Below, piece by piece: positions 1 through 51,584 of a DNA stretch of 51,584 nucleotides (position 1 is the first letter of the stretch; each line of letters begins with the position of its first letter). The position numbers and the translations under genes are program-made. The stretch covers positions 1 to 51,584 of the forward strand of contig JAFLTC010000013.1 of NCBI GenBank assembly GCA_022510615.1. The letters are read 5' to 3'. The notes under the pieces are model-generated. The model was given only the letters and a program-made list of their open reading frames with translations, made no database searches and was not told the DNA's origin. Source of the stretch: Lachnospiraceae bacterium (GTDB lineage Bacteria > Bacillota > Clostridia > Lachnospirales > Lachnospiraceae).

Positions 1-2
1 TA

Positions 3-506
3 AATGTAAATGTGGCAAGTAAATCAAAAAAGAAAAAGGTTTTGGTAGTCTATTTTTCAGCAACCGGAACCACAAAGAGTGCAGCAAAAAAAATTAAAAA
101 AGCGACAGGAGGGAAATTGTATCAGATTAAAGCGGCAAACCCTTATACCAAGGCAGACTTGAACTATGATAATGATAACTGCCGGGCAAATAGAGAGCAG
201 GAAGATAGCAGTGCCAGGCCGAAGATAAAAGGAAAAGTGAAGAATATTCGTAAATATGACGTGATATTTGTAGGATATCCTATCTGGTGGGAGAAAGAAC
301 CTATGATTATCCGTACCTTTCTGGAATCCTATAAATTAAAAGGAAAGAGGATTGTGCCATTTTGTACCAGTGGTGGCAGTGGAATCTCTGGAAGTATGAA
401 AGGTGTAAAAGCGGCAGCAAAAGGTGCGAAAGTGCAGAAAGGAAAAGATTTGACGGATATGTCTTATAAGAGTGTAAAAAAATGGGTGAAGAAAAAGGTA
501 AAGTAA
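3..506 (+). CDS. Flavodoxin-like protein, probably cut at its 5' end by the window edge
   Basis: This is a flavodoxin-fold FMN-binding protein, a small redox carrier or NAD(P)H:quinone-type flavoprotein. Visible evidence: a Lys-rich start, then the beta-1/phosphate loop motif VVYFSATGTTKSAA, the mid-protein VIFVGYPIWWEKEP typical of short-chain flavodoxins, and the late strand PFCTSGGSGISGS. The reading frame is open to base 3. A GTG at 12 would give 164 residues but has no Shine-Dalgarno in the few bases available, so the true start, possibly with an export signal, likely lies outside. The protein is very basic, with long Lys runs at both ends. A strong terminator follows at 538-593. The exact redox partner cannot be told. 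Confidence 0.75.
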   Translation, partial: NVNVASKSKKKKVLVVYFSATGTTKSAAKKIKKATGGKLYQIKAANPYTKADLNYDNDNCRANREQEDSSARPKIKGKVKNIRKYDVIFVGYPIWWEKEPMIIRTFLESYKLKGKRIVPFCTSGGSGISGSMKGVKAAAKGAKVQKGKDLTDMSYKSVKKWVKKKVK

Positions 507-537
507 TCTTAAAATAGTATACTTTTTTATAGTCAAA

Positions 538-593
538 AAATGGGTTCAGAGCCGACGGAGAAAGGCTATGAACCCATTTGTGTTGTTTTTTTT
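538..593 (+). terminator. Rho-independent terminator after the flavodoxin gene
   Basis: An 11-bp perfect stem (538-548 with 569-579, arms AAATGGGTTCA and TGAACCCATTT), with a further inner AGCC/GGCT pairing, is followed by a run of T from 584 to 593. It lies 30 bases after the flavodoxin stop codon. Confidence 0.85.
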
Positions 594-642
594 CGTAAAA
601 ATATTAATGAATGAATTACCAGATTTTCTCATCAAAAAGATA

Positions 643-670
643 TTGACTTTTTAGCCTGAGAGAATATAAT
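643..670 (+). promoter_or_regulatory. Sigma-A promoter for the secreted CxxC-repeat protein
   Basis: TTGACT at 643-648 and TATAAT at 665-670 are separated by 16 bases. Transcription would start near 677, giving a leader of about 100 nt before the start codon at 776. Confidence 0.7.
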
Positions 671-685
671 GAGGTTAAAATAATA

Positions 686-721
686 ATTGCCGATTTTATG
701 GGAAATCGGGCAATATTTTTT
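686..721 (+). terminator. Leader hairpin with U-tract, terminator- or attenuator-like
   Basis: The stem ATTGCCGATTT (686-696) pairs with AAATCGGGCAAT (703-714) with a single bulge and is followed by six T (716-721). It sits about 10 nt downstream of the predicted transcription start, so most transcripts could stop here. This is seen in sequence; the attenuator role is inferred. Confidence 0.5.
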
Positions 722-775
722 ACACATAAAATTTATTCCTTACATATAGTATATAAAAGGAAAGGAGAATGTCTT

Positions 776-3010
776 ATGAAAGTCAGAAAGAGAGTCGCAT
801 GTTCATTCATGATACTCGCCCTGATAATCAGTACGGTAGTGGGTACGACGACGGTTCCGACACAGGCTGCATCATCTAAGGTAGGTATTGCGGGAAAAAC
901 AATTACCAGTGGGAAGTACCGTTACAAGGTTATTTCCGTAAAAGGGAAAAAGGGTATGGCCACCCTTATCGGAGCCAAAAAGAAAAAGGTTACATCTGTG
1001 AAAATACCGGAAAAAGTGAAAAGTATGGGGTATACACTGACGGTAACCGGTATTGGCAATAAGGCATTTAAAAATGATACAAAACTGAAAATCGTGACAA
1101 CTAATTCTGAGCTGACAGTGATTGGAGGCAAGGCATTTTCCGGTTGCAGCAAATTGAATAAAATTCATATTTCTTCAAAAAAATTAAAGAGTGTAGGTAA
1201 AAATGCTTTGAAGGGAATTAGCAAAAAGGCTGTCATTGAAGTACCGGGTGAATTAAAGAGCACATATATAAAGCTGTTGAGTGGCAAAGGACAGACATCT
1301 ACTGTGAAAATCCAGGCATTGGATGAAAGGCCGGTAGTAACAGTGCCGGCGGTACAGGATAAAAAGAAGGCCGGACAGCCACAGGTGCTTCCGGCACCGA
1401 AAAATGAGCAGTCACGGGTAATTCCGGTACCGACAGAACCGGCACAGGAGACCCCGGCGCAGGAGGCTCCGGGAGCGGATGAACCACAGACGTTGCCGGC
1501 GGATCCGTCACGGGAAACACCGATACCGATAGAACCGGCACAGGAGACCCCGGCACAAGAGGCTCCGGGAGCGGATGAGCCACAGACGTTGCCGGCAGAT
1601 CCGCCGCTACTTGTACATCAGCATAACTATTCTGAATGGGAGACGACGGTGGAGGCTACCTGTGTTGCCACGGGAACAGAGGAGAGGGAATGCATAACGT
1701 GTGGAGCAAAGGAAACACGTAGCATAGCAAAGAAGACGGAGCATACATTGGGAGCATGGTATACCATTAGAGAAACCTCTTGTGTAATCGGTGGTGTGGA
1801 TGAGAGAGCTTGTTTGCTCTGCGGTGTAAAAGAAACAAGACAGACTCAGGCACTTCCCCATACGCTGGTAAGTAATGGGGATGTAGCACCAACCTGTACC
1901 GCGAGGGGACAGCACAGAACCCGGTGTTCTGTCTGCGGTCAGCAATTCTTTAGCTTTACCGGTCAGGCTCTGGGACACAACTACGCAGAAGACTATACCG
2001 TTGACGTGGCTGCCACCTGCTTAAAGACGGGTTCCCGGTCCAGACATTGTCTGAATGCGGGGTGTGATTCGAAAGCAGATGTGATCGTGATTCCGGCAAC
2101 CGGTCACCAGTGGGGTGAATATAAAGTAACGAAGGAACCTGACTGTACTGCTTGTGGTTCGAAATTCAGAACCTGTGATGTCTGTAAGACCATAGAAACG
2201 GCGAGTGTTCAGCCTCTGGGTCATGATTATGATACGAAATATACAGTGGACGAACCGGCTACCTGTACGGAGGTTGGTTGGGAATCTATCCACTGCCGGA
2301 GAGAGGGCTGTAACGGTTCCTATATGAAGAAAGTGATTCCTTATGCTTCGCACAAATATGAGCAAACTTCTGTGACGAAGAAGGCCACCTGTGTGGAGAA
2401 TGGTGAGGGAATTGAGACATGTACTGTTTGCCGGAAGGAAAGAACAGTTGTGATTCCCTCCGTTGAAACTCATAACTGGGGAGAAGAACCGGTAGTGGAA
2501 TATATCAATGAATGCAGAGGTTCTAACAGATACAAAGAATGTGTTGATTGTGGTAAGCGTTTGACATTATACCCTCTTCCGGGTAAAGGACATAATTGGA
2601 CCACAGCAGATTATGTGACTGCCAAATGCGCAGATTGTGGTATCAGTGCACCGAATTGGACGAATGAGTGGGCAAGAACACATTGTGAGTCTGAGCCACC
2701 ATATGGTCTTCTTCCGGAATGCAAAGCGAGGGGAGAAAAGGAAAGAACCCGTGTTGTGTGGATTGTATGGTTTAAGGCAGATACTACCATGAGCGAAGGC
2801 TTCCATGGTGAAGAATATGCCGGCAAAGATGGAATTATTGATGCGGATTATAAATTTAGTGCTACCGCTCCGAAAGCAAAAGACGGGTATGAATTTGTTG
2901 GCTGGGTAAATGCAGGGACCGGTGATGGCATTTCGAAAAATGAAACCATTCGCCTTGGTTGGGAATACATGGATGTGACAGTAGAAGCTAAGTATCAGCC
3001 AGTGAAATAA
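776..3010 (+). CDS. Secreted protein: signal peptide, BspA-like leucine-rich part, Pro-rich tandem repeat, about nine CxxC modules, InlB-type C-terminus
   Basis: The start at 776 (744 aa) is preferred over an upstream in-frame ATG because AAAGGAG lies just before it and an Sec signal peptide follows at once (basic MKVRKR, hydrophobic core, cleavage near TQAAS). Residues about 35-175 carry BspA/LRR_5-like units (GIGNKAFKND..L, GGKAFSGCSKLNKI). Next come two 32-residue Pro/Glu repeats. From about 275 there are roughly nine modules, each with a His/Trp strand, an ATC...G turn and a CxxC or CxxxxC pair (ECITCG, ACLLCG, RCSVCG, TCDVCK, ECVDCG), resembling extracellular zinc-ribbon-like repeats of clostridial surface proteins. 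The last 70 residues look like a Listeria-Bacteroides (InlB B) repeat (FSATAPKAKDGYEFVGW). There is no LPXTG or transmembrane anchor. A surface binding or adhesion role is inferred; the ligand is unknown. Confidence 0.8.
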   Translation: MKVRKRVACSFMILALIISTVVGTTTVPTQAASSKVGIAGKTITSGKYRYKVISVKGKKGMATLIGAKKKKVTSVKIPEKVKSMGYTLTVTGIGNKAFKNDTKLKIVTTNSELTVIGGKAFSGCSKLNKIHISSKKLKSVGKNALKGISKKAVIEVPGELKSTYIKLLSGKGQTSTVKIQALDERPVVTVPAVQDKKKAGQPQVLPAPKNEQSRVIPVPTEPAQETPAQEAPGADEPQTLPADPSRETPIPIEPAQETPAQEAPGADEPQTLPADPPLLVHQHNYSEWETTVEATCVATGTEERECITCGAKETRSIAKKTEHTLGAWYTIRETSCVIGGVDERACLLCGVKETRQTQALPHTLVSNGDVAPTCTARGQHRTRCSVCGQQFFSFTGQALGHNYAEDYTVDVAATCLKTGSRSRHCLNAGCDSKADVIVIPATGHQWGEYKVTKEPDCTACGSKFRTCDVCKTIETASVQPLGHDYDTKYTVDEPATCTEVGWESIHCRREGCNGSYMKKVIPYASHKYEQTSVTKKATCVENGEGIETCTVCRKERTVVIPSVETHNWGEEPVVEYINECRGSNRYKECVDCGKRLTLYPLPGKGHNWTTADYVTAKCADCGISAPNWTNEWARTHCESEPPYGLLPECKARGEKERTRVVWIVWFKADTTMSEGFHGEEYAGKDGIIDADYKFSATAPKAKDGYEFVGWVNAGTGDGISKNETIRLGWEYMDVTVEAKYQPVK
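1412..1603 (+). repeat. Two tandem 96-bp repeats encoding a Pro/Glu-rich spacer
   Basis: Unit 1412-1507 is repeated at 1508-1603 with few differences. Each encodes a 32-residue unit containing EPAQETPAQEAPGADEP. It forms the linker between the leucine-rich part and the CxxC modules. Confidence 0.85.
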
Positions 3011-3073
3011 AAAGTCATAAGATAACGAGTTTTAACTGATAAATACAAAAGATAAGCAGCCAAAAGGCAAGCG

Positions 3074-3106
3074 AGGCGTCAACCGACTGGTTGACGTCTT
3101 GTTTTT
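3074..3106 (+). terminator. Rho-independent terminator after the CxxC-repeat protein
   Basis: The stem AGGCGTCAACC / GGTTGACGTCT (one G-U pair) with a GACT loop is followed by a TGTTTTT tract, 65 bases after the stop codon at 3010. Confidence 0.8.
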
Positions 3107-3149
3107 CGTAAAGACTCTTGTTTTTTTGAGTAGAAAAGCGGTTTTTGCT

Positions 3150-3177
3150 TTGATATCAGAACTTTTTGTGTTATACT
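3150..3177 (+). promoter_or_regulatory. Sigma-A promoter for the 3202-6814 operon (membrane pair, cdaA, cdaR)
   Basis: TTGATA at 3150-3155 and TATACT at 3172-3177 are spaced by 16 bases, just upstream of the TTG start at 3202. Confidence 0.65.
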
Positions 3178-3201
3178 AAAAAATAGAATGGGGGTGCTGC
3201 T

Positions 3202-3618
3202 TTGCTCAGTGAAGAGAAAATAAAAAAAATGATTCGTCTGTCGGATTATGAAAATGGTCAGGGCAGCATTGATTTGGAGCGGACAAAATTTATGAAAATG
3301 GATTATGTGCGCTTTCAGGTAATTAAGACGATACTTTCAGTTGCCGTTTCCGGTGTTCTGGTTTTATGTCTTGTGATATTATATCATCTGGAATATGTGA
3401 TGACAAATGCTCTCGTTTTGCCATACCATACCTATGCCCTTGTGGGCGGTAGTGCTCTTTTGGCAGCAGAGGCAGTAGCGATTTTTATTACCTGCCGGTT
3501 TGCCTCCCGCAAGTATGAGGAATCAAAAATACGGGTAAAGGAGTATTTTGTGACATTACATGATTTGCTGGATTTATATGAGAAAGAGGAACAGGGACAG
3601 GAGGACAATGCCCTATGA
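3202..3618 (+). CDS. Unknown small membrane protein, first gene of the cdaA operon
   Basis: 138 residues. The start is TTG, supported by GGGGG 7-10 nt upstream. The N-terminal ~35 residues are charged and soluble. Two membrane spans follow (about 44-68 and 78-98), then a charged, helical C-terminus (KYEESKIRVKEYF...LYEKEEQGQEDN). I do not recognise a family. The stop overlaps the next start as ATGA (3615-3618), which implies translational coupling with the following membrane protein and one shared function. The position in front of the c-di-AMP synthase genes suggests an envelope or signalling link, but nothing in the sequence proves one. Confidence 0.8.
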   Translation: MLSEEKIKKMIRLSDYENGQGSIDLERTKFMKMDYVRFQVIKTILSVAVSGVLVLCLVILYHLEYVMTNALVLPYHTYALVGGSALLAAEAVAIFITCRFASRKYEESKIRVKEYFVTLHDLLDLYEKEEQGQEDNAL

Positions 3619-4631
3619 TGACGCTGCTTGTTTTAAAGAGCAAAATTAAGAATTTCTATGAAAAGCATTACCGCATGGCAAGAAGTGTTTTAAAATTTCT
3701 TGTTGTATTGGCGGCTCTTTTGATTATCACGGGGCGTCTGGATTATTATCCGGGTTTTGAAAATCTCTGGCTATTGTTTGCCATTTCCCTGATTTGTGCC
3801 GTGACGCCGGATGTGATTTCCGGTCTTTGCATTTTCTTGGTGATTTGCGTAGAAACGGCGCAGGTATCACCAATTCTGACTTTTGTCATTTTATTGATGA
3901 TGCTCATATATTTTCTGCTGTTTGGAAGGCTGGGACAAAAGCAGTATGTGCTGATATTTCTCGTTCCGCTGATGACGACAATACAAATTGGCTATATAGT
4001 TCCGATTGTGGCGGCATTATTTGTTTCCCCGGTATTTTTACCGGCTCTTGCCATGGGAGTTTTACTTCAGTTTTTGATAAACGGTGTGGCAGAGTATGGG
4101 TTGGCAGTGTCGAAAAGCGGAAGTGTGGAAAATGTTTTGGAGCCATTGCAGTATTTGTTTGCTTATCTGATGAGAAATCGCCTGATGCTTGTTACATTAG
4201 CTTCCTTTTGCCTGTCTTTTCTCTGTATTTATATCATTCGGAGAAGAAAGTTTAAATACGGTGCCCAGACAGCAATTCTGGTGGGGGCGATTTTGTTAAT
4301 GGCCGTGGAGCTTTTGAGCAATATTGTGTGGGAGCTTAATCTGAATCTGTTTTTGCTTCTGTTACAGATGCTTATTTCTTTGGTGATTGCCTATGTTATT
4401 CAGTTCTTCCATATGACATTGGATTATCATGGAACGAGGAAGCTACAGTTTGAGGATGCCGAATATTATTATTATGTGACGGCAATTCCGAAATTTAAAG
4501 TGGCAGCCGAAGATAAAACGGTAACGCAGATTGTACCGGAGGAAGAGGATGGCGCCTTTGATTTAAGAGAGGAACTGGAAAAGGCACTGGAGGAAGAACG
4601 GGCAGAAAAGGAATCGGATGTTTTGCAGTAA
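3615..4631 (+). CDS. Unknown polytopic membrane protein upstream of cdaA
   Basis: 338 residues with about eight to nine hydrophobic segments between residues 25 and 265 (LVVLAALLIITGRL, WLLFAISLICAV, ILTFVILLMMLIYFLLF, VLIFLVPLMTTIQIGYIV and others), then a cytosolic tail of about 70 residues that is very acidic (VPEEEDG..LREELEKALEEERAEKE). A YYYYVT stretch marks the junction. The start overlaps the previous stop (ATGA). The next gene, cdaA, begins 22 bases downstream, so the two unknown membrane genes, cdaA and cdaR form one transcription unit. No catalytic motif is visible. A membrane partner of the cyclase is possible but is inference from position only. Confidence 0.8.
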   Translation: MMTLLVLKSKIKNFYEKHYRMARSVLKFLVVLAALLIITGRLDYYPGFENLWLLFAISLICAVTPDVISGLCIFLVICVETAQVSPILTFVILLMMLIYFLLFGRLGQKQYVLIFLVPLMTTIQIGYIVPIVAALFVSPVFLPALAMGVLLQFLINGVAEYGLAVSKSGSVENVLEPLQYLFAYLMRNRLMLVTLASFCLSFLCIYIIRRRKFKYGAQTAILVGAILLMAVELLSNIVWELNLNLFLLLLQMLISLVIAYVIQFFHMTLDYHGTRKLQFEDAEYYYYVTAIPKFKVAAEDKTVTQIVPEEEDGAFDLREELEKALEEERAEKESDVLQ

Positions 4632-4653
4632 ATGACAAGGATGGAGAATCGAT

Positions 4654-5535
4654 ATGGATGCAATCGTTAGTTTTTTTCGAAATTATGTGGTATGGCTTAC
4701 GATACCGGATTTTACCGTTACGGATGTTCTGGAAATCGTTATTATTGCCTATGCCTTTTATCATATTATCCTGTGGATTAAGGACACAAGGGCGTGGATG
4801 CTGCTAAAGGGCATGACCCTGCTTGGTCTGATATTTTTAGCTGCCGTGATTCTGGAAATGAATGTGGTTTTATGGGTATTCCGAAATGCGATGGTAGTGG
4901 GAATTATGGCACTGGTTGTAATTTTCCAGCCGGAACTTCGGGGAGCTCTGGAACAGCTGGGGCGGAAAAATATTCTGGGAAGTCTGACTTCCTTTGATAA
5001 TCAGAAAAATAAAAATGAACGGTATTCCGAAAAGAGTATGCAGGCGATCATCAAGGCTGTGTATGATATGGCAAAGGTAAAGACCGGAGCCTTGATTGTG
5101 GTGGAGAAAAATATTCAGTGTAGAGAGTATGAGCGTACCGGTATTCCTATTGATTCAGAAATCAGCAGCCAGCTGTTAGTGAATATTTTTGAACATAATA
5201 CACCGCTTCATGACGGTGCTGTCTTACTCCGGGACAACCGGATTGTAGCCGCTACCTGCTATCTTCCGCTGTCCAATAATCTGGAGGTCAGCAAGGAACT
5301 GGGAACCAGACACCGTGCGGGAATGGGAATCAGTGAGGTTTCGGATTCTCTGACAATTATTGTTTCGGAGGAAACAGGTTTTGTTTCGCTGGCCTGTGAC
5401 GGGAAGCTGTACCGGAAAATTGATGCGGATACGTTACAGCTTCGATTAGCGGAGGTATCAAAACGAAATCCGGAGGACCGGAGGAAAAAATGGTGGAAGG
5501 GAAGGCGGAAAAATGAAAATAAAGGCAATGAGTAA
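4654..5535 (+). CDS. cdaA: Diadenylate cyclase CdaA (c-di-AMP synthase)
   Basis: A membrane-bound DAC-domain enzyme that joins two ATP into cyclic di-AMP, the second messenger for potassium, osmotic and cell-wall homeostasis. 293 residues, within the usual CdaA range. Three N-terminal membrane segments (about 24-42, 52-70 and 76-92) are followed by the DAC domain. The signature DGA is at 187-189 (LHDGAVLLRDNRIVAA) and GTRHRA at 217-222, the two motifs that bind and position ATP. The C-terminal tail is basic (RKKWWKGRRKNENK). The end overlaps the start of cdaR by 23 bases, the conserved arrangement in Firmicutes, where the YbbR-domain protein regulates the cyclase. Identification is firm. Confidence 0.97.
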   Translation: MDAIVSFFRNYVVWLTIPDFTVTDVLEIVIIAYAFYHIILWIKDTRAWMLLKGMTLLGLIFLAAVILEMNVVLWVFRNAMVVGIMALVVIFQPELRGALEQLGRKNILGSLTSFDNQKNKNERYSEKSMQAIIKAVYDMAKVKTGALIVVEKNIQCREYERTGIPIDSEISSQLLVNIFEHNTPLHDGAVLLRDNRIVAATCYLPLSNNLEVSKELGTRHRAGMGISEVSDSLTIIVSEETGFVSLACDGKLYRKIDADTLQLRLAEVSKRNPEDRRKKWWKGRRKNENKGNE

Positions 5536-6814
5536 TCTTGTTTTGAAAATTATATCGATAATTGCGGCCTTTCTGTTCTGGCTGGTTATTATTAATATTA
5601 CAGACCCTACAACCTCTATGACATTCCATGATATACCGGTTGAGGTGCTGAATGAAAATGTCATTACCTCAGCGAACCAGGTGTATGAGATAGAGGATGG
5701 GGATAAGGTTGAGGTCACTGTAAGGGGTAAGAGGAGCTTTGTGGAAAGACTTACCGAAGATGATTTTACGGCAACGGCGGATTTGAGTCAGTTATCAAAA
5801 GTAAATGCCGTCAACATTCATGTTAAGCTGAACAAAACCTCCAAATCAAATGTCGAGGTCGACTGGGGAAATGCCGTCATGAAGGTAAAACTGGAAAAAC
5901 GTGTGACCAGAAAGTTTAAGGTTGAGGTGGCGCATCAGGGAGAATTAAGTGAAAACTATGTGCTGGGGGAAATGGTAGCACGGCCAAATATTGTGGAAGT
6001 ATCCTGCGGGGAATCGAAATTTAAGAAGATTGACCATGTGGGAGTTATGGTTATGTTGAATGGCGAGAGTGGGGATTTTGAAAGCGAATACAGTCCCATT
6101 TTGTATGATGAGGACGGGGATGCACTGGATGGCACCAATGTTACCTTCAGTAATAATAGAATACAAGTTTCTACTAAGGTTCTTGCCACGAAGCTGGTGC
6201 CGATTCATGTGGATACGACGGGGGCTCCGGCAGAGGGATACCGTCTGATTCAGACGGATTATAAACCGGAAAGCATACGGGTATCCGGTTCTAACGAGGC
6301 ATTGGAAGAGGATATATCCATCCGGATTCCGATTGATGTATCCGGGGCGAAAAAGGATGTGGAGCGGGAGATTGTGTTATCGGAATATCTTCCGGCAAAT
6401 CTAACGGTAGTGGATGATATTGAAACAGTTTCTGTCCGGTGTGAAATTGAGAGGAACGGAAGACGTACCTTTACGCTGACTGCTACAGATATTGCCGTCA
6501 AAAATCTGCCGACGAACTGTACGATGGAATTTGAGGATGCCAATACGCGGCATTCGGTTACTCTCTTAGGAGAGGAGGAAAATCTGGCAGAGATGTCGCT
6601 TTCGGATTTGGGAGCCTATGTCGATTTGTCCGGACTGGGTGCCGGCACACATCTGTTGGATGTTCAGTTTGGACTGCCGGTTTCTGTAAAATTAAAAAAT
6701 AAAATTAGGGTTAAAGTTGTTTTAAAGTCACAGGATTCCGGGGAAAACAGCACGGAAGAGCCGGCAGAAACGCCGGCAACGACCGTGATGCCGTTTTCTG
6801 AAAATCAGGGTTAG
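5513..6814 (+). CDS. cdaR: CdaA regulator CdaR (YbbR-domain protein)
   Basis: 433 residues. One N-terminal transmembrane helix (ILKIISIIAAFLFWLVIIN region, about 9-26) is followed by an extracytoplasmic run of beta-rich YbbR domains, roughly residues 40-400, with the typical spaced phrases VEVLNENVITS, VEVTVRGKRSFVERL, VVARPNIVEVSG-like and KPESIRVSGSNEAL. The tail is Ser/Thr/Pro-rich (STEEPAETPATTV). The protein modulates CdaA activity at the membrane in Bacillus, Listeria and Staphylococcus; that role is taken from the family. The gene starts inside cdaA (23-bp overlap), so the pair is coupled. leuA follows after 45 bases. Confidence 0.95.
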   Translation: MKIKAMSNLVLKIISIIAAFLFWLVIINITDPTTSMTFHDIPVEVLNENVITSANQVYEIEDGDKVEVTVRGKRSFVERLTEDDFTATADLSQLSKVNAVNIHVKLNKTSKSNVEVDWGNAVMKVKLEKRVTRKFKVEVAHQGELSENYVLGEMVARPNIVEVSCGESKFKKIDHVGVMVMLNGESGDFESEYSPILYDEDGDALDGTNVTFSNNRIQVSTKVLATKLVPIHVDTTGAPAEGYRLIQTDYKPESIRVSGSNEALEEDISIRIPIDVSGAKKDVEREIVLSEYLPANLTVVDDIETVSVRCEIERNGRRTFTLTATDIAVKNLPTNCTMEFEDANTRHSVTLLGEEENLAEMSLSDLGAYVDLSGLGAGTHLLDVQFGLPVSVKLKNKIRVKVVLKSQDSGENSTEEPAETPATTVMPFSENQG

Positions 6815-6859
6815 TATGGCAGGAAGTGGAAACAGGTAGAAAATCAGGAGGAAAAAGAA

Positions 6860-8533
6860 ATGTTGAATTATAAAAGATATCACAGAGTACCGGTGGTGGA
6901 TTTGCCGGATCGCAAATGGCCGAATGAAGAAATTAGAAAAGCACCTATCTGGTGCAGCGTTGATTTACGAGACGGAAACCAGGCGTTGATTGAGCCTATG
7001 GTGGTGGAGGAAAAAATTGAATTCTTCAACCTTCTTGTTAAATTAGGATTTAAGGAAATAGAAATTGGGTTTCCCAGCGCTTCCCAGCTGGAATATGATT
7101 TTTTGCGGCAGCTGGTAGAGAGGAACATGATTCCGGATGATGTGACGGTCCAGGTGCTGACGCAGTGCAGAGAGCATCTGATTGAGCGTACCTTTGAATC
7201 TATACAGGGAATTAAGCGGGCCATTGTGCATATTTATAATTCGACTTCTACTTTGCAGCGGGACGTTGTTTTTAATATGTCACAAGAAGAAATCAAACAG
7301 ATTGCCATTGATGGTACAAAGCTGGTGAAGAAATATGAAAAGGATTTCCCGGGAGAGATTATTCTGGAGTATTCACCGGAGAGTTTTACCGGAACGGAGC
7401 TTCCTTATGCGCTGGAGGTCTGCGAGGCGGTAATGGATGAGTGGGGAGCTTCCAAGGAAAAGCCGGTTATTATTAACCTGCCTTCCACGGTGGAGATGAC
7501 GACCCCAAATGTATATGCCGATCAGATTGAGTGGATGGTCCGGAATTTTACCAACAGAGAACGGGTTATTGTCAGCATTCATCCTCACAATGACCGGGGA
7601 ACTGCTGTGGCAGCCTCTGAGCTTGCCATGCTTGCCGGCTGTGACCGGGTGGAGGGAACTTTGTTTGGAAACGGGGAGAGAACCGGAAATGTGGACGTTT
7701 TGAATATTGCCTACAATATGTTTTCCCAGGGAATTAATCCGGAGCTGAATCTGGAAAACGTAAATGAGATTATAGACGTATGGGAGCGGTGTAATAAAAT
7801 GAAGCTGGATATGCGTCATCCTTATGCCGGAAAGCTGGTGTTTACTGCGTTTTCCGGTTCCCATCAGGATGCTATTAACAAAGGTATCCATGCCATGACG
7901 GAAAGAAATCAGTCCTATTGGGAAGTGCCGTATCTGCCTATTGACCCAAGCGATGTGGGAAGAGAGTATGAGCCGATTGTTCGTATTAACAGCCAGTCGG
8001 GAAAAGGCGGAGTGGCCTTTGTTATGGATTCTTATTATGGATTTAAGCTGCCGAAGGGAATGCACAAAGAGTTTGCCGATGTGATTCAGGTCATCAGCGA
8101 GCGTCAGGGTGAAGTGGCACCGGAGCAGATTATGAAGGAATTTAAGGCACATTATATTGATAAAAAGGAACCGTATCATTTCAGAAAACTAAAGACAGAA
8201 GATTTATCAGAGGAAGTAGATGATGAATTTGATACGAAAGTTCATGTTGTCTACACAGACCGCGGTGAAGAGAAAACCTTTGATGTGGAGGGAAATGGTC
8301 CGATTGATGCGGTGCAGCGTGGTCTGCAGCAGGAGCTTGGAATGTCTCTGAAGGTATTGGATTATTCGGAGCATGCCCTGCAGCAGGGCTCGAACGCACA
8401 GGCAGCCGCTTATATTCATCTGCTCGATGAGAGGGAGGGGAAGGTTACCTACGGGGTAGGCATCAGTTCCAATATTACCCGTGCTTCCATCCGTGCCCTG
8501 TTCAGTGCAGTAAACCGGCTTTTGGAAGAGTAG
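6860..8533 (+). CDS. leuA: 2-isopropylmalate synthase LeuA
   Basis: Condenses acetyl-CoA with 2-oxoisovalerate, the first committed step of leucine synthesis. 557 residues, the long (LeuA type 2) form. The DRE-TIM metallolyase barrel carries DLRDGNQAL near residue 36 and the metal-binding SIHPHNDRGT near 240. The substrate loop GNGERTGNVD follows. The C-terminal ~120 residues form the LeuA allosteric/dimer domain (VDVEGNGPIDAVQRGLQ...). A GGAGG site lies 8 nt before the ATG. It follows cdaR by 45 bases with no terminator seen between them, so read-through from the cdaA operon is possible. I see no T-box or leucine attenuator in the short gap. A strong terminator follows at 8551-8577. Confidence 0.96.
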   Translation: MLNYKRYHRVPVVDLPDRKWPNEEIRKAPIWCSVDLRDGNQALIEPMVVEEKIEFFNLLVKLGFKEIEIGFPSASQLEYDFLRQLVERNMIPDDVTVQVLTQCREHLIERTFESIQGIKRAIVHIYNSTSTLQRDVVFNMSQEEIKQIAIDGTKLVKKYEKDFPGEIILEYSPESFTGTELPYALEVCEAVMDEWGASKEKPVIINLPSTVEMTTPNVYADQIEWMVRNFTNRERVIVSIHPHNDRGTAVAASELAMLAGCDRVEGTLFGNGERTGNVDVLNIAYNMFSQGINPELNLENVNEIIDVWERCNKMKLDMRHPYAGKLVFTAFSGSHQDAINKGIHAMTERNQSYWEVPYLPIDPSDVGREYEPIVRINSQSGKGGVAFVMDSYYGFKLPKGMHKEFADVIQVISERQGEVAPEQIMKEFKAHYIDKKEPYHFRKLKTEDLSEEVDDEFDTKVHVVYTDRGEEKTFDVEGNGPIDAVQRGLQQELGMSLKVLDYSEHALQQGSNAQAAAYIHLLDEREGKVTYGVGISSNITRASIRALFSAVNRLLEE

Positions 8534-8549
8534 CTTAGAAAAAGAAAGG

Positions 8550-8577
8550 CCCCCTTATTTTTAAGGGGGCTTTGTCA
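8550..8577. terminator. Terminator between convergent leuA and the carboxyltransferase gene
   Basis: GCCCCCTTA / TAAGGGGGC around a short T-rich loop, followed by TTTGT on the plus strand. The A-rich sequence before the stem (GAAAAAGAAAG) means it could also work for the minus-strand gene ending at 8587. Confidence 0.85.
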
Positions 8578-8586
8578 TATCAAAAT

Positions 8587-10095
8587 CTACAGTGGAATGT
8601 TTCCGTGCTTTTTATGAACGCCATCCAGTGCCCGTTTATCAGACAGAATCATAATATCGCCGTAAATTCGTTCCCTGGTGGCTTCCGGCTTAATGATTTC
8701 ATCGACATAGCCGTTCATGGCAGCAATGCCGGGATTCATAAATTTCTCATTGTATTCATCAATCTTTTCCTGACGGAAGGCCGCTTTTTCAGCAGGGTCC
8801 ATATTCTTCATCTGCTTGCCGTAGAGAATATCGGCAGCACCCTCGGCACCCATCACGGCAATTTCTGCCGTTGGCCAGGCATATACGAAATCGGACCGCA
8901 GATGCTTACTGCTCATGGCGATATAAGCGCCGCCATAGGCCTTTCGCAGAATAATGTTAATTTTAATTGTAGTTGCCTCGGAATAAGCGTATAAAAGCTT
9001 GGCGCCGTGGCGGATAATACCTTTGTATTCCTGATCTTTTCCCGGCAAGAAGCCCGGTACGTCAGTGAGCGTAATAATCGGAAGATTAAAGGCGTCACAA
9101 TAACGAATGAATCTTGCCGCTTTATCAGAAGAATCACAATCCAAAACACCTGCCATAAATTTTGGCTGGTCGGCAATAATACCAATGGCAACACCCTTGA
9201 TTCGTCCAAAGCCCACGACAACATTGCGGGCAAATTCCTCCTGTACCTCAAGGAAGGAATTCTCATCCACAATCCCGTTTATCACGTCATGGATGTCATA
9301 GCTTTGGTTGCTCTGTTCCGGAATAATATGAGCGAGGTCGTCATTAAAAGTTAAATCATCATTATATTTTGGGAGTTCCGGTGTCCTGGTGTGGAGATAT
9401 CCGTCTTCATAGCAAGGTGGTATGATGGAAATCAGTTCACGCACCTTTTTAAAACATTCCTTTTCTCCCGGCATATGGAAATGAGCCACACCACTCCTTG
9501 TGGCATGGACATTGGCACCACCCAAAGCATCCGCCGTAATATCTTCGTTGGTTACACTTTTAATTACCTTCGGGCCGGTAACAAACATCTGACTGATGTC
9601 ATCGATTACGAAAATAAAGTCCGTAATACCCGGAGAGTATACTGCTCCCCCGGCGCAGTTCCCGGCAATAATGGAAATCTGAGGAATATAGCCTGAGGCC
9701 ATTGTATTATAATAGAAAATTTCGCCATATCCGGCCAAGGCATTGACTCCCTCCTGAATGCGGGCTCCGCCGGAGTCGTTAATACCGATAACAGGGCAGC
9801 GGCTTTCGATGGCCATTTTTATGGCATTGGCAATTTTAAAACCGTGCTGTTTGCCCAGTGTTCCGCCGATAACGGTAAAGTCTTCCGAATAGATCACTAC
9901 CTTCTGACCGCCGATGGTCCCGTAACCGGTAATTACCCCATCATAGGGAAACTGTCCCTTTTTAATATTAAAGGCATCTTCCAGATTGGTAATGCCGGAG
10001 CCGATTTCCCGAAAGGAATCCTCGTCAAGGAGCATACAGATACGTTCCAAAGCATGGAGTTTTCCAAGCTTGTGTTGCTTTTCCATATTATACAT
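8587..10095 (-). CDS. Acyl-CoA carboxyltransferase (PccB / MmdA family beta subunit)
   Basis: 502-residue crotonase-fold carboxyltransferase of the propionyl-CoA carboxylase beta / methylmalonyl- or glutaconyl-CoA decarboxylase alpha family, which moves CO2 between biotin and an acyl-CoA. Both halves are present: the N-terminal half with NDSGGARIQEGV and AGNCAGGAVYSPG, and the C-terminal half with LTDVPGFLPG, the RKAYGGAYIAMSSK oxyanion region and AEIAVMGAEGAAD. The ATG at 10095 is preceded by GGAGAGG. No biotin carrier, biotin carboxylase or decarboxylase membrane subunit gene is in the window, so substrate and direction (carboxylase or Na+-pump decarboxylase) cannot be decided. It has its own promoter (10133-10160) and stands alone. 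Confidence 0.9.
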   Translation of the reverse strand: MYNMEKQHKLGKLHALERICMLLDEDSFREIGSGITNLEDAFNIKKGQFPYDGVITGYGTIGGQKVVIYSEDFTVIGGTLGKQHGFKIANAIKMAIESRCPVIGINDSGGARIQEGVNALAGYGEIFYYNTMASGYIPQISIIAGNCAGGAVYSPGITDFIFVIDDISQMFVTGPKVIKSVTNEDITADALGGANVHATRSGVAHFHMPGEKECFKKVRELISIIPPCYEDGYLHTRTPELPKYNDDLTFNDDLAHIIPEQSNQSYDIHDVINGIVDENSFLEVQEEFARNVVVGFGRIKGVAIGIIADQPKFMAGVLDCDSSDKAARFIRYCDAFNLPIITLTDVPGFLPGKDQEYKGIIRHGAKLLYAYSEATTIKINIILRKAYGGAYIAMSSKHLRSDFVYAWPTAEIAVMGAEGAADILYGKQMKNMDPAEKAAFRQEKIDEYNEKFMNPGIAAMNGYVDEIIKPEATRERIYGDIMILSDKRALDGVHKKHGNIPL

Positions 10096-10132
10096 AATAA
10101 CCTCTCCATTCCTTTATAAATTCACAAATATA

Positions 10133-10160
10133 ATGATACCATATGAAGGAGATATGTCAA
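10133..10160 (-). promoter_or_regulatory. Promoter for the carboxyltransferase gene
   Basis: On the minus strand, TTGACA (plus-strand 10155-10160) and TATCAT (10133-10138) are 16 bases apart, 38 bases before the start codon. Confidence 0.7.
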
Positions 10161-10187
10161 TATTATGTTAAAAAAACTGCAGAGTAG

Positions 10188-10216
10188 TTGAAAAATATAA
10201 CAGTTGATGATATAAT
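10188..10216 (+). promoter_or_regulatory. Promoter of the tagGH-tagD operon
   Basis: TTGAAA at 10188-10193 and a perfect TATAAT at 10211-10216 with a 17-base spacer. It is divergent from the carboxyltransferase promoter; the two -35 boxes are 27 bases apart. Confidence 0.75.
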
Positions 10217-10251
10217 CAAATGATTGAAAAAAGAAAAGGATGGGTAAATAA

Positions 10252-11064
10252 ATGAAACAGTTTGTCGATAACTTTCGCAAATACACGTATTTGCTCGGAC
10301 AGCTTGTGAAAAAAAATATAAAACTGCGCTACCGCCGCTCCTATCTGGGAATGCTGTGGACGCTGATTGAACCCTTACTGACAATGATTGTCCTGTCCGT
10401 TGTCTTTGGCGGTATGCTGGGTCGGAATGGTCAGGACCCTGCCTTTGAGGGGGTGCCATTTCCGGTTTATGTACTGACAGGGCGTTTGTTATATTCCTTT
10501 TTTTCGTCTGCAACCAACAGTGCGATGAAGTCCATTCGTGCCAACGGTGCTATGATCAAAAAGGTGTATGTGCCAAAATATATATACCCATTTTCTGGTA
10601 TTCTTGCGAACTTTGTGATTTTCCTGATTTCGCTTGTGGTTCTCTTTGGCGTTATGATATTTTTCCTTGCTACCGGTGATTATAAGGCACCGATGAACGG
10701 CTATATGTTTTTGTCTATCATTCCGTTGCTGAATTTATTTATACTGGCTTTTGGCGTCGGTATGGTATTGGCGACACTGTGCGTGTTTTTCCGGGATATT
10801 GAATATCTTTGGAGCGTAATGCTGATGCTAATTATGTACTGTAGTGCGATTTTCTATTTTGTCGGACGACTCAGTGATGGTACGCAGAAATTAGTCAAAC
10901 TGAATCCCCTGTTTGGGGTAATACACAATTTCCGACGTACCTTTTTTGGACAACCCTTCGACATGACCCTGCTGATTTATACAACGGTATTTGCCGGGGC
11001 AACCCTGTTATTTGGAATAATCGTCTTCTATAAAAAACAGGATACCTTTATTTTGAATATTTAG
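10252..11064 (+). CDS. tagG: ABC-2 type polysaccharide/teichoic acid exporter permease (TagG-like)
   Basis: Membrane half of a lipid-linked polymer exporter. 270 residues, the usual size for TagG/Wzm permeases. The N-terminal amphipathic helix and the family hallmark KLRYRRSYLGMLWTLIEPLL (about residues 23-42) are followed by six membrane segments (about 44-62, 78-96, 118-140, 155-180, 187-205 and 240-258). It precedes the matching ATPase by 15 bases and its promoter is at 10188-10216. In the family the pair flips wall teichoic acid or O-polysaccharide across the membrane. The cargo here is inferred from the neighbouring TagD and glycerophosphotransferase genes. Confidence 0.92.
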   Translation: MKQFVDNFRKYTYLLGQLVKKNIKLRYRRSYLGMLWTLIEPLLTMIVLSVVFGGMLGRNGQDPAFEGVPFPVYVLTGRLLYSFFSSATNSAMKSIRANGAMIKKVYVPKYIYPFSGILANFVIFLISLVVLFGVMIFFLATGDYKAPMNGYMFLSIIPLLNLFILAFGVGMVLATLCVFFRDIEYLWSVMLMLIMYCSAIFYFVGRLSDGTQKLVKLNPLFGVIHNFRRTFFGQPFDMTLLIYTTVFAGATLLFGIIVFYKKQDTFILNI

Positions 11065-11079
11065 AGGAGGAGGAGTATC

Positions 11080-11850
11080 ATGACAAAAAAGCCACTGGCG
11101 ATGAAAGTAGACCATGTGAGCATGAAATTTAATCTTAGCTCCGAAAAGGTTGACAATATTAAGGAATATGTCATAAAAATGCTGAAAAAAGAACTGATGT
11201 ATCAGGAGTTCTGGGCATTGCGGGACATTAGTTTCAAGGTTCATAAAGGGGAGAGATTGGGTATTCTGGGGCTAAATGGTGCCGGGAAAAGTACCCTGCT
11301 AAAAATTGTGTCCGGTGTATTAAAAGCCACGGAGGGGACTGTGATGACCAGTGGAAAAATTGCACCGCTCTTGGAGTTGGGCGCCGGTTTTGACAGACAG
11401 TATACCGGAAGCGAAAATATTTTTTTGTACGGTGCCATGCTCGGCTACACCCGGGAATTTTTACAGGAGAAATATAATGAAATCGTAGAATTTTCAGAGC
11501 TTGGCAGCTTTATTGATGTGCCGGTTAAAAATTATTCCTCCGGTATGAAGGCTAGATTGGGATTTTCCGTGGCTACGATTGTGGAGCCGGACATCCTTAT
11601 ACTGGATGAGGTACTGAGTGTGGGGGATGCCAGATTCCGGAAAAAATGTGAAAAAAGAATTCAGAGCATGTTTGACAAAGGGGTAACGGTGCTTTTTGTA
11701 TCCCATTCCACCAGCCAGGTGCTCAGAATGTGCAACCGTGGGATTCTTTTGGAGAACGGGAGGCTGATTGCCCAGGGTACGGCAGAAGATGTAGTCAGCT
11801 TTTATGAGGCAAAGCTGACAGAAAATGAGGGAGAGACCAAGAAGGCATAA
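11080..11850 (+). CDS. tagH: Teichoic acid/polysaccharide exporter ATPase (TagH-like)
   Basis: ABC ATPase partner of the TagG-like permease. 256 residues. An N-terminal ~45-residue extension (HVSMKFNLSSEKVDNIKEY...) typical of TagH/Wzt precedes the core. Walker A is GLNGAGKS (64-71), the signature is SSGMKARLGF (153-162), Walker B is ILILDE (172-177) and the H-loop is VSHS. There is no C-terminal polymer-binding (Wzt-C) or SH3-like domain, so it is the short form that does not read a polymer end-cap. GAGGAGGAG sits before the ATG, 15 bases after tagG. Confidence 0.93.
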   Translation: MTKKPLAMKVDHVSMKFNLSSEKVDNIKEYVIKMLKKELMYQEFWALRDISFKVHKGERLGILGLNGAGKSTLLKIVSGVLKATEGTVMTSGKIAPLLELGAGFDRQYTGSENIFLYGAMLGYTREFLQEKYNEIVEFSELGSFIDVPVKNYSSGMKARLGFSVATIVEPDILILDEVLSVGDARFRKKCEKRIQSMFDKGVTVLFVSHSTSQVLRMCNRGILLENGRLIAQGTAEDVVSFYEAKLTENEGETKKA

Positions 11851-11880
11851 ATATCTGTTACGAATAAGGAGGAAAAGGGA

Positions 11881-12270
11881 ATGAAAAAGGTCATTACTTA
11901 TGGTACATTTGATTTATTGCATGTGGGACATATTAATCTGCTCCGGCGCGCAAAGGCGCTGGGAGATTATCTGATTGTTGTAGTATCCTCAGATGAATTC
12001 AATGCCGGAAAAGGGAAAAAGGCATATCATTCCTTTGAGGACAGAAAGCAGATTCTGGAGGCTATCCGCTATGTGGATGAGGTTCTGCCGGAGTATACAT
12101 GGGAACAGAAGGTAGATGATGTAGTAAACAATCAGGTGGATGTCTTTGTTATGGGAAATGACTGGGAAGGAAAATTTGACTTTTTAAAGGAATACTGTGA
12201 GGTGGTATATCTGCCGAGAACAGAAGGGATTTCCACCACGAAGATAAAAAACGACTTAAATGTGAAATAG
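11881..12270 (+). CDS. tagD: Glycerol-3-phosphate cytidylyltransferase TagD
   Basis: Makes CDP-glycerol from CTP and sn-glycerol-3-phosphate, the donor for glycerol-phosphate wall polymers. 129 residues, full family length. Nucleotidyltransferase motifs: GTFDLLHVGHINLL with HVGH at 14-17, and RTEGISTTKI at 113-122. The AGGAGGAAAAGGG site ends directly before the start. It lies between the exporter and a CDP-glycerol glycerophosphotransferase, which supports the substrate choice over the related CTP:phosphocholine or ethanolamine enzymes. Confidence 0.95.
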   Translation: MKKVITYGTFDLLHVGHINLLRRAKALGDYLIVVVSSDEFNAGKGKKAYHSFEDRKQILEAIRYVDEVLPEYTWEQKVDDVVNNQVDVFVMGNDWEGKFDFLKEYCEVVYLPRTEGISTTKIKNDLNVK

Positions 12271-12279
12271 GAATAAAGT

Positions 12280-13392
12280 ATGATAAAAAAATTAGGATAT
12301 TATGTATTTGCTGCTTTCTTTGCCCTGTTTCGCTGTTTTCCCATCCGGGAGGAAAAGGTTTTCTTTATAGCCACCCACGATGACAGTGATGAGGGAAATA
12401 TGGGGCTTATTGCGAAAGTGATAAAACAGGAAATGCCGGAAAAAAGGTTATATTTTCTTACAAAACGGGATGGAATCCAGCATCCCTTTTCTTTTTTTCT
12501 TGGTAAGGCATATCATATGGCGACAGCGGGGACAATATTTTTAGATAATATTTTCATGCCTATGGCATATACCCCGGTCTCTAAGAAAGCAAAGGTAGTC
12601 CAGCTCTGGCATGGAACCGGAACAATCAAGCGTTTCGGGCTGGATTCCGATACGGGAGAGGTGGCAAGACTGGCAAAGAAGGCAAACCAAAGGATTACTC
12701 ATCTCATTGTCAACTCGGAAAAAACGAAAAAGCAGTATGCGGGAGCCTTTGGCGTGCCGTTAGAACGTGTATATATTCTTGGGCTGCCCCGGACAGACTT
12801 GATTCTGGATGTCGGGGAGATGGAAGCGAAAAGGCGGAAGTTTTATGAAAAATATCCGGAATTGCAGGGGAAACGGTGTACGCTGTATGCGCCTACTTTC
12901 CGGGATAATGAAGTGGCACAACCAAAAGTTATGCTGGATTTGACGTCTTTTACAAAAACAATGGGGGAAGAGGATGTTTTACTTCTCCGGTTACATCCCC
13001 ATGTGGCAGAGAATTTTTCGGGGGAAATATTGGAACAATATACAGGGAAGGTAGTCAACCTGTCCGATTATCCGGGGGTCACAACACTGTTAGCCGTATC
13101 GGCCTGTCTCATTACCGACTATTCATCCATTGTGTTTGAATATTGCCTTTTTGACAGACCTATGATTTTTTACGCCTATGACTTAAAGGAATTTCAAAGG
13201 GACGGAAGAAGTTTTTATGATGATTACTCATCCTTTGTACCGGGACCGGTGGCAGAAAACCAGAAAGAACTGGAGCAGTTATGGGAACAGGGATTTGATT
13301 ATGAGAGCAGAGTGAAGATGTTCCGGGAAGATGCTTATAAATTTTTGGATAAAAATGCCATTAGACGGCTTTTTAAATTGATTTTTGCATAA
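12280..13392 (+). CDS. CDP-glycerol:poly(glycerophosphate) glycerophosphotransferase family (TagB/TagF-like)
   Basis: 370 residues, the size of a TagB-like single-unit transferase and much shorter than full TagF. It transfers glycerol phosphate from CDP-glycerol to a lipid-linked acceptor or chain. Seen: a hydrophobic N-terminal segment (YYVFAAFFALFRCF) consistent with membrane association; QLWHGTGTIKRFG with the catalytic-type His at 111; the second half with TLYAPTFRDN, LLRLHPH, and the CDP-glycerol site ITDYSSIVFEYCLFDRP. It follows tagD by 9 bases, so donor synthesis and use are in one operon. Whether it is a primase (TagB) or polymerase (TagF) cannot be decided from sequence alone. Confidence 0.9.
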   Translation: MIKKLGYYVFAAFFALFRCFPIREEKVFFIATHDDSDEGNMGLIAKVIKQEMPEKRLYFLTKRDGIQHPFSFFLGKAYHMATAGTIFLDNIFMPMAYTPVSKKAKVVQLWHGTGTIKRFGLDSDTGEVARLAKKANQRITHLIVNSEKTKKQYAGAFGVPLERVYILGLPRTDLILDVGEMEAKRRKFYEKYPELQGKRCTLYAPTFRDNEVAQPKVMLDLTSFTKTMGEEDVLLLRLHPHVAENFSGEILEQYTGKVVNLSDYPGVTTLLAVSACLITDYSSIVFEYCLFDRPMIFYAYDLKEFQRDGRSFYDDYSSFVPGPVAENQKELEQLWEQGFDYESRVKMFREDAYKFLDKNAIRRLFKLIFA

Positions 13393-13406
13393 AAATGTTA
13401 TATAAT
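13378..13406 (+). promoter_or_regulatory. Possible internal promoter for the LCP gene
   Basis: TTGATT at 13378-13383 and TATAAT at 13401-13406 are spaced by 17 bases, overlapping the end of the glycerophosphotransferase gene. Confidence 0.5.
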
Positions 13407-13459
13407 GACTTGAACGCGTCTTAATAGGGACGACTATAAAGATAAAATGGAGGTTTAAT

Positions 13460-14989
13460 GTGAAAGTACTATTAGAGAGAAAATCCAGTTTTGTGTTTTT
13501 AGTCTTACAGTTGCTTGTGTCAGCAGCGCTGTGTGGTATGGCGATTTATGTAGGTTTTCTGCCAACCAAATTTATTGTAGCAATTTTTGCTGTCTGTATT
13601 GTATTACTGGTTTATCAGCTGTTTGGGCAGATGGCAAATTCCAGTTATATCATCGGACGTGTGCTCTGTGTTTTTTTCTGTGCGTTTTTCATCGGGGGCA
13701 GCTATTACCTCTATGATACCTATGCGGCAGTGGATGAAATCGGCGGAGCCGAAACAAAGATAGACATTATCAGTTTTTATGTGTTACAGGAAGATAAAGC
13801 CCAGGATATTGTGGATGCCAAGGATTATACCTTTGGGATTCTTTCGATTCTGGACCGGGATAATACGAATAAAGCACTGGCAGATGCGAAAAAAGAAACC
13901 GGAAAGGATTTGGAAGTACAGGAATATACGGATACATCCACTCTGGTGGATGCCCTTTATGCCAAAGAGGTTCAGGCCATTGTATTCAATCAGGCATTTT
14001 TAAATACTGTGAAGGAGCAGTATAAGACCTTTGGTACCGATACAAGGGAGCTTGTAAAGCATGAAATTGAAACAAAGGTAGAGCATGAGGTAATCGAGAC
14101 CGATGTCACGACAAAGCCGTTTAATGTATATCTGAGCGGTATTGACGTATACGGAAAAATTGCCACTACCAGCCGGAGTGATGTGAATGTCATTGCGACC
14201 ATCAATCCTATTACAAAGAAAATTCTTCTGACCACTACACCGAGGGATTATTTTGTGCCATTGTACGGTGAGAAAGGGAAATCCGTTTCCGGCGGTGTGC
14301 GGGATAAGCTGACCCATGCCGGAATATACGGTGTTGACTGTTCCATTAATACGCTGGAGAAACTATATGATACGGATATTGACTACTATGTCAGAGTGAA
14401 CTTTAGCAGCGTAAGGAAAATTGTAGATTTGTTAGGCGGCGTCAAGGTTTATTCGGATTATGACTTTATTTCCGACTGGGGACCGAATGGTGCCGGGACA
14501 CACTATCAGTTTAAGAAGGGATATAATAAAGTAAATGGTAAGAAGGCACTTGCCTTTTGCCGTGAGCGTCATCATTTTGGAAACGGTGACTACCAGCGGG
14601 GAAGAAACCATCAGCATATGATTGAGGCGATTTTAAATAAAGTTATGAGGCCGTCGGTACTGAAAAATTTCCCGAAACTGCTGAAGGAATCGAAGAAAAT
14701 GTTCCAGACCAACATGTCGACGAAGAAAATTATCTCCCTGTGTAATATGCAGTTGAATGATATGGCACAATGGAGAATCTCCTATGCCAATGCCGATGGT
14801 TCAGGCTCCAGCGCATTAACCTACTCCATGCCGTCCACAAGACTGTATGTATGTGTGCCAAACACTGCTTCCGTCAATAAAATATCCAAAAGAATAAAGA
14901 AAGTAATGAGCGAAACAGAAGAGGATATTGAGGAGGACCAGGAAGAGGAAACGGAAAAAGATAAAAAGGAAACCGATTCCAAAAACTAA
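13460..14989 (+). CDS. LytR-CpsA-Psr (LCP) family ligase
   Basis: 509-residue membrane protein that in its family transfers lipid-linked wall polymers onto peptidoglycan. GTG start at 13460; the overlapping ATG at 13458 runs straight into a stop, and GGAGG is 5 nt upstream. Three N-terminal membrane spans (about 11-30, 33-52 and 60-84), an extracytoplasmic region of unknown fold (about 95-215), then the LCP domain (about 220-410) with the Arg/Asp positions TTPRDYFVPLYG, GGVRDKLTHAGIYG and CRERHHFGNGDYQRGRNHQ. The tail is acidic then Lys-rich (EEDIEEDQEEETEKDKKE). It ends the glycerol-phosphate gene set, which fits anchoring of the exported polymer. Confidence 0.92.
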   Translation: MKVLLERKSSFVFLVLQLLVSAALCGMAIYVGFLPTKFIVAIFAVCIVLLVYQLFGQMANSSYIIGRVLCVFFCAFFIGGSYYLYDTYAAVDEIGGAETKIDIISFYVLQEDKAQDIVDAKDYTFGILSILDRDNTNKALADAKKETGKDLEVQEYTDTSTLVDALYAKEVQAIVFNQAFLNTVKEQYKTFGTDTRELVKHEIETKVEHEVIETDVTTKPFNVYLSGIDVYGKIATTSRSDVNVIATINPITKKILLTTTPRDYFVPLYGEKGKSVSGGVRDKLTHAGIYGVDCSINTLEKLYDTDIDYYVRVNFSSVRKIVDLLGGVKVYSDYDFISDWGPNGAGTHYQFKKGYNKVNGKKALAFCRERHHFGNGDYQRGRNHQHMIEAILNKVMRPSVLKNFPKLLKESKKMFQTNMSTKKIISLCNMQLNDMAQWRISYANADGSGSSALTYSMPSTRLYVCVPNTASVNKISKRIKKVMSETEEDIEEDQEEETEKDKKETDSKN

Positions 14990-15003
14990 AGCGAAAAAGA
15001 TAA

Positions 15004-15034
15004 GCAACGACCGCATTTTGCGGTCGTTTGTTGC
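15004..15034 (+). terminator. Hairpin after the LCP gene (weak terminator)
   Basis: GCAACGACCGCA / TGCGGTCGTTTGTTGC forms a strong stem 15-45 bases after the LCP stop, but only short T runs follow, so termination would be partial. Confidence 0.5.
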
Positions 15035-15059
15035 AGATAAGTAGGGAAAATAGTATAAC
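15031..15059 (+). promoter_or_regulatory. Candidate promoter for the aminotransferase-PGT-Wzy operon
   Basis: TTGCAG at 15031-15036 and TATAAC at 15054-15059 with a 17-base spacer. The -10 lies in one arm of a small hairpin (15052-15059 with 15066-15073) that belongs to the dispersed GGCGCC...ATGCTA element. Confidence 0.5.
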
Positions 15060-15090
15060 GGCGCTGTTATGCTATGACAATGGAGGGGAC

Positions 15091-16353
15091 ATGAAAACAG
15101 AAAAAGAACAACAAAAGGGAGTAGAAAAACCTTCACCTGCGGTGGCATTTTCGCCTCCGGATATTACAGAGGAAGAAATCCGTGAGGTGGCAGACACCCT
15201 GCGCTCCGGCTGGATTACCACAGGACCGAAAACAAAACAGCTGGAGAAAGAAATAGCGGATTTTTGTCACACGAAAAGAGCAGTCTGTCTAAACTCCGCC
15301 ACGGCATGCATGGAGATGACACTGCGTCTCTTTGGTATCGGTAAAGGAGATGAAGTCATTACCTCTGCCTACACCTATACGGCAACGGCAAGCGCCATCT
15401 GTCATACCGGAGCTGTGCCGGTGTTAGTGGATGTGGCGAAGGATTGCTATGAAATGGATTATGAGGCAGTAAAAAGGGCGATTACGCCACGGACAAAAGC
15501 CATCGTTCCGGTGGACATAGCTGGTGTGATGTGTGATTATGAAACGATACGCCGTATCGTCTGTGAAAAGGCAGACCTTTTTGTGCCGGGGGACAATAAA
15601 TATCAAAAAGCACTGGGGCGTATTTTGATTATGGCGGATTCTGCCCATGGTTTTGGGGCAGAGCGGGAAGGGAAACGGAGCGGAGAGGCAGCGGATGTTA
15701 CGACATTTTCCTTTCATGCGGTTAAAAATTTTACGACGGCAGAGGGTGGAGCGGTCACATGGAGAGAAATACCGGGAATTGACTCCGAAGAAATATATAA
15801 GGAATTTATGCTTTTGTCCCTCCATGGACAATCCAAGGATGCTCTGGCAAAAACAAAGCTGGGAGCGTGGGAATATGATATACTCTCTCCGGCGTATAAA
15901 TGTAATATGACAGATATTATGGCAGCCATCGGACTGGTTCAGATGAGGCGTTATCCTAAGCTGTTGGACCGGAGAAGGCAGATTGTGAAAATGTATGAAC
16001 AAGGCTTGGAAAAAATAAACCGGCAGGGAAAAAAATACCGACTCACCAGTCTCAGCCATTATAATGAAGCCGTAAATTCCAGCGGACACCTGTTTCTGAT
16101 GAGGTTACAGGGAGCCGGGGAAAAAGAGCGGGGGGAGATTATTGAAAAGCTGGCGAAGAAAGGGGTAGCCACCAATGTGCATTATAAGCCGCTTCCGCTT
16201 TTAACTGCGTACCGGAATCTGGGTTTTGATATTGCGGATTATAAAAACGCCTTTGCCCTGTACGAAAATGAAATTACGCTGCCGTTACATACGAAGCTTG
16301 ACGATGAGGATGTTTCCTATGTTTTGCGATGTCTGGAGGAAGTGTTGGAATAG
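15091..16353 (+). CDS. DegT/DnrJ/EryC1 family PLP aminotransferase (PglE-like)
   Basis: 420 residues from the ATG at 15091, chosen because TGGAGGGG lies directly upstream; an upstream in-frame start at 15028 would have no such site. A fold-type I sugar aminotransferase that adds an amino group to a nucleotide-linked 4-keto sugar. Seen: RSGWITTGPKTKQLE at the start, SAYTYTATASAICHTGA substrate region, the DSAHGFG cofactor Asp, and PLP lysine at 212 in FSFHAVKNFTTAEGG. A C-terminal domain with KGVATNVHYKPLPLL is complete. A small phosphoglycosyl transferase follows after 14 bases, and a PglF-like dehydratase is at 36240, together suggesting a 4-amino-4,6-dideoxy-HexNAc. The exact product is inference. 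Confidence 0.9.
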   Translation: MKTEKEQQKGVEKPSPAVAFSPPDITEEEIREVADTLRSGWITTGPKTKQLEKEIADFCHTKRAVCLNSATACMEMTLRLFGIGKGDEVITSAYTYTATASAICHTGAVPVLVDVAKDCYEMDYEAVKRAITPRTKAIVPVDIAGVMCDYETIRRIVCEKADLFVPGDNKYQKALGRILIMADSAHGFGAEREGKRSGEAADVTTFSFHAVKNFTTAEGGAVTWREIPGIDSEEIYKEFMLLSLHGQSKDALAKTKLGAWEYDILSPAYKCNMTDIMAAIGLVQMRRYPKLLDRRRQIVKMYEQGLEKINRQGKKYRLTSLSHYNEAVNSSGHLFLMRLQGAGEKERGEIIEKLAKKGVATNVHYKPLPLLTAYRNLGFDIADYKNAFALYENEITLPLHTKLDDEDVSYVLRCLEEVLE

Positions 16354-16367
16354 AACGGGAGGAAGTT

Positions 16368-17048
16368 ATGCGGAAATGGGAAAAACTGCCGGAAAATATG
16401 AGGACAGATGAGGTGCGTCCCTATTATGAATTTCTGGCGCAACACAAGGGGGCTTTAATCGGGAAAAGGACACTGGATATTCTTTTTTCCTGTCTTTTGT
16501 TTGTAGTTTTACTGCCCTTTATGCTGATTATTGGAATTTTAATCGGGACAACTTCCCGGGGTGGAGTATTTTTCTTACAGGAGAGGGTAACGACCTATGG
16601 AAGACACTTTCGCATCATTAAGTTTCGGACTATGGTAGCGGATGCGGAAAAAAAAGGAAGCCAGGTAACGACGGAGGGAGACAGCCGGGTAACCGGAGTG
16701 GGGCGTTTCCTTCGCAAGGTAAGGCTGGATGAGCTCCCTCAGCTGATTAATATTATTAAGGGGGATATGTCTATTGTGGGAACGAGACCGGAGGTTCCCC
16801 GCTATGTGGCGTGTTATACGCCGGAAATGTTTGCCACCCTGCTTTTACCGGCAGGGGTTACTTCCAGGGCAAGCATTGAGTATAAGGATGAGGACCGTCT
16901 TCTTATGCAGGGAACGGATGTGGATCGGATTTATGTGGAACAGGTGTTACCGGAAAAGATGAAATATAATCTGGATTATATTTTAGAATTTTCGTTGGGA
17001 AAAGATTTACTGCTGATGGTACAGACCGTACTGGCAGTCTGGAGGTAA
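16368..17048 (+). CDS. Initiating phosphoglycosyl transferase (bacterial sugar transferase, PglC/CapM-like)
   Basis: 226 residues from the ATG at 16368, which follows a GGGAGG site. Monotopic phosphoglycosyl transferase that moves a sugar-1-phosphate from its UDP form to undecaprenyl phosphate and so starts a polymer. Seen: a short N-terminal tail, one re-entrant hydrophobic helix (about 37-60, LDILFSCLLFVVLLPFMLI), the KFRTM motif, the catalytic Asp-Glu pair in RLDELPQL (DE at 121-122) and GDMSIVGTRPEVP. It sits right after the aminotransferase, so its substrate may be the amino sugar. No large multi-span WbaP-type domain is present. Confidence 0.92.
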   Translation: MRKWEKLPENMRTDEVRPYYEFLAQHKGALIGKRTLDILFSCLLFVVLLPFMLIIGILIGTTSRGGVFFLQERVTTYGRHFRIIKFRTMVADAEKKGSQVTTEGDSRVTGVGRFLRKVRLDELPQLINIIKGDMSIVGTRPEVPRYVACYTPEMFATLLLPAGVTSRASIEYKDEDRLLMQGTDVDRIYVEQVLPEKMKYNLDYILEFSLGKDLLLMVQTVLAVWR

Positions 17049-17053
17049 TACGG

Positions 17054-18544
17054 GTGATAGGGAAACTGCAGGATTTGTTTATCAGTCTGTTTCAGCCATG
17101 GATCCCTGTGGTTGGCAGACTCAGTGATAAAACGAGATACCGGATCATAACAGGTTGTTTTATTGCCGACCTGGTTTTGTTTTGTATTGTCCGTTATGTA
17201 TTACATAAGGAAAGTTATTTTTATAATACTGTATGCGGCATTGTTCTGATGCTTGCCATCGCAGTCTTTTCCCTTGACCGCTCGCTGGTAAGAATCCATT
17301 GGCGGCGTTCCATGTGGATTGCCTGGTTTGGTATGTGCATTTCTTTTACGGTATCGGACCTCCTACTGCCGAAAAAGGTATGTGGACTGGGAATCATTCT
17401 GGCCTTTGTTTTTACAGGCGTCTTTTTCGTGTGGCAGAATCATACGAGAAAGGACCTGTTGTGGAAATGCTTTAAGGATGCGGTAAAGTATTCCTTTTGG
17501 CTGATGGCGGTTATTTCCTTCCTGTTCCGTCCGTTGTATGAGGGGGGACGGTATGCCGGGATTTTTACAAATCCCAATACCTTTGCCCTGTATCTGTATA
17601 TTATCTTTGCTGTATATATGTCGGATTTGGACTGGATTGTGGAGACAGGAAAGAACTGGAAAAGGTGCTTTCCTACTTATATCAGTCTGGCATTGGTGGT
17701 CTTTTACCTTGCCATGACCCAGGCAAGAACCTCCATGCTTGCCATTGGAAGCATTCTTTTTTTGTGGATTGCCTTTCGCATTTATTTGGGGAAAAAGAAC
17801 CATAGTTGGAAAGCTTTTTTGAAGAATCTGGTTTTGGTTTCTGTGATCAGTGCCGTTTTATATCCGGTCTTTTTTGTCGGAGTGACTTATCTTCCGAGGG
17901 TCGTGGGGCATCCCATTACCTTTCCGGGAGAAACGTTGTATCTGGCGAACGGAAGTAATATTCCGGACTATGGCGAAGTTGTAATACCGGAGTCGGTGGG
18001 AGTGGAATCCGTCGGAAGCGGGAGCGGACAGCCCGTGTCCGATCCGGAGGATGAGTCGGAGGACAAGCTCCCGGACAATGCCATGGAGCGTTTCTTTTAT
18101 GTGCTGGAGAACACGAAGGGACTCAATGCCCTGACTACCGGACGGATAGATATTTACAAAGGATATGCAAAAAACCTGAATTATAAGGGACACAAAAATA
18201 TCTCACTGGTGATCGATGGGAAGCAGAAGAACCATGCTCACAATAACTGGCTCCAGTTTGGGTATACTTATGGTATTCTCGGCATGTTCTTTTACGGAAT
18301 CATAACGGTTTTGTCAGTGGGTTTTTCTCTGAAATTTTATCTGAAGGATCGAAGGAAAAATGCCACCTATGCCTTTTTGATTCCGGCAATCTGCATCGGT
18401 TTTATGGTAGCGACTATGGCAGAATGCCTGTTTTTGCCCTTTGAGGTATTTCCGGCATTTGCCTTCTGGTTTGCCTTTGAAGATTTGTTTGTGAAAAAGG
18501 TACCAAAGAATAAATTTTTGCAGGAGTTGGAGGAAAGGGAATGA
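17054..18544 (+). CDS. Wzy / O-antigen ligase-like polytopic membrane protein
   Basis: 496 residues with roughly ten to twelve membrane spans. GTG start at 17054, 8 nt after GGAGG, which overlaps the previous stop region. The Wzy_C-type pattern is present: ITNPNTFALYLYIIFA, then the conserved YLAMTQARTSMLAIG, a large extracytoplasmic loop of about 120 residues (about 290-405) rich in Gly, Ser and Asp, then KNHAHNNWLQFGYTYGILGM and the final helices. Members polymerise lipid-linked repeat units or ligate them to an acceptor. It closes the aminotransferase-PGT unit. A second, unrelated member lies at 34737-36125. Confidence 0.8.
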   Translation: MIGKLQDLFISLFQPWIPVVGRLSDKTRYRIITGCFIADLVLFCIVRYVLHKESYFYNTVCGIVLMLAIAVFSLDRSLVRIHWRRSMWIAWFGMCISFTVSDLLLPKKVCGLGIILAFVFTGVFFVWQNHTRKDLLWKCFKDAVKYSFWLMAVISFLFRPLYEGGRYAGIFTNPNTFALYLYIIFAVYMSDLDWIVETGKNWKRCFPTYISLALVVFYLAMTQARTSMLAIGSILFLWIAFRIYLGKKNHSWKAFLKNLVLVSVISAVLYPVFFVGVTYLPRVVGHPITFPGETLYLANGSNIPDYGEVVIPESVGVESVGSGSGQPVSDPEDESEDKLPDNAMERFFYVLENTKGLNALTTGRIDIYKGYAKNLNYKGHKNISLVIDGKQKNHAHNNWLQFGYTYGILGMFFYGIITVLSVGFSLKFYLKDRRKNATYAFLIPAICIGFMVATMAECLFLPFEVFPAFAFWFAFEDLFVKKVPKNKFLQELEERE

Positions 18545-18596
18545 CACGCGATTATGTAACGGAAAAACGGAACGAAAGAATATTAAAACGTATTTA

Positions 18597-18625
18597 TTGA
18601 AATAATAGGGAATATATGATAGAAT
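18597..18625 (+). promoter_or_regulatory. Promoter of the tarI-tarJ operon
   Basis: TTGAAA at 18597-18602 and TAGAAT at 18620-18625 are spaced by 17 bases, 36 bases upstream of the preferred tarI start. Confidence 0.6.
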
Positions 18626-18661
18626 AAGGCAGAATGTGAAAAAATATCGATGGAGGAAGCT

Positions 18662-19378
18662 ATGGTATTTGCAGCAGTACTGGCTGGAGGCAGTGGAAGC
18701 CGGATGGGAAACAAGGAAAAACCAAAGCAGTATCTGAATCTGGCAGGGACGCCGATTTTAATTCATACGCTGGAGAAATTTTATATTAATAATCATCTGG
18801 AAAAAATTCTTGTACTCTGTCCGGAAGAATGGCTGGAATATACAAAGGATTTGGTGAAAAAATATATTGGTAAGACCGATCGTGTTTTAGTAATTGAGGG
18901 CGGCTCTACCAGAAATGAGACGATTATGAATGCCATCTGCTGGCTGGAAGAGCAGTATGAGCTGACGGAGGAAGATATTATTGTCACTCACGACTCGGTT
19001 CGTCCCTTTGTGACATACCGGATTATTGAGGAAAATATAAAATTTGCGAAAAAGTACGGTGCCTGCGACACCGTGATACCGGCAACAGATACGATTGTGG
19101 AAAGTGAAGACAGGCAGAATATTTCAAATATTCCAAAGAGGAGTCGGATGTATCAGGGACAGACGCCCCAGACATTTCAGATTAAAAAGCTAAAACGCTT
19201 GTATGATGCGCTGTCGGAGAAAGAAAAGGAGCTCTTGACGGATGCGGCGAAAATATTTGTTGTTCAGGGCGAAAAGGTCTGTCTGGCAGAGGGAGAGGTA
19301 TCGAACATTAAAATAACCTATCCCTATGATTTGCGTGTGGCGGAGTCGTTAATTCAAACCGGACATTCAGAGGAGTAA
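18662..19378 (+). CDS. tarI: IspD/TarI family cytidylyltransferase, probably ribitol-5-phosphate cytidylyltransferase (copy 1)
   Basis: 238 residues. The ATG at 18662 is chosen over 18650: GGAGG lies 5 nt before it and the N-terminus then matches copy 2 at 21821. Forms a CDP-polyol from CTP. Seen: the nucleotide loop AAVLAGGSGSRMG followed by KPKQYL, and THDSVRPFVT, DTIVES, QGQTPQTF, LTDAAKIF and the final KITYPYDL. IspD of isoprenoid synthesis shares this fold, but the adjacent TarJ (6 bases downstream) points to ribitol-5-phosphate. CDP-ribitol feeds ribitol-phosphate polymers or LicD-type transferases. Confidence 0.88.
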   Translation: MVFAAVLAGGSGSRMGNKEKPKQYLNLAGTPILIHTLEKFYINNHLEKILVLCPEEWLEYTKDLVKKYIGKTDRVLVIEGGSTRNETIMNAICWLEEQYELTEEDIIVTHDSVRPFVTYRIIEENIKFAKKYGACDTVIPATDTIVESEDRQNISNIPKRSRMYQGQTPQTFQIKKLKRLYDALSEKEKELLTDAAKIFVVQGEKVCLAEGEVSNIKITYPYDLRVAESLIQTGHSEE

Positions 19379-19383
19379 AGGAT

Positions 19384-20409
19384 ATGCTTAATACCATTTA
19401 TCAGTTAGTGGCACCGAGAAGATTTGAAGTCATATATGGAAATATTGGATTGAATAGTAAAGATGTTTTGGTTCGCCCGACGCATCTTTCTATTTGTAAT
19501 GCCGACCAGAGATATTATCAGGGATTGCGGGAAGCGTCGGTATTGCAGAAAAAATTACCTATGGCACTCATTCATGAGGCAATCGGGGAAGTAATCCGAG
19601 ACCCGTCCGGCGAATTTAAACCGGGAGAGATTGTTGTTATGATTCCCAATACGCCAACAGAAGAGGATGAGTTTATAGCGGAAAATTATCGCCGTTCCAG
19701 TAAATTCCGTGCCAGTGGCTTTGACGGCTTTATGCAGGAATATGTCAATATCCGCAAAGATAGACTGGTGCGTCTGCCGGAAGGAATAGATCAGACAGTG
19801 GCAGCCTTTACAGAGATTGTCAGTGTAAGCGTCCATGCCATCGGGCGTTTTGATGCCATTGCCCATAAAAGAAGGAACACAGTAGGAATATGGGGGGATG
19901 GCAATCTGGGCTATATTACTGCTGTATTTTTTAAGACGATGTTTCCCGATACGGAATTATATATTTTTGGCATAAATCGGGACAAGCTGTCAGATTTTAC
20001 TTTTGCGGATGGCATTTATACTGTGGACCGGATTCCGGAGGATTTAAAACTGGATCATGCTTTTGAATGTGTAGGAGGAGCCGGATCGGGAAAGGCCATT
20101 GAGCAGATTATTGATGTGATTCAACCGGAGGGTACGATATCCATACTGGGAGTATCGGAGTATCCGGTGCCGGTCAATACGAGAATGGTATTGGAAAAAG
20201 GACTGCGTATCTTTGGCAGCAGCCGTAGCGGTCGGGCTGATTTTGAGAAAACGGTGGAGATATATCGGAAAAATCCGGAAATCATCAATTATTTATCAAA
20301 TATTGTTGGTACGGTAGTAACCATCAGAACAATAGATGATATGAAGAAAGCGTTTGAATTGGATATACAGAAGGCATTTGGTAAAACCATTATGATTTGG
20401 GAAAAGTAA
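19384..20409 (+). CDS. tarJ: Ribulose-5-phosphate reductase TarJ (MDR alcohol dehydrogenase family)
   Basis: 341 residues. Reduces D-ribulose-5-phosphate to D-ribitol-5-phosphate with NADPH, the step before TarI. Medium-chain dehydrogenase layout: catalytic domain with the zinc-ligand stretch HLSICNADQRYYQG and LIHEAIGEV, then a Rossmann fold with VGIWGDGNLGYITA and FECVGGAGSG. The C-terminal TISILGVSEYPVPVNTRMV follows. It is directly downstream of tarI. The structural zinc-lobe cysteines of classical alcohol dehydrogenases are missing, as in other TarJ/Bcs1-type reductases. Confidence 0.9.
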   Translation: MLNTIYQLVAPRRFEVIYGNIGLNSKDVLVRPTHLSICNADQRYYQGLREASVLQKKLPMALIHEAIGEVIRDPSGEFKPGEIVVMIPNTPTEEDEFIAENYRRSSKFRASGFDGFMQEYVNIRKDRLVRLPEGIDQTVAAFTEIVSVSVHAIGRFDAIAHKRRNTVGIWGDGNLGYITAVFFKTMFPDTELYIFGINRDKLSDFTFADGIYTVDRIPEDLKLDHAFECVGGAGSGKAIEQIIDVIQPEGTISILGVSEYPVPVNTRMVLEKGLRIFGSSRSGRADFEKTVEIYRKNPEIINYLSNIVGTVVTIRTIDDMKKAFELDIQKAFGKTIMIWEK

Positions 20410-20441
20410 ATACCGAATTGCCGGAGATGAGGAGTAGATAA

Positions 20442-21806
20442 ATGATTTGGATTATTATGCCCGTATATAATACGGAACAATATTTAGAGGAAGCAGTAGA
20501 CAGTATTATCAACCAGAGTGTATCCTTTGAGGATAATATCAAACTTTTACTGTTGGATGATGCCAGTAGCGATGGCTCTCTGACAATTTGTCAAAAATAC
20601 GAAAAGCAGTATCCGGAGAATATCCGGGTTATTCATTTTGAACAGAATCAGGGTGTATCTAAAGTAAGAAATTATGGTCTTTCTCTGTGTGCCAATGAGC
20701 CGGAAGCGATTGTCGGATTTGTAGATTCCGATGACAAACTGGCACCGGATGTGGTGGAAAAGGTAAAGGACTATTTCCAGGTACATTCTGATATTCGGAT
20801 TGCTACTATAGAAATCCAGTATTTTGGGGCCAAGGAAGGCGAACATAAACTGAATTGGAAATTCCGAGAAAGAGAAGTAGTAGATATTACGAAGGACTAT
20901 ATGTATCCACAGTATTACATCGGAGGTGTTTTTTTTCGGGAAAGTGCTCTGGCAACTTTGCGCTTTGATGAGGACATGGCTTTCTGGGAGGATGCCATGG
21001 CGGTTAATCAGGTTATTTTGCAGGAGGGAAAATACGGGCTGGTAAAGGAAGCTGTATACTGGTACCGGAAACGTCAGGATGAATCCTCTCTGGTTGATAA
21101 AGCATGGCGTGACAGGGAACGTTATACATCCTTTTTAGAAAATGGCTATTTGCGATTGATGAAATATTGTAAAAAGCAAAAACACCGAATTCTTCCCTAT
21201 ATACAGTTTTTGGTGGCATATCATCTGCGGCTTTTTATGCTGAAAAATAACAGAGAAGCAGTAAATGAGATGATTTCCCCGGAGGAGTTGGCGGTATTTC
21301 GTCGAAAGATACAGAAGGTGTTACGCAAGATTAAACCAGAGGTGCTTGTAAGGATGCCGACTTCTCTGCCAGTTATAGAGGCAATGATGAGCATCCGACA
21401 GGGAAAAAAAGTGCGGGCAAGACGTACTTATACAGAAAATGACTGCATTTTTTCTTTTCGGGGATATGAACTGGCCCGGATGTCGGAGAGAAGGGTCATT
21501 TTGTATTCGGTGCTGGAAGAGCCGGAGGAATATAAGGGAATGTGGAACGGGAGGTTTGATACGCCGATTTACCAGATGGCAGAAGAGGATTATATTTTTG
21601 CTGTAAATGATGGCGAGCGAGTGAACTCAGTCCGGTATCCCTACCACAGAACGCTCTATATTCTGGGTGATATAATGCGGAGTTACCGCTATGCCAGTTT
21701 TGCCATTGCTTTGCCGGAGTCTTGGAAGAAGGCACGCTTTGGAATCCATACCAAAGGAATTGATATTCTGCTGAATGAGATTGATTTAGAAGAGATGGAA
21801 CTTTAA
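20442..21806 (+). CDS. GT2 family glycosyltransferase with an unassigned C-terminal domain
   Basis: 454 residues. N-terminal GT-A domain (about 1-225): IIMPVYNTEQYLEEAVDSII, LLLDDASSDGS, NQGVSKVRNYGL and FVDSDDKLAPD with the metal-binding DSDD. A helical middle part (about 225-325) is followed by a beta-rich C-terminal domain (about 330-454, CIFSFRGYELARMSERR...), which I do not recognise by family. Poly(ribitol-phosphate) glycosyltransferases such as TarS have GT2 domains followed by beta-rich oligomerisation domains, so decoration of a ribitol-phosphate polymer is a reasonable inference from its place between tarJ and the second tarI. The gene follows tarJ by 32 bases and has a GAGGAG site. 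Confidence 0.85.
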   Translation: MIWIIMPVYNTEQYLEEAVDSIINQSVSFEDNIKLLLLDDASSDGSLTICQKYEKQYPENIRVIHFEQNQGVSKVRNYGLSLCANEPEAIVGFVDSDDKLAPDVVEKVKDYFQVHSDIRIATIEIQYFGAKEGEHKLNWKFREREVVDITKDYMYPQYYIGGVFFRESALATLRFDEDMAFWEDAMAVNQVILQEGKYGLVKEAVYWYRKRQDESSLVDKAWRDRERYTSFLENGYLRLMKYCKKQKHRILPYIQFLVAYHLRLFMLKNNREAVNEMISPEELAVFRRKIQKVLRKIKPEVLVRMPTSLPVIEAMMSIRQGKKVRARRTYTENDCIFSFRGYELARMSERRVILYSVLEEPEEYKGMWNGRFDTPIYQMAEEDYIFAVNDGERVNSVRYPYHRTLYILGDIMRSYRYASFAIALPESWKKARFGIHTKGIDILLNEIDLEEMEL

Positions 21807-21820
21807 AATGGAGGGTTATT

Positions 21821-22531
21821 ATGATTTTTGGAGTTGTTTTAGCGGGAGGAATCGGAAGCCGCATGGGAAATGTGGGAAAACCAAAGCAGTATCTCTTAGT
21901 GGGAGATAAGCCGATTCTCATTCATACACTGGAAAAATTTTATAAAGAAAAGGAATTTGAAAAGGTCATTGTTCTTTGTCCGAAGGAGTGGATTGCCCAC
22001 ACAAAAAATCTTGTAAAAAAATATATGGAAGATGCAGAGAGAGTTGTGGTTTTAGAAGGCGGAGAAACCAGAAACGAAACCATTATGAATTCCATTTCCT
22101 ATATTGAAGAAAATTATGGTCTGGCGGAAGATACCATTATCGTAACCCACGATTCCGTGCGTCCTTTTGTGACAGAACGTATTCTCAAGGAAAATATAAA
22201 ATATGCGAAAGAGTACGGAGCCTGTGATACCGCAGTAGCGGCAACGGATACCATTGTATGCAGTGATGATAATGTTATGATCAGTGATATTCCGGAACGA
22301 AGAAAAATGTATCAGGGTCAGACTCCTCAGAGTTTTCAGGCACTGAAACTGAAAAACCTGTATGATTCCCTGACCGAGGAAGAAAAAAATCTTCTGACCG
22401 ATGCGGCGAAGATTTTTGTGATGAAGGGAGAAAAGGTGCATATTGTAGATGGGGAAGTATTTAATATCAAGATTACATACCCCTATGACCTGCGGGTAGC
22501 AGAGGCGTTTTTACTGGAATCCGGGCAGTAG
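21821..22531 (+). CDS. tarI: IspD/TarI family cytidylyltransferase (copy 2)
   Basis: 236 residues, closely similar along its whole length to copy 1 at 18662 (same GSRMG loop, KPKQYL, THDSVRPFVT, QGQTPQ.F, LTDAAKIF, KITYPYDLRVAE). A GGAGGG site lies 9 nt upstream. The two copies flank tarJ and a GT2 gene in one operon. It may be a redundant CDP-ribitol synthase, the true IspD, or an enzyme for another polyol phosphate; the sequence does not decide. The stop codon lies inside the loop of the terminator at 22518-22543. Confidence 0.85.
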   Translation: MIFGVVLAGGIGSRMGNVGKPKQYLLVGDKPILIHTLEKFYKEKEFEKVIVLCPKEWIAHTKNLVKKYMEDAERVVVLEGGETRNETIMNSISYIEENYGLAEDTIIVTHDSVRPFVTERILKENIKYAKEYGACDTAVAATDTIVCSDDNVMISDIPERRKMYQGQTPQSFQALKLKNLYDSLTEEEKNLLTDAAKIFVMKGEKVHIVDGEVFNIKITYPYDLRVAEAFLLESGQ

Positions 22532-22543
22532 CCCGGATTTTTT
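22518..22543 (+). terminator. Rho-independent terminator of the tarI-tarJ operon
   Basis: A perfect 9-bp stem AATCCGGGC / GCCCGGATT with loop AGTA and a TTTTTT tract. It includes the stop codon of the second tarI and sits 7 bases before the end of the convergent KdsC-like gene. Confidence 0.9.
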
Positions 22544-22549
22544 GTGTCC

Positions 22550-23056
22550 TTACCAGTCCACAAAATTTTCTACATCCAGTCGGTCTTCTAAAATCATATC
22601 CACGGCTTCCCGTACCGGCGACTCTCCGGCGCGTCTTGTCAGGATAATATCCACATATGGTTTTATTTGTTTTGTACAGTCAGCCGGGGCAAAGGTAATG
22701 CCGGCGTTGCGCATGGCGCTTAAATCATTTAAGTCATCACCGATATAGGCGGTTTCTTCTTTGGAGAGCTGATATTGTTTCATCAGCTCTTTCATTTTTG
22801 TGCCTTTATCTTTTACTCCCTGATAGACTTCGGTAATGCCGATTTCTTTGCACCGGTTTGTGACAATTTGTGAAGTTCTCCCGGTAATAATGACCGGTAT
22901 AATATCATGTTTCATGAGAAGCTTGATGCCAAGGCCGTCTTTCGGGTCAAAGGCTTTCATTACCTCGCCGGCATCTCCGATATATATTTTCCCATCTGTC
23001 AGCGTGCCATCCACATCCATGGCAAAGAGACGGATTTTCTTTAAATCTTTACTCAT
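22550..23056 (-). CDS. KdsC-like HAD phosphatase (3-deoxy-ulosonate-8-phosphate phosphatase family)
   Basis: 168 residues, the capless HAD type C0 length of KdsC. Removes phosphate from Kdo-8-phosphate or a related acyl-ulosonate phosphate. Seen: nucleophile motif MDVDGTLTDG (Asp 14 and 16), ITGRTSQIV (57-65), Lys 84 region KDKGTKM, and metal motif GDDLNDL (106-112), then ESPVREAVDMIL as in KdsC. GGAGG is 5 nt before the ATG, and the start overlaps the stop of the aldolase gene by 8 bases, so it is coupled to it. It is the last gene of the minus-strand ulosonate operon. It could also act in a non-Kdo nonulosonate route. Confidence 0.88.
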   Translation of the reverse strand: MSKDLKKIRLFAMDVDGTLTDGKIYIGDAGEVMKAFDPKDGLGIKLLMKHDIIPVIITGRTSQIVTNRCKEIGITEVYQGVKDKGTKMKELMKQYQLSKEETAYIGDDLNDLSAMRNAGITFAPADCTKQIKPYVDIILTRRAGESPVREAVDMILEDRLDVENFVDW

Positions 23057-24677
23057 TTTCTCCTCCGTTCACAATCGAGTCAAATAGAGACGGTGTAATA
23101 AAGGTAACCGAGCAGCGTGATGTTCTTGTGTTCATGTAGTCTTCCAGCATACTGGAAATATCCTGGTTTGCCTCCTCGGCGTTCAGGGTATTTCGCTGCT
23201 TTTCCATATCCTGTTGTACATAGTTTTGCTGACCGGAGTGATGACTGTAACCGTCAAAACCGGCGATGGCAATGCTTCCTACCTCCAGCAAGTCTAACAG
23301 GCGGAGAAGAAGAATGCCGGAGTTATCTAACTGCTCCCAGCCACATTTGATCAACCGGGTAAAGTCTACCACAAACTGATCTTTTTGTATCTCTGTCGTC
23401 ACATTGGAAGTAACAATTTTTTTGTACTCCTTAAAATGGGTGGCACTCTTCCAGTAACGGTACCGGTTTTTGTTGCTGAAATAGGCATAATTAATCGGAT
23501 AGTCATGAGAGAGAAGATTCACACTGATGACAACCGGCTGTTTTTCCAGACAATACGTATCAATTACATTTTTATGAGTAACAATGGAATGTCCCGGCAG
23601 TAACATCAGAATATCCTTTCCTGATAAAAGATCCTTCAAGCGGTCTATCTGTTCGTCATCGTTGCAGATGGAGCCGAGATAATCCATATATATCTTTTCC
23701 AGTAGGTCATAGTCGTAACGCTTTCTGTCCATGGAGCCAAGACGGTTTAACAAATAATTAATATCCCGGCTGGCAATACCCGCTTTTGTGGAAAGATAGG
23801 AAATATTGTTCACATGGGCGCTGTAGGAGCCTGCCAGAAAATAGGGAATGGAATATCCCCATTCCGACTGGCTGCGAAAGCCGTCCACATAGTTGTCAAT
23901 TAAGTCTAACAGGCTATCGATATCATAGCCGCTGTTATGCTTGCGGTTCATATACTGCATCACCAGCTCGGTATTGGTATTCCCGGCACCTCGTCCCATA
24001 CCTGCCATTGCCGTATCAATGACAATACGGCGAAGTCCCTGGGTCATTTCCACAAATTCCTGGGAAAGAGCAAAGGACATCTGTAAATTATTGTGGGAGT
24101 GGAAACCAATTCTGGCACTGGCGCACAGATTGTGATGAATCAGGAAAAATACCCGCTGCAAATCCTCCTTATACATGGAACCGAAAGTATCCACAATGGA
24201 AAAGGCATAGGGCTCTAACTCATTTACCATATCAATGAGTTCCAAAAGTTCGGTGTCTGTGTATCCCAGAATATCTACCGGCTGCACATAGAGCTTATAG
24301 CCCCGTTCTGTAATGCCGCGGCAAAAGTCCATGACTTTATAGCGTTCTTCCTTAAAAAAGCAGGCCCTGACACCGTCAATGGAGGTGCCGTCAAAGGGCT
24401 CTAAATGATCAATGGTATAGCGGCTGTAATCCGCAAGGCAGACATAGGAGGCATTCTTTCTGTCCTCAGGAAGATAGCCTCGAATCTGGGAGGCATTATT
24501 AAAAACGGTGCTGCCGTTTTTATGTGGCTCATCCTTTAAAAAACCGCATTCGATAACATCTACGCCACTTTCTGTCAGTCCGCGGAGTATACCTTTGATA
24601 GCTGTATTACCAAACTGGCTGTCCACTAGATAACCGCCATCCCGCAAGGTACAGTCCAGTATATTCACTCGTTTCAT
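23049..24677 (-). CDS. DRE-TIM (HMGL-like) aldolase fused to a DUF115-like C-terminal domain
   Basis: 542 residues from the ATG at 24677; GGAGG 5 nt upstream decides it over the ATG at 24689. Residues 1-280 form a DRE-TIM barrel: DCTLRDGGYLVDS (8-20), metal-ligand HSHNN (193-197), and DTAMAGMGRGAGNTNTE. The closest known type is 4-hydroxy-2-oxovalerate aldolase (DmpG), which splits or forms a bond with pyruvate. Residues about 353-542 are a second domain starting GKDILMLLPGHSIV, with VVISVNLLS and IAIAGFDGYSHH, similar in layout to DUF115/MptE-like domains of surface glycosylation. It lies between kdsB and the KdsC-like phosphatase. Making the C-C bond of an ulosonic acid from pyruvate is inference from family and context. 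Confidence 0.8.
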   Translation of the reverse strand: MKRVNILDCTLRDGGYLVDSQFGNTAIKGILRGLTESGVDVIECGFLKDEPHKNGSTVFNNASQIRGYLPEDRKNASYVCLADYSRYTIDHLEPFDGTSIDGVRACFFKEERYKVMDFCRGITERGYKLYVQPVDILGYTDTELLELIDMVNELEPYAFSIVDTFGSMYKEDLQRVFFLIHHNLCASARIGFHSHNNLQMSFALSQEFVEMTQGLRRIVIDTAMAGMGRGAGNTNTELVMQYMNRKHNSGYDIDSLLDLIDNYVDGFRSQSEWGYSIPYFLAGSYSAHVNNISYLSTKAGIASRDINYLLNRLGSMDRKRYDYDLLEKIYMDYLGSICNDDEQIDRLKDLLSGKDILMLLPGHSIVTHKNVIDTYCLEKQPVVISVNLLSHDYPINYAYFSNKNRYRYWKSATHFKEYKKIVTSNVTTEIQKDQFVVDFTRLIKCGWEQLDNSGILLLRLLDLLEVGSIAIAGFDGYSHHSGQQNYVQQDMEKQRNTLNAEEANQDISSMLEDYMNTRTSRCSVTFITPSLFDSIVNGGENE

Positions 24678-24701
24678 ATGTTCCTCCATTCTTAACCGAA
24701 T

Positions 24702-25445
24702 CTATGAGTCCAGAGTTTCCTCTCCTCTGAGAACCCGTTCCACCCGTTCCACATGCTCCGGTAAATCTACTCCGATGGAGGTGTACGGGGTTTCCTTTAA
24801 ACGCATTTTATATCCTTTTTGCATCGCTCGCAAAGGTTCAATGCCTTCCCCTAACTCTAACTCCGACTGAGGCATTTTGGTAAATTCCAGAAGAAAGTCC
24901 CTTTTATAAGCATAAATTCCTACGTGTCGAAAGACTCTTGCCAGTTTTCCGTCCTTTAAATTTGAGGGAATAACCGAGCGGGAGAAATACATAGCATCGC
25001 CCTTGTCATCCGTAACTACTTTGACAGTACTGGTGGCGCGGATTTCTTCCGGGTCAGTAATTTCCTTTTTCAGACTTCCAAAGTAAACGGAATCATCCTC
25101 CAGAAAAATGGAAATAACCTGACGAATCATTTCCGGATTAATAACCGGTTCATCTCCCTGAACATTGACAAATAAATCACCCTCCACCTTAGCAGCTACT
25201 TCCGCCACCCGGTCGGAGCCGGTTTCATGCTTATCTGAGGTCATTATAACCTTCATATCATATTCCATGCAGGCAGCCTGAATGCGCTCGTCATCCGTAG
25301 CCACATACACGGTATCAAATTCACTTACCTTTTCTGCCTGTTTATATACCCAGTATATCATTGGTTTTCCACAAATGGATACCAATGGTTTCCCCGGAAA
25401 ACGACTGGATTTATAACGGGCAGGAATTACACCGATAATTTTCAT
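24702..25445 (-). CDS. kdsB: CMP-3-deoxy-ulosonate cytidylyltransferase (KdsB family)
   Basis: 247 residues, full KdsB length. Activates Kdo, or a Kdo-like acid, with CTP to CMP-sugar. Seen: IPARYKSSRFPGKPL at 7-21, TDDERI, SDKHETGSDRVAEVA, NVQGDEPVINP, and late IGVDLPEHVERVE, all KdsB hallmarks rather than NeuA ones. GGAGG is 4 nt before the ATG. It is in an operon with the aldolase and phosphatase. Kdo is a lipopolysaccharide sugar, so a KdsB in a Gram-positive genome is unusual and implies a capsule or wall polymer containing such an acid. No kdsA or kdsD is in the window. Confidence 0.92.
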   Translation of the reverse strand: MKIIGVIPARYKSSRFPGKPLVSICGKPMIYWVYKQAEKVSEFDTVYVATDDERIQAACMEYDMKVIMTSDKHETGSDRVAEVAAKVEGDLFVNVQGDEPVINPEMIRQVISIFLEDDSVYFGSLKKEITDPEEIRATSTVKVVTDDKGDAMYFSRSVIPSNLKDGKLARVFRHVGIYAYKRDFLLEFTKMPQSELELGEGIEPLRAMQKGYKMRLKETPYTSIGVDLPEHVERVERVLRGEETLDS

Positions 25446-25455
25446 AATTCCTCCA

Positions 25456-26703
25456 TTAGTTTTTGTTATTTACGATATCTTCCAGTTTAACTCTTGGGAA
25501 GAGTTCCAGATTTCCTCCTCGTGTCGCATTATAGATACGAATGCCGTGTTTGGCGGCGTATTTGTTTATGAGAGAATATACCTCCATAGAACGGTCGATA
25601 ATATGCGAGCCGATCTGCGCTGTAGTCAGAGTTTGGGCATTCATACGAGCCTTAATTCGGTTGATATCTGTTTCCGCCACTTCCTTGGTCGTATAGCTAT
25701 CGGTAAAATGACCGCCCTTGTCGTGCGGGTTGGTACAGTCTACACCAAGCAGATAAATCTCTCGAAAGCCCATGTGAAACGCCATTTCCGCAGCCAGAGA
25801 TAACACCGTGGCCTTAACCATGCAGTAGGACTGGATATTTCCCTTTACCCGGTAGCGCTCACTCTGTATCGTGTGTACGTAGGTGGTATCTACCGGTTTT
25901 TTTTTCATTCTCCGGTAAGTGCGCTCGGTTGTAAATAAAGGGGCCTTTACCATATCTGACAGCTCAGAGCCCAGTTTAGAGGCGTAGATTGTATCGGATA
26001 CACAGTGGAACGTAGGACGCCAGTCTGTTTTATCAAATATTTTATATACCATGTTCGTTCCAAAGGTGTATTCATCCTTGAGAAGATGAAGGTCTTCCCC
26101 GGTAAGGCTTGGCCCGTTTCCGATTAAAAAACAACGCTCTCCCTTATGGATATCCCTCAGTCGTTCCAGACGGAGACTGTTATTATTGTGAAACATGCCA
26201 TGAGAACGGAAAAAGCCGAGAAGGTTATAACTGCACATCAGATAAACCAGCCGGACACGGTTTAGTGTTTTCCGCGTATAGCGGATGAGTTTCTCGGAAA
26301 CCGGACGTCTATGGGGTTCGGTGGAAAAATTAGTTTCCACAATCGTTTCTACCTTCATATCGGACTCCGCTTTTATCAGACACTGGCTTCCGGCGGGACG
26401 AAGGTGGTTTTCGGTATCGCTTTGCACCCAGTAGCGGGCGGCGGCATAATATTTGAAATACTCTGGCGTATCCTTTCGCACAAGAAAGGTATGGTGATTC
26501 GCCAGAAGATGTTTAAAATCCTCCGGTACAGAAAAAGCCCATACAAAATAAAAGGAACGGTAGTTTTCGTCATCCAGTAATTTTTCATAGACAGCACGAA
26601 CACCGCCCGTATAATCCGTTCCGTTTTGGGCTTCAAAAATAATCGTATGGTCATCCACTGCGGTGATGTGCCGGTAGCGGAAGTAGCGCAATCGGTTCTT
26701 CAT
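25456..26703 (-). CDS. Chimeric protein: TagB/TagF N-terminal-like domain plus DUF115 (MptE-like) domain
   Basis: 415 residues from the ATG at 26703, which has AGAAAGGA upstream; the longer frame to 26730 would begin at TTG with no site. Residues about 12-105 resemble the N-terminal Rossmann half of CDP-glycerol glycerophosphotransferases (IIFEAQNGTDYTGGVRAVYE, FYFVWAFSVPEDF, KYYAAARYWVQSD), but the catalytic WHG motif and the CDP-binding half are missing. Residues about 185-395 form a DUF115 domain: CFLIGNGPSL, FGTNMVYKIF, FHCVSD, and YLLGVDCTNPHDKGGHF. DUF115 domains occur in Maf-type nonulosonate transferases and other surface glycosyltransferases. Next to kdsB, it is a good candidate to use the CMP-ulosonate. 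This role is inferred. Confidence 0.75.
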   Translation of the reverse strand: MKNRLRYFRYRHITAVDDHTIIFEAQNGTDYTGGVRAVYEKLLDDENYRSFYFVWAFSVPEDFKHLLANHHTFLVRKDTPEYFKYYAAARYWVQSDTENHLRPAGSQCLIKAESDMKVETIVETNFSTEPHRRPVSEKLIRYTRKTLNRVRLVYLMCSYNLLGFFRSHGMFHNNNSLRLERLRDIHKGERCFLIGNGPSLTGEDLHLLKDEYTFGTNMVYKIFDKTDWRPTFHCVSDTIYASKLGSELSDMVKAPLFTTERTYRRMKKKPVDTTYVHTIQSERYRVKGNIQSYCMVKATVLSLAAEMAFHMGFREIYLLGVDCTNPHDKGGHFTDSYTTKEVAETDINRIKARMNAQTLTTAQIGSHIIDRSMEVYSLINKYAAKHGIRIYNATRGGNLELFPRVKLEDIVNNKN

Positions 26704-26742
26704 ATAAGTATTCCTTTCTGCTCTGTACAATCTCTACTTTAT

Positions 26743-26771
26743 ACTATACTGATTATGCGTGAAAAAGTCAA
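26743..26771 (-). promoter_or_regulatory. Promoter of the CMP-ulosonate operon
   Basis: On the minus strand, TTGACT (plus-strand 26766-26771) and TATAGT (26743-26748) are exactly 17 bases apart, about 40 bases before the start at 26703 and just after the gtrA stop. Confidence 0.7.
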
Positions 26772-26788
26772 ATAGGTAAGTCTGCGTA

Positions 26789-27199
26789 TTATTCTGTGTT
26801 TTTCGGCTTAAAGACCATAAATCTCTGGCCAATATAGTTTAGAGCCACAAAGAGTACCATTCCAACAAGCATAGCCATATTTTCCTGTATCGTGACAGAC
26901 ATACCGCTTAGGGCCAGGCGTACGAGAGGTTTGGCAATACCATAAGCGAACAGATAGCAAATCGATATATTAATTACAAACTTTACTATCATGGTAAGAG
27001 ACTTCTCTTTATTTTGAAACGTAAAGTATTTGTTCAAGAAATAACTGACAATGCTTCCTATAATGTAATTGGATGCAGTAGAAACCCAATAGTTGGCATG
27101 AAGCAAGTTGTACAAAAGGAACATGACACTTGTGCCTACCAAGGTATTGATCACGCCGACAATCAAGAATTTCACAGTTGTCTTATCTATTAGTTTCAT
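26789..27199 (-). CDS. gtrA: GtrA family membrane protein
   Basis: 136 residues with four membrane spans, the full GtrA length. Seen: FLIVGVINTLVGTSVMFLLY, NYIIGSIVSYFLNKYFTF (the family hallmark near residues 44-61), then two more helices ending in NYIGQRFMVFK. GtrA proteins are thought to move undecaprenyl-phosphate-linked sugars across the membrane together with a GtrB-type glycosyltransferase. The GtrB-like gene lies divergently at 27395 but is broken. GGAGG is placed 8 nt before the ATG. Its promoter is at 27239-27267; the ulosonate operon downstream has its own promoter. Confidence 0.9.
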   Translation of the reverse strand: MKLIDKTTVKFLIVGVINTLVGTSVMFLLYNLLHANYWVSTASNYIIGSIVSYFLNKYFTFQNKEKSLTMIVKFVINISICYLFAYGIAKPLVRLALSGMSVTIQENMAMLVGMVLFVALNYIGQRFMVFKPKNTE

Positions 27200-27238
27200 A
27201 AAAACCTCCTTAATCGAGTCTGCTCCGTCATTGAATAT

Positions 27239-27267
27239 AGTATAAGTAATTTTTTATATAATAACAA
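27239..27267 (-). promoter_or_regulatory. Promoter of gtrA
   Basis: On the minus strand, TTGTTA (plus-strand 27262-27267) and TATACT (27239-27244) have a 17-base spacer, 40 bases before the start codon. Confidence 0.6.
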
Positions 27268-27323
27268 GACTCTTTTTCATATCCATTTTATATATTTAGT
27301 GAAAACAAATAATTGGGCGTAAG

Positions 27324-27352
27324 TTGACAAAGAGACCGGCTTCATGTATATT
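27324..27352 (+). promoter_or_regulatory. Promoter of the split GtrB-like glycosyltransferase gene
   Basis: A perfect TTGACA at 27324-27329 and TATATT at 27347-27352 with a 17-base spacer. The start codon at 27395 follows an AGGAGGGG site. An in-frame ATG at 27344 lies inside the promoter and is not used. Confidence 0.75.
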
Positions 27353-27394
27353 TATTTCGGATTGTTGTGCATTGTAAATAGAACAGGAGGGGCT

Positions 27395-27919
27395 ATGGAA
27401 AATAGCAAGATACTATATATGGTAATTCCCTGCTACAATGAGGAAGAAGTATTAGTCGAAACTACCAGACGGCTGGTGCCGAAAATTCATTCTTTGATGG
27501 AACAGGGAAAAATCAGTGAAAAAAGCCGTATTCTATATGTCAATGACGGCTCAAAGGACCAGACATGGCCGATTATTGCAAGGCTGCATGAAGAATATGA
27601 CTGTGTCAGTGGCTTAAATTTGTCCAGAAACCGGGGACACCAGAACGCGGTGCTGGCAGGATTGATGTATGTGAAGGACCATTGTGACGCCGCCATATCC
27701 ATGGATGCAGACCTGCAGGATGATATCAATGCCATTGATGAGATGGTGGATAAGTTTAATCAGGGAATTGATGTGGTGTATGGTGTTCGGAGCAGCCGTA
27801 AAAAGGATACCTTCTTTAAAAAATTTACCGCCGAGGGATTTTATAAAATAATGAAGTCGGTAATCCGCATGGTTGAATACAATATCCACGCCCATCCACT
27901 TCATTATTTTATAAAATAA
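27395..27919 (+). CDS. GtrB/DPM1-like GT2 glycosyltransferase, N-terminal fragment (gene broken by a palindromic insertion)
   Basis: ATG at 27395 with AGGAGG 6 nt upstream. Residues 1-154 are a normal polyprenyl-phosphate glycosyltransferase catalytic domain: YMVIPCYNEEEVLVETTRR, LYVNDGSKDQTW, LSRNRGHQNAVLAGL and DADLQDD with the metal-binding DAD. After ...FYKIMK (27856) the frame enters a 68-bp inverted copy of downstream sequence. It encodes about 20 alien residues and stops at 27917-27919. The expected continuation (WMGVDIVFNHADYRL...) begins at 27925 in another frame. Removing the 68 bases would restore a single 320-residue protein, the normal GtrB length. So this is either a real recent null mutation or an assembly error. 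Confidence 0.85.
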   Translation: MENSKILYMVIPCYNEEEVLVETTRRLVPKIHSLMEQGKISEKSRILYVNDGSKDQTWPIIARLHEEYDCVSGLNLSRNRGHQNAVLAGLMYVKDHCDAAISMDADLQDDINAIDEMVDKFNQGIDVVYGVRSSRKKDTFFKKFTAEGFYKIMKSVIRMVEYNIHAHPLHYFIK

Positions 27920-27965
27920 TGAAGTGGATGGGCGTGGATATTGTATTCAACCATGCGGATTACCG
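27858..27965. repeat. Perfect 108-bp palindrome (54-bp arms, no spacer) inside a glycosyltransferase gene
   Basis: Bases 27858-27911 are the exact reverse complement of 27912-27965, centred on TTTTATAAAA (27907-27916). The 18-base string at 27839-27856 recurs at 27907-27924, 68 bases later, so the event is a 68-bp insertion made of reverse-complemented downstream gene sequence. The right arm is native coding sequence; the left arm is the copy. 68 is not a multiple of three, so the frame is lost. Confidence 0.97.
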
Positions 27966-28425
27966 CCTGATGAGTAAGCGGGTGTTACAGCAGATGGAAC
28001 ACTATAAAGAGGTCAATCTGTTTTTGCGGGGCATGGTGCCGTTAATCGGCTATCCTTCCGACAATGTTTATTATGAGAGAAAGGAGCGGTTTGCCGGAGA
28101 GAGCAAATATCCGCTGAAAAAAATGTTGTCCTTTGCCTTTGACGGAATTACCTCCTTCAGTGTAAAGCCGATTCGGTTTATTTTATCACTGGGAATGTTG
28201 ATTTTCCTGGTCAGTGTGGGGATTCTCATTTATTCGATTGTCCGTTATTGTCTGGGTGCTACTGTTCTTGGATGGAGCAGCCTTATGGTGTCAATCTGGG
28301 CACTGGGAGGCCTGCAGCTCTTTGCCATTGGTCTGATAGGCGAATACATCGGAAAAATGTATCTGGAAACAAAGGCACGGCCGCGGTTTGCTATTCAGGA
28401 TGTGTTAGATGATGTGGAAAAATAA
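27919..28425 (+). CDS. GtrB/DPM1-like GT2 glycosyltransferase, C-terminal fragment
   Basis: 168 residues. Continues the broken glycosyltransferase: MKWMGVDIVFNHADYRLMSK, VNLFLRGMVPLIGYPS, YERKERFAGESKYPLKKML (the conserved R..G.SKY.L motif before the membrane part), then two C-terminal membrane spans (about 88-112 and 121-147) and the tail GEYIGKMYLETKARPRF. On its own it lacks the nucleotide-sugar binding half. Its ATG shares two bases with the stop of the N-terminal fragment (TAATG at 27917-27921), so re-initiation could make both halves, although no ribosome site precedes it. Confidence 0.85.
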   Translation: MKWMGVDIVFNHADYRLMSKRVLQQMEHYKEVNLFLRGMVPLIGYPSDNVYYERKERFAGESKYPLKKMLSFAFDGITSFSVKPIRFILSLGMLIFLVSVGILIYSIVRYCLGATVLGWSSLMVSIWALGGLQLFAIGLIGEYIGKMYLETKARPRFAIQDVLDDVEK

Positions 28426-29514
28426 TCATCGCTGCCGCCGAAACACCCACTCCCTCTGCACCTGGAAGCTGACCGCAAAGAGAATCGTGTCGATAATGCA
28501 CTTGCGGACGGTGGAGTAGCTGATAAAGCTGAGCAGGTGGTTGACTAAAAAAGCAGACAGCAGAAGCTGAACTACACAGAGTATATAATATTTCACCAGG
28601 ATAAGCGGTGATTTTGAATCGTTTTTGAACACCTGATTTTTATTTATAAAAAAGTTATACAGCGAGCTTAACAGCCGGGAAAATACCGTTCTCAAAAGGA
28701 TGAGAAGGGAAATCCCGAAAATGGAAATGTCGACCGGTACCACCGGTCTCAAAATAAGGCCAAAGAGCCAGAATAAAAAAATATCAATCAAAAAACTGGA
28801 CAGGGAGCTGAGCATAAATTTCAAAAACACCTTATAAATCCGGATAGAATCCCGGAAGGGATTAAAATGCGAGCTCTCATTGTTTTCCAGATAAATCGTC
28901 TCAATCGGAAATTCCTGAATCGGTATGAGGTGCTCCCTTGCGGCAATCAGCATGTTCATCTCGTACTCGAAACGCTCTCCCTTTGTATTGGCAAAATAAT
29001 TTCGAATAAGTGGAGTGGGAAGTCCCCGCAGACCGGTCTGGGTGTCGGATACGTGAATACCGCACAACAGGCGGATCACCTGTCTGGTCAGCTTATTGCC
29101 GAAGCGGCTTCGCCACGGAATGTTTTCCTCATTAAACTGGCGGCATCCTAAAATCAGCTTGTCAGGATTTTCCTCTGTCAGCCTGGCACAGGTGTCGATA
29201 TCCTGTAAGACATGCTGACCGTCGCAGTCCACTGTCACAGCACCGAGGATATCCGGGCAGGATTCCAAAATATAATTAAAAGCAGATTTCAAGGCAATTC
29301 CCTTGCCGAGGTTGACAACATGGCGGATGATTTTGCAGCCAAATTGTTCTTTACATTCTTTAAAATAAATCCGGTTCGACAGAGCACTGCCGTCATCCAC
29401 CAGAATGATATTCTGAAAACCAAATAAATGCAACTCGCGAACGAGAGCCGTCATCCGCTCATCCGGGTCCAGTGCCGGAATGATAATAGCGATGTTCTCC
29501 TTGTAATTACCCAA
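28426..29514 (-). CDS. GT2 glycosyltransferase fused to a GtrA-like membrane domain
   Basis: 362 residues, TTG start at 29514 preceded by GGGGAGGAAAGG. Residues 1-225 are a DPM1-like GT-A domain: IAIIIPALDPDERM, ILVDDGSAL, HVVNLGKGIALKSAFNY, TVDCDGQH (DCD metal site), FEYEMNMLIAA and IETIYLENNESSHFNPF. Residues about 227-360 hold four membrane spans in GtrA style (RLLSSLYNFFINKNQVF matches the GtrA hallmark). The fusion joins sugar transfer to a lipid carrier with a flippase-like domain. It ends one base after the split GtrB-like gene on the other strand. Promoter at 29582-29610. Confidence 0.9.
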   Translation of the reverse strand: MGNYKENIAIIIPALDPDERMTALVRELHLFGFQNIILVDDGSALSNRIYFKECKEQFGCKIIRHVVNLGKGIALKSAFNYILESCPDILGAVTVDCDGQHVLQDIDTCARLTEENPDKLILGCRQFNEENIPWRSRFGNKLTRQVIRLLCGIHVSDTQTGLRGLPTPLIRNYFANTKGERFEYEMNMLIAAREHLIPIQEFPIETIYLENNESSHFNPFRDSIRIYKVFLKFMLSSLSSFLIDIFLFWLFGLILRPVVPVDISIFGISLLILLRTVFSRLLSSLYNFFINKNQVFKNDSKSPLILVKYYILCVVQLLLSAFLVNHLLSFISYSTVRKCIIDTILFAVSFQVQREWVFRRQR

Positions 29515-29581
29515 AACCTTTCCTCCCCTGTTTTAGCGCCATCGTGCTATACAAACCTTTCCTCTCAGAACGGTTATGTAT

Positions 29582-29610
29582 AGTATAATCGCTTTTCCCT
29601 GGCAGTTCAA
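29582..29610 (-). promoter_or_regulatory. Promoter of the GT2-GtrA fusion gene
   Basis: On the minus strand, TTGAAC (plus-strand 29605-29610) and TATACT (29582-29587) are spaced by 17 bases. The leader to the TTG start carries one copy of the dispersed CGCC...TGCTA element (29537-29549). Confidence 0.65.
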
Positions 29611-29619
29611 GTGTTTTTC

Positions 29620-29648
29620 TTGCGTCGGTTATCCAGATAGAGTATAAT
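29620..29648 (+). promoter_or_regulatory. Promoter of the GT2-licD-licD-GT2-GT4 operon
   Basis: TTGCGT at 29620-29625 and TATAAT at 29643-29648 with a 17-base spacer, 39 bases upstream of the start at 29688; divergent from the fusion-gene promoter. Confidence 0.6.
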
Positions 29649-29687
29649 ACTTACATATGAGTTTGAATAGAAAAAGAGGTAAAATAG

Positions 29688-30734
29688 ATGAAGGTGTCCT
29701 TGTGTGTTGTGGCATATAACGAAGAGGAGCGGCTGCCTGCCCTGCTGCAGGATATAGCCGGACAGACCTACCCAAAAGAAAAAATAGAGGTACTACTGAT
29801 TGATGGCGGTTCAGAGGATGGGACGAAACAGCAGATGGAGCAGTTTGCCGGGGAACATAGGGAGGAATATAACGGCATTCAGGTACTGGATAATCCGGGG
29901 AAAATTCTAAGCTGCGGTTGGAATGTGGCACTGGTTCATTTTACCGGGGATGCCATTTTACGTGTGGATGCCCACAGCCATATTCCGGCGGATTTTGTGG
30001 AGAAAAATGTAGAGAATTTACAGACCGGTGAGATGGTGTCCGGTGGGGCAAGACCTGTCGTCTGTGAAAAGGAGGACGGTTGGTCAAAAACCCTCCTGCT
30101 GGCGGAGGAATCCCTCTTTGGCAGCAGTATTTCTTCCTTCCGAAGGCAGGAAGAGCGCGCTTATGTGACCTCTCTTTTTCACGGTGCCTACCGCAGAGAG
30201 GTGTTTGAGGAAGTGGGGGGATTTCGGGAGGATTTGGGAAGAACGGAAGATAACGAGATGCACTACCGGATTCGACAGAAGGGATACCGGCTCTGTATGT
30301 CACCGGATATCCGTTCCTACCAGTACATTCGCCCGACACTTAAGAAAATGTGCCGCCAGAAGTATGGAAATGGATACTGGATTGGATTGACGGCAGGAGT
30401 GTGCCCGGGCTGTCTTTCCCTGTACTATTTTGTTCCATGGGCATTTGTGGGTGGGATTGCTCTCACTACCATAGCGGCACTATTTGGCTTGTACTGGCCG
30501 GCTCTTTTGATGTGGGGGGCTTATCTGCTGCTTGCTGTTGTCATGGCAGTATGTTCCGTGCGGGGAGAGAAAAAAAGTCTTTTTCAGCTGTTACTGCCGG
30601 TTTTGTTTTTCCTCTTACATATCAGCTATGGAGTCGGAACGTGGATAGGACTTGTAAAAATGCCGTTCTGGCGGCGTACACACCGAACCTGTCCATCGGT
30701 AGAACGGGTAAAGGAGCAGATGAAACATGGATGA
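29688..30734 (+). CDS. GT2 glycosyltransferase with C-terminal membrane spans (ExoM/succinoglycan type)
   Basis: 348 residues. GT-A domain 1-235: VSLCVVAYNEEERLPALLQD, VLLIDGGSEDGTKQQME, RVDAHSHIPADF (DAH in the metal position, as in the succinoglycan glycosyltransferase subgroup), GGFREDLGRTEDNEMHYRIR acceptor motif. Three C-terminal membrane spans (about 240-325) hold it at the membrane. First gene of a five-gene operon for surface polymer assembly; its last 8 bases overlap the first LicD gene. Sugar specificity cannot be read from sequence. Confidence 0.9.
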   Translation: MKVSLCVVAYNEEERLPALLQDIAGQTYPKEKIEVLLIDGGSEDGTKQQMEQFAGEHREEYNGIQVLDNPGKILSCGWNVALVHFTGDAILRVDAHSHIPADFVEKNVENLQTGEMVSGGARPVVCEKEDGWSKTLLLAEESLFGSSISSFRRQEERAYVTSLFHGAYRREVFEEVGGFREDLGRTEDNEMHYRIRQKGYRLCMSPDIRSYQYIRPTLKKMCRQKYGNGYWIGLTAGVCPGCLSLYYFVPWAFVGGIALTTIAALFGLYWPALLMWGAYLLLAVVMAVCSVRGEKKSLFQLLLPVLFFLLHISYGVGTWIGLVKMPFWRRTHRTCPSVERVKEQMKHG

Positions 30735-31641
30735 AAAACGGCATGAGTACACGAGAGAACAGTTAAAAAAGTTACAGGAAACGAACCTTTCCATGGCGGT
30801 GCTGTTTTTTCGATTTTGTAAAGAAAATCATCTCACCGCCTATTTGTGCGGAGGTGGTTGTATCGGTGCCATTCGGCATAAGGGGTTCATTCCATGGGAT
30901 GACGATTTAGATTTCTTTATGCCAAGGGAAGACTATGAAATTTTTCTTGAAAAATGGAAGGATTATAAGTCGGGGGGAGAGCTGGCATTGTCAGTGTCGG
31001 ATAAGGAATCTATAGATCACAATCTTTTTGCCACTCTGCGTCATAAAAAGACTACCTGCATCAAGCCGTATCAGAAAAATCTGGATTTGGTGCATGGGGT
31101 TCCTCTTGACATACTTCCTCTCGATGGCTATCCGGATTCTAAGTGGCAGAGAAAAAAACAGTGTTTCTGGGCACTGATTTATTCTCTGTTTTGTGCCCAG
31201 ACAGTACCGGAAAACCACGGGAAGCTGATGGCTTTTGGCAGCCGGCTTTTATTGGGGGTTTTTCGTGGGAAGAAGTTTCGTTACCGGATTTGGTCGCTGG
31301 CAAAAAGGAAGATGACAAAATATCGGATTCAGGATTGCAAAGGGATTACAGAGCTCTGCTCCGGTCCCGGTTATATGAAGAACCGGTATGATAAGGAGTG
31401 GTTTTCTTCTTATCTTGAAGTGCCTTTTGAGAATCAGGTGTTGCCGATTCCCGTTGGGTATGATGCCTATTTGCGAAAGGTCTTTGGCGACTATACAAAG
31501 CTGCCGCCGAAAGAAAAACAACAGACGCCCCACGACTGTATTTTTGTGGACTTAGATACCCCTTATACTGCCTATAAAGGCATTTACTATCTGACAGGGA
31601 AAGAGAGGGAGAAAGAGGATGGAACAGACACCGGCAGTTGA
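30727..31641 (+). CDS. LicD family phosphotransferase (copy 1)
   Basis: 304 residues. LicD proteins transfer a phospho-group from a CDP-linked donor (phosphocholine in pneumococcus; ribitol phosphate in the FKTN/FKRP relatives) to a sugar. Seen: YLCGGGCIGAIRHKGFIPWD with DDDLDFFMPREDYE directly after it, the nucleotidyltransferase-fold metal site, then LDILPLDGYP and the final LPIPVGYDAYLRKVFGDY. Start ATG overlaps the previous stop by 8 bases; the end overlaps copy 2 by 23 bases. No licABC choline genes are in the window, whereas tarIJ and tagD are, so a polyol phosphate donor is plausible. Confidence 0.9.
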   Translation: MDEKRHEYTREQLKKLQETNLSMAVLFFRFCKENHLTAYLCGGGCIGAIRHKGFIPWDDDLDFFMPREDYEIFLEKWKDYKSGGELALSVSDKESIDHNLFATLRHKKTTCIKPYQKNLDLVHGVPLDILPLDGYPDSKWQRKKQCFWALIYSLFCAQTVPENHGKLMAFGSRLLLGVFRGKKFRYRIWSLAKRKMTKYRIQDCKGITELCSGPGYMKNRYDKEWFSSYLEVPFENQVLPIPVGYDAYLRKVFGDYTKLPPKEKQQTPHDCIFVDLDTPYTAYKGIYYLTGKEREKEDGTDTGS

Positions 31642-32497
31642 CCTGGAAAAATTGCAGAAAAAATGCCTGGAAATCACGCTGGTATTCAAGGATTTCTGTG
31701 AAAAACACGGGCTTTCCTTTTATTTATGCGGAGGGGGCTGTATCGGTGCCATCCGCCATAAAGGATTTATTCCCTGGGATGATGATATTGACGTATTTAT
31801 GCCGAGGGAGGATTATGAAGCACTGTGCCGCCTCTGGGGGCAGGAGATGAACCAGAAAAAATACCGTCTCAGTCGTTCGGACGGGGACCACTTTGAACGC
31901 TCCCAGCTCACTGCCATTACGGATGAAGAAACTACCTTTATCAAAGAACGTCAGATGGATTTATCCGTGGCACATGGCGTCCGGCTGGAGGTACTTCCCT
32001 TAGATGGCTGTCCGTCGGGAAGATGGAAACGGAAAATGCAGCTTCTGTGGGGGTTGGTGTATCAGATTTATATAAATCAGGAAGCCCCTACCAGTAAGGG
32101 AAAGCTTTTAGAGTTAATCGGTCGGGGAATGCTCTTTTTCGTGCCGGGGTGGAAACGCCGATACAAGGTAGCACGGCTGGCAGAAAAGAAAATGTCCCGT
32201 TATCCGATTTCCGAATGTGATTATGTCACAGAGCTCTGTGTGCGCTACAATTATATGGTCAACGAATATCCAAAGGAAATTTTTGCCTCGGCGGTCTATA
32301 AGGAGTTTGAGGGAGTTTTACTCCCCCTTCCGGTAGGGTATGATACCTATCTGCGGATGGCCTTTGGCGATTATGAAAAGCTGCCGCCGAAAGAAAAACA
32401 GGTTCCTTCCCATGATGGAATCTGTATTGACTTAGAGCATGGATATGAGACTTACCGGGGCGTATATTATCCGAAAGAGAGAAAAAATCATGAGTGA
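31619..32497 (+). CDS. LicD family phosphotransferase (copy 2)
   Basis: 292 residues, colinear with copy 1 across its full length (YLCGGGCIGAIRHKGFIPWD, DDDIDVFMPREDYE, LEVLPLDGCP, LPLPVGYDTYLRMAFGDY), so the pair arose by tandem duplication. The catalytic Asp residues are kept in both, which suggests both are active, perhaps on different acceptors. The start at 31619 lies inside copy 1 and has a purine-rich GAGGGAG site; the end overlaps the next glycosyltransferase by 8 bases. The donor is not known; CDP-ribitol or CDP-glycerol could be made by genes in this window. Confidence 0.9.
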   Translation: MEQTPAVDLEKLQKKCLEITLVFKDFCEKHGLSFYLCGGGCIGAIRHKGFIPWDDDIDVFMPREDYEALCRLWGQEMNQKKYRLSRSDGDHFERSQLTAITDEETTFIKERQMDLSVAHGVRLEVLPLDGCPSGRWKRKMQLLWGLVYQIYINQEAPTSKGKLLELIGRGMLFFVPGWKRRYKVARLAEKKMSRYPISECDYVTELCVRYNYMVNEYPKEIFASAVYKEFEGVLLPLPVGYDTYLRMAFGDYEKLPPKEKQVPSHDGICIDLEHGYETYRGVYYPKERKNHE

Positions 32498-33485
32498 TTA
32501 TATAAAAGGGATGGTATCTATTGTGGTACCTACTTATTTTTCCGAAGCCTATCTGGAAAAATGTTTAAGCTGTATCGTAAACCAAACGTATCCCAACATA
32601 GAGGTTATTGTGTCAGATGGTGATTCTACAGACAATACCCCGGCGATTATAAAAAAATTTGAAAAACGGTATGATTTTGTACGCTGTATTCACAAGGAAA
32701 ATGAGGGAGTGTCGGCATCCCGTAACTGCGGAATGGCAGAAGCAAGGGGGGAATATTTGGAATTTGTAGACAGTGATGACTTTCTTCTTCCCGATGCCTG
32801 TGAAACACTGGTAAGAGCAATGGAAAAAACCGGTGCCGATGTGGTAATAGCAGGATTTACCGCATTAAAGACCGGAGAAGAAAGACGGCCGGAGAGAGCG
32901 GTTTTTGAGGGGGCAGGAGAGTTTGTAAAATCCTTTGGTACCTATTATTATTACAAAAAAAATTGTCTGAATGTACCATGGAATAAGCTGTACCGCCGGA
33001 GTGCGGTGGAGGCAGCAGAGGCAAAGTTTCCGAGGGGATTATCTATGGGAGAGGATTTATTGTTTAATCTTCAGGTCTTTGAGGGAGCAAAGCGAATCTG
33101 TTTTGTTCCGAAGCTGGTATATGAGTACAATAATCTCAATGACCAGTCCCTCGCCTACCGTTATCGGGAAAATGGTTTTGAGATAGAAACGATGCTATAT
33201 GAAAAGGTACTTGCTTTTGTGACAGGACAGGGGGGAGATTGTATAGAGGTGTTAAATGCCAATTACCTTTTTGGCATCAAGGCAAAGATTACCGCCTTAG
33301 TACATCGCTCGGGGCTTACGGGGAAGCAGTGCCGCCATCGCATCGGACAATGGACGAAGGAGCCGGCATTGCAGCAGATGGCAAGGCAGCCCATCTTGGG
33401 AAGTAAAAAGGATAAGGTGCTTTTATTTATGCTGCGGCATCATATGAAACGAAGTCTTTATTGGTATTACCGGATGATGGCATAG
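32490..33485 (+). CDS. GT2 family glycosyltransferase
   Basis: 331 residues from the ATG at 32490, which overlaps the previous stop by 8 bases; a longer frame from 32439 lies inside licD copy 2 and is not preferred. GT-A domain: VSIVVPTYFSEAYLEKCLSC, VIVSDGSTDNT-like VIVSDGDSTDNTP, NEGVSASRNCGMAEARGEYL, FVDSDDFLLPDA (DSDD), and LNVPWNKLYRRS with MGEDLLFNLQ for acceptor binding, typical of capsule GT2 enzymes. The C-terminal ~90 residues are helical and basic. No membrane span is seen. Specificity is unknown. Confidence 0.9.
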   Translation: MSDYIKGMVSIVVPTYFSEAYLEKCLSCIVNQTYPNIEVIVSDGDSTDNTPAIIKKFEKRYDFVRCIHKENEGVSASRNCGMAEARGEYLEFVDSDDFLLPDACETLVRAMEKTGADVVIAGFTALKTGEERRPERAVFEGAGEFVKSFGTYYYYKKNCLNVPWNKLYRRSAVEAAEAKFPRGLSMGEDLLFNLQVFEGAKRICFVPKLVYEYNNLNDQSLAYRYRENGFEIETMLYEKVLAFVTGQGGDCIEVLNANYLFGIKAKITALVHRSGLTGKQCRHRIGQWTKEPALQQMARQPILGSKKDKVLLFMLRHHMKRSLYWYYRMMA

Positions 33486-33526
33486 TATAACGCCATCATG
33501 CTAAAAGGATAGGAAAGGAGACTGTC

Positions 33527-34636
33527 ATGCGTAGGATTGCTTTTATTAACTTTGATATGTCTACCCGGGGTGGCGCCCAACAAGTACTGGCGAATATGGT
33601 ACCGGCGCTGGAGGGGGAATATGACATCCACGTTATCAGCCTGATTCAGGAAAACCCGGGCTGGGCCTATTTCTTTTCGCATAAGGTAACCTGTGAGACG
33701 ATTTTACCTTATAAAGCACGTATCCGGGAAACGCTGAAAAGGGGAAAGAAAGCACTGAACCGCTATCTGAAAGAGCAGGGAATTGAGCTGGTTTTCTATG
33801 TAGGAGCTTATGCGGGACTGTGCGGGGGACTAATGGCAAGACGCGTAAAATGCAGGAAGGTATTCTGTGACCACGGAGCCCTGATGAACCAGTGGAATGA
33901 GTTGCCAAATCGGCTGATGAGAATTTTTGGTTCCCGGTATTCTGACCGGACAGTGGTGCTGACAAAACAGAGTGAAACCGCCTATTATGAAAAGTTCCGC
34001 TATAAAGAAGGTCGTGTGCTTACTATTTATAATTGGCTGGATGATACCATTCTGCGGGGGGCAAAGGAGTATGACAGAGAATCAAAAAAACTTCTTACGG
34101 CAGGACGGTTTTCCCATGAAAAAGGGTATGATTTACTTGTTCAGGTAGCTCAGGCACTGGATAAGAAGACAGATGACTGGGAATGGGATATTTATGGAAC
34201 AGGGGATATGTTTGAGGAAATCAAGCAGAGTATTTCTGAAAAGGGGCTGGATCAGAAAATTCATCTTCTGGGACTGACAGACCGTATGGGGGAATGCTAT
34301 CGGAATCATGCGATATATGTGCTGACTTCCTACCGGGAGGGATTGCCATTAGTACTTTTGGAAGCGAAGGCAAACCATATGCCTATTGTGAGCTTTGATA
34401 TTGTTTCCGGTCCGGCAGAGATTGTCACAGACGGAGAGGATGGTATTTTGGTTCCGCCTTATGACACGGAGAAAATGGCAGAGGAGATTGCGGTGTTGTT
34501 AGCCGATGATGAAAAACGGGCAGAGATGTCGGAAAAAAGTGTGAACCGGATGGAATTGTTTGAGAAGGAGAGAATTCTGGAGCAGTGGCGGGGGCTGATC
34601 CGGGAGCTTTTGGAAGGGGACCACTTCACGGGATAG
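33527..34636 (+). CDS. GT4 family glycosyltransferase (GT-B fold)
   Basis: 369 residues. Retaining GT-B enzyme. N-terminal domain starts IAFINFDMSTRGGAQQVLANM, the acceptor loop of GT4 enzymes. C-terminal domain carries LLTAGRFSHEKGYDLLVQVA, WDIYGTGDMFEEIK, IHLLGLTDRM, and the donor-site motif VLTSYREGLPLVLLEAKANHMPIV with the EX7E glutamates. GGAAAGGAG lies before the ATG. Last gene of the operon; a hairpin around its stop (34623-34660) may end transcription. Sugar donor unknown. Confidence 0.92.
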   Translation: MRRIAFINFDMSTRGGAQQVLANMVPALEGEYDIHVISLIQENPGWAYFFSHKVTCETILPYKARIRETLKRGKKALNRYLKEQGIELVFYVGAYAGLCGGLMARRVKCRKVFCDHGALMNQWNELPNRLMRIFGSRYSDRTVVLTKQSETAYYEKFRYKEGRVLTIYNWLDDTILRGAKEYDRESKKLLTAGRFSHEKGYDLLVQVAQALDKKTDDWEWDIYGTGDMFEEIKQSISEKGLDQKIHLLGLTDRMGECYRNHAIYVLTSYREGLPLVLLEAKANHMPIVSFDIVSGPAEIVTDGEDGILVPPYDTEKMAEEIAVLLADDEKRAEMSEKSVNRMELFEKERILEQWRGLIRELLEGDHFTG

Positions 34637-34660
34637 TTTGACTCTGTTCCGTGAGGTGTT
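34623..34660 (+). terminator. Hairpin overlapping the GT4 stop codon (possible terminator)
   Basis: CACTTCACGGGA and TCCGTGAGGTG pair with one wobble and one bulge around a 14-base loop. There is no clear T tract, so this is a weak candidate. The 100-base gap to the convergent ligase gene holds nothing else I can support. Confidence 0.35.
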
Positions 34661-34736
34661 CACGTTTAAAAGTTCCAAGATTCCGGATTACGTTCTGCTT
34701 GGACTATTGGCAGAGAGTAATACTAAAATTCCGTAT

Positions 34737-36125
34737 TCAGTGGGAGTCTGGAGCTTTTTCTTGATTATTAGAGCTACCAAAAGCACCAGACTCCTTCCTA
34801 AGATACCCAAGCCCCCACCAGAATAAAAACGTCTCCAGATTCATCGTAAAGAATATATCATGGAAGCAGAGGCAGAAAATCAAAATGGATAAAATCCAGA
34901 CGGTCGCCAGTACATAAGTATCGGATACCGGTTCTTTGCTGCGGCTGCGTTTGATGACCCGGACAAAAAGGGCAAGGAGAAAGACCGCCATAACGAGAAA
35001 GCCGGTAATACCGGTCTCCACTAAGAGAGATATATAGCTGTTATGGGTCACGTACTGGGTTTGTGCCAGATACCCCTCCGGGTTCTTTTCTGTGGCATAG
35101 GGAAGTGCACTCCGCAGGGAAAAGCCAAATACCGGTTTTTCGGTATACAGTTCCATATAGGCACTCCAGATGGCGAAACGGTTATTGGAAATGTTTTCGC
35201 CGTCAATATCATCCCGCATCATTTCTGTAGCGGTATCCCGGTCCGGTACAATCAGTCTCGCCACTCCCTGTAACGAAAAGAGAATGATACAGTACACTGC
35301 CGCCAGGCAGAGCAGGGTACAAAGTCCCCTTATGAATAGATGTCCGGCCATGGAGGAAGCAGTCGTATAGGTATCCTGTTTTTCCTTGTAAAAGCGGAAC
35401 AGGACAAAAAAGAGAACCGAACCTACTACCGAGAGGTAGACGGTGCGGGAGTTTGACATGACAATATAAATGGAATGGATGACAATGCTGGCATAAGCAT
35501 AAAGACGGATAAGACGCAGTGCAGTCCGGCAGAGTACATGCCACAGCCCGAATATGAGAAGCAGGGAAGTAAAGGCGGCAAAATTCGGGTCTGTAAACAG
35601 ACCAAAAAGCCGTCCATCGGTAATGCCCTGGCGGACAAATCCTCTGTCTGCTGTGTATTTACCTATATAATGAATATTGAATAAATACTGGGCAATAGAC
35701 CCGATACAGGCAATATTCCAAAGAAAGCTGCCAAGCAGTATCAGGCGCTTAAAGAGCCAGGTAAAATCTGCTTCCGTCATAATATGACTCAGATAATAGA
35801 ATAAAACAAGCTGAAATCCAAAGGTAAAAAGACCATATATATTATCAAAGAGACCATAGTCTCGGTTTAGGAAAATACCAATACACAAAAGAATAAGAAA
35901 GAGAAGGAGAAGACCGGTATCCCAGCTGCGTAATCGTTTTCGGACCGAAACGAACTGCCAGAGAGCTAACAGACACCCTGTGATGAGAAGCAGGCGGTAG
36001 AGAGTGTTGTTGATTGAACCATCCATGAAAGCAGCAGTGACTGTAAACCGGGTGGCAAGACTGTAAAGTGTAAATAACAAAAGATAAGCAGTTGTCAGCC
36101 GTTTCTGAAATAATGTCATATTCAT
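34737..36125 (-). CDS. O-antigen ligase / Wzy-like polytopic membrane protein
   Basis: 462 residues with about eleven to twelve membrane spans. Wzy_C/ligase pattern: a mid region with RLFGLFTDPNFAAFTSLLLI, the conserved VMSNSRTVYLSVVGSVLFF, a large extracytoplasmic loop (about 285-355, with GEDISNNRFAIWSAYMEL-like sequence), and TQYVTHNSYISLLVETGITG, whose His is typical of ligases. GGAGG is 6 nt before the ATG. It could polymerise or ligate a glycan made by the nearby glycosyltransferases. It is a second member beside 17054-18544, with little obvious similarity. Promoter at 36170-36198. Confidence 0.85.
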   Translation of the reverse strand: MNMTLFQKRLTTAYLLLFTLYSLATRFTVTAAFMDGSINNTLYRLLLITGCLLALWQFVSVRKRLRSWDTGLLLLFLILLCIGIFLNRDYGLFDNIYGLFTFGFQLVLFYYLSHIMTEADFTWLFKRLILLGSFLWNIACIGSIAQYLFNIHYIGKYTADRGFVRQGITDGRLFGLFTDPNFAAFTSLLLIFGLWHVLCRTALRLIRLYAYASIVIHSIYIVMSNSRTVYLSVVGSVLFFVLFRFYKEKQDTYTTASSMAGHLFIRGLCTLLCLAAVYCIILFSLQGVARLIVPDRDTATEMMRDDIDGENISNNRFAIWSAYMELYTEKPVFGFSLRSALPYATEKNPEGYLAQTQYVTHNSYISLLVETGITGFLVMAVFLLALFVRVIKRSRSKEPVSDTYVLATVWILSILIFCLCFHDIFFTMNLETFLFWWGLGYLRKESGAFGSSNNQEKAPDSH

Positions 36126-36169
36126 ATGGTTCCTCCCTATATGTATAAGCTGTTGTTACAGCGAGCTAC

Positions 36170-36198
36170 ATTATACTATATTAACTTGATTTTTTCAA
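36170..36198 (-). promoter_or_regulatory. Promoter of the O-antigen ligase-like gene
   Basis: On the minus strand, TTGAAA (plus-strand 36193-36198) and TATAAT (36170-36175) have a 17-base spacer. Confidence 0.75.
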
Positions 36199-36214
36199 TA
36201 TGTTTTTGTATAAT
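36186..36214 (+). promoter_or_regulatory. Promoter of the PglF-like dehydratase gene
   Basis: TTGATT at 36186-36191 and TATAAT at 36209-36214 with a 17-base spacer. Its -35 lies within the spacer of the divergent promoter, one base from that promoter's -35, so the two are likely to compete. Confidence 0.75.
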
Positions 36215-36239
36215 GAACGCCTAGGAGGGAGGAATAGCC

Positions 36240-38165
36240 ATGTTTCGAAGAAAAAAACTCATGCTGCGGTGGAGACGATATGTTGAAAGCGGACGTCTGT
36301 CTACAGTTTATCGTATTCTACTTTTGATATGGGATGCTGCCTGTGTCAATGCCTGTTCATTTCTGGCATTGTTCATGCGGTATGACCTGAATATAGATCG
36401 TTTTATAAAAAGTGGTATCACTGAGGATTATCCCTTGGGATATGTAGGAACTTTGCAGGAAATGCTACTGTTTAATACGGTAGTGACATTACTGATATTT
36501 GCCCTTTTTCGCCTGTATACCAGTTTGTGGAGGTACGCCGGCATTGGCGAGGTATTAAATATTGCCCTGGCAACCGGTGTGGCAGGGATTATTCACTTTC
36601 TCTCAATTTTTGGAACCTACCGGCGGATGCCCCGTTCCTATTTTGTAATTTATGTGCTGCTTTTGTTTGTTACAACTCTTGCGGTACGATTTTCCTATCG
36701 ACTGATACGACTTCTCTATAAATCGAATATTCATGGAAAAGGAATGCGTACGACATTGATTATCGGTGCGGGAGAAGCCTGCAATGTAGTAATTCAGGAA
36801 TTAAAGATGAGCGATTATCTGGACAGCCGGATTTGCGGTATTATCGATGATGACAAGGCAAAACACGGCACATACATTCAGGGAATTAAAGTAGTGGGAG
36901 GAAGGGAAGAAATTGTTCCCATGGCAGAAAAATACGGAGTGAATGAAATTATTGTGGCGATGCCCAGTGCTTCGAAAAAGAAGGTCCGGGACATATTGGA
37001 AATCTGCCAGCAGACGGAAAGCGAATTAAAGATTGTGCCGGGAGTATATCAGTTTGTAAACGGCGAGGCCGCCGTGGAAAAAATCCGTCCGGTACAGATT
37101 GAGGACTTACTTGGCAGGGATCCGGTTCAGATCAATCTGGATTCGATTATTAATTATGTCCGGGGTAAGGTAGTCTTAGTGACCGGAGGCGGTGGTTCCA
37201 TCGGCAGTGAGCTGTGCCGGCAGATTGCCGCCAACCGACCGAAGACGCTGATTATTTTTGACATATATGAAAATAACGCCTATGATATCCAGCAGGAGTT
37301 AATCGGTAAATATCCGTATCTGCATCTGGAGGTGCTGATTGGCTCAGTAAGAAATACGAGCCGGATTGACAAAGTATTTGCCGATTACCGACCGGATATT
37401 GTTTATCATGCAGCGGCCCATAAACATGTTCCCCTTATGGAGGAGAGCCCAAATGAGGCCATTAAAAACAATGTATTCGGAACCTATAAAACCGCACTGG
37501 CGGCAGATAAATACGGAACGAAAAAATTTGTGCTGATTTCCACGGATAAGGCTGTGAATCCGACGAATATTATGGGGGCATCCAAGCGTATCTGTGAGAT
37601 GATTGTACAGGAGTTAAATAACCGTTCTTCCACGGATTTTGTGGCGGTTCGTTTTGGTAATGTGCTGGGAAGCAATGGCAGTGTCATTCCGCTCTTTAAA
37701 AAGCAGATTGAGGCAGGGGGACCAGTTACCGTAACCGACAAGCGGATTATCCGTTATTTTATGACAATACCGGAAGCGGTTTCCCTCGTGATTCAGGCCG
37801 GGGTACTGGCAAAGGGAGGAGAGATTTTTGTCCTGGATATGGGGGACCCGGTAAAAATTGATGATTTGGCAAGAAAGCTGATTAAACTGTCCGGGTATGT
37901 GCCGGGTCGTGATATAAAAATAGAATACACCGGTCTTCGCCCGGGCGAAAAACTCTATGAGGAAATGTTAATGGATGAAGAGGGGTTACAGGAAACGGAA
38001 AATGCCCTGATTCATATCGGGCGTCCCCTCGTATTTGACGGAGAGAACTTCTTAAACCGGCTAGACAGCCTGTATGATGAGGCCTATGCTGAAACGGGAA
38101 ATATAAAGAAACTGGTGGCAGACATGGTTCCTACCTACCATATACAGGAGGGGGATAGAGATTAG
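36240..38165 (+). CDS. Membrane UDP-sugar 4,6-dehydratase (CapD/PglF family)
   Basis: 641 residues. Four N-terminal membrane spans (about 22-45, 75-95, 103-124 and 132-152), a first Rossmann domain (about 170-290, TLIIGAGEACNVVIQE) and a second SDR domain (about 305-600) with GGGGSIG at 316-322, STDK at 434-437 and MGASK at 445-449. The Tyr of the usual YxxxK is replaced by Met 445, as in the PglF/FlaA1/CapD 4,6-dehydratases acting on UDP-GlcNAc. It would supply the 4-keto-6-deoxy sugar used by the PglE-like aminotransferase at 15091. GGAGGGAGG precedes the ATG. It overlaps the convergent DUF2156 gene end by 4 bases. Confidence 0.93.
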   Translation: MFRRKKLMLRWRRYVESGRLSTVYRILLLIWDAACVNACSFLALFMRYDLNIDRFIKSGITEDYPLGYVGTLQEMLLFNTVVTLLIFALFRLYTSLWRYAGIGEVLNIALATGVAGIIHFLSIFGTYRRMPRSYFVIYVLLLFVTTLAVRFSYRLIRLLYKSNIHGKGMRTTLIIGAGEACNVVIQELKMSDYLDSRICGIIDDDKAKHGTYIQGIKVVGGREEIVPMAEKYGVNEIIVAMPSASKKKVRDILEICQQTESELKIVPGVYQFVNGEAAVEKIRPVQIEDLLGRDPVQINLDSIINYVRGKVVLVTGGGGSIGSELCRQIAANRPKTLIIFDIYENNAYDIQQELIGKYPYLHLEVLIGSVRNTSRIDKVFADYRPDIVYHAAAHKHVPLMEESPNEAIKNNVFGTYKTALAADKYGTKKFVLISTDKAVNPTNIMGASKRICEMIVQELNNRSSTDFVAVRFGNVLGSNGSVIPLFKKQIEAGGPVTVTDKRIIRYFMTIPEAVSLVIQAGVLAKGGEIFVLDMGDPVKIDDLARKLIKLSGYVPGRDIKIEYTGLRPGEKLYEEMLMDEEGLQETENALIHIGRPLVFDGENFLNRLDSLYDEAYAETGNIKKLVADMVPTYHIQEGDRD

Positions 38166-39070
38166 GAAATCTCGTGGATGGTGAATTTTTCCTCCAGCCG
38201 CAGAGGGCGGTAGGAAAGCTTTGCCTGACGGAGATTTTCCTGACCCAGATCATCCTCTCTGTTTACCAGCTCCGCTTCCGGGAATTCATTGATAATAAAC
38301 TGCTGGTTTATGTAATTGTAAAGTCCGTGAAAATTCACGTCGGCCTTTTCGATATGTACAAAGGCACATTTAATATCCGGTGCATAGGAGCCGATGGTAT
38401 AGGCTTTCAGCTCGCCATCGATTCGAACACCGCCCATCTTACACTGGATGGAATGGCAGTTGCCAAAGAGACGGTAAATGCCTTCCTCCTCCGCATCGAT
38501 ACAATTATATTTATCGTAAATTCGTCGCTCATCCAGCCATTTTTCATGGAATTGTTCAATTTCTTCTATATTGTTATAAGAGAGGGTTTCATACTGGAAC
38601 CGTCCCTCATATTCCCGCAAAAAACCATTCAGAAGATTTTTCTTTTTGTGCAGGGCACGACCGCTTAATGTCCGAAGCTTTTCGGCATCGTAAATATAAT
38701 CAAAGCTGTCTCTGTCCTCTGTTATTTCATAGTTTTTTAAGGCTCCGGCCTCCGTGAGAATTTCTACTGTCCTCTTGTCAGCCAAATATAATATAACCGG
38801 TGCCTTTTCTACATCATGAAAATGGGCTTCAATCCGGCGAAATGCCTCCGGTAAATCCTCCTCCCTGCAAAGCGGGGCAAAGGCAGCCGGTTTCTCATAT
38901 CTTGTGACAAAAAGATAGAGGGCAATGTCATCCGTGGCATAACGGGTTGTATAAAAAGATTCCCACAAAAACTGATTCAGAAAATGTGCCTCGCTGGTAT
39001 ACATGGGGCGAAGATGTTCATATTCGGCAAATTCCTTCTGGATAAAAGGGGATACTGGTTTTAGTTTCAT
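38162..39070 (-). CDS. DUF2156 (GNAT-like) protein
   Basis: 302 residues from the ATG at 39070, 5 bases after the typA stop; AAAGGA lies upstream. A possible earlier start inside typA is less likely. DUF2156 proteins have two GNAT-type acyltransferase halves and are related to the C-terminal domain of MprF-type aminoacyl-phosphatidylglycerol synthases. Seen: HFLNQFLWESFYTTRYA and YLFVTRYEKPAAFAPL at the front, RALHKKKNLLNGFLREYEGR in the middle, and AYTIGSYAPDIKCAFVHIEKAD and LVNREDDLGQENLRQAKLSY at the end, the last a hallmark of this family. The substrate is unknown. It probably shares the typA transcript. Confidence 0.85.
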   Translation of the reverse strand: MKLKPVSPFIQKEFAEYEHLRPMYTSEAHFLNQFLWESFYTTRYATDDIALYLFVTRYEKPAAFAPLCREEDLPEAFRRIEAHFHDVEKAPVILYLADKRTVEILTEAGALKNYEITEDRDSFDYIYDAEKLRTLSGRALHKKKNLLNGFLREYEGRFQYETLSYNNIEEIEQFHEKWLDERRIYDKYNCIDAEEEGIYRLFGNCHSIQCKMGGVRIDGELKAYTIGSYAPDIKCAFVHIEKADVNFHGLYNYINQQFIINEFPEAELVNREDDLGQENLRQAKLSYRPLRLEEKFTIHEIS

Positions 39071-39074
39071 ACGT

Positions 39075-40925
39075 TTAACGTCCTTTCTCCGCATTCATAG
39101 CATTTCGCTTCGCACGGTAACGCTCGGTACCATCCAGAATTTTCTTTCGGATCCGAAGATTTTCCGGGGTGACCTCCAAAAGTTCATCCGTGTCAATATA
39201 ATCCAGTGCCTGCTCTAAGCTAAGTTCCTTTTTCGGCGTCAGGCGCAGGGCTTCATCCGCTCCGGAGGAACGGGTATTTGTAAGATTCTTTTTCTTGCAC
39301 ACATTGACCTCGATATCATCGGATTTGGCGTGCTCCCCAACAATCATGCCACCGTATACCTTTTCGCCGGGACCGACAAAAAGTGTTCCTCTTTCCTGGG
39401 CATTAAAAAGTCCGTAAGTTATGGTTTCACCGGATTCAAAGGCGATCAGTGAGCCCTGTTTGCGGTAGGCAATATCTCCCTTATAGGGACCGTAGCCGGC
39501 GTATTCGGTATTGATAACTCCGTTTCCCTTTGTGTCTGTCATAAATTCTCCCCGGTAGCCGATAAGGCCACGGGACGGAATGAGAAATTCCAGACGGGTA
39601 GTTCCGGCATTTAACGGATTCATTCCCTGCAGTTCGCCCTTTCGCTGACTCAGTCTGTCAATGACCGTTCCGGTAAATTCATCCGGCACATCCACAAGGG
39701 CGTGTTCCATAGGCTCTAAACGCTTTCCGTTTTCATCCTCTTTATATAAAACCTCTGCCTTGCTGACGGCAAATTCATATCCCTCTCTGCGCATGTTTTC
39801 AATGAGCACCGACAGATGAAGCTCGCCTCTGCCGGATACCTTATAGGCCTCCGTGGTATCGGTGTCCTCCACCCGGAGAGAAACGTCCGTGTTCAACATA
39901 CGGTACAGACGGTCCCGCAGATGCCTTGAGGTAACATATTTTCCCTCCTGTCCGGCGAGGGGGCTGTCATTTACCATAAAATGCATGGCAATGGTCGGCT
40001 CGGAAATCTTCTGGAAAGGAATCGCCTCCGGATTTTCCGGGCTACAAAGGGTATCTCCGATATGGATATCCGAAATGCCGGAAATGGCTACGATAGAGCC
40101 GATGCTTGCCTGCTCGACCTCTACCCGGTTTAACCCCTCGAATTCATAGAGCTTTGAAATTTTTACCTTTTCACATTTGTCCGGGTCGTGATGATTGACA
40201 ATAACGGCCTCTTCATTGACGCAGATTGTTCCGTTATCCACCTTTCCAATACCGATTCGTCCCACATATTCATTGTAGTCAATGGTGCTAATCAGTACCT
40301 GGGTGTCAGCCTCCGGGTCTCCCTCCGGTGCCGGAATATAATCAACGATGGCATTAAAAAGAGGTTTCATATCCTGTCCCTCATCCGCCATATCCTGTTT
40401 GGCAATGCCCTCCTTGGCAGAGGCAAAGATAAATGGACAGTCTAACTGCGCCTCGTCGGCATCTAAATCAATGAAAAGTTCCAGAATTTCATCCACAACT
40501 TCCTCCGGTCTTGCCTCCGGACGGTCAATTTTATTGACGCAGACAACGACGGGGAGGGAAAGTTCCAGTGCCTTTTTCAGCACAAATTTTGTCTGAGGCA
40601 TAGCCCCCTCAAAAGCGTCTACCACCAGAATGACACCGTTTACCATTTTTAACACGCGCTCTACCTCGCCGCCAAAATCAGCATGTCCCGGCGTGTCAAT
40701 AATATTAATTTTAATACCCTGATAGGTAATGGCTGTATTTTTAGAAAGAATCGTAATACCACGTTCCCGCTCCAAATCATTGGAGTCCATGACCCGTTCT
40801 GCAACCTCCTGGTTTTCCCGGAACACTCCGCTTTGCTTCAGCAGCTCATCCACCAGCGTGGTTTTTCCGTGGTCTACATGGGCGATAATCGCGATATTTC
40901 TTATGTCTTCTCGTTTTGTATTCAT
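39075..40925 (-). CDS. typA: Ribosome-associated GTPase TypA/BipA
   Basis: 616 residues from the ATG at 40925, 9 nt after AGGAGGAG; the longer frame from 40949 would start at TTG inside the ribosome site region. Translational GTPase of the EF-G family that binds the ribosome under stress and cold and helps large-subunit assembly. Seen: G1 HVDHGKT at 16-22, G2 RERGITI, G3 [13 protein letters not shown]4 [10 protein letters not shown], then domain II, EF-G-like domain V, and the BipA-specific C-terminus with [14 protein letters not shown] and LTPPKE-like [13 protein letters not shown]. Full length. Its leader carries one copy of the dispersed ...GTTATGCTA element. Confidence 0.97.
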
Positions 40926-40989
40926 ATCTGGAAACTCCTCCTGTTTCAAATTGGCGACGTTATGCTAAGAAAAGTCATCAATCTTCCTC

Positions 40990-41018
40990 ATATTGCATCA
41001 AGTTGTTTGTTTTGTCAA
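40990..41018 (-). promoter_or_regulatory. Candidate promoter of typA
   Basis: On the minus strand, TTGACA (plus-strand 41013-41018) and CAATAT (40990-40995) have a 17-base spacer. The -10 is a weak match. Confidence 0.5.
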
Positions 41019-41024
41019 GTACGT

Positions 41025-41038
41025 GGGATAATTATCCC
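41025..41038. promoter_or_regulatory. 14-bp perfect palindrome between the typA and BIG2 promoters (possible operator)
   Basis: GGGATAATTATCCC sits between the two divergent -35 boxes, 6 bases from that of typA and 3 from that of the Ig-like gene. The symmetry fits a dimeric regulator site, but no regulator is identified. Confidence 0.4.
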
Positions 41039-41041
41039 TGC

Positions 41042-41069
41042 TTGAAACTTATTGAAAATATGTTATAAT
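41042..41069 (+). promoter_or_regulatory. Promoter of the BIG2 repeat protein gene
   Basis: TTGAAA at 41042-41047 and TATAAT at 41064-41069 with a 16-base spacer. The leader to the start is about 100 nt, and I see no riboswitch in it. Confidence 0.65.
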
Positions 41070-41177
41070 AAAAAAAGATGTAAAGTAACATGGATTTGAC
41101 AAATTACAGTCTTAATATGGAAAATGAATAAGCCGATATATTAAGTGGTATAAAATGCCTGCATAAAGGGGAAAGGT

Positions 41178-44100
41178 TTGATTAAAATGGCGAGAATACA
41201 AAGAAGAAAGAAAATGAAAATACGATACATCATGCTGCTGGTTTTGGTACTGGCAGTAGGAATATCAGGGCTTATGGGGGATTCCTCCAAGGCGGCTGAT
41301 AATATTTATATTGTGGACCAGTATGGAAATACTTTGAATCCGGCCAGCATAGTAGAGATGCGGACCAGCAGTCTGCAGTTGTCTATGGAAACCGATGGCA
41401 CGACCTATGATGATGAGCGTTACAGGGTGACCTGGTCTATTGAGGACCCTGCCCAGCGGGATGTCATAGCCAGGCTGGTACCGGGAAGTGCGAAAAATCT
41501 TTGTATCGTACAGGCTCTTTCCCCGGGTGATGTTACGATTACGGTAACCGTTTCGGATGCCATGAATGATTATGCCGTGCTGGGAAGTACGACCTGTAAT
41601 ATCCGGGTACTCTTTTCTATTGATACCTCCAAAGATGACAGTGTATATAAAAAGGTAAATGAATCCGATTCGACCAATTCCCTTGTTTTATATGCGGATG
41701 ATGCTCCGGTAGATTTAACATTGAACTTTGGTGAGGCGAGTAAAACCCAGTGGATGAGTGCCAATGATGAAGTAGTAGAAGTGGACCAGAGATCCGGAAG
41801 AGTTACGCCGGTGGGTGCCGGTAAGACACAGATAACGGCTACCTATACTCCTGGCACCACAGGGGGAACGGAGACGTATACTGCCTATCTGGATGTCTAT
41901 GTAATACCGAAGGCCTCCAAAACCAACGGAGGTCCTTACTTGAAAAGTCAGGATGTAGTCATGGAGTCCGGTGGAACTCTGTATACCGATACGGACTTTC
42001 ACAATAATCTGGAAGTTGTCCGAAGTAAGATTGTGTGGGTAGTAAAACAGGACGATGGCAACGGAAATTCTGTTGTGATTGCCGACTCTCTCGGAAAGAC
42101 CTCCGATTTGATTACGATAACGCCGACTGGCAGCCGCAGTAATGAATTGCGGATAGAAGGTGTAGCAGGACAATATGATATCTATTTTTATACATTTGGA
42201 AGTTATTTTAGCGAAGACGAATGTACCAGTGCTTATCAGCCTACCATCGTCCGTCTGACCCTGCGAAGTACTATTGAGGACAGGGAGGAGGTTCTCCACA
42301 TCGGAGACATGTATGATTTTGCCAAGGCGTATAATATGACACCGGAGGATTTCAATAAGGCATTTACTGTAAATCTTACTACGGAAAATGGAGGAAGCTA
42401 CGGTAACTATGTTTCCTGGAACAGCAGCACGGCAATTCTGACCGCAAATGCAGAGGGAATTATCAAAGCGACCATTACGGTAAAATCGGGACAGGAAAAT
42501 TACGTAAAAAGTCTGATGGGACTGGATCAGGATGACCCGTTGCCGGGACCTTTTACTACAAGACTTAATATTGTTGACCGGGTTTATCTGGATCGGAGCA
42601 ACCTGACGATTTCGGTGGGACAGGAGTATCAGCTGAATCTTGTATTGAATACCACCTATACCGGCTCCGTGACATGGACCAGTTCGGATGCACGCTATGT
42701 ATCTGTCGATGAAGGCGGTTTAATTAAGGGTCTGCAGATTACAGGCGATGATGTCGTGATTACCGCCACGGTAGATGTCGGAGACGGTAGACTTATTACG
42801 GCCACCTGTATTGTCAAGGTAGAGGCACAGATCAATGGTTTTACCCTGAGTCCGGATGGTGAACAGACCATGTTAGTGGGAGAGCATATTACTGTTGTGG
42901 CAAATATCAAGCAGACGGTTTCTGTGGCACCATTAATCTGGACCTGTTCAGATGCGAACAATCCGGTCTTTAGCGTGGCACCGGCAGCAGACGGAAAGAG
43001 CGTTGTTGTTACTGCTCTTCGCACCGGAACGGCAGATTTGATGGTAAGAAACTCCGTAACAGGGGAAGAACATTCGATTCGTATTACGGTGCGCTCGGCA
43101 ATCCAGACAATCAGTTTTGCCCATTCGGAGCTTTCGGTGGAATTTTATAAAGAAGGCTATAATATGAAAAAAGAGGTAAAATATACCCCTACGAATGCCA
43201 CGGATACGGCACTGACATGGGTAAGTTCCGACACCTCTGTTTTGACAGTAGATCCCGATGGTTATATGGATTTTAAGGGACCGGGAACCACATTGGTAAC
43301 CGTTTATCCAACCTATAATCCATACAATGTCATGGCGTCCTGCCTTGTGACAATTATTGCAAATGCAGACGGACTGAGTCTGGAGACAACGGATATTATA
43401 ATGAATGTGGGCGAGACCCGGACAGTTCCGGTAAAATATCTGTTAAACGGTAAGGAAACGGACAATGCGGCAGCGGATTTGACATGGGCTCCGACACCGG
43501 AGGGGATTGCCACGGTTTCCTGGGATGAGAAAGTGAAACTTGCCACCATTACGGCAAAGGCTCCCGGTGAAACCAATATCAATATTACCTCGCCGCAGAC
43601 AGGAGTTTCCACCATGCATGTGACGGTAAAGCAGCCGTCTACAAAAATTACCGTGGCGAAAGAAATGATAATTTTGACGGGGGACATTAACAGTAAGACT
43701 TTGGAGGTAACTCTTACGCCGGCAAATTCTACGGACACCCTTACCTTTTCAAGCTACAATACGTCCATTGCCACGGTGGATGCCAAAGGGCGGGTAACCG
43801 GTGTGAAAGCTGGCGATACATTTATTGAGATAAGAGCATACAACGGTTCCGCATCCGGTCCGGTTGAGGTCGTCCATGTCACCGTCCGGGACGGAGTAAA
43901 GGGCGTGGCGCTGGATTCTTATACCAGAACAATATATGTCGGTGACTCCGTTACCATAGCGCCGATTTTTAATCCGACGACGGCATATAATAAGGAAATG
44001 AAATGGACTTCCATGGATACTAAGATTGCCAAGGTGGAAGCCGCCGGTACTTCCGTTTCCAATGTAAAAGTAACCGGTGTGGCTGCAGGAACGACGATGG

Positions 44101-45134
44101 TAACCGGCGTGACCACCGATGGTGGCTATACTGTATCCTGTATGATTATTGTAAAGAATAAACCAACGGTAAATGATACGAAGGTAACCGTATCCCCGAC
44201 GACGAAATACCTGAAAAAGGGAAAGAGCTTTTATGTGCAGGCGACTGTAACCGGCAGCTCCAATAAAAAGGTAAAATGGAGCACCAGTAAGAAAAAAGTT
44301 GCCACCGTTTCCTCTTCCGGAAAAGTAAAAGGAAAGCAAATCGGAACAGCCTATATTACGGCAACGGCAAGAGATGGCAGCGGTGCTTATGCAAGATGTA
44401 AGGTTATCGTTGTCCGCCGTGTTACAAAGCTGACATTGAATAAATATTCTGCCACATTACTGGTGGGCAGTACATTGAAACTGAAGGCAAAGGTAAGACC
44501 GAAAAATGCCACTGTGAAAACAGTAAAATGGACTACCAGTGATAAGACGGTTGCCACTGTCAGTGGAGGAAGAGTACTGGGACTGGCAGAGGGAATGGTA
44601 AGAATACAGGCAAGGACCATTGATGGCTCAAACAAAAAAGCTACCTGTATCGTCCGGGTAAAGGAGCCGGTAGATGCTACCGGTGTAGATGTTGCCAACA
44701 GTGAGATAACAGTGGCAAAGGGTAAGGCGATTCAGTCCGGTATCAAAGTATCTCCGGCAAATGCCACCACGAAGATTAAGTACCATTCCGATAACAAGAA
44801 GGTAGCTACAGTCGATAAATACGGTAAAATCCGTACCAAACGTGCCGGTCAGGCTACGATATACGGAAGGACGGCAAACGGTAAGATTGGTTACTGTGAT
44901 GTACTGGTTGTGGATTTGAACCGGAAGGGACTTGTGATGCGTCAGTATGATACCGAGCAGTTATCCGTCAATCTCATTGATGAGGGAGTGACATGGTATT
45001 CTAAAAATATTAATATTGCCACGGTATCGCCAAGCGGACTCGTAACGGGACGAAGAAAGGGAACGACAATTATTTACGCCAATGTCAATGGTGTGAAGTT
45101 GGGATGTCGTGTCCGTATTAAGAAAATAAAGTGA
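41178..45134 (+). CDS. Large secreted bacterial Ig-like (BIG2) repeat protein
   Basis: 1318 residues from the TTG at 41178 (AGGGG 6 nt upstream); the ATG at 41187 is an alternative. An Sec signal follows a basic RIQRRKKMKIR start, with likely cleavage after SSKAADN. The rest is a chain of at least nine BIG2-type units, each with a W.SSD/N...V/A.V...G.V.G...G...I/V.A core (WMSANDEVVEVD, WTSSDARYVSVD, WVSSDTSVLTVD, FSSYNTSIATVD, WSTSKKKVATVS, WTTSDKTVATVS, YHSDNKKVATVD, WYSKNINIATVS). The N-terminal ~400 residues are more divergent and acidic, while the last ~330 are strongly basic and Lys-rich. There is no LPXTG, SLH or choline-binding motif. A structural or adhesive role at the cell surface is inferred. 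Confidence 0.88.
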   Translation: MIKMARIQRRKKMKIRYIMLLVLVLAVGISGLMGDSSKAADNIYIVDQYGNTLNPASIVEMRTSSLQLSMETDGTTYDDERYRVTWSIEDPAQRDVIARLVPGSAKNLCIVQALSPGDVTITVTVSDAMNDYAVLGSTTCNIRVLFSIDTSKDDSVYKKVNESDSTNSLVLYADDAPVDLTLNFGEASKTQWMSANDEVVEVDQRSGRVTPVGAGKTQITATYTPGTTGGTETYTAYLDVYVIPKASKTNGGPYLKSQDVVMESGGTLYTDTDFHNNLEVVRSKIVWVVKQDDGNGNSVVIADSLGKTSDLITITPTGSRSNELRIEGVAGQYDIYFYTFGSYFSEDECTSAYQPTIVRLTLRSTIEDREEVLHIGDMYDFAKAYNMTPEDFNKAFTVNLTTENGGSYGNYVSWNSSTAILTANAEGIIKATITVKSGQENYVKSLMGLDQDDPLPGPFTTRLNIVDRVYLDRSNLTISVGQEYQLNLVLNTTYTGSVTWTSSDARYVSVDEGGLIKGLQITGDDVVITATVDVGDGRLITATCIVKVEAQINGFTLSPDGEQTMLVGEHITVVANIKQTVSVAPLIWTCSDANNPVFSVAPAADGKSVVVTALRTGTADLMVRNSVTGEEHSIRITVRSAIQTISFAHSELSVEFYKEGYNMKKEVKYTPTNATDTALTWVSSDTSVLTVDPDGYMDFKGPGTTLVTVYPTYNPYNVMASCLVTIIANADGLSLETTDIIMNVGETRTVPVKYLLNGKETDNAAADLTWAPTPEGIATVSWDEKVKLATITAKAPGETNINITSPQTGVSTMHVTVKQPSTKITVAKEMIILTGDINSKTLEVTLTPANSTDTLTFSSYNTSIATVDAKGRVTGVKAGDTFIEIRAYNGSASGPVEVVHVTVRDGVKGVALDSYTRTIYVGDSVTIAPIFNPTTAYNKEMKWTSMDTKIAKVEAAGTSVSNVKVTGVAAGTTMVTGVTTDGGYTVSCMIIVKNKPTVNDTKVTVSPTTKYLKKGKSFYVQATVTGSSNKKVKWSTSKKKVATVSSSGKVKGKQIGTAYITATARDGSGAYARCKVIVVRRVTKLTLNKYSATLLVGSTLKLKAKVRPKNATVKTVKWTTSDKTVATVSGGRVLGLAEGMVRIQARTIDGSNKKATCIVRVKEPVDATGVDVANSEITVAKGKAIQSGIKVSPANATTKIKYHSDNKKVATVDKYGKIRTKRAGQATIYGRTANGKIGYCDVLVVDLNRKGLVMRQYDTEQLSVNLIDEGVTWYSKNINIATVSPSGLVTGRRKGTTIIYANVNGVKLGCRVRIKKIK

Positions 45135-45163
45135 CATAACGGCGCCAATTTGGCGCCGTTATG
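45135..45163 (+). repeat. Palindromic hairpin element between the BIG2 gene and recN
   Basis: CATAACGGCGCCAA (45135-45148) and TTGGCGCCGTTATG (45150-45163) pair perfectly around one base, starting one base after the BIG2 stop. No T tract follows, so it may be a processing or weak termination hairpin. It is the fullest copy of a short element found in four other leaders of this window. Confidence 0.7.
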
Positions 45164-45182
45164 CTGGCACGGTGGTGCCAGC
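45163..45182 (+). repeat. Second hairpin in the recN leader
   Basis: GCTGGCAC and GTGCCAGC form a perfect 8-bp stem with loop GGTG, directly after the first hairpin and 24 bases before the recN start. Confidence 0.6.
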
Positions 45183-45205
45183 GTGCTAAATAGCGGGAGG
45201 ACATA

Positions 45206-46882
45206 TTGTTAGTAAACTTACACGTGAAAAATTTTGCTCTTATTGATGAAATTGATGTAGATTTTGGCAGACATTTAAATATTCTTACGGGAGAAACCGG
45301 TGCCGGCAAATCGATTCTTGTAGGCTCTATCAGCATTGCACTGGGAGCCAGAGTGTCACCGGAAATGATAGGAAAAAACGGTGATTATGCCATGGTGGAA
45401 GTGGTGTTTCAGATTGAAAACGAGGGAATAATAGAGAAGCTTCGTGCCATGGATATTGAACCGGAGGATGGTCAGATTGTCATTTCAAGAAAGATAACGG
45501 AAAGCCGCAGTATTAATAAGATTAATGGCGAAAGTGTATCGGTGGGAATGATAAAAAAAGCGGCGGCGCTCTGTCTGGACATTCACGGGCAGCATGAGCA
45601 TCAGTCCTTATTAGGAAAAGAAAGACACAGGGAAATTGTGGACGAGTACGGCGGGGAAGGTCTCGCTGAGAAGAAAGCCATAGTTTCCCATCTTTATGAT
45701 GAGTATAAAAAAATCCAGCAGGAGATTTCGGAGGATGCCGTATCCCCGGAGGAGCGGGCAAGGCAGATAGGCTTTCTGGAATACGAGAAACAGGAGATAG
45801 AGGCGGCGAACCTGTCCCCGGAGGAAATGGCACAGATTGAAACAGATTATCGGCGGGCTTCCCACGCCGGTACAATTGTGGAAGTGCTTGGGGAGGTATA
45901 CCGACTCAGTGGCGAGACGGCAGAGACAGCCATCAGCCATGGACTTCGCCGGTTAAACGAAATTACGGGATTAGACCAGGAGGTAGAGGACCTTTCCGAG
46001 GAATTGCTTCAGATAGAAGGTCTTCTCGGTGATTTTAACCGTGGTGTATCGGAATTTATGGCGGATTTTTCCTTTGATGAAAATGAGTTGATAGAGTTGG
46101 AGAGAAGACTGGACTGTATCCATTCCCTTCAGGTAAAGTATGGCGATACCTATGAGGAAATCATGGCTCATCTGAAAGAGGCAGAAGAAAAATTAGAGCA
46201 GTATGCCGACTATGAAAATTATTGCAGACAGAGGGAAGAAACACTGGCAGAGAGGACAAAGGAGCTTAAGAGTGCCTGTGAAGAGCTGACAAAGCTCAGA
46301 AAAAAAAGTGCAGAGGAGCTGGAGAAAAAGATTTCCGGTGCCCTGATGGATTTGAATTTTGCCCATGTGGATTTTGAGATTCAGATAAACCCGAAAGAGA
46401 ATGTCAGTGCGGATGGCAGGGATGATATAGAATTTCTCATTGCCACAAATCCGGGAGAACCAAGGAGAAGTCTTGGAAAAATTGTTTCCGGCGGTGAATT
46501 GTCCCGTATTATGCTGGCGATTAAATCTGTGTTTGCCGATAGCGATGAAATCGAAACTTTGATTTTTGATGAAATTGATGTAGGTATCAGCGGACGAACG
46601 GCACAGAAAGTGTCTGAGAAAATGAGTCTTTTAGGAAACCGGCATCAGGTCATCTGCATTACCCATCTGGCACAGATTGCTGCCATGGCAGACCATCATT
46701 TTGTCATTGAAAAGGTGGTGGAAAATCAAGCTTCTATCACTCGGATTCGACCGTTATCCAGAAAAGAAACGGAGGAAGAACTGGCGAGAATTCTCGGCGG
46801 TGTGGAGATTACCGAGGCAGTGCAGCAAAATGCCCGGGAGATGAAGGAAATGGCAGACAGCATAAAACAGTATTCTTTATAA
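45206..46882 (+). CDS. recN: DNA repair protein RecN
   Basis: 558 residues, full RecN length. TTG start preceded by GGGAGGA. SMC-like ATPase acting early at double-strand breaks. N-terminal ATPase half with MLVNLHVKNFALIDEIDVDF and Walker A GETGAGKS at 29-36; a central coiled coil (about 150-370, rich in Glu, Lys and Leu); C-terminal half with the signature IVSGGELSRIMLAIK, Walker B TLIFDEIDVGISGRTAQ and CITHLAQIAAMADHH. The order recN-spoIVB-spo0A is conserved in spore-forming Firmicutes and confirms the assignment. A terminator follows at 46917-46955. Confidence 0.97.
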   Translation: MLVNLHVKNFALIDEIDVDFGRHLNILTGETGAGKSILVGSISIALGARVSPEMIGKNGDYAMVEVVFQIENEGIIEKLRAMDIEPEDGQIVISRKITESRSINKINGESVSVGMIKKAAALCLDIHGQHEHQSLLGKERHREIVDEYGGEGLAEKKAIVSHLYDEYKKIQQEISEDAVSPEERARQIGFLEYEKQEIEAANLSPEEMAQIETDYRRASHAGTIVEVLGEVYRLSGETAETAISHGLRRLNEITGLDQEVEDLSEELLQIEGLLGDFNRGVSEFMADFSFDENELIELERRLDCIHSLQVKYGDTYEEIMAHLKEAEEKLEQYADYENYCRQREETLAERTKELKSACEELTKLRKKSAEELEKKISGALMDLNFAHVDFEIQINPKENVSADGRDDIEFLIATNPGEPRRSLGKIVSGGELSRIMLAIKSVFADSDEIETLIFDEIDVGISGRTAQKVSEKMSLLGNRHQVICITHLAQIAAMADHHFVIEKVVENQASITRIRPLSRKETEEELARILGGVEITEAVQQNAREMKEMADSIKQYSL

Positions 46883-46916
46883 AGTATGTAAATATAGTAA
46901 ACTGGTTATACTAAGC

Positions 46917-46955
46917 AGGAGTTTGGAAAACAAAATTTTCCGGACTCCTATTTTA
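46917..46955 (+). terminator. Rho-independent terminator after recN
   Basis: AGGAGTTTGGAAAA and TTTTCCGGACTCCT pair over 14 bp (two G-U) around a five-base loop and are followed by ATTTTAAT. Confidence 0.75.
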
Positions 46956-46972
46956 ATATTCGGAGTGATGGC

Positions 46973-48205
46973 ATGATAAAAAAATTACGTCGTATTTTTA
47001 TTGTCTTTTTAGTAGTGGATTTGTGTGTGGCAGGGTATCTTGGTTTTCGTCTGGTGGAAACCTCAGTGCCGGATCGGTTATTTGCCTTTGTGGGAAGTGT
47101 AGAGGATATTCCGCTTCCTCTATTTTTTAATACGAAGGAAGACAAGGCAAGGGAAACTTTTCAGGTTACGAATAAGGACAGCGGCTTTTCTATTCTGTCA
47201 GAAAAGGTGGGGGATTACCGCGTTCCGGTAAGTCTTTTTGGCATCTGGCCCATTAAGGATGTGGATGTTCATGTAATTGAGGAGACGAAGGTGGCGCCAA
47301 GCGGAGAACCCATAGGCATTTATGTGGAAACAAATGGCCTACTTGTGTTAGATACTGCGGAAATTGAAGGGGAAGACGGACTGACCTATGAGCCGGGAGG
47401 AAATGTTGTAAAGAGCGGAGATTATATTTTGAAGTGGAACAACCGGTCTGTCGCTACGATTACCCAATTAACGGCAGCGATTCAAACAACCGGAAAGAAA
47501 AAAGTGAAGGTCACGATACGTCGTGGGAAAGAAAAACTGGAGGTGGCAATGCGTCCCATTCTTGCCACGGATAAAAAGTACAAAATCGGAGTGTGGGTCA
47601 GGGAAGATACTCAGGGAATCGGAACCCTTACTTATGTGACAGAGAATGGAACTTTTGGTACACTGGGACACGGGATTACCGATGCCGATACCGGGACGCT
47701 TTTAAACTTACAGGAGGGCGAGCTTTATCGGACAAAAATTCTTGGCATTGAAAAGGGAGAAGACGGCGAACCCGGCGAGCTCCATGGGTACATCAATATG
47801 GTAGCAGCAAATGAAATCGGGGATATAGAAAAAAATACAAAATTAGGCGTGTTCGGAAAAATGAAACAGGAAAGTATTTCGGAATACAGCAGCAATTATA
47901 TGCCGGTGGGGATGAAACAGGATATAAAAAAAGGAAAGGCATGGATATACGCCAATCTGGAGGGTAGGGTAAAAAAATATGAAATTAAAATAGAGAATAT
48001 TAAAATAAACAGTACCGACAATAAAAGTATGATTATTAAAATTACAGATAAAGATCTGCTTTCGCTGACCGGTGGCATTGTGCAGGGAATGAGCGGCAGT
48101 CCGATTATTCAAAACAACAAGGTAATCGGAGCAGTTACCCATGTACTGGTAGATGACCCCACACGGGGTTATGGGGTGTTTATTGAAAATATGCTGGCCG
48201 AGTAG
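46973..48205 (+). CDS. spoIVB: SpoIVB serine peptidase (S55)
   Basis: 410 residues. Forespore-made protease that crosses the inner forespore membrane and triggers pro-sigma-K processing in the mother cell. One N-terminal membrane anchor (about 8-26), a PDZ-like region (about 95-180, PIGIYVETNGLLVLDTAEI, VVKSGDYILKWNNRSV), then the S55 domain: GTLGHGITDADTG with the catalytic His, and GMSGSPIIQ (372-380) with the catalytic Ser, followed by KVIGAVTHVLVDDPTRGYG. Length and motif order match SpoIVB. It follows recN by 90 bases with a terminator between, so it should have its own, forespore-type promoter; I could not pick one out. Confidence 0.96.
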   Translation: MIKKLRRIFIVFLVVDLCVAGYLGFRLVETSVPDRLFAFVGSVEDIPLPLFFNTKEDKARETFQVTNKDSGFSILSEKVGDYRVPVSLFGIWPIKDVDVHVIEETKVAPSGEPIGIYVETNGLLVLDTAEIEGEDGLTYEPGGNVVKSGDYILKWNNRSVATITQLTAAIQTTGKKKVKVTIRRGKEKLEVAMRPILATDKKYKIGVWVREDTQGIGTLTYVTENGTFGTLGHGITDADTGTLLNLQEGELYRTKILGIEKGEDGEPGELHGYINMVAANEIGDIEKNTKLGVFGKMKQESISEYSSNYMPVGMKQDIKKGKAWIYANLEGRVKKYEIKIENIKINSTDNKSMIIKITDKDLLSLTGGIVQGMSGSPIIQNNKVIGAVTHVLVDDPTRGYGVFIENMLAE

Positions 48206-48278
48206 GAAGGGTGTTTTTTGTCATCTGGTGTCAAAAATGAGAAAAATATAAAATAATTATAAATAAAATATTAAAATT

Positions 48279-48285
48279 TGTCGAT
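48279..48285 (+). promoter_or_regulatory. Possible 0A box upstream of spo0A
   Basis: TGTCGAT differs by one base from the Spo0A recognition sequence TGTCGAA and lies 19 bases before the -35 of the spo0A promoter. Autoregulation would fit the family, but a single 7-mer with a mismatch is weak evidence. Confidence 0.3.
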
Positions 48286-48303
48286 AGAATTTAAAAATAA
48301 TGC

Positions 48304-48332
48304 TTGAAAAGTGCGACATATCGGTATATACT
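48304..48332 (+). promoter_or_regulatory. Promoter of spo0A
   Basis: TTGAAA at 48304-48309 and TATACT at 48327-48332 with a 17-base spacer; start codon at 48393 after an AGGAGG site. Confidence 0.7.
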
Positions 48333-48392
48333 AGCTTTGTTGTCAGTTTATAGAAATTTTATAAAAATAAAAAATGACAGGAGGAAACCGAT

Positions 48393-49187
48393 ATGGAGAA
48401 ATTAAAAGTGTTGATTGCAGAAGATAACCCGAGAATCGCTTCTACCCTGGAAGCTATCCTGAAGGAGGATTCCGAGATAGAGGTGGTGGGCAAGGCAGAG
48501 GATGGTGTCTTGGCGTTAGAGATGATTGAGGAAACAGAGCCGGACGTTCTTTTACTGGATTTAATTATGCCGAAACTAGACGGACTGGGTGTGCTGGAAA
48601 AGATTCATAAGGAAAAAAGCAACGGGAAAAAGCCGGAAGTTATTGTGGTTTCTGCCATTGCCCAGGAACGGGTGACGGAATCGGCCTTTGAGCTGGGAGC
48701 AGCATACTATGTGCTGAAACCCTTTGATCGGGAAGTCATCCTGTCGAGGGTACAGCATTTTAAACCGGGTGCAAGAACAAGATTTATTATGGCACCGGAG
48801 GAGCGCATCCGGAGCGATCAGACAGCAAGGTACAATCTGGAGTCGGATGTGACGAACATAATCCACGAGATTGGAGTACCGGCCCACATTAAGGGATATC
48901 AGTATTTACGGGATGCCATTATGATGTCGGTAGACGACAGCGAGATGTTAAACTCTATTACGAAAATATTGTATCCTTCCATCGCCAAGCAGCACAACAC
49001 CACACCGAGTCGTGTGGAGCGGGCTATCCGCCATGCCATTGAGGTGGCATGGAGCAGAGGTAAAGTGGATACCATTGATGAACTATTTGGGTATACCGTT
49101 CACAACGGAAAAGGCAAACCGACCAACTCGGAGTTTGTGGCATTGATTGCCGACAAAATCCGGTTAGAACAGAAAATGAGAGTATAG
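48393..49187 (+). CDS. spo0A: Sporulation master regulator Spo0A
   Basis: 264 residues, standard length. Response regulator that on phosphorylation starts sporulation. Receiver domain 1-120: acidic pair E10-D11, phospho-acceptor Asp 56 in [12 protein letters not shown], Thr/Ser switch VVSAIAQ and Lys in YVLKPFD. A linker of about 25 residues leads to the Spo0A C-terminal DNA-binding domain (about 150-264) with the recognition helix region [20 protein letters not shown]. The adjacent spoIVB and recN confirm the locus. A long terminator follows at 49196-49250. Confidence 0.98.
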
Positions 49188-49195
49188 CAATAAAG

Positions 49196-49250
49196 AAAGT
49201 GGAAATTTCAATGGGAGAATTTGGTCCGAAATGAAATTTCCACTTTTCAC
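49196..49250 (+). terminator. Terminator hairpin after spo0A
   Basis: AAAGTGGAAATTTCA (49196-49210) and TGAAATTTCCACTTT (49232-49246) form a perfect 15-bp stem around a 21-base loop. The T tract is short (TTTTC), so efficiency is uncertain. Confidence 0.7.
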
Positions 49251-49272
49251 TATTTGGAATATAGTGTATAAT
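49244..49272 (+). promoter_or_regulatory. Candidate promoter of glgA
   Basis: TATAAT at 49267-49272 with a weak TTTCAC at 49244-49249 (17-base spacer). The -35 overlaps the right arm of the spo0A terminator. Confidence 0.5.
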
Positions 49273-49313
49273 GATACTATGTTTGCGATAATAAACCGAA
49301 AGGGGAGAGATAC

Positions 49314-50750
49314 ATGAAGAAAATATTATTTATAGCTTCTGAGTCAGTGCCATTTATTAAGACCGGCGGATTAGCAGACGTAGTAGGATCTTTGCCAAAA
49401 TACTTTAATAAGGATGAGTTTGATGTCCGGGTCATGCTGCCAAAATATACGGCCATCCCGGATGAGTATAAAAACCAGATGGAATTTATCACTCATTTTT
49501 ATCTTGAGCTTGCATGGAGAAAACAGTATGTGGGTGTATTCCAGATGGATTACAACGGAGTAATATTCTATTTTCTGGATAATGAGTTTTATTTCAGCGG
49601 CGAGAAGCCATATGGTGAAATTTATCAGGATATTGAAAAGTTTGCTTTCTTTGATAAGGCGGCATTATCGACTCTGCCCCTCATTGATTTCCGACCGGAT
49701 ATTATCCACTGCCATGACTGGCAGACAGGCCTCATTCCGGTTTATTTACAGGATTCTTTCCAGCAGGGTGATTTCTATAAGGGAATGAAAAGTATTATGA
49801 CCATTCATAATCTGAAATTCCAGGGAGTCTGGGATAAAAAGACGGTTATGGATACGGCAGGACTGGATGCGTACTATTTCACACCGGATAAGCTGGAGGC
49901 ATACGGAGATGCAAACTATTTAAAAGGTGGTCTCGTCTATGCAGACCAGATTACTACGGTCAGCGATACCTATGCCCAGGAGATTAAGATGCCGTTCTAC
50001 GGAGAAAAACTGGACGGACTGATTAACGCCAGAGCAAATTGCCTGACCGGTATTATTAACGGACTGGATTATGATGAGTATAATCCGGCTACCGACTCGA
50101 TGATTGATTTCCATTATGATGCAAGAACCTTCCGCAAAGAGAAGATAAAGAATAAACGGGCCCTTCAAAAGGAACTGGGACTTGCTCAGGATGACAAAAA
50201 ATTTATGATAGGTATTGTCTCACGCCTGACGGACCAAAAGGGCTTTGATTTGATTGACTATGTCATTGAGGAAATCTGCGATGAGGGAACCCAGCTTGTG
50301 GTTCTGGGAACCGGTGAGGAAAAATACGAGCATCTGTTCCGCCACTACGCGTGGAAGTATCCGGACAGAGTATCGGCGAATATTTTCTATTCCAATGAAC
50401 GCTCCCATAAAATTTATGCGGCCTGTGATGCGTTCCTCATGCCGTCTCTCTTTGAGCCATGCGGACTGAGCCAGCTGATGAGTCTGCGTTACGGAACGGT
50501 GCCGATTGTCCGTGAGACCGGTGGTCTGAAAGATACGGTGGAGCCTTATAACGAATATGAGGGCAAGGGAACCGGCTTCTCTTTTGCCAATTATAATGCT
50601 CATGAAATGTTAGATACTATCCGCTATGCCAAGGATGTATATTATAATAGAAGACGGGAATGGAATAAAATGATTGACCGCGGCATGGCGATGGATTTTT
50701 CGTGGAACAACTCCGCAAAGAAATACGAAGATTTATATCGTCGGATGTAG
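49314..50750 (+). CDS. glgA: Glycogen synthase GlgA (GT5)
   Basis: 478 residues, full length. Transfers glucose from ADP-glucose to the growing alpha-1,4-glucan. GT-B fold: N-terminal ADP-binding KTGGLADV at 16-23, IIHCHDWQTGLIPVYL, TIHNLKFQG; C-terminal domain with GIVSRLTDQKGFDLID, VVLGTGEEKYEHLF, and the donor site MPSLFEPCGLSQLMSLRYGTVPIVR, followed by the ETGGLKDTVEPY motif. GGGGAGAG precedes the ATG. No other glycogen genes are next to it here; gap follows after 122 bases with its own promoter. Confidence 0.97.
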   Translation: MKKILFIASESVPFIKTGGLADVVGSLPKYFNKDEFDVRVMLPKYTAIPDEYKNQMEFITHFYLELAWRKQYVGVFQMDYNGVIFYFLDNEFYFSGEKPYGEIYQDIEKFAFFDKAALSTLPLIDFRPDIIHCHDWQTGLIPVYLQDSFQQGDFYKGMKSIMTIHNLKFQGVWDKKTVMDTAGLDAYYFTPDKLEAYGDANYLKGGLVYADQITTVSDTYAQEIKMPFYGEKLDGLINARANCLTGIINGLDYDEYNPATDSMIDFHYDARTFRKEKIKNKRALQKELGLAQDDKKFMIGIVSRLTDQKGFDLIDYVIEEICDEGTQLVVLGTGEEKYEHLFRHYAWKYPDRVSANIFYSNERSHKIYAACDAFLMPSLFEPCGLSQLMSLRYGTVPIVRETGGLKDTVEPYNEYEGKGTGFSFANYNAHEMLDTIRYAKDVYYNRRREWNKMIDRGMAMDFSWNNSAKKYEDLYRRM

Positions 50751-50777
50751 GAAAATGAAAAATTCTTTATTTTACCC

Positions 50778-50806
50778 TTGAATTTTCATAAGGAATTCGG
50801 TAGAAT
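50778..50806 (+). promoter_or_regulatory. Promoter of gap
   Basis: TTGAAT at 50778-50783 and TAGAAT at 50801-50806 with a 17-base spacer. The leader ends in a perfect AGGAGG site 8 bases before the ATG at 50873. Confidence 0.65.
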
Positions 50807-50872
50807 AGATTCTAGAAGTTTGTGTAAAATTTAACAAACTAAAATTTTAACTATATTTTAGGAGGAAATATC

Positions 50873-51584
50873 ATGTCAGTAAAAGTAGCGATTAATGGTT
50901 TTGGACGTATTGGACGTCTTGCATTCAGACAGATGTTTGGTGCAGAAGGTTATGAAGTTGTAGCAATTAACGATTTGACAAGCCCGGCGATGCTTGCTCA
51001 TCTGTTGAAGTACGACTCTTCCCAGGGTAAATATGAGAAAGCAGATACCGTTTCTGCCAGTGATGATTCCATTACAGTAGACGGAAAAGAAATTAAGATT
51101 TATGCTTTCCCGGATGCAAACAACTGCCCATGGGGTGAGTTAGGAGTAGATGTAGTATTAGAGTGCTCCGGATTCTATACATCCAAAGATAAAGCACAGG
51201 CTCATATCAATGCAGGTGCAAGAAAAGTCGTTATCTCTGCTCCGGCAGGAAATGACCTTCCTACTATTGTATATAACACAAACCACGAGACACTGAAAGC
51301 AAGCGATACAATTATTTCCGCTGCTTCCTGTACAACAAACTGTCTGGCTCCTATGGCAGATGCGTTGAATAAATATGCTCCTATCCAGTCCGGTATCATG
51401 GTTACTATCCATGCTTATACCGGTGACCAGATGACACTGGATGGACCTCAGAGAAAAGGTGATTTAAGAAGATCCCGTGCAGCAGCAGTAAACATTGTTC
51501 CGAACAGCACCGGTGCAGCAAAGGCTATCGGCCTTGTTATTCCGGAACTGAATGGTAAACTGATTGGTTCCGCACAGCGTGTAC
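50873..51584 (+). CDS. gap: Glyceraldehyde-3-phosphate dehydrogenase, cut at the right edge
   Basis: The first 237 codons of a type I GAPDH, which oxidises glyceraldehyde-3-phosphate to 1,3-bisphosphoglycerate with NAD+ in glycolysis. Seen: the Rossmann start [38 protein letters not shown], the catalytic Cys in [12 protein letters not shown], the His in TIHAYTGDQ, and [20 protein letters not shown]. The frame runs open to the last base; about 100 residues are missing beyond the window. The strong AGGAGG site and a low use of rare codons fit a highly expressed gene. Confidence 0.97.

Follow-up and report, generated by a model that had tools for sequence, protein, structure and literature searches.

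We find that a compact operon in Lachnospiraceae bacterium carries a two-domain aldolase that probably takes the position of KdsA or NeuB in a pathway to a CMP-activated ulosonic acid, a placement that is strongly supported by comparison of sequences and gene neighbourhoods. Kdo, sialic acids and their relatives, the ulosonic acids that cells activate with CMP, are generally held to come from PEP-using synthases of the KdsA or NeuB type. We consider it likely that the products of the operon form a 3-deoxy-2-ulosonic acid, activate it and transfer it to a surface polymer that also holds ribitol phosphate. In the proposed pathway, the aldolase would join a metal-stabilised pyruvate enolate to a phosphorylated aldehyde from central metabolism, yielding a 3-deoxy-ulosonate phosphate. 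Judging from their families, a KdsC-type phosphatase would remove the phosphate, drawing the reversible aldol step forward, and a KdsB-type enzyme would form the CMP-sugar. Fold and gene neighbours suggest that a DUF115 transferase, Maf/CstII-like and with a TagF-like piece, would pass the sugar to a teichoic-acid-like acceptor.

All four genes named in an earlier sequence-only reading of the analysed stretch (51,584 nt, hereafter the window) are present on the minus strand and were matched to their families by profiles. They encode the KdsC-type HAD phosphatase (22550..23056, 168 aa), the aldolase (23049..24677, with an alternative ATG at 24689), the KdsB-type CMP-ulosonate synthetase (24702..25445, 247 aa) and the DUF115 transferase of MptE-like/Maf type with a partial TagF-like N-terminus (25456..26703, 415 aa, ATG at 26703). 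The tight packing was reproduced, with an 8-bp overlap, a gap between the aldolase and KdsB genes of 12 bases from start 24689 (24 bases from start 24677) and a 10-base gap. A promoter-like site, TTGACT-17-TATAGT (26743..26771, minus strand), lies 39 bases 5′ of the DUF115 start codon. It matches 10 of 12 consensus positions and thus exists as described, but the 17 such sites in the region are not clearly above the shuffle mean of 12.9 (s.d. 3.2), so that we treat it as weak evidence. The gene order is found again in a genome of the same genus (G108, 99% complete) and at loci L072, L073 and L075, which argues that the operon is not a chance arrangement; locus L074 stops after the aldolase, and L076 is a short contig without the DUF115 gene.

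Two of the products resemble enzymes of the Kdo pathway KdsD–KdsA–KdsC–KdsB. The synthetase scores 188.8 bits against the kdsB equivalog TIGR00466 (cut-off 155.2), with 1gq9 as top PDB match (E 4.4e-58). The phosphatase belongs to the KdsC subfamily (TIGR01670, 162.6 bits, cut-off 106.95) and its top PDB matches are KdsC (2r8e, E 1.5e-33); it stays below the KdsC equivalog NF007019 (156.5 bits, cut-off 208) and reaches 119 of 180 bits against the KDN-9-phosphatase model NF058599. The operon also shares the logic of the Kdo pathway, in which a sugar acid is formed, dephosphorylated and CMP-activated, but differs from it in having no KdsA or KdsD match and in relying for C–C bond formation on a DRE-TIM aldolase to which a further domain is joined.

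The N-terminal barrel of the aldolase (23670..24677, about residues 1–336) matches PF00682 (HMGL-like) at 72.1 bits (cut-off 29), which places it in the DRE-TIM superfamily. The DxTLRD and HxH metal motif is present, and D8, R12, D13, H193 and H195 are invariant in all 71 aligned sequences. The predicted structure is a DRE-TIM barrel, nearest to 3dxi and to oxovalerate aldolases. Against the 4-hydroxy-2-oxovalerate aldolase equivalog TIGR03217 the protein scores 77 bits, below the cut-off of 286. In 4-hydroxy-2-oxovalerate aldolases an acid/base catalytic His follows DxTLRDG; Tyr16 of the window aldolase aligns with this residue, and the position is occupied by Tyr in 64 sequences and Arg in 7 (n = 71), so the chemistry may differ. 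Its DUF115-like tail and its polysaccharide rather than catabolic setting further distinguish it from DmpG/BphI. The entry 3dxi is BVU_2661, a putative aldolase of Bacteroides vulgatus, to which the N-terminal domain only was compared; a literature search by this locus name and PDB code returned no related paper, and we know of no function for the protein.

Our survey took in 77 related loci whose aldolase ORF exceeds 400 aa, in stretches of up to 8 kb on each side, with cytidylyltransferases labelled as KdsB or PseF type by phmmer. In 49 of the 77 loci a gene for such an enzyme lies directly upstream of the aldolase gene, compared with 5 of 805 other ORFs at the same loci, and the median gap is 1 base. 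The pairing is conserved across several phyla: the 53 loci with a cytidylyltransferase within three genes come from Bacillota, Bacteroidota, Campylobacterota, Synergistota and Melainabacteria, the non-Bacillota loci being mostly single metagenome-bin contigs in which binning errors are possible. Within three genes of the aldolase, 24 of the 77 loci have no labelled cytidylyltransferase, and 44 have no labelled phosphatase nearby. A KdsA or NeuB label on the same strand within eight genes of the aldolase occurs in 0 of 77 loci. This sets the operon apart from the NeuB-type pathways to KDN and other nonulosonates, in which NeuB uses PEP; these pathways are alike in leading to a CMP-activated ulosonate, and a KdsC-type phosphatase adjoins the synthase at four loci in the genome set described below.

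This set comprised 80 chosen family genomes, 40 with and 40 without the fused aldolase. True KdsB (>130 bits) occurs in 21 of the 40 genomes with the fusion and in none of the 40 without it (Fisher p 2.6e-8, a guide only, as the genomes are related and the best-scoring fusions were picked). Of these 21 KdsB genes, 20 have the aldolase within 7 kb and 16 have it within 300 bp; the remaining one, in G116, adjoins KdsA, and the aldolase of that genome belongs to the ThDP group. Among the 80 genomes, 24 KdsC-type genes score above the cut-off, and each of them has this aldolase (18), KdsA (2) or NeuB (4) no more than 1.7 kb away. In G153, which is not among the 80, the genome's sole KdsC-type gene has none of the three near it in the 20 kb read. 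Where the aldolase has no KdsC, the neighbours examined, six proteins chosen by size (209–224 aa), are HAD_2 phosphatases in 6/6 cases, of which one belongs to the ThDP group. At locus L127 the aldolase is fused to a KdsC-type domain (E 2.5e-37), which is the one instance and lies on a contig of 5.5 kb. The family also has parallel KdsA modules, in the order PseF-like/KdsA/KdsD/KdsC/DUF115 at L055, and further ones at L057 and L054. The cytidylyltransferase pairing, the KdsC-type neighbours, the L127 fusion and these parallel KdsA operons together are why we place the aldolase in the KdsA/NeuB slot.

The assembly of the window (88% complete) was searched with KdsA and KdsD models at E 0.001. 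No KdsA (TIGR01362) was matched at this threshold there or in G108, and no KdsD (TIGR00393) in the window's assembly; G108 holds a weak KdsD match of 20.8 bits. A single PF00793 match was rejected as KdsA, since its sequence reads as a DAHP synthase. A complete kdsA/kdsD set elsewhere in the assembly, which could have accounted for KdsB, was thus not found at this threshold and completeness. Were the aldolase to make Kdo proper, condensing arabinose-5-phosphate with pyruvate to Kdo-8-phosphate, KdsC and KdsB could act much as in the textbook. The equivalog-level KdsB score favours this, as does G153, a genome with no KdsA at E 1e-50, in which a PseF-like cytidylyltransferase is followed by an aldolase that lacks the C-terminal domain and then by a KdsD of full length. 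We nevertheless hold Kdo itself to be an unlikely product: the phosphatase falls short of the KdsC equivalog, and KdsD exceeds its cut-off in only two of 29 genomes searched (G022 and G116, KdsA adjoining in both), the others having partial or weak matches of up to 120 bits, and, among the 21 genomes with KdsB, in G116 only. This lack of KdsD speaks against arabinose-5-phosphate as substrate. The earlier proposal of a non-PEP route to a Kdo-like sugar is partly supported, above all in the aldolase that would fill the KdsA/NeuB slot. That proposal had also noted the absence of kdsA, kdsD and neuB, which holds for the window but not, for neuB, in the genome: contig C42 carries its single member of the NeuB family, which at 367.1 bits misses the NeuB_NnaB cut-off of 399.65, with no cytidylyltransferase label in the 20 kb around it. 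KdsB and KdsC might then serve this NeuB, leaving the aldolase to catabolism or another sugar. We judge this very improbable, given the conserved pairing of aldolase and cytidylyltransferase with NeuB labelled nearby in none of the 77 loci, and given that contig C53 encodes a PseF-type enzyme (156.7 of 205.7 bits) with which NeuB could work instead.

Another reading concerns the second domain of the aldolase (23049..23669, about residues 337–542), which is distantly DUF115/MptE-like and which, like the CDP-hexose/ThDP branch of the family, had escaped the earlier reading. It aligns with the family of the operon's own DUF115 domain over 181 columns (hhalign E 5.2e-5, probability 67), and PF01973 is its commonest weak Pfam match, seen in 8 of 58 members with E 3.8e-4 at best and absent from the window's own copy. 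Its ligand may be a cytidine nucleotide or the CMP-sugar. The aldolase might accordingly use another nucleophile, such as hydroxypyruvate or 2-oxobutyrate, or a nucleotide-activated acceptor, for example a cytidine-activated sugar held on this domain. Cytidine nucleotides do feature in both contexts of the family, as CMP-ulosonates and as CDP-hexoses from RfbF/RfbG/RfbH-type enzymes, and the domain, with its distant likeness to a CMP-sugar-using fold, is kept in both. The L127 fusion and the phosphatases beside the aldolase suggest instead that what precedes activation is a free sugar acid carrying a phosphate. In addition, a 345-aa homologue in G347 lacks the domain, yet its operon still has KdsC and KdsB, so that the domain is probably dispensable for the aldol step; on balance this reading appears improbable.

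The DUF115 protein contains the PF01973 domain (43.7 bits, cut-off 34.6) and a CstII-like fold, and resembles Maf/CstII together with part of TagF. The TagF domain PF04464 is incomplete (profile positions 3–87 of 367), and a 706-aa relative at L074 covers positions 11–364. CMP-Kdo is used by a clostridial Maf and the PF01973 Maf domain is likened to CstII (PMC11339370). The window protein differs from Maf flagellin glycosyltransferases and GT42 sialyltransferases by its partial TagF-like fusion, which would make a polyol-phosphate polymer a likelier acceptor than flagellin. Convergent with the operon lies a TarI-type D-ribitol-5-phosphate cytidylyltransferase gene (21821..22531, plus strand; NF001183, 366.4 bits, cut-off 166). 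A second TarI and a zinc alcohol dehydrogenase with ADH_N and ADH_zinc_N occupy 18650..20409 on the plus strand (18650–19378, NF001183 369.3 bits; 19384–20409); the latter we presume to be TarJ from the known tarI–tarJ pairing, that is by position, as no model gave the name. Relatives of TarI and of this dehydrogenase also adjoin the operon at L073, L075 and L076. These neighbours and the TagF-like part lend support, at the level of sequence, to the teichoic-acid idea of the earlier reading.

In the aldolase tree, the KdsB label requires 14 changes and the PseF label 11 (at least 9 and at least 7 by well-supported branches), whereas linkage to some cytidylyltransferase versus ThDP requires 2. 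A derived branch sits in CDP-hexose/ThDP clusters: this label falls on 18 of 71 tree rows, one of which, L077, also has KdsB directly upstream. The aldolase family is therefore not dedicated to CMP-ulosonates. We regard as evenly balanced a broader proposal, namely that these aldolases form a third class of ulosonate synthase, which needs no PEP, does not have the KdsA/NeuB fold and supplies CMP-activated acids for surface polymers in at least five phyla; that the DUF115-like domain binds the cytidine nucleotide product; and that the derived branch has been redeployed, with an acetolactate-synthase-like ThDP enzyme, to make C-branched CDP-hexoses.

In Gram-positive bacteria, kdsB and kdsC also occur in the Kdo island of Bacillus coahuilensis m2-6, which has kdsA and kdsD as well (PMC4744853); the operon described here is without both. 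If our reading is true, the key step of ulosonate formation would have another chemistry, one that many members of a single large family of gut Firmicutes share. Numerous loci now labelled catabolic aldolases, or Kdo genes of the Gram-negative kind, would then need re-reading, and ulosonic acids would be predicted in Gram-positive wall polymers.

The operon consists of four consecutive genes on the minus strand, encoding a DUF115 protein (first gene, 25456–26703), a KdsB-type cytidylyltransferase (24702–25445), a two-domain aldolase (23049–24677, alternative start 24689) and a KdsC-type phosphatase (22550–23056), with the contiguity and spacing described in the sequence-only reading. The cytidylyltransferase scores 188.8 against the TIGR00466 equivalog model (cut-off 155.2), and its nearest solved structures are CMP-Kdo synthetases (1gq9, E 4.4e-58). 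The phosphatase passes the subfamily cut-off of TIGR01670, although it lies below the equivalog cut-off of NF007019. Convergent with the operon are CDP-ribitol-type precursor genes: two D-ribitol-5-phosphate cytidylyltransferases and a dehydrogenase that we take to be TarJ-like. From the ORF list alone, a glycosyltransferase-2-like gene recognised by eye (27344–28425) appears split into two ORFs (27344–27919 and 27919–28425), which looks like a frameshift. Two LicD-like genes adjoin at 30727–32497 (30727–31641 and 31619–32497), the former giving a phmmer match to the Pfam-LicD part of a 746-aa protein in which a LicD domain is fused onto an aldolase domain (locus L152, 6119–8359).

The association of aldolase and cytidylyltransferase recurs well beyond this contig. 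A scan of named genomes gave more than 500 confirmed loci; from these we took the 80 best, which represent closest relatives and not a random sample, and labelled by phmmer the neighbours of their 77 aldolase ORFs longer than 400 aa. Within these best 80 loci, a KdsB- or PseF-type gene lies directly upstream of 49 of the 77 aldolases and at most three genes away from 53, with a median gap of 1 base between the two genes, while such a cytidylyltransferase directly precedes 5 of 805 other ORFs. KdsC-type genes occur within three genes in 26/77 cases and HAD_2 phosphatases within two genes in 7/77; neither KdsA nor NeuB was labelled on the same strand within eight genes of any of the 77. The 53 linked loci fall into Bacillota (45), Bacteroidota (3), Campylobacterota, Synergistota and Melainabacteria (1 each) and entries with no phylum label (2), those outside Bacillota being mostly metagenome bins.

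The sequence-only reading had proposed that the aldolase replaces KdsA or NeuB. The window makes up a single contig of an assembly of 2.1 Mb (88% complete), in which neither KdsA (TIGR01362) nor KdsD (TIGR00393) was matched; in a congeneric genome that is 99% complete, no KdsA match was found and the one KdsD match reaches just 21 bits. The reported absence of neuB stands for the window and fails for the genome, where one NeuB-family gene on a separate contig adjoins an AraD-type epimerase gene. At L052 (9539–12010), a NeuB-family gene, an unassigned 249-aa gene and an AraD-type epimerase gene have no labelled cytidylyltransferase close by. The window's genome also encodes, on contig C13, a short aldolase homologue of 325 aa (L032, 12490–13467; 27% identity) opposite purine genes with AIRS and GARS domains and with no recognised sugar gene adjoining; the family has many short homologues of this sort.

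Fused or short aldolase homologues are present in 161 of 397 family genomes (E 1e-20). We compared 40 better-scoring genomes carrying the fused aldolase with 40 lacking it, taking as true KdsB any match above 130 bits (next score down, 48). KdsB occurs in 21/40 and 0/40, respectively (Fisher p 2.6e-8, a guide at most because the genomes are related and chosen). By coordinates, 20 of the 21 KdsB genes are no more than 7 kb from the aldolase, and for 16 of these the distance is no more than 300 bp; the remaining one, in genome G116, adjoins KdsA and KdsD, and the G116 aldolase belongs to the ThDP group, the sub-clade from CDP-hexose clusters with acetolactate-synthase-like ThDP enzyme genes. All 24 KdsC-type genes above cut-off in these 80 genomes lie within 1.7 kb of an aldolase (18), KdsA (2) or NeuB (4), and three slightly under it all adjoin NeuB.

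KdsA and KdsD exceed their cut-offs in 9 and 10 of the 397 genomes, respectively. Seven of the ten KdsD genes adjoin KdsA, two adjoin genes of ~1,010 aa, and the last is in G153, a genome outside the 80, where a PseF-like cytidylyltransferase, an aldolase without the C-terminal domain and a full-length KdsD are consecutive (L158, 6574–9363). KdsA was not found in G153 at E 1e-50, and its KdsC-type gene has no aldolase, KdsA or NeuB adjoining within the 20 kb read. Among the 21 KdsB-bearing genomes, KdsD exceeds the cut-off only in G116; some others give partial, sugar-isomerase-type matches of at most 120 bits. At L180 (6732–10764, by Pfam), and in like pairs at L178 and L179, a KdsD-type gene adjoins an FKP-like gene, suggesting that arabinose-5-phosphate enters a GDP-arabinose route.

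Parallel modules built on KdsA exist in the same family: L055 carries consecutive PseF-like, KdsA, KdsD, KdsC and DUF115 genes, and L057 carries DUF115, KdsC, a PseF-like gene and KdsA. The window operon is of the same kind, but its likely C–C-bond enzyme is the aldolase and KdsD is missing. Six neighbours of KdsC-less aldolases, picked by size (209–224 aa) for a family scan, were all HAD_2 phosphatases, one of them at a ThDP-group locus, and at L127 the aldolase runs on into a KdsC-type domain (residues 588–739, E 2.5e-37).

On a tree of 71 aldolases, built by a quick method with branch support from SH-aLRT alone, loci with ThDP or RfbF-, RfbG- and RfbH-type genes cluster, except for one row, L077, in a single derived group, where they account for 17 of 19 rows. 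Linkage to cytidylyltransferase or ThDP requires two changes, whereas the KdsB label changes 14 times and the PseF label 11 times (at least nine and at least seven on well-supported branches); the pairing therefore looks old, and the cytidylyltransferase partner was apparently swapped many times. Representatives of the ThDP group that we tested carry RfbF-, RfbG- and RfbH-type genes, which are found in routes to C-branched CDP-hexoses; cytidine nucleotides are common to both contexts. Two ThDP-group loci we assign to a different sugar or cyclitol context: next to the aldolase, L041 (8788–9855) has a 3-dehydroquinate-synthase-like gene by Pfam, and L046 (10317–12690) has a tested FGGY-kinase-like gene and a 354-aa gene that clusters with the L041 synthase-like gene.

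The published Kdo island of Bacillus coahuilensis contains kdsA and kdsD (PMC4744853), so there is Gram-positive precedent for kdsB; the window operon differs in having the aldolase instead and no KdsD. The aldolase version of the pathway appears to be new: among the matches listed in a literature search of non-subscription papers, no title or abstract opening describes this aldolase in such a pathway. The aldolase is most likely the C–C bond former, which would join pyruvate to an aldehyde phosphate to give a 3-deoxy-ulosonate phosphate. The KdsC-type enzyme would then remove the phosphate and the KdsB-type enzyme would activate the sugar acid. Because KdsD is absent, the acceptor would more likely be a central-metabolism intermediate and the product not Kdo itself, but G153 shows that KdsD can join an aldolase operon of this sort. 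Once activated, the product would be moved onto a ribitol-phosphate polymer by the Maf-like (DUF115) protein.
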